DNA of 34,575 nt from Deltaproteobacteria bacterium (GTDB taxonomy: Bacteria > Desulfobacterota > WTBG01 > CAIYCZ01 > CAIRTM01): contig JAJRXD010000009.1 of assembly GCA_024276465.1 (NCBI GenBank), positions 1-34,575 of the forward strand. Reading direction: 5' to 3'. Positions within the stretch are counted from its first letter, which is position 1, and each line of letters opens with the position of its first letter. Positions 1-34,575 of this stretch are shown here, one piece after another. The notes beneath the pieces were generated by a model that was not told where the DNA came from, searched no databases, and saw only the letters and a program-made list of their open reading frames with translations. A program made the position numbers and the translations under genes.

Positions 1-14
1 GATGAATGAAAAAT

Positions 15-129
15 CGGTCACTTTGAATGGGATTCGTCGGTCATTTTGCCTTGGATTGACCGGTCATTTTCAGTGGGATTTGCCGGTCATTTTGGATGGG
101 ATTTCGCGGTCACTTTCCGTGGGATTAAG
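15..129. repeat. Five tandem 23-bp repeats, probable IS21-family terminal repeat array
   Basis: Five copies start at 15, 38, 61, 84 and 107, an exact 23-bp period. Each begins CGGTCA(C/T)TTT and ends (T)GGATT, with a variable centre. Arrays of this form are known at the ends of IS21-family elements, where the transposase binds repeated sites. The array stops at the point where the neighbouring TPP enzyme gene loses its coding frame, which fits an element end inserted there. No IstA or IstB gene lies inside the window, so the family assignment is inference from the repeat pattern. Confidence 0.6.
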
Positions 130-1693
130 CAATAATTACCGGAACATCATATCTCGAAAAACTCCAGAGAGATTCCAGCTGTCCAAACAGCATTGATCCG
201 TCTCCAACAAAGCAGGCTACCTGAGTGTCAGGACGGGCGATTTTTATGCCCAGGGATGCACCCACCCCCCATCCAAGGGCAAAACCTGTGGTCTGTCCAA
301 TAAGAGTCTTTTTTCCTTTTGCAAAATCCATCCAGTAGTACGGGGTCCTTGAATCCAGCTCAGAAACAATACATGCATCAGCTTCCAAAACCCTGTCCAT
401 CTCATAGGATAAACGTTCCCATGAAATTGGAGTTGAGTTCCAGTTTTTCCTGGCGTTTTCCCGGCGTTTTTTCCGGATTTTATCAAAATAGCGAGTTACA
501 TTTTCCAGTTGCTCAGCTTTTATTGTATTAATTCTGTTTTTAGTCAGCATACCCTTAACAGAATCTATTAAGGCATTTATAGTTTCCTTCATGGTTGCTG
601 CAATTGCCACATCAGTCGGGTAGATGTTTGCAATATCTCCATATTCAATACGGGCATGGATGACTTTGCAGGAGGACGGAACAGGATTTGTTATAAAACC
701 AGGGTCTGGCATGAGAGATCCCAGATTCAATAACATATCGATTTCAGCAGCATAGCTGTTGGGCCCCATACCGTAGAAGTCTGCAAAAAGAGGGTGTCTG
801 AAAGGGAAGTCACCAAAACAGCTTATTCCCTGAGAAACCGGAGTTGAAAGAAGTTCAGCCAGTTCTATAAGCTGAACATTGGCTCCTGAGCGGGTTACTT
901 CACCACCTGCAAGGATTAAAGGTCTTTTTGCTTCAATAAGCATTCTGGCGGATTTTTCAATCAGTTCAGGATCTGGCTGGATCTGAATGGGAATCTGGAA
1001 CATGGTTTTAGGATAAATTTTATCACTAATGTTTCGCTTTGCAAGAAGATCTGAATGAAACCTGATGTAGACCGGTCCGCCTGGAGGAGTAGCAGCAACC
1101 TTTAGAGCTCTTCTTACCATTTCTCCGATACGCCTGGAGTATTTAACCTGCCATCGCCACTTGGTGAACTGTTCCATTGGTTCCAGCCAGTCGTCAACCT
1201 GTTCAAACATGTCACGGCCCTGAAATTTACTAAACCCGCCGTCAGTTAAGACTACAATTGAAGATCGATCCTTCCATGCATTGTAGAGATTGTTAGAGGC
1301 ATGGGGTATGCCGATGCCTGGTATAAAAAGAGCAGCAGGTTTGCCTGACCCCAACTCATACCCTTGTGCCATACTGGCAGCCTGACCCTCCTCCAGTGCG
1401 AGAATGAGTTTCATTTCAGGCCTGTCGCTCAGGGCATCATATAAAGAATATTGTCCTGTACTGTTAGAGTTAAAGAGGTAAGTGATGCCGGCAGCTTTAA
1501 GAGTTTCAAGCAGCACTTCTGACCCTGTCCCTCTGAAGTCTGTTCCTTCACTGGGCAGTGTCTCATCGGCATAAGCAACAGTATTCAGAACTGAATCAAT
1601 TGCATTCATGCTGAATCCTATGGCAGTCAGGCTTTTAATAAAATTACGCCGGGTAATATCTTTGTCCAGTAATTTTTTGACAAGCTCTTTCAT
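125..1693 (-). pseudogene. Tat-exported TPP-dependent enzyme (acetolactate synthase/benzoylformate decarboxylase-like), 3'-truncated
   Basis: About 522 residues of a thiamine diphosphate enzyme. The start at 1693 is chosen over the ATG at 1705 because GGGAG (1699-1703) sits just upstream of it. The N-terminus has a twin-arginine signal (TRRNFIKSL, then a hydrophobic stretch to about residue 40), so the protein was probably folded in the cytoplasm and exported. The Pyr-domain glutamate lies in LEEGQAA near residue 102. The PP-domain GDG is present in FVGDGSMLFGQ, but the frame ends at VPVIIA, just where the Asn-Asn end of the GDG-X(about 25)-NN cofactor motif should follow. The stop codon lies in the last copy of the 23-bp repeat array, so the end is an insertion junction. 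Substrate unknown. The product probably cannot hold its cofactor. Confidence 0.8.
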
Positions 1694-1817
1694 AATATCT
1701 CCCATGTGAAAACATGTTTTCTAAATACTGTTGAACAGAACCGCTTCGCGGAAGTACTTTCCACCCTGTTTTTTCTATCTTTTTAAATTTTCATAAACCA
1801 AACCGCCCAATTTCATT

Positions 1818-1898
1818 ATAATGCCTCCTGGCCGGATATCTACAGGGGATATCCGGCCAGAGATTTATTTAATCCTTACACCATAAAGGAGGCATTAT
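1818..1898. promoter_or_regulatory. Nested inverted repeats overlapping the recombinase ribosome binding site
   Basis: A perfect hairpin has 13-bp arms at 1828-1840 and 1848-1860 around the loop TACAGGG. Outside it, ATAATGCCTCC (1818-1828) pairs perfectly with GGAGGCATTAT (1888-1898), which contains the recombinase Shine-Dalgarno sequence and the AT of its ATG. In RNA the outer stem would bury the ribosome binding site, although it shares one base with the inner stem. The pair could limit recombinase translation, or the hairpin could be part of the element's left terminus. The structure is seen directly; the role is inference. Confidence 0.5.
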
Positions 1899-2729
1899 GA
1901 GCACTATACTTCGAAAACAGTTTAATGACCACATGATTCTGCGGGGATTTTCCCCAAAAACCCAGGAGGCTTATCTCAGCGCTGTTACCGGTCTGGCAAA
2001 ATACTATCATTTTTCTCCAGATAAACTTAATAACGATCAGATTCAGACATACCTGCTTCATCTGATTAAAAAACGCAAACTTGCCTGGAGTTCCGTAAAC
2101 GTTGCTTTTTCAGGGCTTCGTTGTTTTTATATCCAGGTTCTCAAATGGGATAAACCCCGGTTTCATATCCCATCCCGGCCCAGACAAAAAAGCTGCCTAA
2201 ACTGTTGGCTACAGAACAAATTAAGCATCTACTGAAAGCGGCATCCAATATTAAACACCGTGCCTTGCTGATGACTGTTTACGGCGGAGGTCTTCGGGTG
2301 AGTGAAGTTGTCCATCTAAAACCCCACCATATCGAAAGCGAGCGGATGATGATCAGGGTTGAGCAGGGCAAAGGCAGAAAAGACCGTTACACAATATTGC
2401 CGCAAAGCCTTCTTGATCAATTAAGAACATACTGGAAGACCTGTCACCCTCATTCATGGCTGTTTTTCGGCAAAGACAAACCTATGCCCATAGCCACTGC
2501 TCAAGCAATCTATAACAACGCCAAAAACAAAGCCGGGATTAACAAGGGAAATGGTATTCATACACTGCGGCATTGCTTTGCCACCCATCTCCTGGATCAG
2601 GGTGTTGATATCTATACCATCAAGCAGATGATGGGACATAGCGCCCTGGTGACCACCTCCAGGTATCTGCATACAACCAGGGAAAAAATAGCTTCTGTCA
2701 AAAGCCCTCTGGATAATCTGGACATATAG
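1897..2729 (+). pseudogene. Tyrosine recombinase (phage integrase family), frameshifted
   Basis: Two overlapping frames make one integrase. The first (1897-2235) holds the N-terminal SAM-like DNA-binding domain (FNDHMILRGFSPKTQEAY). The second, open through about 2181-2729, holds the whole catalytic domain: Arg in GGGLRVSEV, Lys in QGKGRKDRY, HTLRH, MMGHS and the nucleophile Tyr in TSRYLH. The break is at an A6 run (2186-2191). One extra A would give RPRQKKLPKLLATEQ and a protein of about 277 residues. Either this copy is inactivated, or the A-run was under-called, or slippage restores the frame. The next gene starts 13 bp downstream with its own GGAGGG. The partner IS91 transposase suggests a role in that element's movement. 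Confidence 0.8.
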
Positions 2730-2741
2730 GAGGGCAGAGAT

Positions 2742-3959
2742 ATGTTATCAAAAAATGATGCTCAACACCCATCAATCCGTTCAAACACTGCTCAGTCGGA
2801 AGTGGCTGATATTTTCCGGCTTTACGGCGAAGATTATCGGAAAAACCATAACATTACCTTTGAACAGTCAAAGGTGATGCGCCAGATCTCAATATGCCGC
2901 ACGACCACCTTAGGCGGACATATTCAACGATGCACTGAATGTGGCTATGAGCAGAATGCTTATAACTCCTGCCGTAATCGCCATTGTCCTAAATGTCAAA
3001 CAATGACCAAAGAAAAATGGCTGAGTGACCGCAAAGCGGAGCTGCTTCCATGCGGTTATTTTCATCTGGTGTTCACCCTGCCTCATGACTTGAACCAGAT
3101 CATTCTATACAACAAGAGGATACTTCTGAATATTTTGTTTCAAGCTGTCAATGAAACACTTCAGACATTTGCACGGGACCCTCAATGGCGTCTTGAAGGA
3201 CAACCGGGATTTATTGCTGTGCTGCATACCTGGTCTCAGACCATTATGGATCACTTTCACCTGCATTGTCTTATTCCTGCTGGGGTGCTGTCTTTCGACA
3301 AAAAGCGCTGGATACCGGCCAGAAAAAAGTTCCTGTTCAAAACCAAATCACTGGCAAAGGCATTTCGAAAACTGTATATACAAAAATTTCTAACAGCATA
3401 CGAAAAAAATCAATTGATTTCCCCGGGCAATACGGCCTGGTCAGACTCTGATGAAAGCCTTGTCCGCCTGATCAATGATCTGAAAAACAAACAATGGATT
3501 GTCTATGCCAAACGCCCCTTTGCAGGTCCTGAGCAGGTGCTTGAATACCTGGGACGCTACACACACAGAGTGGCCATATCAAATCATCGTATTCTGGCTG
3601 TTTCCGATGCAATGGTCACGTTTTCCTACAAGGATCGCAAAGACAACAATAATACAAAGCCTATGACTCTTAAAGCCCGGGAGTTTATAAGGCGATTTCT
3701 TTTGCATGTTCTGCCACAGAGGTTTGTGAAAATCCGCTATTTCGGTTTTATGTTCCACAGGGATAAGCAAAGCAACATCGAGCTGATTCGCAAGCTTGTA
3801 AATGCGGTCACGGTCTTCACTGAAAAGCTCAATGAAACTGTTCAACAGATAATGCTCAGGCTCACTGGTGTAGACATATCCATTTGTCCCAAATGTGGTA
3901 ATGGCCATATGATTGATGTAATGAAAATTCACAGAGTATCAGTTCTGGACTCAACATAA
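2742..3959 (+). CDS. IS91-family transposase (HUH single-strand nuclease)
   Basis: A complete 405-residue rolling-circle transposase. It has an N-terminal zinc-binding region (RCTECGYEQNAYNSCRNRHCPKCQ, here as CTEC, NSCRNRHC and PKCQ), an HUH metal site in FHLHCLIPAG near residue 175, and the catalytic tyrosine region EYLGRYTHRVAISNHR near residue 270. A C-terminal CPKCGNGHM zinc motif follows. Members nick one strand with the tyrosine and move by replicative single-strand transfer, preferring four-base targets. GGAGGG lies upstream of the ATG. No frame damage is visible, so this gene could still be active even though the recombinase ahead of it is broken. Confidence 0.9.
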   Translation: MLSKNDAQHPSIRSNTAQSEVADIFRLYGEDYRKNHNITFEQSKVMRQISICRTTTLGGHIQRCTECGYEQNAYNSCRNRHCPKCQTMTKEKWLSDRKAELLPCGYFHLVFTLPHDLNQIILYNKRILLNILFQAVNETLQTFARDPQWRLEGQPGFIAVLHTWSQTIMDHFHLHCLIPAGVLSFDKKRWIPARKKFLFKTKSLAKAFRKLYIQKFLTAYEKNQLISPGNTAWSDSDESLVRLINDLKNKQWIVYAKRPFAGPEQVLEYLGRYTHRVAISNHRILAVSDAMVTFSYKDRKDNNNTKPMTLKAREFIRRFLLHVLPQRFVKIRYFGFMFHRDKQSNIELIRKLVNAVTVFTEKLNETVQQIMLRLTGVDISICPKCGNGHMIDVMKIHRVSVLDST

Positions 3960-4748
3960 AAATCAGAAATGACTCTAAATGTTAATTGTTTTCCATTTGA
4001 AACCGATTACGCACAGGACAGGTGTAACCTTTTTTAGCATTTTCAGGGAAATTCGTTATATGGACTCTTTGAAATTCAGCAGCATTCTTATTGTTCAACT
4101 TCATTTTTTGGTTTCGATTAACCTTTTATTCAAAAACCATCTTTCATGCCCGTGGTATTTCCTGCTGCAAAGAATCCCACAACACATATAAACCCCATAG
4201 AGAAAGTGTCTCAGAAACGGCTCTGTTCAACCACATTTTATCCATCATCCCTTATTGCCTTTATCAAGTTGATTTTTTAGCATTTCCTGATATCCTCTTT
4301 GTTCAGTCTTTCCTTTATCGTCTTACGGGACGATGGATAAAACGCTATTCGTTAGGATAATTTTTATCAAATTACGTTTGTCAATATTTTGTTGTAAGTC
4401 CGACAGACTCCTATACAGAAATAATAGTGGACTTAAGCGAACAGGCCAGACTCAGGCTGAAAAAATGGATTGGAAGATTTAAACAACGCGATAAATTTCG
4501 GGGAGGATAGATCAAACAGAAACTTTAATCCTACCAGATAAAACAATTTGGAATCTTCCATTACCATGTGAGCTGGAACAGTTATGCCCTGGTCCGCCCA
4601 CCTCAGGCATAACAAATCCTACACACTTAATGGTTCAATGATTTTATGAAATAATTGACTGGCCAAGACAAAAAAATTGTGCGATGAACCGGAAATACAG
4701 CTTTTTCTTTTTTTTACTGTCTGGATTGCAGATTCTGATGATACTTTC
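3960..4748. other. Gene-poor stretch: element tail and stem-loop series
   Basis: No convincing complete gene is seen. The first part (to about 4231) is probably the tail of the IS91-family element. TTTTATCCATC at 4236-4246 pairs with GATGGATAAAA at 4332-4342, and ATCGTC/GACGAT (4317-4334) forms a six-base-loop hairpin. From 4361 to 4507 a plus-strand frame without a start codon stays open for about 48 codons (it includes IIVDLSEQARLRLKKWIG), possibly a gene remnant. Further stems are at 4395-4435, 4471-4560 and 4581-4613. Confidence 0.4.
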
Positions 4749-4776
4749 TTGACATTTAGAAAATAATATGTAATAT
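4749..4776 (+). promoter_or_regulatory. Sigma-70-type promoter for the IgGFc-binding-like gene
   Basis: A perfect -35 hexamer TTGACA (4749-4754) and TAATAT (4771-4776) are separated by 16 bp. A second candidate start is an extended -10, TGCTATAAT, at 4803-4811. Either would give a leader of more than 100 nt before the ATG at 4921. The assignment rests on consensus match and position only. Confidence 0.55.
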
Positions 4777-4920
4777 TGTTTGCAACCATAAAATAATTAG
4801 TTTGCTATAATAGACTTTTTTATACGCTGTTTTTATCTAAATGCCTATAACAAAACAATCAAAATAAAAAGGATATAGCTCAATTAATAACGGATATAAC
4901 AACGTTAAAAAAAACAGTTT

Positions 4921-7278
4921 ATGCATGAAAGGAGGGTTAAAAAAAACAAACAAGTATCCCTTAAAAAACACTTAAAATTTTTCAAAAGGAGGTCTGAAAG
5001 AGTTAAAAAATCAAACATATTTTATCTCTTCAGTGCAGCATTAATTTTATTCCAACCGCTCAGTGTTTTTAGTCAAACCCTGGATAACAAGGGAACTGAT
5101 TTTATAATGGGTTTCCTTAAAAACTATTCCACTCCAAACATTGAACTGCATCTTACAAGTGATGTTTCAACCAGTGTAACTATCAACTATCCTGTAAACT
5201 CACCTGTATTTACAACAACTGTGGCAGTGAATCCAGGAGCAGTTACTATAGTAGCACTTCCAAACAGTGCAGCTCAGTCCTGGGGTTCAGGATCGGTTGT
5301 GAACAATTGTGTACGTGCTTTTGCAGAAAAGGAATTTGTCTGTTATATGATCAACCGATCTGTTTTTACTTCAGATGCTGCACTTGCACTGCCTGTAGAT
5401 ACCATGAATACCGAGTATATTGCCATGATGTATCACCCTATGTTCGGTGGCAGCGAATATGTCGTAGTTGCTGCGTATAACAATACAACAGTCACAATTA
5501 CCGAGCCAGGCCAGGCCCCCTTTGTTAAAGTCCTGCAGCGTGGTGAGGGGTATTCAAGAAAAAGCAGTACGATAACTGATCTAACAGGAACAATCATAGA
5601 ATCAGACAAGCCTGTTGGCTTTACAAACGGCAATAACTGTACACAGGTTCCTAACGGCACCTGTTATTGCGATCATATTTTTGAGGTTGCCCAGCCTGTT
5701 CAGAGCTGGGGCAGTGATATTTTAGTTGGTAACCTCCCCCTGCGTGTCAAAGGTTCAATTTACCGTATTCTTGCCTCGGCTGATAATACTGAAATTTTTA
5801 TTGATGGTATCAGCCAGGGAATTATCAACCGCGGGGAATTTATTGAAACTGCACAGCTCACAGGCGGTCATGTTATCAGCGGTGATTACCCGATTTTTGT
5901 GACACAGTTCATGACAGGGGTCTGCCTGGCAGGCAATTCTACAGGTGATCCTGCCATGGGCAACATGATCCCGGCAGATCAGTATCTCTCTTACTATACC
6001 TTTTCAACTGTGGGTGGTAGCCAGTTTTCACAGAACTGGCTGAATGTTATTGCTGAGAACAGCGATGTTGGCTCTCTGATGCTTGACGGTACTGCTATTC
6101 CTGCAGCCTCCTTCAGTGCTATTGGGACCAGCGGGTTTTCATATGCCACAGTTCAATTGAGTGATGGTACGCACACGACAACCTCAGACGGTTTTCACGG
6201 TATTACGGTTGAGGGCTACAACGCTGCTGACTCATACATTTATCCAGGCGGAGCTCTGTTTGAGTTTATTAATCCTGTTGGGGATGCAAACTCACCTGAA
6301 TGTGGATGTGATGCTGACGGAATCTGTACAGCATCTGATGACAGGCCAAGTGAGGATATCAACGCTAACGGTGTCCTTGACCCGGGTGAAGATCTTAACA
6401 GCAATGGAATGATAGATGAAGATACTGGTATGTTTTTTGTTACTCTTAACCCATCTGTTAACCTGACGCTGACAGTTGATCCATTTGTACCAGGAGACGG
6501 TAACGTGTCCTACTCTGTTGCGTTGACTGACAGCCGGCTTGATGGTACCGGAGTTATAACTGTTACAGACGGTGCTGGAAATACCTGTTCAACACGGATT
6601 GCACTGTACGGAACAGGCATGTGCACAGATGCGGATGACGATGGATATGCTGTAGAAGGAGGCCAGTGTGGCCCGATAGACTGTAATGATAATGATACGT
6701 CAATTAATCCCGGTGCAGAAGAGATTTGCGGTAATAGAATCGATGAAGATTGCGATAAACAGGCTGATGACTGCATAGACTGTATTGATAGAGATCTTGA
6801 TGGTTATGGCGATGGTAAGGATTGTATTGATGCTGACTGTAATGATAATGATACCTCAATTAATCCTGGAGCATCTGAAGTATGTGATAATCAAATGGAT
6901 GATGACTGTGACGGTCTTGTAGATGATGCAGATCCTGATTGTGTTCAAACATGGGCACAAGAGATCGATTTTCAGGTTATCCCATCAAACGGTAGTGTTA
7001 CTATCAAGTGGACAGCTATTTCTGAAGATGGTGTTATGGGATACAATGTTCTCCGTGCACAGGATAAGTCAGGAACATTTAAACAGATTAATCCTGACAT
7101 TATTTCAGCCAGGGGAAGCATTGAAACTACAGTTGATTATGAATTTTCAGATAGTGATGTTCAAAACGGAAGATTGTACAGGTACAAGCTGGAAGAGCTT
7201 GACGTTACCGGAGCTTCCAAGGAGCATGGTCCGGCAAATGCTGTTCCGAGGTTGATTTATCTGCTGTTAGGTAGATAG
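4921..7278 (+). CDS. Secreted IgGFc-binding-domain protein with MopE-type motifs and fibronectin III domain
   Basis: A 785-residue exported protein. Residues 29-52 are a signal peptide behind a long basic N-region (hydrophobic YLFSAALILFQPLSVFSQ). The body (about 55-455) matches the IgGFc-binding protein N-terminal fold: GTDFIMGF, GFTNGNNC and YYTFSTVGGSQF. An aspartate-rich dockerin-like stretch (DINANGVLDPGEDLNSNG) follows near 479. Two MopE-like metal-binding units (DCNDNDTSINPGAEEICGN and a near copy, about 565-676) come next, and a C-terminal fibronectin type III domain starts at about 678. The parts suggest a calcium- or metal-stabilised surface or secreted adhesin. The ligand is unknown. 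The ribosome binding site at 4921 is poor, although AGGAGG occurs just inside the frame. A strong terminator follows. Confidence 0.75.
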   Translation: MHERRVKKNKQVSLKKHLKFFKRRSERVKKSNIFYLFSAALILFQPLSVFSQTLDNKGTDFIMGFLKNYSTPNIELHLTSDVSTSVTINYPVNSPVFTTTVAVNPGAVTIVALPNSAAQSWGSGSVVNNCVRAFAEKEFVCYMINRSVFTSDAALALPVDTMNTEYIAMMYHPMFGGSEYVVVAAYNNTTVTITEPGQAPFVKVLQRGEGYSRKSSTITDLTGTIIESDKPVGFTNGNNCTQVPNGTCYCDHIFEVAQPVQSWGSDILVGNLPLRVKGSIYRILASADNTEIFIDGISQGIINRGEFIETAQLTGGHVISGDYPIFVTQFMTGVCLAGNSTGDPAMGNMIPADQYLSYYTFSTVGGSQFSQNWLNVIAENSDVGSLMLDGTAIPAASFSAIGTSGFSYATVQLSDGTHTTTSDGFHGITVEGYNAADSYIYPGGALFEFINPVGDANSPECGCDADGICTASDDRPSEDINANGVLDPGEDLNSNGMIDEDTGMFFVTLNPSVNLTLTVDPFVPGDGNVSYSVALTDSRLDGTGVITVTDGAGNTCSTRIALYGTGMCTDADDDGYAVEGGQCGPIDCNDNDTSINPGAEEICGNRIDEDCDKQADDCIDCIDRDLDGYGDGKDCIDADCNDNDTSINPGASEVCDNQMDDDCDGLVDDADPDCVQTWAQEIDFQVIPSNGSVTIKWTAISEDGVMGYNVLRAQDKSGTFKQINPDIISARGSIETTVDYEFSDSDVQNGRLYRYKLEELDVTGASKEHGPANAVPRLIYLLLGR

Positions 7279-7318
7279 TTCACGTTAAGTGCTAACAGTA
7301 ACAGATGATAGTTTCTTA

Positions 7319-7358
7319 CAAGGGCAGGGATCAGAAAGATTCCTGCCCTTGTTTTTTT
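7319..7358 (+). terminator. Rho-independent terminator
   Basis: CAAGGGCAGG (7319-7328) pairs perfectly with CCTGCCCTTG (7342-7351) and is followed by seven T (7352-7358). It lies 40 bp after the stop of the IgGFc-binding-like gene and marks the end of that transcript. Confidence 0.9.
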
Positions 7359-7422
7359 AAACATAATCAGTATCCTGTTTGGTTTGAGATATAAAAAAAG
7401 TACAATGTTCTTTTATGCTCAC

Positions 7423-7489
7423 TGAATTCAGATCAGAAACAATACAAACATCATTTCCCAAAACCTTGTTCATCTTGAAGGATTAATGT
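7423..7489 (-). pseudogene. Fossil fragment of a second copy of the Tat-type TPP enzyme gene
   Basis: These 67 bp align without gaps to 350-416, inside the truncated TPP enzyme gene, and about four of five bases agree. Read on the minus strand the fragment gives MNKVLGNDVCIVSDLNS, against MDRVLEADACIVSELDS in the larger copy, so the reading frame is recognisable. Flanking sequence on both sides does not align. It is a remnant of a duplicated or recombined gene in the same orientation, not a functional gene. Confidence 0.75.
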
Positions 7490-7571
7490 TTAACAGGAAG
7501 ATTCTGTCTGAAGCACCTTTAGTGACAACTGGAGGAATTTGACTGATGAAAGAGAATAAGGAGGTGTTTGA

Positions 7572-8591
7572 ATGAGGAATGTTATACTGGGTAAAACCGG
7601 CATTAAAGTAAAAGCCATGGGGTTCGGTGCAATGTATTTACCCCGTGTGTCTGAGCAGGAGTCCGATGTTATAATTGAAAGGGCGCTTGAGATAGGCATC
7701 AATTACTTTGACACAGCATCTGCTTATCAGGATAGTGAGGAAAAGCTTGGAAGAGTTCTGTCCCGGAGAGACAACGACTTTGTGATTACTTCCCGGTCCA
7801 TAGCCTGCAAGACGAGCTTTGATGCGTTTAAAAAAGAATTCGAGCAAAGTTTTGACAGGCTTGGAATTAAGACCATTGATTTTTACGGATTCCACGCGGT
7901 AAACATGAAAAGGGAGCTTGAGACTGTTATGGGGGACCCCCTCAATTTTTTAAAAGAGCAGAAGGGAAAGGGAAGAATCAGACATATAGCCATAACAGGA
8001 CACAACCATGTTACAATGACAGAGGCTATTAAGACAGGAGAGTTCGAGATGGCAATGTTTCCGTTTAATGTTATTGAAAGAGAGCCACTGGATTCTCTGC
8101 TTGATACTGCCAACAGTCTTGGAGTTGCCACATCGATAATGAAGCCTTTAGCTGGTGGGGTAATAGAGAGCAAAGCGCTCTCACTCCGGTTTTTCTTTGA
8201 CTACCCGGTAGGTGTTGTAACCCCTGGAATGGCATCGGTTAAGGAATTAGAAGATAATTTTAATGTTTTTGAAAAGATGCAGCATCTTTCTCAGGCAGAG
8301 GTCAGGAAACTTCAGGAAGAAGTGTCTGTTCTTGGAAAGGAGTTCTGCCGAAGATGCTCATACTGTATGCCATGTGAAAAGGGCATTATGATTCCTTTTG
8401 TTCATATGATTCACATGAAGTGCTATGGCAAACCAATGGATGATGATGTTGCATATACTTTAGGGCTGGCAGAGCGCATGATTTCTGCCCTCGAAAATTG
8501 CAGTGAATGCGGCAAGTGTGTAGAAAAGTGCCCGTATAATATTCCTACCCCTGAAAGAGTAAAGGAACTTCTGGATATTTTAAAAAAGTGA
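7572..8591 (+). CDS. Aldo/keto reductase with C-terminal 4Fe-4S domain
   Basis: A 339-residue AKR-barrel oxidoreductase (GKTGIKVKAMGFGAMYLPR at the N-terminus) fused to a ferredoxin-like tail. Cysteines at 259, 262, 265 and 268 (CRRCSYCMPC) and at 310, 313, 316 and 320 (CSECGKCVEKCP) could hold iron-sulfur centres. Of the AKR tetrad, Asp47 and Tyr52 (FDTASAY) and His108 (FYGFHAV) are present, but the usual TK lysine is replaced by Ser-Arg in FVITSRS. The enzyme may therefore work differently from classical AKRs or have lost activity. AAGGAGG precedes the ATG. It stands alone after a terminator and before 290 bp without a plus-strand gene. Substrate unknown. Confidence 0.85.
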   Translation: MRNVILGKTGIKVKAMGFGAMYLPRVSEQESDVIIERALEIGINYFDTASAYQDSEEKLGRVLSRRDNDFVITSRSIACKTSFDAFKKEFEQSFDRLGIKTIDFYGFHAVNMKRELETVMGDPLNFLKEQKGKGRIRHIAITGHNHVTMTEAIKTGEFEMAMFPFNVIEREPLDSLLDTANSLGVATSIMKPLAGGVIESKALSLRFFFDYPVGVVTPGMASVKELEDNFNVFEKMQHLSQAEVRKLQEEVSVLGKEFCRRCSYCMPCEKGIMIPFVHMIHMKCYGKPMDDDVAYTLGLAERMISALENCSECGKCVEKCPYNIPTPERVKELLDILKK

Positions 8592-8882
8592 ATAATATGC
8601 CTGCGTCGCAAAATCGCTCCAATCAGGCGTTTTGCCGCGGTTTTCTGCGCCTCCCTGAGAAGCCTGCTGCAAAATCCGGGTTAAATGTATCGCATAACCC
8701 CAATTAAACAGTGTATCCAGGATGTTATCTGTATGTTAACGTGCTCAGTCGGATTCGCTCTTTGCCCGATCAGGTTCAATTTTTGATGCTTCCAATTCGC
8801 CGGGTTGTTGGCGTACTCCACCCAATCCCCTTATGAACTGAATTTTCGGTTTGTGTTTATCTTCAATTTGTACAAATCGATT

Positions 8883-8981
8883 TCATTTGTCTTTTTTTTG
8901 CTTCCGCTTTTCCTTCAGTGTTTTCTTTCCTTTTTTCTGTTCTTCTCTTTTGCCTTTATCTCTTTTGCCTTTATCGCCCAT
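8883..8981 (-). CDS. Small lysine-rich protein (32 aa), conserved-looking, unknown function
   Basis: The ATG at 8981 is preceded by a strong GGGGAG five bases upstream. The product starts MGDKGKRDKGKREEQKK and ends KEKRKQKKDK: 32 residues, mostly Lys, Arg, Glu, Gln and Gly, with no hydrophobic core. Small proteins beginning MGDK..KDKGKREQQKK recur in unrelated bacterial genomes as far as I recall, but I cannot search to confirm. The composition suggests an RNA- or nucleoid-associated disordered peptide, which is inference. Annotation pipelines often miss genes this short. Confidence 0.6.
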   Translation of the reverse strand: MGDKGKRDKGKREEQKKGKKTLKEKRKQKKDK

Positions 8982-9143
8982 TTTGTCTCCCCATTTCTTT
9001 TGAAACACTTTTCATAATTACCCATGTACCCCTTATGTTCACTGTATGGCATCATAGAATTACTGTCAACTCAAATCCAGCCTTTTTCAGATTATCTAAT
9101 TAGTAGCTGAACGGAAACCCTGTTTTTTTGTTGGCGCGGCGTA

Positions 9144-9214
9144 TGTAGGAGCCGGCGTTAGCCGCGAAAAACAGACCTGTTGCTGCGTATATCGCGCCTG
9201 AAGGCGCTCCTACA
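9144..9214. repeat. REP-like palindrome pair
   Basis: TGTAGGAGC (9144-9152) and its exact inverse GCTCCTACA (9206-9214) flank two small hairpins, CGGC-GTTA-GCCG and GCGCC-TGAA-GGCGC. Paired GTAGGAGC-type palindromes in inverted orientation are the classical form of REP sequences mobilised by RAYT (TnpA-REP) proteins. No RAYT gene is in the window. It lies downstream of the decarboxylase reading frame. Confidence 0.65.
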
Positions 9215-9267
9215 GAAAATTATTGATCAGATTTTAACCTGAATCAGGAGTTTTCGTTCAGCCACTG

Positions 9268-9384
9268 TTAACAAATATTGTTGTCAACATCTGCTTTTGC
9301 CTTATATAAATCCTCAAGCACTTCATCCATATGCACATTGTCTGTAAAAGGACTCATGGGATAAGATTTGATGGCAATGATCAT
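9268..9384 (-). CDS. Out-of-frame C-terminal segment of the PLP decarboxylase
   Basis: A 38-residue frame starts with an ATG overlapping the decarboxylase stop as ATGA. The product runs MIIAIKSYPMSPFT then DNVHMDEVLEDLYKAKADV. That reads like the final strand and helix of group II decarboxylases (pattern R-hydrophobic-x-MNPxT followed by a D/E-x-LL helix). Just upstream is an A8 run (9389-9396). One extra A, or a -1 slip on A-AAA-AAA, which is in the correct phase, would join the two frames. It is more likely the missing end of the enzyme than an independent peptide. Confidence 0.55.
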   Translation of the reverse strand: MIIAIKSYPMSPFTDNVHMDEVLEDLYKAKADVDNNIC

Positions 9385-10883
9385 TTTCTTTTTTTTGTTG
9401 TTTTGTAGGAATCTGTATAGGAAAGTATTGAAGTTCCTTTTTGTCCAGCCTCAAGGATCATATGTTGCGCAATTTTTTGATTGTATAAATTAACCTTTTC
9501 TGTAAATTCATTATCAGTTTTATCCTGGAGCTCTCTCTCAAACAGCAAACTTCCATCCGCTGCATATTTTGTTTCAGGATAGATGCGAAAATCAGTTACA
9601 AAGGCAGGATTGTGTCGATTTAACAAACTGATCTCTCTACTGTCCTCAATTTTTGTACGCAGATAATCTGATACGGAAAGCAGATGAGCAATCAGCACCT
9701 CATATCCTTCTTTTCCAAGAAGCAGCATGTTTATAAGTGCTTTCTGGGCATAGTTTGGCCTGCTGGATTCAAGAGTAAACATTCCCGGCTGATAACCATT
9801 ACCGTAATAAAGATAGGGCATATCTTTTTTAAATTTTTGCAGAAGAAACAAATCCTCCATGTTTTTTGCTACAATGACGCTGCATAAATATGGAGCCCAC
9901 CCTGTTTTATGAAAATCAATTCCAACAGAATCAGCATATTTTAATTCAGTCATTTTAGAAACAACATGCATAATTTCAAATTGCAGGGGACTTGGAAATC
10001 GTCTGATATTATCATCACCTTTAAACGTAAGATATGGCCACCCTATAACAGCATCGGCATGGACATGGATTTTATATTCCAGCTTCTTTTGTATTCTGTC
10101 ACGCAGTTTTACGATTTCCTTTAAGGGGTCAATTCCAAATGCATCAGTTGTTCCCATGGTTGCAAAAACAGTTCCTATCCTTGCCCCACTTTTTATTGTT
10201 TCCTCCATCTTGTTTTCAAGCTCTGTAATTTCCATAATATTGTCAGTATTTGAAGGAATAACCTTTATATTGTTTAACCCGATTCCTGTCCAGATTGCCG
10301 AGGACTTGATACTGTAGTGCGAAATATCAGAACAGAAGAAGTGAATGCGGTCCCTGATACCGGTATTTTTTGCGTCAGGATCAGCTTTTTCGATACCGAT
10401 ACGCGCTGCATAAAGATTGCAACCCGTTCCGCCAAACGTAAAAACACCGCCTGCCATGGACTTGTCAAACCCTATAAGGTCTGCAAGCATACCTACTGCC
10501 ATAACTTCAGACTGTGCGGCACTCATTCCGTAGTGGTCCCATATTGAATTTTCATTAAACCGCGCTGCAAGTGCTGCAGCAGCTATGGAGATTGATGTTG
10601 GTGGGGGAACGACATTTACCTGAGTTTTAGGGTGTCCCCACAAAGGCACTCCTTCATACAGTTCTGTGATTTGGTCAATAACATCTTTTTCAGAGAGCAT
10701 CTGTTCAGAAAAAACAGCATTTTTAATAAGAGCTTCATAGTCAATTTCTTTTTTTTTACCAATGAAAGTGCCATGTTTCTTGTTCTCAATTTTATTGAGA
10801 AACATTTTTATCAGCTCTAATATTTTTTCTTCTTCTCCTTTGGGCCTGGGAAATAATGTTCGTATATCATCAATTGTGATCAT
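9381..10883 (-). CDS. PLP-dependent amino acid decarboxylase (group II family)
   Basis: A 500-residue fold type I PLP enzyme of the glutamate/aromatic/histidine decarboxylase superfamily. Visible landmarks are the phosphate-binding TFGGTGCNL (149-157), the PLP-stacking His in ISHYSI (189), HVHADAVIG with Asp277 contacting the ring nitrogen, and Schiff-base Lys326 in GIDFHKTG. GAGGAG lies upstream of the ATG. It would release CO2 from an amino acid and give an amine, but the substrate cannot be read from the sequence. It is divergent from a deoxyhypusine/homospermidine synthase-like gene 138 bp away, so a polyamine-related amine is a reasonable guess. The frame ends at an A8 run, and the expected last 38 residues follow in the -1 frame. 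Confidence 0.85.
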   Translation of the reverse strand: MITIDDIRTLFPRPKGEEEKILELIKMFLNKIENKKHGTFIGKKKEIDYEALIKNAVFSEQMLSEKDVIDQITELYEGVPLWGHPKTQVNVVPPPTSISIAAAALAARFNENSIWDHYGMSAAQSEVMAVGMLADLIGFDKSMAGGVFTFGGTGCNLYAARIGIEKADPDAKNTGIRDRIHFFCSDISHYSIKSSAIWTGIGLNNIKVIPSNTDNIMEITELENKMEETIKSGARIGTVFATMGTTDAFGIDPLKEIVKLRDRIQKKLEYKIHVHADAVIGWPYLTFKGDDNIRRFPSPLQFEIMHVVSKMTELKYADSVGIDFHKTGWAPYLCSVIVAKNMEDLFLLQKFKKDMPYLYYGNGYQPGMFTLESSRPNYAQKALINMLLLGKEGYEVLIAHLLSVSDYLRTKIEDSREISLLNRHNPAFVTDFRIYPETKYAADGSLLFERELQDKTDNEFTEKVNLYNQKIAQHMILEAGQKGTSILSYTDSYKTTKKRK

Positions 10884-11021
10884 AAACAGGACTCCTCATT
10901 GATATTTTCCTTTACAAGAAATTAATTATATACAAAAATTGAACTCAGTATTGCAAGGAAGAATATTGATGGCCTGGTAAAATGTCCAACTGTGAACCCT
11001 TGGGTTTAACGGGGATAATGA

Positions 11022-12137
11022 ATGAAAAAACATTTTGATGAACAAATGAAAATAGATCCACTGCCAATTCATGGTTCTATGTCCCTGTCTGAAATGGTTG
11101 ACAAGACATTTCTTGCATATAATTCCGGCAGAATCAGAGAGGCCTGTCAGTTGTTTGACAGTAAAATATGCAGGGAAGGTGTTTTAACAGGGATAGGCCT
11201 TGCCGGTGCGTTGACTCCTGCCGGGCTGGGCATATCATGTATTATTCCTTTAATCAAAAACGGTCTAATTGACTGGATAGTGAGCACAGGCGCGGTTTTG
11301 TACCATGACCTTCATTTCAGCCTTGATAAATCACTGTACCGAGGCTCACCGAATGTTGATGACAGGAGGCTTAAAAAAGATGGAGTGATAAGAATATATG
11401 ATGTGTTATTTGAATATGAAGTTCTTCTCTCAACAGATGTTTTTATCAGAACTGTTTTATCCAGCAAAGAGTTTCAAAAGGAAATGGGCACAGCTGAAAT
11501 CCACAACCTTTTAGGGAAGTTTGCTGCTGAGAGGGAAAAGAAACTGGGATTGGCAGACAGGAGTATACTGTCTGTTGCCTATGAACATGATGTTCCCATA
11601 TATACTTCATCCCCGGGTGACAGCTCAATTGGCATGAATATTTCTGCGCTGGCTCTTAATAATAACAGATTGAGGATTGACACATTGCGCGATGTTAATG
11701 AAACTGCAGCTTTAGTTTATAGTGCAAAAAAGAATGGGCACAGAAGTGCTGTTGTTGTTTTTGGTGGTGGTTCACCAAAAAATTTCATATTGCAGACAGA
11801 ACCGCACATTCAGGAGATACTTGGTTTAAGCGAAGCTGGCCATGATTATTTCATACAGGTTACGGATGCAAGACCGGATACAGGTGGTCTTTCAGGAGCA
11901 ACGCCTGATGAAGCTGTCAGCTGGGGTAAAATAGATCCTGCTGCGCTGCCTGATACTGTTGTAGTTTATGCTGATACCACGATTGTTCTGCCAATACTGA
12001 CTTCATATGTGATATCAAAAAACAGAACAAGGGACCATAAAAGGCTTTTCCGGAAGAGAGATGAAAAAATGTTGTCTATGATAAGAGATTTCAAACATTC
12101 TGCATCTGGCCTCAGGCATGCATCGAAAAAGGATTAA
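11022..12137 (+). CDS. Deoxyhypusine synthase-family protein (likely homospermidine synthase-type)
   Basis: A 371-residue member of the DHS family. The NAD-binding elements STGAVLYHDLHF (88-99) and FGGGSPKNF (247-255) are present, as is the catalytic lysine region SGATPDEAVSWGKI with Lys303 matching the active-site lysine of eukaryotic DHS. Eukaryotic DHS moves an aminobutyl group from spermidine to eIF5A. Bacteria lack eIF5A, and bacterial relatives are thought to transfer it to small amines such as putrescine to give homospermidine. GGGGA precedes the ATG. The gene is divergent from a PLP decarboxylase and convergent with the MFS gene, 18 bp apart. Together with speD and speE elsewhere in the window it points to an active polyamine metabolism. 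Confidence 0.85.
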   Translation: MKKHFDEQMKIDPLPIHGSMSLSEMVDKTFLAYNSGRIREACQLFDSKICREGVLTGIGLAGALTPAGLGISCIIPLIKNGLIDWIVSTGAVLYHDLHFSLDKSLYRGSPNVDDRRLKKDGVIRIYDVLFEYEVLLSTDVFIRTVLSSKEFQKEMGTAEIHNLLGKFAAEREKKLGLADRSILSVAYEHDVPIYTSSPGDSSIGMNISALALNNNRLRIDTLRDVNETAALVYSAKKNGHRSAVVVFGGGSPKNFILQTEPHIQEILGLSEAGHDYFIQVTDARPDTGGLSGATPDEAVSWGKIDPAALPDTVVVYADTTIVLPILTSYVISKNRTRDHKRLFRKRDEKMLSMIRDFKHSASGLRHASKKD

Positions 12138-12155
12138 CACACCCAGTATGGCCTT

Positions 12156-13295
12156 TTATCCTGTTTTCAAATTACCCTTTGACCTGTCTATTGTCATAAT
12201 AATAACAAACACAAATGCCGAAAATGTCATGGGATAGAAAAGACTTTTAATTGAAAACAGTTTCAGAACCCATCCTGTTACAAGAGGTCCGGCAACACAT
12301 CCCATCCCATAGAAAAAGCTGAAGGACGCGTTTGCAGTTCCCATTTTTTCAGGGGGGACATAATCGCCGATCAAAGAAAGAGCCACTGGATAGAGCGCAC
12401 CTGCAACTATTCCCACCAAAAAAGTCAGAAAACAGATAGCCCAGTAATTCTGAACAAAATTCAGTGTGAATGTTGCGGCAAAAAGCAAACACCCGCAAAA
12501 TTTCAGGACTGGAAGTTTCCCTGCAGTATCAGCAATTTTTCCTGCAGGAAATGGAGACACAGCTCCTCCAACTGCAAAAAATGTAAAAACCAGACCAAGA
12601 GCTGTACCTCTTATCCCAATTTCATCAAGAAAAAGGGATAAAAACGATGCAATAGAAATTTCAACAAATGCATAACAGGTGGCAGCAGAAAGTGGTATTT
12701 TTATTAAACCTATGATATCAAAAAACTTCCAGTCTTTTTTCTTGATAGGAATTCTGACCTCATTAAAGCCTTTTGCCAGAACAGCCATTGCAATTAAAAA
12801 ACTTAATGAACCATAAATAAAGGGGAATGTTGGATCAATGGAATAGAGTGTGGATCCAACAGTTGGACCAACAGCAAAACCCATGGCAAATACTACACCA
12901 TAAAGACCCATGTTGGACCCCCTTTTTTCTGGAGGAGAGAGGATGTTTATTGCTGTTTCTGTCGGTGCAAACAGAAACGATGATCCAACACCCTGAAAAA
13001 TACGTAACAGATAAAAAAAATACGGGTCAGGCATAAACGGCATTAAAAAAATTGAAAGGCCGGAAATGAAAAGTCCTGTAAGTATTAATTTTTTTGATCC
13101 TATCCGGTCAATCCACCTGCCTAAAACAGTTGTGGTAATTGTAAAGGATAAAAAATAGGTTGTTTGAATCTGTCCGATAGTTACGGTTGACGCTCCCATG
13201 CTTTTAAGCAGAAGCGGAAGGAGAGGAGCAACAAAGCTGATTCCAAATGCAAGCAGAAATACTGTTAAGAATATTGAAAAGAGATCTTTTTTCAT
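12156..13295 (-). CDS. MFS transporter
   Basis: A 379-residue inner-membrane protein with about 12 hydrophobic segments and the MFS signature loop GRWIDRIGSKK between the second and third helices, repeated in weaker form in the second half (GKIADTAGKLP). No long periplasmic or cytoplasmic domain is present. The substrate cannot be deduced; drug/metabolite efflux is typical of this subgroup. It converges with the DHS-like gene. Roughly 60 bp upstream of its start lies an octanucleotide tandem repeat that may affect its expression. Confidence 0.85.
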   Translation of the reverse strand: MKKDLFSIFLTVFLLAFGISFVAPLLPLLLKSMGASTVTIGQIQTTYFLSFTITTTVLGRWIDRIGSKKLILTGLFISGLSIFLMPFMPDPYFFYLLRIFQGVGSSFLFAPTETAINILSPPEKRGSNMGLYGVVFAMGFAVGPTVGSTLYSIDPTFPFIYGSLSFLIAMAVLAKGFNEVRIPIKKKDWKFFDIIGLIKIPLSAATCYAFVEISIASFLSLFLDEIGIRGTALGLVFTFFAVGGAVSPFPAGKIADTAGKLPVLKFCGCLLFAATFTLNFVQNYWAICFLTFLVGIVAGALYPVALSLIGDYVPPEKMGTANASFSFFYGMGCVAGPLVTGWVLKLFSIKSLFYPMTFSAFVFVIIMTIDRSKGNLKTG

Positions 13296-13356
13296 TCAGA
13301 CTTTAATTTCGGCAACTTCATCAATTTTGAGTTCCGGGAATTACACTTTCAGTAAT

Positions 13357-13409
13357 TTCTATACTTCTATACTTCTATACTTCTATACTTCTATACTTCT
13401 ATACTTCTA
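13357..13409. repeat. Octanucleotide simple sequence repeat (TTCTATAC x 6.6)
   Basis: Six perfect copies of TTCTATAC run from 13357 to 13404, followed by TTCTA. The tract lies 62 bp upstream of the MFS start codon (minus strand) and about 180 bp upstream of the DUF488-like gene (plus strand). Perfect repeats of this type gain and lose units by polymerase slippage. Here that would change promoter spacing in 8-bp steps. Confidence 0.9.
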
Positions 13410-13586
13410 AATGCTATAGCATACAGTATAAAATCCTTTTTATCAAAACATATAAATTAAAAACCAGCAAAAAGTTGTCATTCTGCATCAGGCATCTCAG
13501 CATCTATCCTGTTGTTTGTTGACTTGATGCCTGATTTACCCTATATTCGTAAAAAAATATTAACCACCTTATGTAACAGGGAAACA

Positions 13587-13985
13587 ATGGGTGCAGGCGC
13601 AATTCCTATACAGATTGATAAAGCTTTCCGGGACAGGGTAAAGGGCAGGCATAAACTGGATGTTTTTATTGCGGACGCGGGCTACGAAGGTGATGACTAC
13701 GTTGACGTGTCAATTCAGGGAGGGCATTTTATCATGGCACCCCCCAAACATCTGCTGGTTGAATACAAATTAGGCAAAATAAATGAGGCCAGGTTTCAAG
13801 AGGCATTCTTTGATTACCTGGAAAAGAGCTTTGTTCAGCACCAGCATACCTGGGACAATATTTTAGACAAGAATAAAATCGTTCTGGTTTGCTCATGTAA
13901 TTCTGATGATAAATCCTGTCACCGCTATTTTATCATTAAATTTTTGAAAATGTTTGGAGCGGTTTACAAGGGAAAACTTAAATGA
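13587..13985 (+). CDS. DUF488-like small protein
   Basis: 132 residues from the ATG at 13587, chosen because CAGGG lies just upstream; the frame also opens from a TTG at 13512 without a ribosome binding site. The C-terminal part KIVLVCSCNSDDKSCHRYFI resembles the C-x-C...CHR signature of DUF488 proteins, which has been compared with nucleic-acid or redox sites but lacks an agreed function. Its stop overlaps the ATG of the following TPP enzyme (ATGA), so the two are probably translated together. This DUF is often seen beside metabolic genes with no clear link. Confidence 0.6.
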   Translation: MGAGAIPIQIDKAFRDRVKGRHKLDVFIADAGYEGDDYVDVSIQGGHFIMAPPKHLLVEYKLGKINEARFQEAFFDYLEKSFVQHQHTWDNILDKNKIVLVCSCNSDDKSCHRYFIIKFLKMFGAVYKGKLK

Positions 13986-15619
13986 AAGCATCGGATCTGT
14001 TTGTTAAAGCACTGGAATCTGAAGGGGTTGAGTATGTTTTTGGTATTCCGGGCGAGGAAAATCTTGACCTGCTTAATTCCCTGAGAAATTCAAGCATCAA
14101 AATCATTCTTACCCGTCATGAGCAGGCAGCAGGTTTTATGGCTGCCACATATGGACGGTTGACAGGAAAACCAGGCGTATGCATGTCAACTCTGGGTCCT
14201 GGCGCAACGAACCTTGTTACTGCTGCGGCTTATGCCCAGTTAGGCGGGATGCCAATGCTTATGATAACAGGACAGAAACCCATTAAAAGCAGCAAGCAGG
14301 GCCAGTTCCAGATTGTTGACATAGTGGATATGATGAGGCCGCTGACAAAGTATACCAGAACAATCATCAGTGGAGAAAATATTCCTTCCCGTGTCAGGGA
14401 AGCATTCCGTATTTCTCAGGAAGAACGCCCGGGTGCAGTACATCTTGAGCTGCCTGAAGACATAGCAGTTGAAGAAACAACAGCAGTGATAATTCCGGTA
14501 AGCAGGACACGAAGACCGATTGCTGAACAGAAAGCCATCCGGCAGGCTGTTGAGATGATTGAGCAGTCCAGGCACCCGCTTTTACTTATAGGTGCTGCTG
14601 CAAACCGTAAAATGACATCAAGGATGCTGAGCCAGTTTATTAAAAAAACAGGAATACCCTTTTTCAGCACGCAAATGGGTAAAGGTGTTGTGGATGAGCG
14701 GTCTCCCCTTTTTCTGTGCAATGCGGCACTTTCTTCAAATGATTTTCTGCACCGTGCTATTTCCCAGGCTGATCTGATTATAAATGTCGGGCATGATGTT
14801 GTTGAAAAACCCCCTTTTTTCATGGAACATGATGCATTCAAAGTCATTCATATAAATTTTTCTTCTGCCATGGTTGACCCTGTATACTTTCCCCAGCTTG
14901 AGGTGGTGGGTGATATAGCAAACAGTATCTGGCAGATTAAGGAGCGTATTCTGAAACAGAATTCATGGGATTTCTCCTTTTTTAAAAAAGTAAAGGAGCA
15001 TGTGGAGGAGCACCTTCTTGAAGGGGTGGACGATTCCCGTTTTCCAGTTTGTCCGCAGAGGCTTATAGAGGATGTTCGCAGGGCTATCCCTTCCAATGGC
15101 ATTATTGCTCTGGACAATGGAATTTATAAAATCTGGTTTGCCCGCAATTACAAAGCCCATGAGCCGAATACTGTTTTGCTGGATAATGCACTGGCAACAA
15201 TGGGTGCAGGATTTCCTTCAGCCATGGCTGCACGTCTTGTTCATCCTGACTGCAAAGTCATGGCAATCTGTGGTGACGGAGGATTTATGATGAATTCACA
15301 GGAGCTGGAAACAGCGGTCCGCCTGGGGATGAATCTTGTTGTTCTTGTCCTGAAAGATAATGCATATGGAATGGTAAAATGGAAGCAGGTCAACAGGGGC
15401 TTTAAGAACTTTGGACTTGATTTTGGAAATCCTGATTTTGTTGCATATGCTGAAAGTTACGGGGCAAGGGGACACCGGCTGGAAAAAACGGATGATTTAT
15501 TACCACTTATTCAGCAGTGTAATAACCGGCAGGGTATTGATTTAATTGATGTTCCGATTGACTATTCTGATAATGACAGAATTTTAAATCATGAAATCAA
15601 AGAGAAAAGTAATTTTTAA
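13982..15619 (+). CDS. Acetolactate synthase large subunit-like TPP enzyme
   Basis: 545 residues with the full three-domain TPP layout. Glu47 in TRHEQAAGFMA activates the cofactor, GPGATN lies near residue 80, and GQFQIVDIVDMM resembles catabolic AlsS-type enzymes. The cofactor motif runs from GDGGFMM (431-433 = GDG) to DNAYG. No regulatory small subunit gene is adjacent. Expected chemistry is decarboxylation of a 2-oxo acid and ligation or release of the aldehyde. The neighbouring aldehyde dehydrogenase would fit oxidation of such an aldehyde. The exact substrate (pyruvate or another oxo acid) is not shown. Translation is coupled to the DUF488-like gene. Confidence 0.85.
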   Translation: MKASDLFVKALESEGVEYVFGIPGEENLDLLNSLRNSSIKIILTRHEQAAGFMAATYGRLTGKPGVCMSTLGPGATNLVTAAAYAQLGGMPMLMITGQKPIKSSKQGQFQIVDIVDMMRPLTKYTRTIISGENIPSRVREAFRISQEERPGAVHLELPEDIAVEETTAVIIPVSRTRRPIAEQKAIRQAVEMIEQSRHPLLLIGAAANRKMTSRMLSQFIKKTGIPFFSTQMGKGVVDERSPLFLCNAALSSNDFLHRAISQADLIINVGHDVVEKPPFFMEHDAFKVIHINFSSAMVDPVYFPQLEVVGDIANSIWQIKERILKQNSWDFSFFKKVKEHVEEHLLEGVDDSRFPVCPQRLIEDVRRAIPSNGIIALDNGIYKIWFARNYKAHEPNTVLLDNALATMGAGFPSAMAARLVHPDCKVMAICGDGGFMMNSQELETAVRLGMNLVVLVLKDNAYGMVKWKQVNRGFKNFGLDFGNPDFVAYAESYGARGHRLEKTDDLLPLIQQCNNRQGIDLIDVPIDYSDNDRILNHEIKEKSNF

Positions 15620-15670
15620 AGGTTTTGTCCCAATGCCTGTTATAAACAAAATTTATTTTGGTAAACAAAC

Positions 15671-17101
15671 ATGCTGAAAGATACTTACCCCTTTTATTTT
15701 GCAAACAAACCCCAACAGCCTAATACTGATCTTGCTGTAGCGGATAAATATACCGGAGAAATTGCCACAAGGGTGGCTGTTGCTGATGCTGAGACAATAG
15801 ACAGTGCTATTGCCATGTGTGTTAAGGCAAAAGAAGCCATGGGGAAAATGCCAAGCTATCGGCGCCAGGAGATACTTTATCGCTGTGCTGAACGCTTCCG
15901 GGAACGTTTCGATGAACTTGCCATGAGTCTGTGCATTGAAGCCGGCAAGCCTCTAAAGGATGCCCGGGGTGAGGTGGGCCGCCTGATAGATACTTTTAAA
16001 ATTGCTGCAGAGGAGTCCGTGCGCTTGAACGGTGAAATCCTGACAATGGATATTTCTGCCAGAACAGAAGGGTACACCGGTATGTGGAAGCGTGTACCGG
16101 TTGGTCCATGTTCATTTGTCACACCATTTAACTTTCCCTTAAACCTGATTGCTCATAAAATTGCTCCTGCAATAGCAGCGGGATGTCCTTTTATCCTCAA
16201 ACCGGCAAGTCTCACCCCTGTAGGGGCTTTGATTATTGGTGAAACACTTGCAGAATCCGAAATGCCTGAGGGCGCGTTTTCAATCCTTCCATGTGGCCGC
16301 AATGATGCTGAATTGTTTACTGTTGATGATCGTCTGAAGCTGTTAAGCTTTACCGGATCGCCATCTGTTGGATGGAGCCTGAAGGCAAAAGCAGGAAAAA
16401 AAAAGGTTGTTCTGGAATTAGGCGGCAATGCAGCCTGTCTCGTAGACAAGGATACAGATCTTGATGATGCGGTGCAACGTATTATTATCGGGGCATTTTA
16501 TCAGTCCGGTCAGAGCTGTATCAGTGTTCAGCGAATTGTTGTCCATGAAGAGATATATGATACTTTCAAGCAGAAGCTTGTTGAAGCCACAAAAAAACTT
16601 ATTGCCGGAGACCCAAAAGAAGAGGCAACATTTATAGGTCCAATAATTTCCAGGAAAGAAGCTGTGCGAATTGAAGATTGGATCAAATCAGCTGTCAGCC
16701 GTGGCGCACGTGTTCTCTGTGGTGGCATTCGTAATGGTGTTATGGTTGAAGCGACTTTGCTTGAGGATGTACCGAAAGATGAAAAAGTTTATTCTCATGA
16801 AGTTTTTGGTCCAGTGGCAGTGCTTTCAAAATTCAGTAATTATGATTCTGCGCTTGATGAAATCAATGACAGCGATTTCGGGTTGCAGGCGGGTATATTT
16901 ACCCGTGATATCTATAAGGCTCACAAGGCGTGGGACAAATTAGAAGTAGGGGCTGTTGTTATTGGTGATGTGCCATCATGGCGGGTCGACAATATGCCCT
17001 ATGGCGGTGTTAAAGACAGCGGGTCTGGCCGTGAGGGAATTCGCTTTTCAATAGAAGATATGACAGAAATCCGCTTGTTTGTTCTCAGAACAATGCCCTG
17101 A
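15671..17101 (+). CDS. NAD(P)-dependent aldehyde dehydrogenase
   Basis: A 476-residue ALDH superfamily enzyme. It has the TPFNFPLN nucleotide-site Asn, KPASLTPVGA, the glycine motif FTGSPSVGW, the general base Glu in VLELGGNAA and the nucleophilic Cys in GQSCISVQ; EVFGPVAVL and the C-terminal PYGGVKDSGSGREG are also present. All catalytic residues are seen. It starts 51 bp after the acetolactate synthase-like gene in the same direction and probably shares its transcript, so it likely oxidises the aldehyde made or used there. Closest by pattern are broad-range lactaldehyde/glyceraldehyde-type enzymes; the substrate is unresolved. Confidence 0.88.
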   Translation: MLKDTYPFYFANKPQQPNTDLAVADKYTGEIATRVAVADAETIDSAIAMCVKAKEAMGKMPSYRRQEILYRCAERFRERFDELAMSLCIEAGKPLKDARGEVGRLIDTFKIAAEESVRLNGEILTMDISARTEGYTGMWKRVPVGPCSFVTPFNFPLNLIAHKIAPAIAAGCPFILKPASLTPVGALIIGETLAESEMPEGAFSILPCGRNDAELFTVDDRLKLLSFTGSPSVGWSLKAKAGKKKVVLELGGNAACLVDKDTDLDDAVQRIIIGAFYQSGQSCISVQRIVVHEEIYDTFKQKLVEATKKLIAGDPKEEATFIGPIISRKEAVRIEDWIKSAVSRGARVLCGGIRNGVMVEATLLEDVPKDEKVYSHEVFGPVAVLSKFSNYDSALDEINDSDFGLQAGIFTRDIYKAHKAWDKLEVGAVVIGDVPSWRVDNMPYGGVKDSGSGREGIRFSIEDMTEIRLFVLRTMP

Positions 17102-17115
17102 TCAGGGCTTTCCAT
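17095..17115 (+). terminator. Weak terminator-like palindrome after the aldehyde dehydrogenase
   Basis: GCCCTGATCAGGGC (17095-17108) is a perfect palindrome that includes the stop codon. It can fold as a 5-bp stem with a GATC loop and is followed by TTTCCATTTCC. The stem is short and the T-tract broken, so terminator function is only possible. Confidence 0.3.
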
Positions 17116-17329
17116 TTCCAGGATATTGAACTTGTTGCATATTGCAATGCATGGGCAAAATATTCCTCTTTTTTTCAACATCTTTTTTTTTACCCCTCTT
17201 TTTTTACAAAAATCCGGATTTAATAAAAACATTACTATCTATATAGTTAATGCTAAAGCAACATGTTACGCTTCTATCTTAACAGAACAGATTAAGTTAT
17301 TTTATTTAGTTAAGGTTTGGGAAACATAG

Positions 17330-17345
17330 TGGCATATATTCTGCA
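17330..17345 (+). promoter_or_regulatory. Sigma-54-type promoter of the flagellar operon
   Basis: TGGCAT-N5-CTGCA matches the -24/-12 consensus TGGCAY-N5-TTGCA, with GG and GC exactly 10 bp apart. It lies 50 bp upstream of flgF and is the only such site I found near this operon. Sigma-54 control of rod, ring and hook genes is common in polar flagellates, usually with an FlrC/FleQ-type activator, none of which is in the window. Confidence 0.75.
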
Positions 17346-17394
17346 CAGAAAAACTGACAAAAGGGAAAAACAGATCATTAACCAGGGCAAATAG

Positions 17395-18177
17395 ATGAAC
17401 CAGGGATTTTACATAGCATTATCAGGAGCTAAACTTCAGGAACTGAGGCTGGATACAGTTGCCAACAACCTGGCTAACGCAAAAACATCTGGCTTTAAGG
17501 CAGACAAAGTGTCTTCAGGCTCCTTTGAGATGCAGCTTCAAAATGCTATTGGTGCCCCATCTTATTCTCACCAGCCGCTTAAGCGTATTGAGGATATGGA
17601 TTCACCCATGCATGGTTTTGGTGGCAGTTATTCAAAAACCCTTGGGGTCAGGACAAGTTTTAAACAGGGTGATCACAAGTTTACAGGGAACCCCTTAAAT
17701 ATTGCTTTGGATGGTCCGGGATTTATATCGCTCAAAACTCCCAATGGCACACGATATACACGTCAGGGAAATTATCTCCTGAACAGTGCCGGTGAGATGA
17801 TAACACCCGATGGATTTGCTGTTAAAGGTAAGGGCCTTTCTGAGCTGGGAACCGGCAAAATAACAATTGATACAGAAGGAACAGTTTTTTTAGATGGAAC
17901 TCAAAAGGGACAAATAGATCTTGTGGAATTCGATAACACGAATATCCTTCGTAAAGAGGGACATAATCTCTTTGCGTTAAGAACCGAAGGCAATTTTGAG
18001 AAAAAATCAAAAAATACAACTGTGAAGCAGGGTTTTCTTGAAATGTCTAATATAAATGTAATGAAGGAGATGGTTAATCTTATTGATCTTAACCGTATGT
18101 ATGAATCATATCAAAAGGTAATGACTTCCATAGATGAATCAATGAGGCAAGTCATTAATGAAGTTGGTGGAAATTAA
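17395..18177 (+). CDS. flgF: Flagellar proximal rod protein FlgF
   Basis: A 260-residue rod/hook-family protein. The N-terminal heptad region contains LDTVANNLANAKTSGFKAD, the shared axial signature, and the C-terminal region has GFLEMSNINVMKEMVNLI and a terminal helix. Length and order before flgG indicate FlgF, a proximal rod subunit. First gene of the operon, 50 bp after the sigma-54-type site. An AGGG seven bases upstream serves as a modest ribosome binding site. Confidence 0.92.
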   Translation: MNQGFYIALSGAKLQELRLDTVANNLANAKTSGFKADKVSSGSFEMQLQNAIGAPSYSHQPLKRIEDMDSPMHGFGGSYSKTLGVRTSFKQGDHKFTGNPLNIALDGPGFISLKTPNGTRYTRQGNYLLNSAGEMITPDGFAVKGKGLSELGTGKITIDTEGTVFLDGTQKGQIDLVEFDNTNILRKEGHNLFALRTEGNFEKKSKNTTVKQGFLEMSNINVMKEMVNLIDLNRMYESYQKVMTSIDESMRQVINEVGGN

Positions 18178-18192
18178 TTACAGGAGGTACTT

Positions 18193-18981
18193 ATGATTAG
18201 AGCATTGTGGACTGCGGCTACCGGAATGGGGGCCCAGCAAATCTCTATTGATACAATTGCCAATAATCTGGCTAATGTTAATACAACAGGGTTTAAAAAA
18301 GGAAGATCCGACTTTCAGGATCTTTTATATCAGACGCTCAGGCTTGCTGGAACAAAATCTTCAAGCGGAACAGAGGTTCCTACAGGAATACAGGTTGGAC
18401 ATGGTGTGAGGCTGGCGGCTGTTCAGAATATTTTCCTTCAGGGTGATTTTATGCAGACAATGAATGAACTTGACATTACGATTGAGGGGAAGGGATTTTT
18501 TCAGATACTTAAACCGGATGGAGAGATCGGATACACACGATCCGGAGCGTACAAGCTTGACAGAGACGGCAGGGTTGTGACATCAGACGGCTATCCCCTT
18601 GAGCCTGAGATTACAATCCCAAATGATTCGGTTAATATAACAATAGGACCTGACGGAACAGTTTCCGTTCTTCAGTCAACATCAACAGCAGCAACCGAGG
18701 CCGGCAACATTGAGCTTGCAATGTTTCCAAATGAGGCAGGCCTGAAAAATATCGGAAAAAATCTCTACTCCATTACAGATGCCTCAGGCGATGCTATTAC
18801 CGGTATTCCTGGTGAGGATGGATTTGGGACAGTAGCGCAGGGATTTCTGGAAATGTCCAATGTCAGTGTGGTTGAAGAAATGGTGAATATGATTGTGAGC
18901 CAGAGAGCTTATGAGATTAACTCTAAAGTTGTTCAAACATCTGATGACATGCTGAGGGTTGTGAATAGTCTTAAGAGATAA
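18193..18981 (+). CDS. flgG: Flagellar distal rod protein FlgG
   Basis: 262 residues, opening [16 protein letters not shown] with [18 protein letters not shown], and ending with [20 protein letters not shown] and a helix. These are the standard FlgG terminal motifs that pack the D0/D1 core of the distal rod. The length matches the family (about 260). AGGAGG lies before the ATG, 15 bp after flgF. Confidence 0.95.
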
Positions 18982-18987
18982 TAAAAA

Positions 18988-19980
18988 ATGAAAACAGACC
19001 TGAAAAAAATCTTTATTGCAGTATTTTTTGTGTTCTTCACACTGGTGTCTGTGTGTACATCGGGTCATTTTAAGGTAATGGCAAAGGATATTACGGATAT
19101 TGTCATACAGAAGCAAAGCACTGTTTCCAGGGACAAAATTTTACTTGGAGAAATCTCCTCAATTCAGGGCAACCTGGCATCCATAGGCTACATTGAAAAT
19201 ATTGTTGTAGGAATTGCTCCTTTTCCCGGCAAAATACGAAAAATAAAAAAAGCTTATATTATTGCAAAATTAAAACTGAATGACATTGATTTGAAAAAAG
19301 TAAATTTTGTATGTCCTGATGAAATTAAAGTTTCTTCTGAATATATTGAGTTCTCAAGAGATGATCTTGAGAAGATAACACGCGAGTATATACTTGACAA
19401 GATGCCATGGAAGACTGAATGGGTGAAAATTGACAACTTTATATCAAAGCCTTTGCTGCTCTCAAAAGGTGAAGTTAGTTATACCTTTTCTCCTCATGAC
19501 AGAAAGGACTTTTTAGGAAGATTTCACAGCGAAATATTTTTTACAGTTGATGGTGTTCTTAAGAGTAAAGTCAGGGTTTCAGCACATATAACAGTAATTG
19601 CTCCTGTAGCAGTATCCAGCGGGATAATTGACAGGCACAATATCATAAAGGATGAGGATATCAGGATGCAGGGTAAGGATATAACATACATTGCCAATAA
19701 AGCTATCCTTGATATTAACGAAGTTTTAGGCAAAAGGGCCAAGGGCAGGATTCCTTCCGGCACTTTATTAAAGCACAGCATGTTTGAAGTTGAGCCTGTT
19801 CTGAAAAAAGGAGATATCGTAACTATTACTATTGAAACAGATTTTTTAAGCATCACTGCTCCCGGCAAAGTATTAGAGAATGGCTGCAGTGGGGATATGA
19901 TAAGGGTTTGCAACCTTTCAACCAATAATAAAATATATGCCTGTGTTAAAAGCAGCACGGAAGTAGAGGTCAAGTATTAA
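18988..19980 (+). CDS. flgA: Flagellar P-ring assembly chaperone FlgA
   Basis: 330 residues with an N-terminal signal sequence (IFIAVFFVFFTLVSVC) leading to the periplasm. The C-terminal half carries the SAF-like region (SGIIDRHNIIKDEDIRMQ; ANKAILDINEVLGKRAKG) and the KKGDIVTITIETDFLSITAPGK strand typical of FlgA. FlgA helps FlgI assemble into the P ring. It begins 6 bp after flgG, and its TAA is followed directly by the ATG of flgH. Confidence 0.88.
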   Translation: MKTDLKKIFIAVFFVFFTLVSVCTSGHFKVMAKDITDIVIQKQSTVSRDKILLGEISSIQGNLASIGYIENIVVGIAPFPGKIRKIKKAYIIAKLKLNDIDLKKVNFVCPDEIKVSSEYIEFSRDDLEKITREYILDKMPWKTEWVKIDNFISKPLLLSKGEVSYTFSPHDRKDFLGRFHSEIFFTVDGVLKSKVRVSAHITVIAPVAVSSGIIDRHNIIKDEDIRMQGKDITYIANKAILDINEVLGKRAKGRIPSGTLLKHSMFEVEPVLKKGDIVTITIETDFLSITAPGKVLENGCSGDMIRVCNLSTNNKIYACVKSSTEVEVKY

Positions 19981-20769
19981 ATGAAAATCTTCTCAAGGCA
20001 GTTTTTTTTATTTTTGCTCTTATGCATGATAACCGGGATGACATCAGCATGTGCTTCCCTTTCAGAAGATACAAAGATGTCAAAACCCACAGTTGAAAAT
20101 ACTGTTTCAAGTGAGGATGTTATTAAACAGGCATAAAAATCCGAGCAGCCTATTGACAACCCCTGTGAAGGCTCACTCTGGGCTCCTAAAAATTCACGTG
20201 CTTTTCTGTACGGAGATCCAAAAGCACGGAATATGAATGATATTTTAACAGTTAAAATAATTGAGATTGCTGATGCATCAAGAAATGCTTCAACAAAGCT
20301 TGCAAGAAAAAACGGCATGAGTTCATCCATAACAAAATTTCTTGGCTCACCCCTCAGCTTTGGAATGGATAATTTGTGGGGGAAAAACACCGGGGCAGCA
20401 ACAGCAGCCGAACGTGCTGAAAGGCCTTTTAAGCCGGAGCTTGAAAGTACCACAAAAAATTCTTTTGATGGATCAGGATCGACAATAAGAAGAGACAAGT
20501 TTATAGCAACTGTTTCAGTGAGAGTTGTAGATGTTTACCCAAATGGAAATATGTTTATAAAGGGTAAGAAGGAGGTCACCATAAACAATGAAAAACAGTA
20601 TATCTGGTTGAGCGGATTTGTTCGGCCTGAGGATGTTTCCTTTGACAATGTTGTTCTTTCATCAGCTATTGCAGATGCTAAAATAAGCATTTCCGGGAAG
20701 GGTGTAATTGCCGACAAACAGGCACCCGGATTTGGACATAGAATTTTTGACTGGGTCTGGCCGTTCTGA
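19981..20769 (+). pseudogene. flgH: Flagellar L-ring lipoprotein FlgH, interrupted by an in-frame TAA
   Basis: The gene reads in one frame from the ATG at 19981 to the TGA at 20767-20769, but codon 52 (20134-20136) is TAA. Before it lies a lipoprotein signal (FFLFLLLCMITGMTSAC, lipobox Cys24). After it the conserved FlgH body follows: GSLWAPKNSRAFLYGDPKAR, DILTVKIIEIADASR, FIATVSVRVVDVYPNGNM and the C-terminal FDWVWPF. The break falls in the variable linker, and nothing else is damaged. The first ATG after the stop (20233) would give a protein without export signal and without the GSLW segment. FlgH forms the outer-membrane ring, so loss should block assembly past the outer membrane unless readthrough occurs. 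A sequencing error is the alternative. Confidence 0.88.
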
Positions 20770-20794
20770 TAAACGCACAGTGAATATAATCGAA

Positions 20795-21946
20795 ATGTAT
20801 CTTATAAAAAACAGCAAAAGATTATTAATAAGACTTGTCAGCAATTACCCTTTAGTTTGCAGCATTTTCTTTATGGCCCTGTTGCTGGGTTTTTCTGATG
20901 CTGCACATGCAGTAAGAATAAAAGATATAACAAGTTTTAACGTGGCCAGGCAGAACCAGCTGATAGGTTACGGACTGGTTGCAGGACTTGATGGAACAGG
21001 GGACACATTCAAGACAGAGTTCACAAGACAGAGCCAGCTGAGCATGCTCAAAAAGATGGGGATTGTGGTTAATCCGGATGACGTTAAGGTCTATAACGTG
21101 GCAGCCGTAATGGTGACAGCGGATCTGCCTGCCTTTGCAAAGGCAGGAACACGGATAGATGTTGATATCTCGTCAATTGGAGATGCAGAGACCCTTCAGG
21201 GAGGAACCCTGCTGCTGACCCCCCTTAATGCCCCGGACGGGGAAGTTTATGCTGTGGCACAGGGGCCTTTGTCAATAGGTGGTTTTTCTTTTGGAGGTGC
21301 TGCTGGTGGAGGAGTCCAAAAAAACCATCCGACAGTCGGGAAAATACAGGGTGGGGCAATTGTTGAGAAAGAGGTGCGTATTGATTTGGTTGAAAGAACA
21401 AGTATTCAGATTTCTCTTAATCAACCTGATTTCACAACCTGCCTTAGAATGTCTCAGGCAATAGGTAACTCTATCGGCAGAGGAATGGCTGAACCGATTG
21501 ATGCCGGGACTGTTAAAGTTAAAATCCCGGAAAATCTGAGCGGCAACATTGTTTCGTTTATAGCAAGTATTGAAAATCTTGAAATAATTCCTGACATTAT
21601 GGCAAAAGTTGTTCTGAATGAGAGAACAGGAACTATTGTTATGGGTGAAAATGTCAGAATTTCAACTATTGCCATAGCACACGGTAACCTGAGCATTGTA
21701 ATTAAGGAACAGCCTGCAGTTTCTCAACCCCTGCCTTTTTCATCAGGGAAAACTGTGGTTGTTCCCCAGACCGAAGTTGAGGTCAAGGAGCAAAAGAGTA
21801 AATTATTGCTGGTTCCATCGGGCCCTACTATTGGTGAAGTTATTCGCGGGTTGAATGCGATAGGTGTATCTCCGCGCGATTTGATTGCAATAATTCAGGC
21901 AATAAAAGCAGCTGGTGCGCTGCAGGCTGAGCTTCAGATAATCTGA
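20795..21946 (+). CDS. flgI: Flagellar P-ring protein FlgI
   Basis: 383 residues from the ATG at 20795. That start gives a normal signal peptide (YPLVCSIFFMALLLGFSDAAHA) before VRIKDITSF; the frame also opens earlier, inside flgH, but an N-terminus there would bury the signal. Conserved parts are RQNQLIGYGLVAGLDGTGD, AVMVTADLPAFAKAGTRIDV, GGTLLLTPL and the C-terminal GPTIGEVIRGLNAIGVSPRD. FlgI forms the periplasmic ring around the rod with FlgA as chaperone. No clear ribosome binding site is seen, so coupling to flgH translation, 25 bp upstream, is possible. Confidence 0.92.
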   Translation: MYLIKNSKRLLIRLVSNYPLVCSIFFMALLLGFSDAAHAVRIKDITSFNVARQNQLIGYGLVAGLDGTGDTFKTEFTRQSQLSMLKKMGIVVNPDDVKVYNVAAVMVTADLPAFAKAGTRIDVDISSIGDAETLQGGTLLLTPLNAPDGEVYAVAQGPLSIGGFSFGGAAGGGVQKNHPTVGKIQGGAIVEKEVRIDLVERTSIQISLNQPDFTTCLRMSQAIGNSIGRGMAEPIDAGTVKVKIPENLSGNIVSFIASIENLEIIPDIMAKVVLNERTGTIVMGENVRISTIAIAHGNLSIVIKEQPAVSQPLPFSSGKTVVVPQTEVEVKEQKSKLLLVPSGPTIGEVIRGLNAIGVSPRDLIAIIQAIKAAGALQAELQII

Positions 21947-21965
21947 TAATTCTGATGAGAAAAAC

Positions 21966-22316
21966 ATGGAAACATTAGTAGACTTTGATTTTGTTCAGCA
22001 AAGGCCGGAACTGAAAACAGAGGCAAAATTTTCCACTGAACTGAACAATGATCCTGATGATAAAAGACTCAGGGAACAGTGCCATGAGTTTGAGGCTGTT
22101 CTTTATGAGTCTATGTTAAAAAGCATGAGGAATACAGTTGAAAAGTCTGAGCTTTTTTCAGGCGGGAAAGCAGAGGAAATTTACACTTCAATGCTGGACC
22201 AGGAATATGCAAAGATTCTTGCAGGAAACACAGGAGCCAGTCTTGCGGATGAACTGTACAAACAGATGATACGTGTACAACCGCCTGAAAAAGGCGATTT
22301 GCAGACCGAAATTTGA
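21966..22316 (+). CDS. flgJ: Rod-binding protein, FlgJ N-terminal type
   Basis: 116 residues matching the FlgJ rod-cap domain only: REQCHEFEAVLYESMLKSMR, then EIYTSMLDQEYAKILAG. The C-terminal muramidase domain of enterobacterial FlgJ is absent, as in many non-enteric flagellates, so peptidoglycan must be opened by another enzyme outside the window. It follows flgI by 19 bp. Only a weak GATGAG precedes the ATG. Confidence 0.85.
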   Translation: METLVDFDFVQQRPELKTEAKFSTELNNDPDDKRLREQCHEFEAVLYESMLKSMRNTVEKSELFSGGKAEEIYTSMLDQEYAKILAGNTGASLADELYKQMIRVQPPEKGDLQTEI

Positions 22317-22413
22317 ATGAATTTGCATGATGTTTCTGTGAATAAATTGAAATTAAATCTATTCTGCTTGAAAAGGCAGATATTTATTTAGTTCTGGGCT
22401 ATTTGAACAGGTT

Positions 22414-22440
22414 TAAGTTTTTCTGCGTTTTTGTCGATAT
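22414..22440 (+). promoter_or_regulatory. Sigma-28 (FliA)-type promoter of flgM
   Basis: TAAG (22414-22417), 15 bp, then GTCGATAT (22433-22440) closely matches the FliA consensus TAAA-N15-GCCGATAA. It lies 44 bp before flgM in a 168-bp gap, the only large gap inside the operon. It would let FliA drive its own anti-sigma factor and the late hook-filament genes behind it. Confidence 0.7.
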
Positions 22441-22484
22441 TTATGATAGACTCACTGATCTGATCAAAAGGAGGAGAAATTGAA

Positions 22485-22784
22485 ATGAAAGTATACAGTG
22501 AAGAGCCTGCCATAAATATAAATTCTGTGCTGCAAAATTTAAAAGAAAAAGAAGCAGACAAAAATGTTTTGCAAAACAAGACCACAGGTGCTGACGAAGT
22601 TCATCTATCACCCAGAGCAAAAGAATTTCAGAGGATAAAGGATGTCCTGGAGACGGTTCCTGACACCAGGGAACAAAAGGTTGCAGCAATAAAGGATTCC
22701 ATTGAAAAAGGTACCTATAAGCCTGACAGCAAAAAAACTGCTGAAAACCTTATAAATGAATCCCTTCTGGATCTGTTTATTTAA
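22485..22784 (+). CDS. flgM: Anti-sigma-28 factor FlgM
   Basis: 99 residues. The N-terminus is polar and disordered, and the C-terminal sigma-binding helices contain VHLSPRAKEFQRIKDVLETV and REQKVAAIKDSIEKGTY, the family hallmark (V-x-LS, then KVA-I-x-x-GxY). FlgM holds FliA inactive until the hook is complete and is then exported. GGAGG is seven bases before the ATG, and a FliA-type promoter lies just upstream. Confidence 0.9.
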   Translation: MKVYSEEPAININSVLQNLKEKEADKNVLQNKTTGADEVHLSPRAKEFQRIKDVLETVPDTREQKVAAIKDSIEKGTYKPDSKKTAENLINESLLDLFI

Positions 22785-22818
22785 AGCATTTTGAAGTAAA
22801 AGGTCTCCCATCCTTTGT

Positions 22819-22835
22819 CCCGTTAAAAAAACGGG
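22819..22835 (+). promoter_or_regulatory. Hairpin covering the flgN ribosome binding site
   Basis: CCCGTT (22819-22824) pairs with AACGGG (22830-22835) around an A5 loop. The GGG of the right arm is the flgN Shine-Dalgarno (GGGTGA) eight bases before the ATG at 22844. It could reduce initiation on flgN. It is not a terminator, since no T-run follows. Confidence 0.4.
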
Positions 22836-22843
22836 TGAATAGC

Positions 22844-23350
22844 ATGAAAAAATTGTTGGAAGACCTTTATAAAATTATAATTAAAGAAACCGACCTTTAC
22901 AAAAGCCTTCTTAATGTTCTCCACGAAGAAAATCAAATTATATTAAACTCTTCAGTTGAGAAACTTCATACAAACAACAAAAAGAAGGAAGTTCTTATCC
23001 TCCAGATAAAACTTCTTGATGAAACCTGTATCAGGATACTTGAAAAAATTCATCATGAACTTCCTGGTCAGCAGGTTCTTCCTCCCTCACTGAAACAAAT
23101 AATTGAATCAATGAAAGAACCTGCGGCCAGCCCCATGAAAACGGTTTACTCTAAGCTGCTGTCCATTGCACAGACAGTGAAGGAAATAAATACTGCCAAT
23201 GACAGGCTTATTAAGGGATCCCTCAGGGCTATTAAAAGTTCAATATCTTTTTTGCTGTCCTGTGCCTCAACCGGCAGCCCCTTTTATGAAAATAACGGGC
23301 AGTTGAAGACTGATAATTTTGTGAAGCCTGTGTTGAAGGAGGAGGCATAA
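22844..23350 (+). CDS. flgN: Flagellar export chaperone FlgN
   Basis: 168 residues from the ATG at 22844 (GGGTGA upstream), largely alpha-helical with a coiled-coil pattern: LLEDLYKIIIKETDLYKSLL, HEENQIILNSSVEKLHTNNK, KKEVLILQIKLLDE. Position between flgM and flgK and this helical profile match FlgN, the chaperone that escorts FlgK and FlgL to the export gate. The sequence is poorly conserved in the family, so context carries much of the call. Confidence 0.8.
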   Translation: MKKLLEDLYKIIIKETDLYKSLLNVLHEENQIILNSSVEKLHTNNKKKEVLILQIKLLDETCIRILEKIHHELPGQQVLPPSLKQIIESMKEPAASPMKTVYSKLLSIAQTVKEINTANDRLIKGSLRAIKSSISFLLSCASTGSPFYENNGQLKTDNFVKPVLKEEA

Positions 23351-23352
23351 TA

Positions 23353-26300
23353 ATGGGAATAGGTCTGTTTGGTGCACTGCAGATTGGGAAAGAAGGTTTG
23401 TTTACGCAACAGTCAGCCATAGGCGTAACCGGACATAACATTGCCAATGTGAATACCCCTGGTTTTTCCCGTCAAAAGCCTGTTATTGAAACCATGCCGG
23501 CCCAAAAGATCGGTTTGATCTATTTTGGCAGAGGAGCCCACCTTGGAAATATTACGAAAAGCTATGATAAATTTTTAAATAATTCCATTGCATTGGAGAC
23601 AAGTATCCTCGGAAAATGGGAGACGCAGGAAGCATATATGTCACAGACCGAAACCATTTTCAATGAGTCGAGTGAGCTGGGCCTTAATTTTATGCTTAAT
23701 AAATTCTGGGATGCGTGGAACGATCTTGCTGCCCAGCCCGAGGGAATACCTGAAAGAGCTGTTTTACAAAGTACAGGGCAGAGCATTGCCAAAAACCTCC
23801 AAAACATGTCACTCAATCTTGAAACTGTCAGGACTGATGCCAACAACAGGTTACTGAATACTGTTTCTCAGATTAATCAGCTGTCAGAAGAAATTGCTTA
23901 TTTGAACGGACAGGTTCTTTCAAGCTCAAGCCAGAGCGCAAATGCAAATGACATAACTGACAAACGAACACTGAGAGTAGAAGAGCTTTCAAAACTGATT
24001 GATACTACTGTCCTTGAAGCTGCAGACGGACAAATTACTGTTCTTACAAGCTCCGGAAGAGCGCTGGTGTCGGAAAATCTTTCATGGCAGCTTACAGCTA
24101 AAGCCGATGCTGACAGGGATGGATTTTATACAATTTATCATCTGGATAATGGAGTTGAAACAGATATAACTGACAGGATCAAAAGCGGAAGCCTGAAGGG
24201 GATCCTTGAGGTACGTGATGAAATTATTCCAAAATACCTGAGTAATCTTGACCTGCTTGCATCATCTCTTGTCACTGAAGTTAACAAAATACATTATCAG
24301 GGATATGGCCTTGACGGGACAACAGAAAACTATTTTTTCAGGCAGGTCACTGTTTTAAGTGAGGCAAACCGGAAAAATGATGGAGGAGGAAAGATTTATG
24401 ATTCTCAGGTTACTGATCCTCTTAAACTTGTAAACAGTGATTTTGAGCTGAAATTCGTAAGTTCCTCTCCTCAGACACCAAAATATGAAATTTATGACAC
24501 ACGTAATGAGAAATACATATTCCGTATAGATGCAGGCAATTCAACAGTTGTTTTTGATGATGGCGGTGGTGATGTAATTGTTTCACTTGCACATGGCACA
24601 TATACAGCCTCCGAACTTGCTGCTGAGCTTGAAACACAACTTGATTCATATGCTTCAACAGATCAGGACTATACAGTTACTTATAATGCAACAGACAGGA
24701 AATTTAAAATAACAAATAAAGGCACAGCTTCAATAGATATCAAGTGGGAAAATTCACTAACTACAGCTGCCGGCATACTTGGATTTAACAGTTCAAATAA
24801 AGCTGCTATCGCCAGCAACGGATCTGTGGAAAGTGATTCAACAGCAGGCACATACACTTATGCTGCTCAGCTTTTTGAAATTAAAAACGGAGCAAATGAT
24901 GCAATTATTTTCAGGGATGATGGTACAGCGACCGACAGAACCGCAACGCTTGACTCGGGAGTATATACTTCTGATCAGCTTGCTGCTGAAATCAAGTCTC
25001 AGCTTGAAGCAAAAAGCGGAGGATCTCAAACATATACTGTTTCCTACAGTAAGAGTTCTCAGAAATTCACCATTACAAATGATGCTGCTAATGCTAACAG
25101 CCTTAATCTCTTATGGTCAACCTCTGATGCAGCATCAACATTAGGTTTTAGTGCTGTTGACAGTGGTTTGTTTGTTCCAGGGGCATCTGATGAGAGCGAC
25201 AATGCAAGATATACAGAACGTATTTTTCAAATAACCGGCGGCAACAGAGAAATTAATTTTAATGACAGCGGTATTGGCGGAGATGTCACGGCATCTCTTG
25301 CACTGGGAGCATACACGGGAGAGGAGCTTGCAGCTGAGATTGAAAAACAGCTTGAGTCTACTTCCGGATCCTCCGGCCAGGATTATATTGTAACCTTTGA
25401 TGCAAAAAACGGCGCATTTACAATTGTTAATGCAGACAGCAATCAGCATGATCTTAATCTCTTATGGTCAACCTCAAACGCAGCATCAACATTAGGTTTT
25501 GATGCTGTTGACAGCGGTGCATTTGGAACAAATCTTTATGATGTAAGTGATAATGTGGCTGGTACTGTTACAACTTATGATACTATTGGTTTTTATGGTA
25601 TCTCAGTAAAGCTTACCGATGACGGGGCACTTCCTCAAAATCGTGATGTTTTTTCAATAAGCACAGTAAAGAATGCTGCCAAAACCATTGAAATGGATCT
25701 GGTTACTGCTACTGACCCTGAAAAAATAGCAGCAGCAAAGGACATATTTGAAGTTACTGGTTTGAACAACACGATTGTTTTTGATGATGATGGTGATCTG
25801 ACTGACGGTGTTAATTATAAAGTTGTTCTTCAAAACGGATCATACACACCAGATGAACTTGCAGATGAAATAGAACTTCAGCTCGAGCAGAATGGGTCCG
25901 GCCAGTCCTATTCGGTGAGATATGACAGCACAACAAATAAATTTACTGTTTCAAGCAACCCATCAAACGGGAATGAGCTTTTCCTGTTGTGGGAGAATGT
26001 TGATACAACAGCAGATTTTCTCCTTGGATTTAATAATAAAATATTTACAATCACAGCAGGTTCAAATGATACTATAAATTTTGATGACGGGACCGGCGGC
26101 GGGGTTGAGGCTGCGACCCTGACCTCAGGATCATACACAGGTGAAGAATTGGCAGAGGAAATTAAAAGCGCCCTTGAATCTGCCGGAGCATCAGGCTTTG
26201 AAGTTTCCGTAGCATACAACAGTACGGACAGACAATTTACAATAACGGCTGATAGCTCAGCCGGAGGTAATATTGATCTAAACTGGTCAACTTCAAATGC

Positions 26301-26757
26301 AGCCTCAACCATAGGATTTAGTGCAGTTGACACAACTGGAATTGCTGTTGGGTCTTCTGACAGCAGCGATTTTTCACCTGGAAGAATATCTGCAAGCTCA
26401 TCCTCCACGAGTGAGTTTGCCACAGGCGGAACAGAGGCTGGTGATAACAGAAATGCGCTTAAACTGGCAGACTTGAGGGATTTAACGGTTATAAGCAAAA
26501 GCACTCTTTCTATTAATACATTCTACAGTATTATTGTTGGAGAGGTTGGGACTGACGTAGATGAAACCAACAAAAACATAACTCACCAGAGTTTTGTCAT
26601 GGAGCAGTATGAGCAGAGGAGAGAAGCAATTTCAGGTGTTTCCATAGATGAAGAAATGGTTAACCTGATAAAGTATCAACAGTCATTTTCAGCCAGTGCA
26701 AAATTTATAACCACCCTTGATCAAATGCTGAGCACATTGCTGAGCATAAAGTCGTAA
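23353..26757 (+). CDS. flgK: Flagellar hook-associated protein 1 FlgK, enlarged by five repeat modules
   Basis: 1134 residues, against about 450-650 usual. The N-terminal 300 residues are ordinary FlgK (ALQIGKEGLFTQQSAIGVTG, HNIANVNTPGFSRQ, LNFMLNKFWDAWNDLAAQPE) and so is the end (GVSIDEEMVNLIKYQQSFSA, then the terminal helix). Between them are five related modules of about 97 residues, at roughly 387-480, 506-603, 624-721, 798-894 and 897-994. Each has IF-x-I...I-x-FDD, then YT-x-x-ELA-x-EI-x-x-QLE, Y-V-Y-x-x-x-x-KFTI and LLWSTS-AASTLGF. They should form extra outward-facing domains at the hook-filament junction. The gene starts 2 bp after flgN, with GAAGGAGG upstream. Confidence 0.92.
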   Translation: MGIGLFGALQIGKEGLFTQQSAIGVTGHNIANVNTPGFSRQKPVIETMPAQKIGLIYFGRGAHLGNITKSYDKFLNNSIALETSILGKWETQEAYMSQTETIFNESSELGLNFMLNKFWDAWNDLAAQPEGIPERAVLQSTGQSIAKNLQNMSLNLETVRTDANNRLLNTVSQINQLSEEIAYLNGQVLSSSSQSANANDITDKRTLRVEELSKLIDTTVLEAADGQITVLTSSGRALVSENLSWQLTAKADADRDGFYTIYHLDNGVETDITDRIKSGSLKGILEVRDEIIPKYLSNLDLLASSLVTEVNKIHYQGYGLDGTTENYFFRQVTVLSEANRKNDGGGKIYDSQVTDPLKLVNSDFELKFVSSSPQTPKYEIYDTRNEKYIFRIDAGNSTVVFDDGGGDVIVSLAHGTYTASELAAELETQLDSYASTDQDYTVTYNATDRKFKITNKGTASIDIKWENSLTTAAGILGFNSSNKAAIASNGSVESDSTAGTYTYAAQLFEIKNGANDAIIFRDDGTATDRTATLDSGVYTSDQLAAEIKSQLEAKSGGSQTYTVSYSKSSQKFTITNDAANANSLNLLWSTSDAASTLGFSAVDSGLFVPGASDESDNARYTERIFQITGGNREINFNDSGIGGDVTASLALGAYTGEELAAEIEKQLESTSGSSGQDYIVTFDAKNGAFTIVNADSNQHDLNLLWSTSNAASTLGFDAVDSGAFGTNLYDVSDNVAGTVTTYDTIGFYGISVKLTDDGALPQNRDVFSISTVKNAAKTIEMDLVTATDPEKIAAAKDIFEVTGLNNTIVFDDDGDLTDGVNYKVVLQNGSYTPDELADEIELQLEQNGSGQSYSVRYDSTTNKFTVSSNPSNGNELFLLWENVDTTADFLLGFNNKIFTITAGSNDTINFDDGTGGGVEAATLTSGSYTGEELAEEIKSALESAGASGFEVSVAYNSTDRQFTITADSSAGGNIDLNWSTSNAASTIGFSAVDTTGIAVGSSDSSDFSPGRISASSSSTSEFATGGTEAGDNRNALKLADLRDLTVISKSTLSINTFYSIIVGEVGTDVDETNKNITHQSFVMEQYEQRREAISGVSIDEEMVNLIKYQQSFSASAKFITTLDQMLSTLLSIKS
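24511..26334 (+). repeat. Five tandem domain repeats inside flgK
   Basis: The coding region for modules 1-5. Modules 2 and 3 also share DNA: 25102-25167 and 25453-25518 agree at 60 of 66 positions, far above the other module pairs, which indicates fairly recent duplication or gene conversion between them. A non-repeat spacer (about residues 722-797) separates modules 3 and 4; it contains TIGFYGISVKL and EMDLVTATDPEKIAAAKD. Confidence 0.85.
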
Positions 26758-26785
26758 GCAATAAACCAATAAGGAGGTTTGCCTT

Positions 26786-27670
26786 ATGCGTGTAACCTTA
26801 AATATGATATATGGACAGTCTGTCTATAATCTGAACAACCAGTATGAGCAGTTTTTTAAGCAAAACAAAATAGTATCTTCCGGAAAAAGAATAAACAGTC
26901 CGTCAGATGATCCTGTTGACATGGTTAAGATTTTAGGGTTAAGATCTCTTGGTAAATCTCTTGATCAATATAAAAAGAACATTGACAATGGCACAACATG
27001 GTTGAGATATACGGAATCAGCTTTGTCAAGCGCTGAAAAAATATTTGTTGATGCCAAAGTTCTTGCCGAGCAGATGGCAACAGGAACTTACAGCAAGGAA
27101 CAGCGGCAATTGCTTTCTGTTCAGGCTGAGCAGCTGTTTGAGCAGCTAATGCAGGTTGGTAATACCAAGATCGTTGATAAATACCTTTTTTCAGGCTATA
27201 AGACTGATACGAAAACATTTACAAAAGATACTAATTTCAATATTGAGTATCATGGAGATGATAATAACATCAAAGTAAGCATCAGTCAGAGTACACGTGT
27301 TGCGATTAATACCACGGGACAGAGAGCATTTTTAGATAAGACTAATGTCTTTGATGTTTTGAGAGGCCTGCATGCAGCTCTTCAGAATGATGATCAGGAA
27401 GCTGTACAGAATGCATTACCACAGATAAACGATGCTTTAAAACAAATTGTTAAAGAACGGTCCATTGTAGGAACTTCAATCAATCAAATGGAATCAGCTG
27501 AAATTATGAATGAGAGTTTTGATTTCAAGACCGAAGAGCTGCTTTCAGACACTGAAGATGCTGACATATTGAATGCTGTAACCGAATTAGAAGAGCGTGA
27601 GCTGGTTTTTCAGGCAACTTTGAAGAGTACGGCAATGATTACCGGGCTTTCACTTCTGAACTATATATAA
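26786..27670 (+). CDS. flgL: Flagellar hook-associated protein 3 FlgL
   Basis: 294 residues with the flagellin-like N-terminus ([20 protein letters not shown]) and C-terminus ([20 protein letters not shown]), which pack into the D0/D1 core. The length is that of FlgL (about 300). FlgL joins FlgK to the flagellin filament. AAGGAGG precedes the ATG. In contrast to FlgK it has no inserted modules. Confidence 0.93.
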
Positions 27671-27693
27671 GAAACACCAAAGGGGCGTACAAG

Positions 27694-27927
27694 TTGCTTG
27701 TTCTTACAAGGAAATTAGGAGAAAAGATTCAAATCGGGGATGATATAAGCATTCTGATTATGGACATTACAGGAAGGCAGGTCAGGTTAGGCATTGATGC
27801 ACCGTCTGATATTAAAGTTCACAGGGAAGAAATATATCAAAGGATTAAGGAAGAAAACATAAATGCATCAAATATTGATGTTTCAGAAGTTGACAAAATT
27901 AAAAACCTGTTTGAAAAAAATGACTGA
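27694..27927 (+). CDS. csrA: Carbon storage regulator CsrA (TTG start)
   Basis: 77 residues from a TTG start, giving (M)[19 protein letters not shown] then [21 protein letters not shown], the core of the CsrA RNA-binding dimer including the R-E-E-I-Y region. It is longer than the E. coli protein (61) by a variable tail. An AAGGGG lies upstream. CsrA binds GGA motifs in mRNA leaders, and in flagellates with FliW it represses flagellin translation. It is paired with fliW, its antagonist, 12 bp downstream. Confidence 0.93.
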
Positions 27928-27939
27928 GGAGGTTTTTTG

Positions 27940-28395
27940 TTGAAAATAAAAACTACGCGCTTTGGCGAATTAGATGTAAGTGAATCCCGCATTATTACTT
28001 TCTCTGAAGATATACTGGGTTTTTCAGGATACAGGAAATATGTTATTCTTGAACATAGTAAAAACAGTATTTTAAAATGGCTTCAGTCAGTGGAAAATGA
28101 ATCCCTTGCTTTTGTTCTGACAGATCCGCTTAACACTGTGCCGGACTACAAGGTCGAGATAGACAAGAAGGATGCGGAGACAATAAAGCTTTCATCTCTT
28201 GATGATGCGGTGGTGCTTTGTATTGTCAGTATCAGCAAAGAATGCAAATCCGTTACAGCTAATCTGCTTGGTCCCATAATAATAAATCCTGAAAAGATGC
28301 TTGCAAAACAGGTGGTTCTTTTTAACAGCCCTTACAGCATAAAGCACAATTTAATGGAATCATTTCAGAAAAAATGTGCGGGTCAGAACCCATAG
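27940..28395 (+). CDS. fliW: Flagellar assembly factor FliW (TTG start)
   Basis: 151 residues. Two adjacent TTG codons (27937 and 27940) are possible starts; 27940 is preferred because GAGGAGG (27926-27932) is then seven bases away. Conserved features include ITFSEDILGFSGYRKYVILE, SLAFVLTDP, ANLLGPIIINPEKMLAKQVV and the final YSIKHNL. FliW binds CsrA and is displaced by flagellin, which links flagellin supply to translation. It is the last gene of the operon, and its stop touches the convergent amrS-like gene. Confidence 0.93.
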   Translation: MKIKTTRFGELDVSESRIITFSEDILGFSGYRKYVILEHSKNSILKWLQSVENESLAFVLTDPLNTVPDYKVEIDKKDAETIKLSSLDDAVVLCIVSISKECKSVTANLLGPIIINPEKMLAKQVVLFNSPYSIKHNLMESFQKKCAGQNP

Positions 28396-29406
28396 TCATG
28401 ATAGTATTCCGTCTACAGGTGTTTTGCATCCCGGGCAGCAGGAATCCACAATATTATTTTCAATTACCTTAAAACCAAACCTGCCAATGACCTGCATTCC
28501 GCAATTATAACAGTATGAGTTTTCACCTTCTCCCCCCGGGATATTGCCTGTGTATACATGCCTCAAACCTGTGTCCAATCCTGTTTTTCTGGCCTGAATG
28601 AGTGTTTCCACGGATGTTCCCGGCTGGTCATTAAGAAGATATGTGGGATAGAAGGCAGTTACATGCCACGGTATTTCCCTGCCAAGTTCAGATATGAACC
28701 TGGAAATCTTCGCAAGTTCATCAGGGTTATCGTTATAGCCGGGTATGACAAGTGTTGTTATTTCAATCCATATACCTGATTTTTTATATGTTTTTATTGA
28801 GTCAAGTACAGGTTGAAGTTTTGCGCCACAAACTTTATTGTAAAATTGTTCTGAAAAAGCTTTTATGTCAATATTGGCTGCATCAAGGTAAGGGCTTATC
28901 ATTTTAAGCGGCTCTTCATTTATGTAGCCGTTTGAGACAAAAACATTCTTCAGCCCGTTTTCGGATGCAAGCTTTGCTGTTTCATATGCGTATTCAAAAT
29001 AAATTGTTGGTTCTGTGTAAGTAAATGATATGCTTTTGCAGCCGCTTTTTTTTGCTGAGCGTACTATGCTTTCAGGAGAAGACTTTTTGCCTGTTACTGG
29101 ATGCCTCCCTGCCGGTATTTGAGAAATATCAGAGTTCTGGCAATGAAGACATTTAAAGTTGCAACCAACAGTGGAAACAGAATAGCTCAGTGAGCCGGGA
29201 AGAAAATGGTAAAGAGGCTTCTTTTCTATCGGGTCAACATGCTCGGCAACTGACATGCCGTAAACAAGGGTGTACAGTGTTCCCCCAGTATTTTCTCTGA
29301 CGCCACAGACCCCTCGCTGGTTCTCAGCTATAATGCAGTTGTGCGGACAAAGACGGCATTGTACACGGTCATTGCTTAATTTCTCATAAAACATTGCTTC
29401 CTTCAT
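28396..29406 (-). CDS. amrS: AmmeMemoRadiSam-system radical SAM enzyme
   Basis: 336 residues. The radical SAM cluster motif CNFKCLHCQ lies near residue 82; N-terminal CRLCPHNC with GVCGVREN, and a C-terminal CYNCG plus CCPGC zinc-like motif, match the AmrS/PflA-related family often found with Memo and AMMECR1 proteins. Those partners are not in the window. The reaction is not established for most members. It is the last gene of the speD-speE-rlmD-amrS run, 29 bp after rlmD. Confidence 0.85.
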   Translation of the reverse strand: MKEAMFYEKLSNDRVQCRLCPHNCIIAENQRGVCGVRENTGGTLYTLVYGMSVAEHVDPIEKKPLYHFLPGSLSYSVSTVGCNFKCLHCQNSDISQIPAGRHPVTGKKSSPESIVRSAKKSGCKSISFTYTEPTIYFEYAYETAKLASENGLKNVFVSNGYINEEPLKMISPYLDAANIDIKAFSEQFYNKVCGAKLQPVLDSIKTYKKSGIWIEITTLVIPGYNDNPDELAKISRFISELGREIPWHVTAFYPTYLLNDQPGTSVETLIQARKTGLDTGLRHVYTGNIPGGEGENSYCYNCGMQVIGRFGFKVIENNIVDSCCPGCKTPVDGILS

Positions 29407-29435
29407 TATAACAATCTCCTTGGCTGGGTTGCAGG

Positions 29436-30704
29436 TTAAGCTGAGCCAAAACTCAGCTTAACAACTGTTTCAATGTGAAAAGTTTGAGGGAACATGTCAA
29501 CAGGCTGTATCTCTTCAATTGTGTAACCGGAGCTGATGAGTTCTGGTAAATCCCGTGCAAGGGTTGATGGATTGCATGATACGTAAACTATTATAAGCGG
29601 TTTTTTGGCCACAATTTTTTTCAGGGTTTGCCTTGAGCATCCACTCCTTGGGGGGTTAAGTAAAACGCCATCGTATTTGTCATTCAGGGTGCTAATGCTG
29701 AAATTATTAAGATCTCCTCTCAGAAAGGAACAGCCTGTTATGTTGTTCTGCTCAGCGTTATATACGGCTTCCCTAATCGACGAGGCATTTGAGTCAATGC
29801 CTGTCACCTGTGCTCCATAACGGGCAAGAAACAGGCTGAAATTACCGCACCCGCAGTAAAGATCGAGAATTTTGCAGTTTTTAATTGACTCAAAATATCC
29901 AAGCACAAGCCTGACCATCCTGAGATTCTGCTCATAATTAACCTGATAAAAACAATCAATGTTCCTTTTGAAATCAATTCCCATGATTTTTTCATTCAAA
30001 TTATTTTCAAAGGGGTTTAATACGTTAGTAATATTATTGTAAAGGAGTTTAGTTGCCTTACCCTTTTTGTTTTTATTCAGGCTGATTAAAACCTGGCCGG
30101 AATGATTAATATGGATCATGTCCAGTTCGGAAATATTGTTAAAATGATACTGATCGTGCCTGAAAAATTCAATGCATTTTTTCAATGCATTATTCAGCGG
30201 GGCTGCTAACAACAGGCACTGCTTTACCGGGACTATTTCATGACTTTTGTTCTGGAAATATCCAACAACAGGTTCTTTAAGATTTCCGATTTTAAATGAA
30301 CTTCTGGATCTGTAGTTAAATATGGATGGAGAGGGGATTGGTGGTTCTACAGGTATGTCATTAATACTGGCTATCCTTGAAAGGCACTCCCTTAGAATCT
30401 CTGTTTTCCAGTAAAGCTGATGAATGTATTTTATGTGCTGCCAATGACATCCTCCGCACAATTTAAAATACTGACATTCCGGTTCAGTGCGGTTTTCCGA
30501 GGGGGTTAATATCTCAATTGGTGTGGTAAGAAGATACTGCTTTTTAACTTTGTTTACCCTTGCAATTACCTTCTCGCCGGGTATAACAAACCTGACAAAA
30601 CAGGCCATTGTTTCCTGATGTGCAAGACCATCACCACCATAAAGCAGCTTTTCAATAAAAAGCTCAAGTTCGAGCCCGTTGATTGCTTTGAAGCACTTAG
30701 CCAT
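29436..30704 (-). CDS. rlmD: 23S rRNA (uracil-C5)-methyltransferase, RlmD/RumA family
   Basis: 422 residues from the ATG at 30704, which overlaps the speE stop as TGATG. An N-terminal TRAM domain (about 10-65) precedes the 4Fe-4S ligands CQYFKLCGGC with a further Cys in VKQC. The SAM site is DLYCGCGNFSLFLA, and LLNPPRSGCS, the nucleophilic Cys in VSCNPSTLARD and the base Glu in FPQTFHIETV complete the active site. It methylates C5 of a uridine in 23S rRNA; U1939 is the E. coli RlmD site. The exact position here is assumed. Confidence 0.87.
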   Translation of the reverse strand: MAKCFKAINGLELELFIEKLLYGGDGLAHQETMACFVRFVIPGEKVIARVNKVKKQYLLTTPIEILTPSENRTEPECQYFKLCGGCHWQHIKYIHQLYWKTEILRECLSRIASINDIPVEPPIPSPSIFNYRSRSSFKIGNLKEPVVGYFQNKSHEIVPVKQCLLLAAPLNNALKKCIEFFRHDQYHFNNISELDMIHINHSGQVLISLNKNKKGKATKLLYNNITNVLNPFENNLNEKIMGIDFKRNIDCFYQVNYEQNLRMVRLVLGYFESIKNCKILDLYCGCGNFSLFLARYGAQVTGIDSNASSIREAVYNAEQNNITGCSFLRGDLNNFSISTLNDKYDGVLLNPPRSGCSRQTLKKIVAKKPLIIVYVSCNPSTLARDLPELISSGYTIEEIQPVDMFPQTFHIETVVKLSFGSA

Positions 30705-31552
30705 CACAGGTCAAACTGTTTTTTTATGAAAGAGGGCAGGGCAAACGATGATTTGTGTATCTCATCATTGTAATAATTCATTTTTAATGGTGTTTCGTTA
30801 TAACGGACAGCCTGAAAATTGTTTATCGGATCATAGTGCCTGGAACAGTATAAAAAACTCCATATCCCGCTGACATAAGATGGCATAAAAGCTATATACA
30901 TTCTGACAATGGGGAAAACTTGTCTGGCAATATCATATAAACGGGAGACTATATCCGGATCAAAAAAAGGTGATTCAGACTGAGCGCAGAGAATTCCCCT
31001 GTGTGTGAGGGATCTGAAGCAGTTTTTATAAAAATCAAGGCTGAACAGCTCTTCTCCTGCACCGATTGGATCTGTGGAATCAACAATAATAATGTCAAAA
31101 ATATTTTGATTGGATTTTATCAGGTCTGCAGCATTATTAAAAACCAGGTCAACGCGTGGGTCACCAAGAGATCTGCTTAATTCAGGGAAATATTTTTCAG
31201 AAACACCAACAACCTCAGGATCAATTTCTGACAGGCACGCTCGTTTAAGAGAGGAATGTTTTGTAATTTCTCTGATTACTCCACCGTCACCTCCGCCAAC
31301 TACAAGGACGTTGCCTGGGGAAGGATGAGTAAACATTGGGACATGCGACAGCATTTCATGGTATATGAATTCATCACGTTCAGTAACATTGATCACGTCA
31401 TCAAGTGCAAGAACCTTTCCGAACTCAAAAGAATCCAGAACCTCGATCTTTTGATATTTACTTTTTGTTGAAAAAATCCTCTCTTTTATTCTTATGGAAA
31501 GAACAACATGCTCTGAATATTTTGCATTAAACCAGTCGGAATTATCAGTCAT
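30704..31552 (-). CDS. speE: Spermidine synthase
   Basis: 282 residues with the aminopropyltransferase core: LDDVINVTERDEFIYHEML, VLVVGGGDGGVIREI (the decarboxylated-SAM site), SEIDPEVVGVSEKYFPE and IIVDSTDPIGAGEELFS with the catalytic Asp. It moves an aminopropyl group from decarboxylated SAM to putrescine. speD, which makes that donor, lies 34 bp upstream in the same direction, and the stop overlaps rlmD. Confidence 0.93.
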   Translation of the reverse strand: MTDNSDWFNAKYSEHVVLSIRIKERIFSTKSKYQKIEVLDSFEFGKVLALDDVINVTERDEFIYHEMLSHVPMFTHPSPGNVLVVGGGDGGVIREITKHSSLKRACLSEIDPEVVGVSEKYFPELSRSLGDPRVDLVFNNAADLIKSNQNIFDIIIVDSTDPIGAGEELFSLDFYKNCFRSLTHRGILCAQSESPFFDPDIVSRLYDIARQVFPIVRMYIAFMPSYVSGIWSFLYCSRHYDPINNFQAVRYNETPLKMNYYNDEIHKSSFALPSFIKKQFDL

Positions 31553-31586
31553 TTGTCAGCACACAGTATGAATTTGCAGTGAGTGG

Positions 31587-31991
31587 TCATTGTACAGCTG
31601 CATGGGGTTTGTGCTCAATTTGAATATCATGTAATTTGCCAAAGTCAGGAAGCCCCCTTTTCAGCTCTCTTGTCGTATAATGCAGTGCTTCAAGTCGGTT
31701 TTTTAATACTTCAAATGCTTTCCAGGGATTAACACTTGAGCCGCATGTAAAAAGGTCCACTGCTGCGTAGTTATATTCCGGCCATGTATGTATGGCAAGA
31801 TGGGATTCAGCAATTACCACAACGCCGCTGACACCATGGGGATTAAAGCGGTGGAAAGCAGAATTTACGATAGTTGCATTGCTTTTTACAGCTGCTTCCT
31901 CCATGTAAGCTTTAATTAAATCATGGTCATTGAGGATATTCGTGTTACACTCATAAAGTTCAACCAGTATGTGCTGTCCAAGGATTCTCAT
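31587..31991 (-). CDS. speD: S-adenosylmethionine decarboxylase proenzyme (SpeD, class 1B)
   Basis: 134 residues. The self-cleavage site [16 protein letters not shown] has Ser63 as pyruvoyl precursor, with His68 and Cys83 (DLFTCG) as the processing and catalytic residues, the same numbering as the well-studied thermophile enzyme. It supplies decarboxylated SAM for speE. First gene of the minus-strand operon, with AGGA ten bases upstream of the ATG. Confidence 0.94.
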
Positions 31992-32207
31992 CTGGTGTCC
32001 TGCTTTCTATGCTTTTATATAAGTTCTGTTAATTGAGGCTACTACTAAAAGACTTAAGCTGTATTAACCAAGAGTGAATAAAGTCGGCTTTTGCATGTAC
32101 GATTTACTGTCTTGTTAAAAGGCATTTTGTCATTGAGTGAATGGTTGACAAGGTTACAGTATGGCTTGATTTGTCCTGTAAACAAAGTAATATTAAAGGG
32201 TTAACAG

Positions 32208-32294
32208 ATGTCGGCAGAATCAGTACCATGCTTTTCATGTCACTCAAATTCTTTTGATGAAAGCTGGTATGTTTGCCTCAACTTTTTTCCATGA
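32208..32294 (+). CDS. Possible 28-residue peptide with a CxxCH motif
   Basis: The ATG at 32208 follows AAAGGG with seven-base spacing. The product is MSAESVPCFSCHSNSFDESW then YVCLNFFP. It contains one CFSCH and a later Cys, so it could be a metal-binding or truncated zinc-ribbon fragment. The stop lies in a 7-bp hairpin (32289-32307). There is no homology evidence and the length is within chance. Confidence 0.25.
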   Translation: MSAESVPCFSCHSNSFDESWYVCLNFFP

Positions 32295-32365
32295 TTTATT
32301 ATCATGGCAGTATCCTCCGTCAACACAGGTTATGCATAAATTTTATAAGATAGTTAATTAAAAAA

Positions 32366-32404
32366 AACATGTCAACTTTTTTTTGACATGTTATATGTTA
32401 TAAT
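32366..32404 (+). promoter_or_regulatory. Inverted repeat and extended -10 promoter before the MoaD-like gene
   Basis: AACATGTCAA (32366-32375) and TTGACATGTT (32383-32392) form a perfect 10-bp inverted repeat around a T-rich 7-base spacer. TGTTATAAT (32396-32404) is an extended -10. The repeat would sit over the -35 region and could be an operator. Read on the minus strand it is a hairpin followed by a run of T, so a terminator is the alternative. Confidence 0.45.
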
Positions 32405-32498
32405 ATTTTAGGTCTGAGATGATCTGGATGGCCATTTTAAAATCCGGATTAAAAGCCTTTGAGTACATGATTATTTACAGAAAGGTTCCGTACTGACA

Positions 32499-32735
32499 AT
32501 GAAAATTACGATAAAACTGTTTGCAACATTGAGGGAATATCTTAAGGAAGACGAAAAAGGTGTGAAGGTGCTTGATGTGCATGAAAACACCACTGTTAAA
32601 GAGGTACTGGGATTGTTGAAAATCCCAAATGAAATACCAAAGATAATACTTATAAACGGGAAGCAGAAAGATTTTGAAGATACACTGAAGGATGGAGATA
32701 CCCTGAGTGTGTTCCCTCCTATTGCAGGGGGATGA
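32499..32735 (+). CDS. MoaD/ThiS-family sulfur carrier-like protein
   Basis: 78 residues with a beta-grasp pattern (KITIKLFATLREYL, LINGKQ, LKDGDTLSVFPPIAGG) and the C-terminal Gly-Gly that is activated by adenylation in this family. Possible jobs are molybdopterin, tungsten-cofactor or other sulfur transfer. The next two genes relate to prenylated FMN rather than molybdopterin, so the partner is unclear. AAAGG lies rather far (13 bases) upstream. Confidence 0.8.
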   Translation: MKITIKLFATLREYLKEDEKGVKVLDVHENTTVKEVLGLLKIPNEIPKIILINGKQKDFEDTLKDGDTLSVFPPIAGG

Positions 32736-32756
32736 AGCACTTTTGAGACATCAAGA

Positions 32757-33161
32757 ATGATAAGTGATAAGAAAAAAATAGATACTGTCAGGCATTCGGC
32801 CGGAAAGGGGAGACATCGAATTTTTGCTGAAGCTAAAATTATTGGCAATGATGTCCTTGTATCAGTGTGGGGAGGCACGCAACCACATATAGGGTCAATA
32901 GCCGTGTCATTGCCAAGGCCCAGCCTTGCTGATCCTGTGGACACAAGCGTTACAACTTCCGTTTTCAATTTTGCTGGTCACAAGGATGATATTATTACTA
33001 CAATGTTTGCAGAGAAAATTGCTGTCAATTTTAACTGCAAGACTGTAACTACTGCAGGAATCCATGTCGAAAATCTTAAAAAAAAAGATCTGGACCTTAT
33101 GTTGGAAAACGCGGAAAATTTATGCTTGCGGCTAATAGAGAAAATGGGGAAATTAAATTGA
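32757..33161 (+). CDS. LpdD-like prenylated-flavin chaperone family protein
   Basis: 134 residues, soluble. Its most conserved-looking parts are WGGTQPHIGSIAVSLPRPSL, TTSVFNFAGHKDDII and TTAGIHVENL. I recognise this as resembling the small LpdD-type proteins that accompany UbiX/UbiD-type gallate and related decarboxylases; the role as prenyl-FMN chaperone is a family proposal, not proven here. The stop TGA overlaps the TTG start of ubiX, so the two are probably coupled, which supports the functional link. Confidence 0.6.
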   Translation: MISDKKKIDTVRHSAGKGRHRIFAEAKIIGNDVLVSVWGGTQPHIGSIAVSLPRPSLADPVDTSVTTSVFNFAGHKDDIITTMFAEKIAVNFNCKTVTTAGIHVENLKKKDLDLMLENAENLCLRLIEKMGKLN

Positions 33162-33742
33162 AAAAAAAAAGACTTATAGTTGGCATCACAGGAGCAAGCG
33201 GATCAATATATGGATTGACCCTTTTAAAGGCACTTAACGCAGTTGATCAGATTGAGATACACTTGATTGTTTCAGGCTCTGCCAGGTATATATTTAATGA
33301 AGAAATTGGCGAGGATGCCCTTGATAAGGCTGTTTCTCTTTCCCATTTTTATTATGACATTAAAGATCTTGCAGCATCTGTTTCAAGCGGGTCATTTAAA
33401 ACAGACGGCATGATTATAGCACCATGCAGTGCAAAAACACTTTCAGCTGTTGCTAACTCCTACGGCAACAATCTTATCTGCCGGGCTGCAGATGTTGTGT
33501 TAAAGGAGAGGAGGCAGTTAGTGCTTCTTTTCAGGGAAACCCCACTGAACCTTGGTCATATTGAAAACATGGATAAGGTGACAAGAATGGGGGGTGTTAT
33601 CCTTCCCCCTGTGCCGGCATTTTACAACAAACCGGAAAGTTTAGATGATATAATCAACCATTCGATTGGTAAAGCCCTGGATCTTTTCTCTGTTGAACAC
33701 AATCTTTACAAAAGGTGGGGGCCAGGGGTGGACAAATCGTAA
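33158..33742 (+). CDS. ubiX: UbiX family flavin prenyltransferase
   Basis: 194 residues from the TTG at 33158, chosen because GGGGA is seven bases upstream and the overlap with the previous stop (TTGA) is tight. FMN-binding parts are IVGITGASGSIYGLTLLKAL, APCSAKTLSAVANSYGNN, LLFRETPLN and GGVILPPVPAFY. UbiX joins a dimethylallyl group to FMN to make the cofactor of UbiD decarboxylases. No UbiD gene is present in the window, so the client lies elsewhere. Confidence 0.92.
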   Translation: MKKKRLIVGITGASGSIYGLTLLKALNAVDQIEIHLIVSGSARYIFNEEIGEDALDKAVSLSHFYYDIKDLAASVSSGSFKTDGMIIAPCSAKTLSAVANSYGNNLICRAADVVLKERRQLVLLFRETPLNLGHIENMDKVTRMGGVILPPVPAFYNKPESLDDIINHSIGKALDLFSVEHNLYKRWGPGVDKS

Positions 33743-33817
33743 TACATCTATCGTTGTTAGTGTTGAGAATTATGTATCGTTATTCACAAATAACTAAAAT
33801 GTGAGGCTCCCCGCCTA

Positions 33818-33835
33818 TCCCGAAAGCATTCGGGA
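33818..33835. repeat. Hairpin between ubiX and fliS
   Basis: TCCCGAA (33818-33824) and TTCGGGA (33829-33835) flank the loop AGCA in the convergent gap between ubiX and fliS. No T-tract follows on either strand, so it is a poor intrinsic terminator. It may be a dispersed palindromic repeat. Confidence 0.4.
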
Positions 33836-33859
33836 CGTGGCTTGCGCGGCACGTTCCGG

Positions 33860-34309
33860 TCAATAAGTCAGGCCTTTGCCCTGGTGATAAACAGCAGCAT
33901 TGTTTTCAGCAGGCACTGTTCCGCTGTTTTCCGTCCCTGCCTTTTTTGTAATGTGCTCCCAGGCTCCTCTCAGATTCGTGAGAATTTTTAAAGAATCATC
34001 CAGCTTTTTCACATCATTGTCACTTAAAATGCTGTTGAGATGCCTGTTAAGGAAATGATAGATTTTTCTTAATGAAGTTGAAATTTCTTTCCCGTTTTGA
34101 AGATCAAGTGAATTATTTAATTCATTGATAATAAATTGTGTCCTTGAAATGAATTGATTTCTTTTAATCAGATCATGTCTTTGATGGCATGCTTGTGCCT
34201 GTTTAATTGATGCGATTGCAGCATCGTATATCATAACAACTAATTTAAGCCGATGACTGGTATTAACTTCCATCTGTTTGTAGGTATTAGCAGTGTTGTA
34301 TGGGTTCAC
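33860..34309 (-). CDS. fliS: Flagellin export chaperone FliS (GTG start)
   Basis: 149 residues from a GTG with GAGGAG eight bases upstream. The helical FliS pattern is clear: NPYNTANTYKQMEVNTSHRL, KLVVMIYDAAIASIKQAQ, IINELNNSLDLQNGKEIS, LRKIYHFLNRHLNSI. FliS binds the flagellin C-terminus and keeps it unpolymerised before export. It lies 47 bp after fliD in the same direction, the usual order, and is the last gene of that minus-strand run. Confidence 0.92.
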   Translation of the reverse strand: MNPYNTANTYKQMEVNTSHRLKLVVMIYDAAIASIKQAQACHQRHDLIKRNQFISRTQFIINELNNSLDLQNGKEISTSLRKIYHFLNRHLNSILSDNDVKKLDDSLKILTNLRGAWEHITKKAGTENSGTVPAENNAAVYHQGKGLTY

Positions 34310-34356
34310 AGATTTGTCTCCTCTAAAAATAAATTATATAAATTTTAAAAGTCCTG

Positions 34357-34575
34357 TTAATTTAATTTTTTTATTTCCCCGGCAAGATAAGCGCTTTGAC
34401 CGTTAAGTTCAGTCAGCAGTCCCTCAAGGCGTGCAAAACGCTCTTTCAGTCTCTGTTCGTAAAGATTTATTCGTTTTTCTTCACGTTCTATTTTATCATC
34501 AATATTGTCAATGATATCCTGATAATTATCTTCAAGAACAGCTAATGGGCCGGTATTGGGATTTGTCAGGAAATC
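34357..34575 (-). CDS. fliD: Flagellar filament cap protein FliD, C-terminal end only
   Basis: The last 72 codons of a gene that enters from the right edge. The product end (DDKIEREEKRINLYEQRLKE, RFARLEGLLTELNGQSAYLA, ending KKLN) has the FliD C-terminal coiled-coil signature with RF-x-x-LE and the following Q-S-x-YL. FliD caps the growing filament. Its position directly upstream of fliS supports the call. Confidence 0.85.
   Translation of the reverse strand, partial: DFLTNPNTGPLAVLEDNYQDIIDNIDDKIEREEKRINLYEQRLKERFARLEGLLTELNGQSAYLAGEIKKLN

Follow-up and report, generated by a model that had tools for sequence, protein, structure and literature searches.

Why a hook-filament junction protein should reach about twice its usual length, and whether the repeated modules inside it have exchanged DNA, are the questions raised by the flgK gene of the window (the whole stretch of 34,575 nt analyzed here).

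A doubled FlgK with modules inserted at D2

The flgK ORF is one intact frame of 1134 aa (Table 1). Its identity is given by the TIGR02492 equivalog (E 4e-100, 336 bits against a cut-off of 171) together with three Pfam domains, and by the gene order flgN-flgK-flgL expected for FlgK (HAP1). The weaker Pfam matches in the same protein (YvbJ NTF2, collagen-binding and ribosomal S11) are all under their own cut-offs and were dismissed. The original prediction of a FlgK of about double the normal size holds, the median being 575 aa among the matches listed (at least 146 FlgK open frames from the Thermodesulfobacteriota sample). The operon is an ordinary flagellar one, with FlgF/FlgG-type proteins, FlgA, FlgH, a rod-binding protein, FlgI, FlgN, FlgK, FlgL, a csrA-like ORF and FliW. 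Elsewhere, the window contains an IS91-type transposase (2742-3959, +), a protein of 785 aa that combines an IgGFc_binding domain with MopE metal-binding motifs (4921-7278, +), and a Pyridoxal-dependent decarboxylase (-) adjoining a deoxyhypusine synthase family protein (+) at 9381-12137.

Between positions 24505 and 26349, flgK encodes five modules that are related to one another, each about 100 residues long. They were delimited with a profile built from the five FlgK copies themselves, each of which scores from 132 to 154 bits. In the alignment with module-free FlgK proteins, D0/D1 are conserved and the insertions are at D2, the architecture of a FlgK with extra outer domains. There are two insertions, M1-M3 in a D2 loop after the strand ending in YEIYDTRN and M4-M5 after the remainder of D2, which starts with FYGISVKL and ends with DPEKIAAA. 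The order is the first part of D2, M1-M3, the D2 remainder, M4-M5 and the C-terminal helices. Five modules of about 97 residues had been predicted as extra domains on the junction protein; the count and the extra domains stand, but a picture of all five in one row is incomplete, since the D2 remainder splits the modules 3+2.

Extra outer domains of FlgK are known, and FlgK D2 contacts D3/D4 of FlgE (PMC5691160). The FlgK of Burkholderia pseudomallei (D2-D3, with a D3 fold like that of D2) and the 702-aa FlgK of Caulobacter crescentus likewise have extra domains at D2 of a standard FlgK (PMC5691160). Compared by architecture, the FlgK of the window differs from both in its five copies at two sites and in being about twice the usual size.

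Table 1. Features of the flgK region, in positions of the window.
Feature	Position	Strand	Evidence
flgN, FlgK/FlgL export chaperone	22835..23350	+	PF05130 E 2e-24
flgK, hook-filament junction protein (HAP1)	23353..26757	+	TIGR02492, FlgK_D1, Flg_bb_rod, Flg_bbr_C
FlgK D1 helical domain, aa 96-329	23638..24339	+	FlgK_D1 (PF22638) E 3e-59
FlgK D2, first part (DPLKLVNSDFELKFV...YEIYDTRN)	24409..24510	+	Aligns with D2 of module-free G014
Module M1, insertion 1	24505..24816	+	146 bits; groups with M1 of G003 and G002
Module M2, insertion 1	24862..25182	+	152 bits; groups with M2 of G003
Exchange tract, M2 copy	25102..25174	+	88% identical over 73 nt; codon test; permutation test
Module M3, insertion 1	25210..25524	+	154 bits; groups with M3 of G003 and its equivalent in G002
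Exchange tract, M3 copy, probable recipient	25453..25525	+	88% over 73 nt; codon and permutation tests; comparison with G003
FlgK D2 remainder (YDTIGFYGISVKL...AAKTIEMDL...DPEKIAAA), between insertions	25570..25740	+	Aligns with module-free G014 FlgK
Module M4, insertion 2	25732..26034	+	132 bits; groups with M4 of G003 and G002
Module M5, insertion 2	26029..26349	+	147 bits
C-terminal D1/D0 part of FlgK	26443..26754	+	Flg_bbr_C aa 1093-1131; alignment
flgL, 294 aa, no module	26786..27670	+	TIGR02550 E 5e-75; no match of the module profile in own-genome search
csrA-like ORF, between FlgL and FliW	27694-27927		Named by eye from translated sequence
FliW	27937-28395		

DNA exchange between M2 and M3

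A 66-bp block shared by M2 and M3 at 60 of 66 bases had been taken for DNA exchange, and this was confirmed. When M2 and M3 are aligned by codon, the best stretch of 66 nt has exactly 60 identities, a value reached by none of 100,000 codon shuffles (maximum 59). Over the 24 codons of the tract, 63 of 72 nt agree, and the same codon is used at 18 of the 20 shared degenerate residues, where 7.2 were expected (p < 1e-5). The rest of M2 and M3 is 50% identical, with the same codon at 14 of 32 such residues (13.6 expected). Protein conservation alone cannot explain the tract, since codon agreement is far above expectation within it and random elsewhere in the two modules. No other pair of modules exceeded 74% over 66 nt within the FlgK of the window, of G003 and of G002 (two relatives described below), within the FlgE of the window's genome, or between this FlgE and the FlgK of the window. 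The tract is a real DNA exchange, a short gene conversion in the lineage of the window. Its direction is hinted at by the protein block encoded by the M3 tract, which is closer to M2 (14 of 24 residues) than to M3 of G003 (9 of 24); M2 may thus have been the donor and M3 the recipient.

As it is directly repeated within a single gene, the tract could also be the remnant of a partial unequal crossing-over or slippage. We consider this improbable, because the 5' part of each module has stayed distinct and groups with the corresponding module of G003, and because only a short and internal tract is shared, as predicted by gene conversion. A single crossing-over would remove or add one complete repeat. 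Misassembly is unlikely as judged from the assembled sequence, since a collapsed repeat would be identical and the tract is only 88% so.

Modules in relatives and in other flagellar genes

The nearest relatives compared are from other genera, not from the same species or genus, two of them (G003 and G002) being Thermodesulfobacteriota metagenome assemblies. G003, another genus in the family of the window, has a FlgK of 1128 aa that is 53% identical. All five modules recur in it, split 3+2 as in the window, and it has no exchange tract. In a tree of the modules, copies from the same position group together, for M1, M3 and M4 from three genera (window, G003 and G002) and for M2 from two (window and G003). 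This grouping and the shared layout in G003 indicate that the modules are old. In the more distant genus G002, FlgK has 1371 aa and seven modules, the extra ones being located between M1 and M2 and inside M4, which is split. The nested module is complete and lies between the helix and the next strand of its host (contig C124, L058, FlgK aa 935-1149). Three genomes from another family (G021, G057 and G092) have one FlgK module each, and six other genomes from the family of the window have no FlgK_D1 match among the matches listed.

As judged from these sequence comparisons, the module set is old and inherited by position, and its copy number changed between genera. The proposal that copy number may still change is not supported, since number and layout of the modules agree between G003 and the window, with no tract in G003, M1-M4 group by position and extra copies occur only in G002.

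Searching for the module in other proteins, we found it in 31 of the 395 Thermodesulfobacteriota genomes sampled. Where the open frame was read, the genes (identified by terminal motifs, and for some also by Pfam) encode FlgE, FlgK, FlgL or FliD, with the exception of one phage-like gene; the module is not specific to FlgK. This phage-like gene, an ORF of 403 aa with a single module (G029, contig C82, L117:1851-3059), lies outside the flagellar genes and has phage-like neighbors. In the genome of the window itself, the profile matched only FlgK (five copies) and the hook protein FlgE (four), the latter having 923 aa with more diverged modules between its D1 and FlgE_D2. In G092 (contig C499, L122:3361-8349), the open frame of FlgL, ended by the contig edge, spans at least 1663 aa, has eight module matches and adjoins a 685-aa FlgK with one module.

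Among the matches listed, the lengths of FlgK and FlgE correlate over 90 genomes (rho 0.46). Kinship was handled by family medians alone, and the correlation is modest: rho 0.38 over 39 families (p 0.017) and 0.33 (p 0.04) without the family of the window, again among the matches listed. Modules are present in FlgK but not in FlgE in family f17, and in FlgE but not in FlgK in families f46, f47 and f62, so matching between both proteins is not obligatory.

Fold, remote relatives and probable role

The predicted secondary structure of the module is bbbb-a-bbb, an alpha/beta arrangement. Prediction of a single module, M3, gave a model with pLDDT 79 and pTM 0.74 that weakly resembles PBCV-1 P1, the flagellin FliC of Pseudomonas aeruginosa and D2-D3 of FliD, none at E <= 0.001, and no FlgK structure is among its best 50 fold matches. 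Against BFVD, the best matches are minor capsid proteins of giant viruses, two of them at E < 0.001 (best E 1e-4, TM up to 0.79). A profile of 34 modules, compared with PDB sequences, matched the penton of EhV-201 (8rbs, E 0.0012; PMC11006232) and the tail sheath gp31 of phage E217 (E 0.003). The likeness to these minor capsid and penton proteins of algal and other giant viruses (PBCV-1, EhV-201) is limited to one domain.

DUF3383 (PF11863), the family of this sheath, is matched by 11 of the 34 modules. With hhalign, the module profile aligns over the whole module with a profile of six sheaths (probability 90.8%), corresponding to residues 103-206 of gp31 (PDB 8env). In the sheath this is one domain rather than a repeat, and the sequence identity is about 11%. 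With HMMER, 5 of 6 divergent sheaths were matched, the sixth and distant one remaining at E 0.16, and all other E217 frames gave E > 1. The FlgE of the window's genome matches PF11863 with 31.5 bits (E 1e-7), significant yet under the cut-off of 34.9, and is not filed as a member; a reversed FlgE, used as composition control, had no Pfam match. By tblastn, M2-M3 had no match in phages and plasmids, and the FlgE modules and the phage-like gene gave nothing of weight, so the sheath link is drawn from profiles only. We suggest that the modules and tail-sheath or virion proteins may share a common origin, which is likely enough to be tested. A single surface domain common to FlgE, FlgK, FlgL and FliD, phage tail sheaths and giant-virus vertex or minor capsid proteins, which would have moved between virions and flagella, is a tentative idea that we hold to be rather doubtful.

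The Flagellin_IN domain (PF07196) of FliD and flagellins shares weak similarity around the helix. It was matched by no module of the FlgK of the window and by 1 of the 34 modules, from a relative (E 6e-4). In the FliD of the window's genome, residues 145-173 show weak similarity around the helix (10.6 bits).

For the role of the modules, we favor as the probable account that old insertions of outer domains enlarge the outer region of FlgK and make hook and junction thicker in concert, short gene conversions occurring now and then. A small alpha/beta domain of about 100 aa would have entered FlgK at two sites around D2 and multiplied by duplication. Hook and FlgK ring would project the modules outward, which could result in a thicker or stiffer hook and junction with more subunit contacts. 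In the lineage of the window, a short gene conversion has homogenized M2 and M3 at their 3' ends. We propose that junction and hook are matched in size because they touch each other. A model of the whole FlgK from three sequences has pLDDT 38 and is unusable as a structure, only its secondary structure being read, so we infer the surface exposure of the modules.

A variable surface region, in which repeats often exchange or change in number for adhesion or for escape from phages or grazers, would agree with the recent-looking M2/M3 tract and with the seven copies of G002, one of them nested inside M4. It would not agree with the 3+2 layout kept in another genus and the orthology by position, nor with the lack of a second strong tract in the FlgK proteins of the window and of both relatives (G003 and G002), in the FlgE of the window's genome or between its FlgK and FlgE (next best 74%). 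Moreover, FlgK forms a small ring, a poorer target for antigenic variation than flagellin (here a 312-aa open frame). We regard this explanation as quite improbable, and phase or antigenic variation is most likely not what the modules serve. Somewhat less improbable, though still unlikely, is that the modules bind a ligand in adhesion, the structural effect being secondary. In predicted fold they also resemble exposed proteins of large viruses (vertex and minor capsid proteins), but no adhesin or lectin domain was found in FlgK and its modules at the Pfam cut-off, and modules are also present in the hook and, in other genomes, in the FliD cap. Adhesion, sheath contact and phage escape, all raised in the original prediction, are therefore without specific support. 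That modules are found along the whole axial structure (FlgE, FlgL and FliD) is easier to reconcile with a structural outer domain than with a variable target on the surface.

Outer domains of axial flagellar proteins are mostly regarded as inserts peculiar to a lineage. Their insertion is already known; the conversion tract found here is real, and the profile link to virion proteins is unexpected. With a single domain family in FlgE, FlgK, FlgL and FliD undergoing duplication, nesting and conversion, the stepwise growth of hook and junction becomes traceable. The sheath link suggests a common stock of domains decorating tubular surfaces, which is testable by structure.

The 865-aa FlgE of Campylobacter jejuni is another axial protein with a large outer insertion; its D3/D4, when added to the hook of Salmonella, can alter the hook diameter (PMC5069557). 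Those domains are unique, whereas the 923-aa FlgE of the window's genome shares a repeated module with FlgK. FlgL of C. jejuni has a bulky D2 (PMC12221982). Stepwise enlargement of an axial protein by domain duplication is also seen in giant flagellins, whose DE regions are duplicated (PMC6248924), but here the enlargement is in FlgK and FlgE and not in flagellin.
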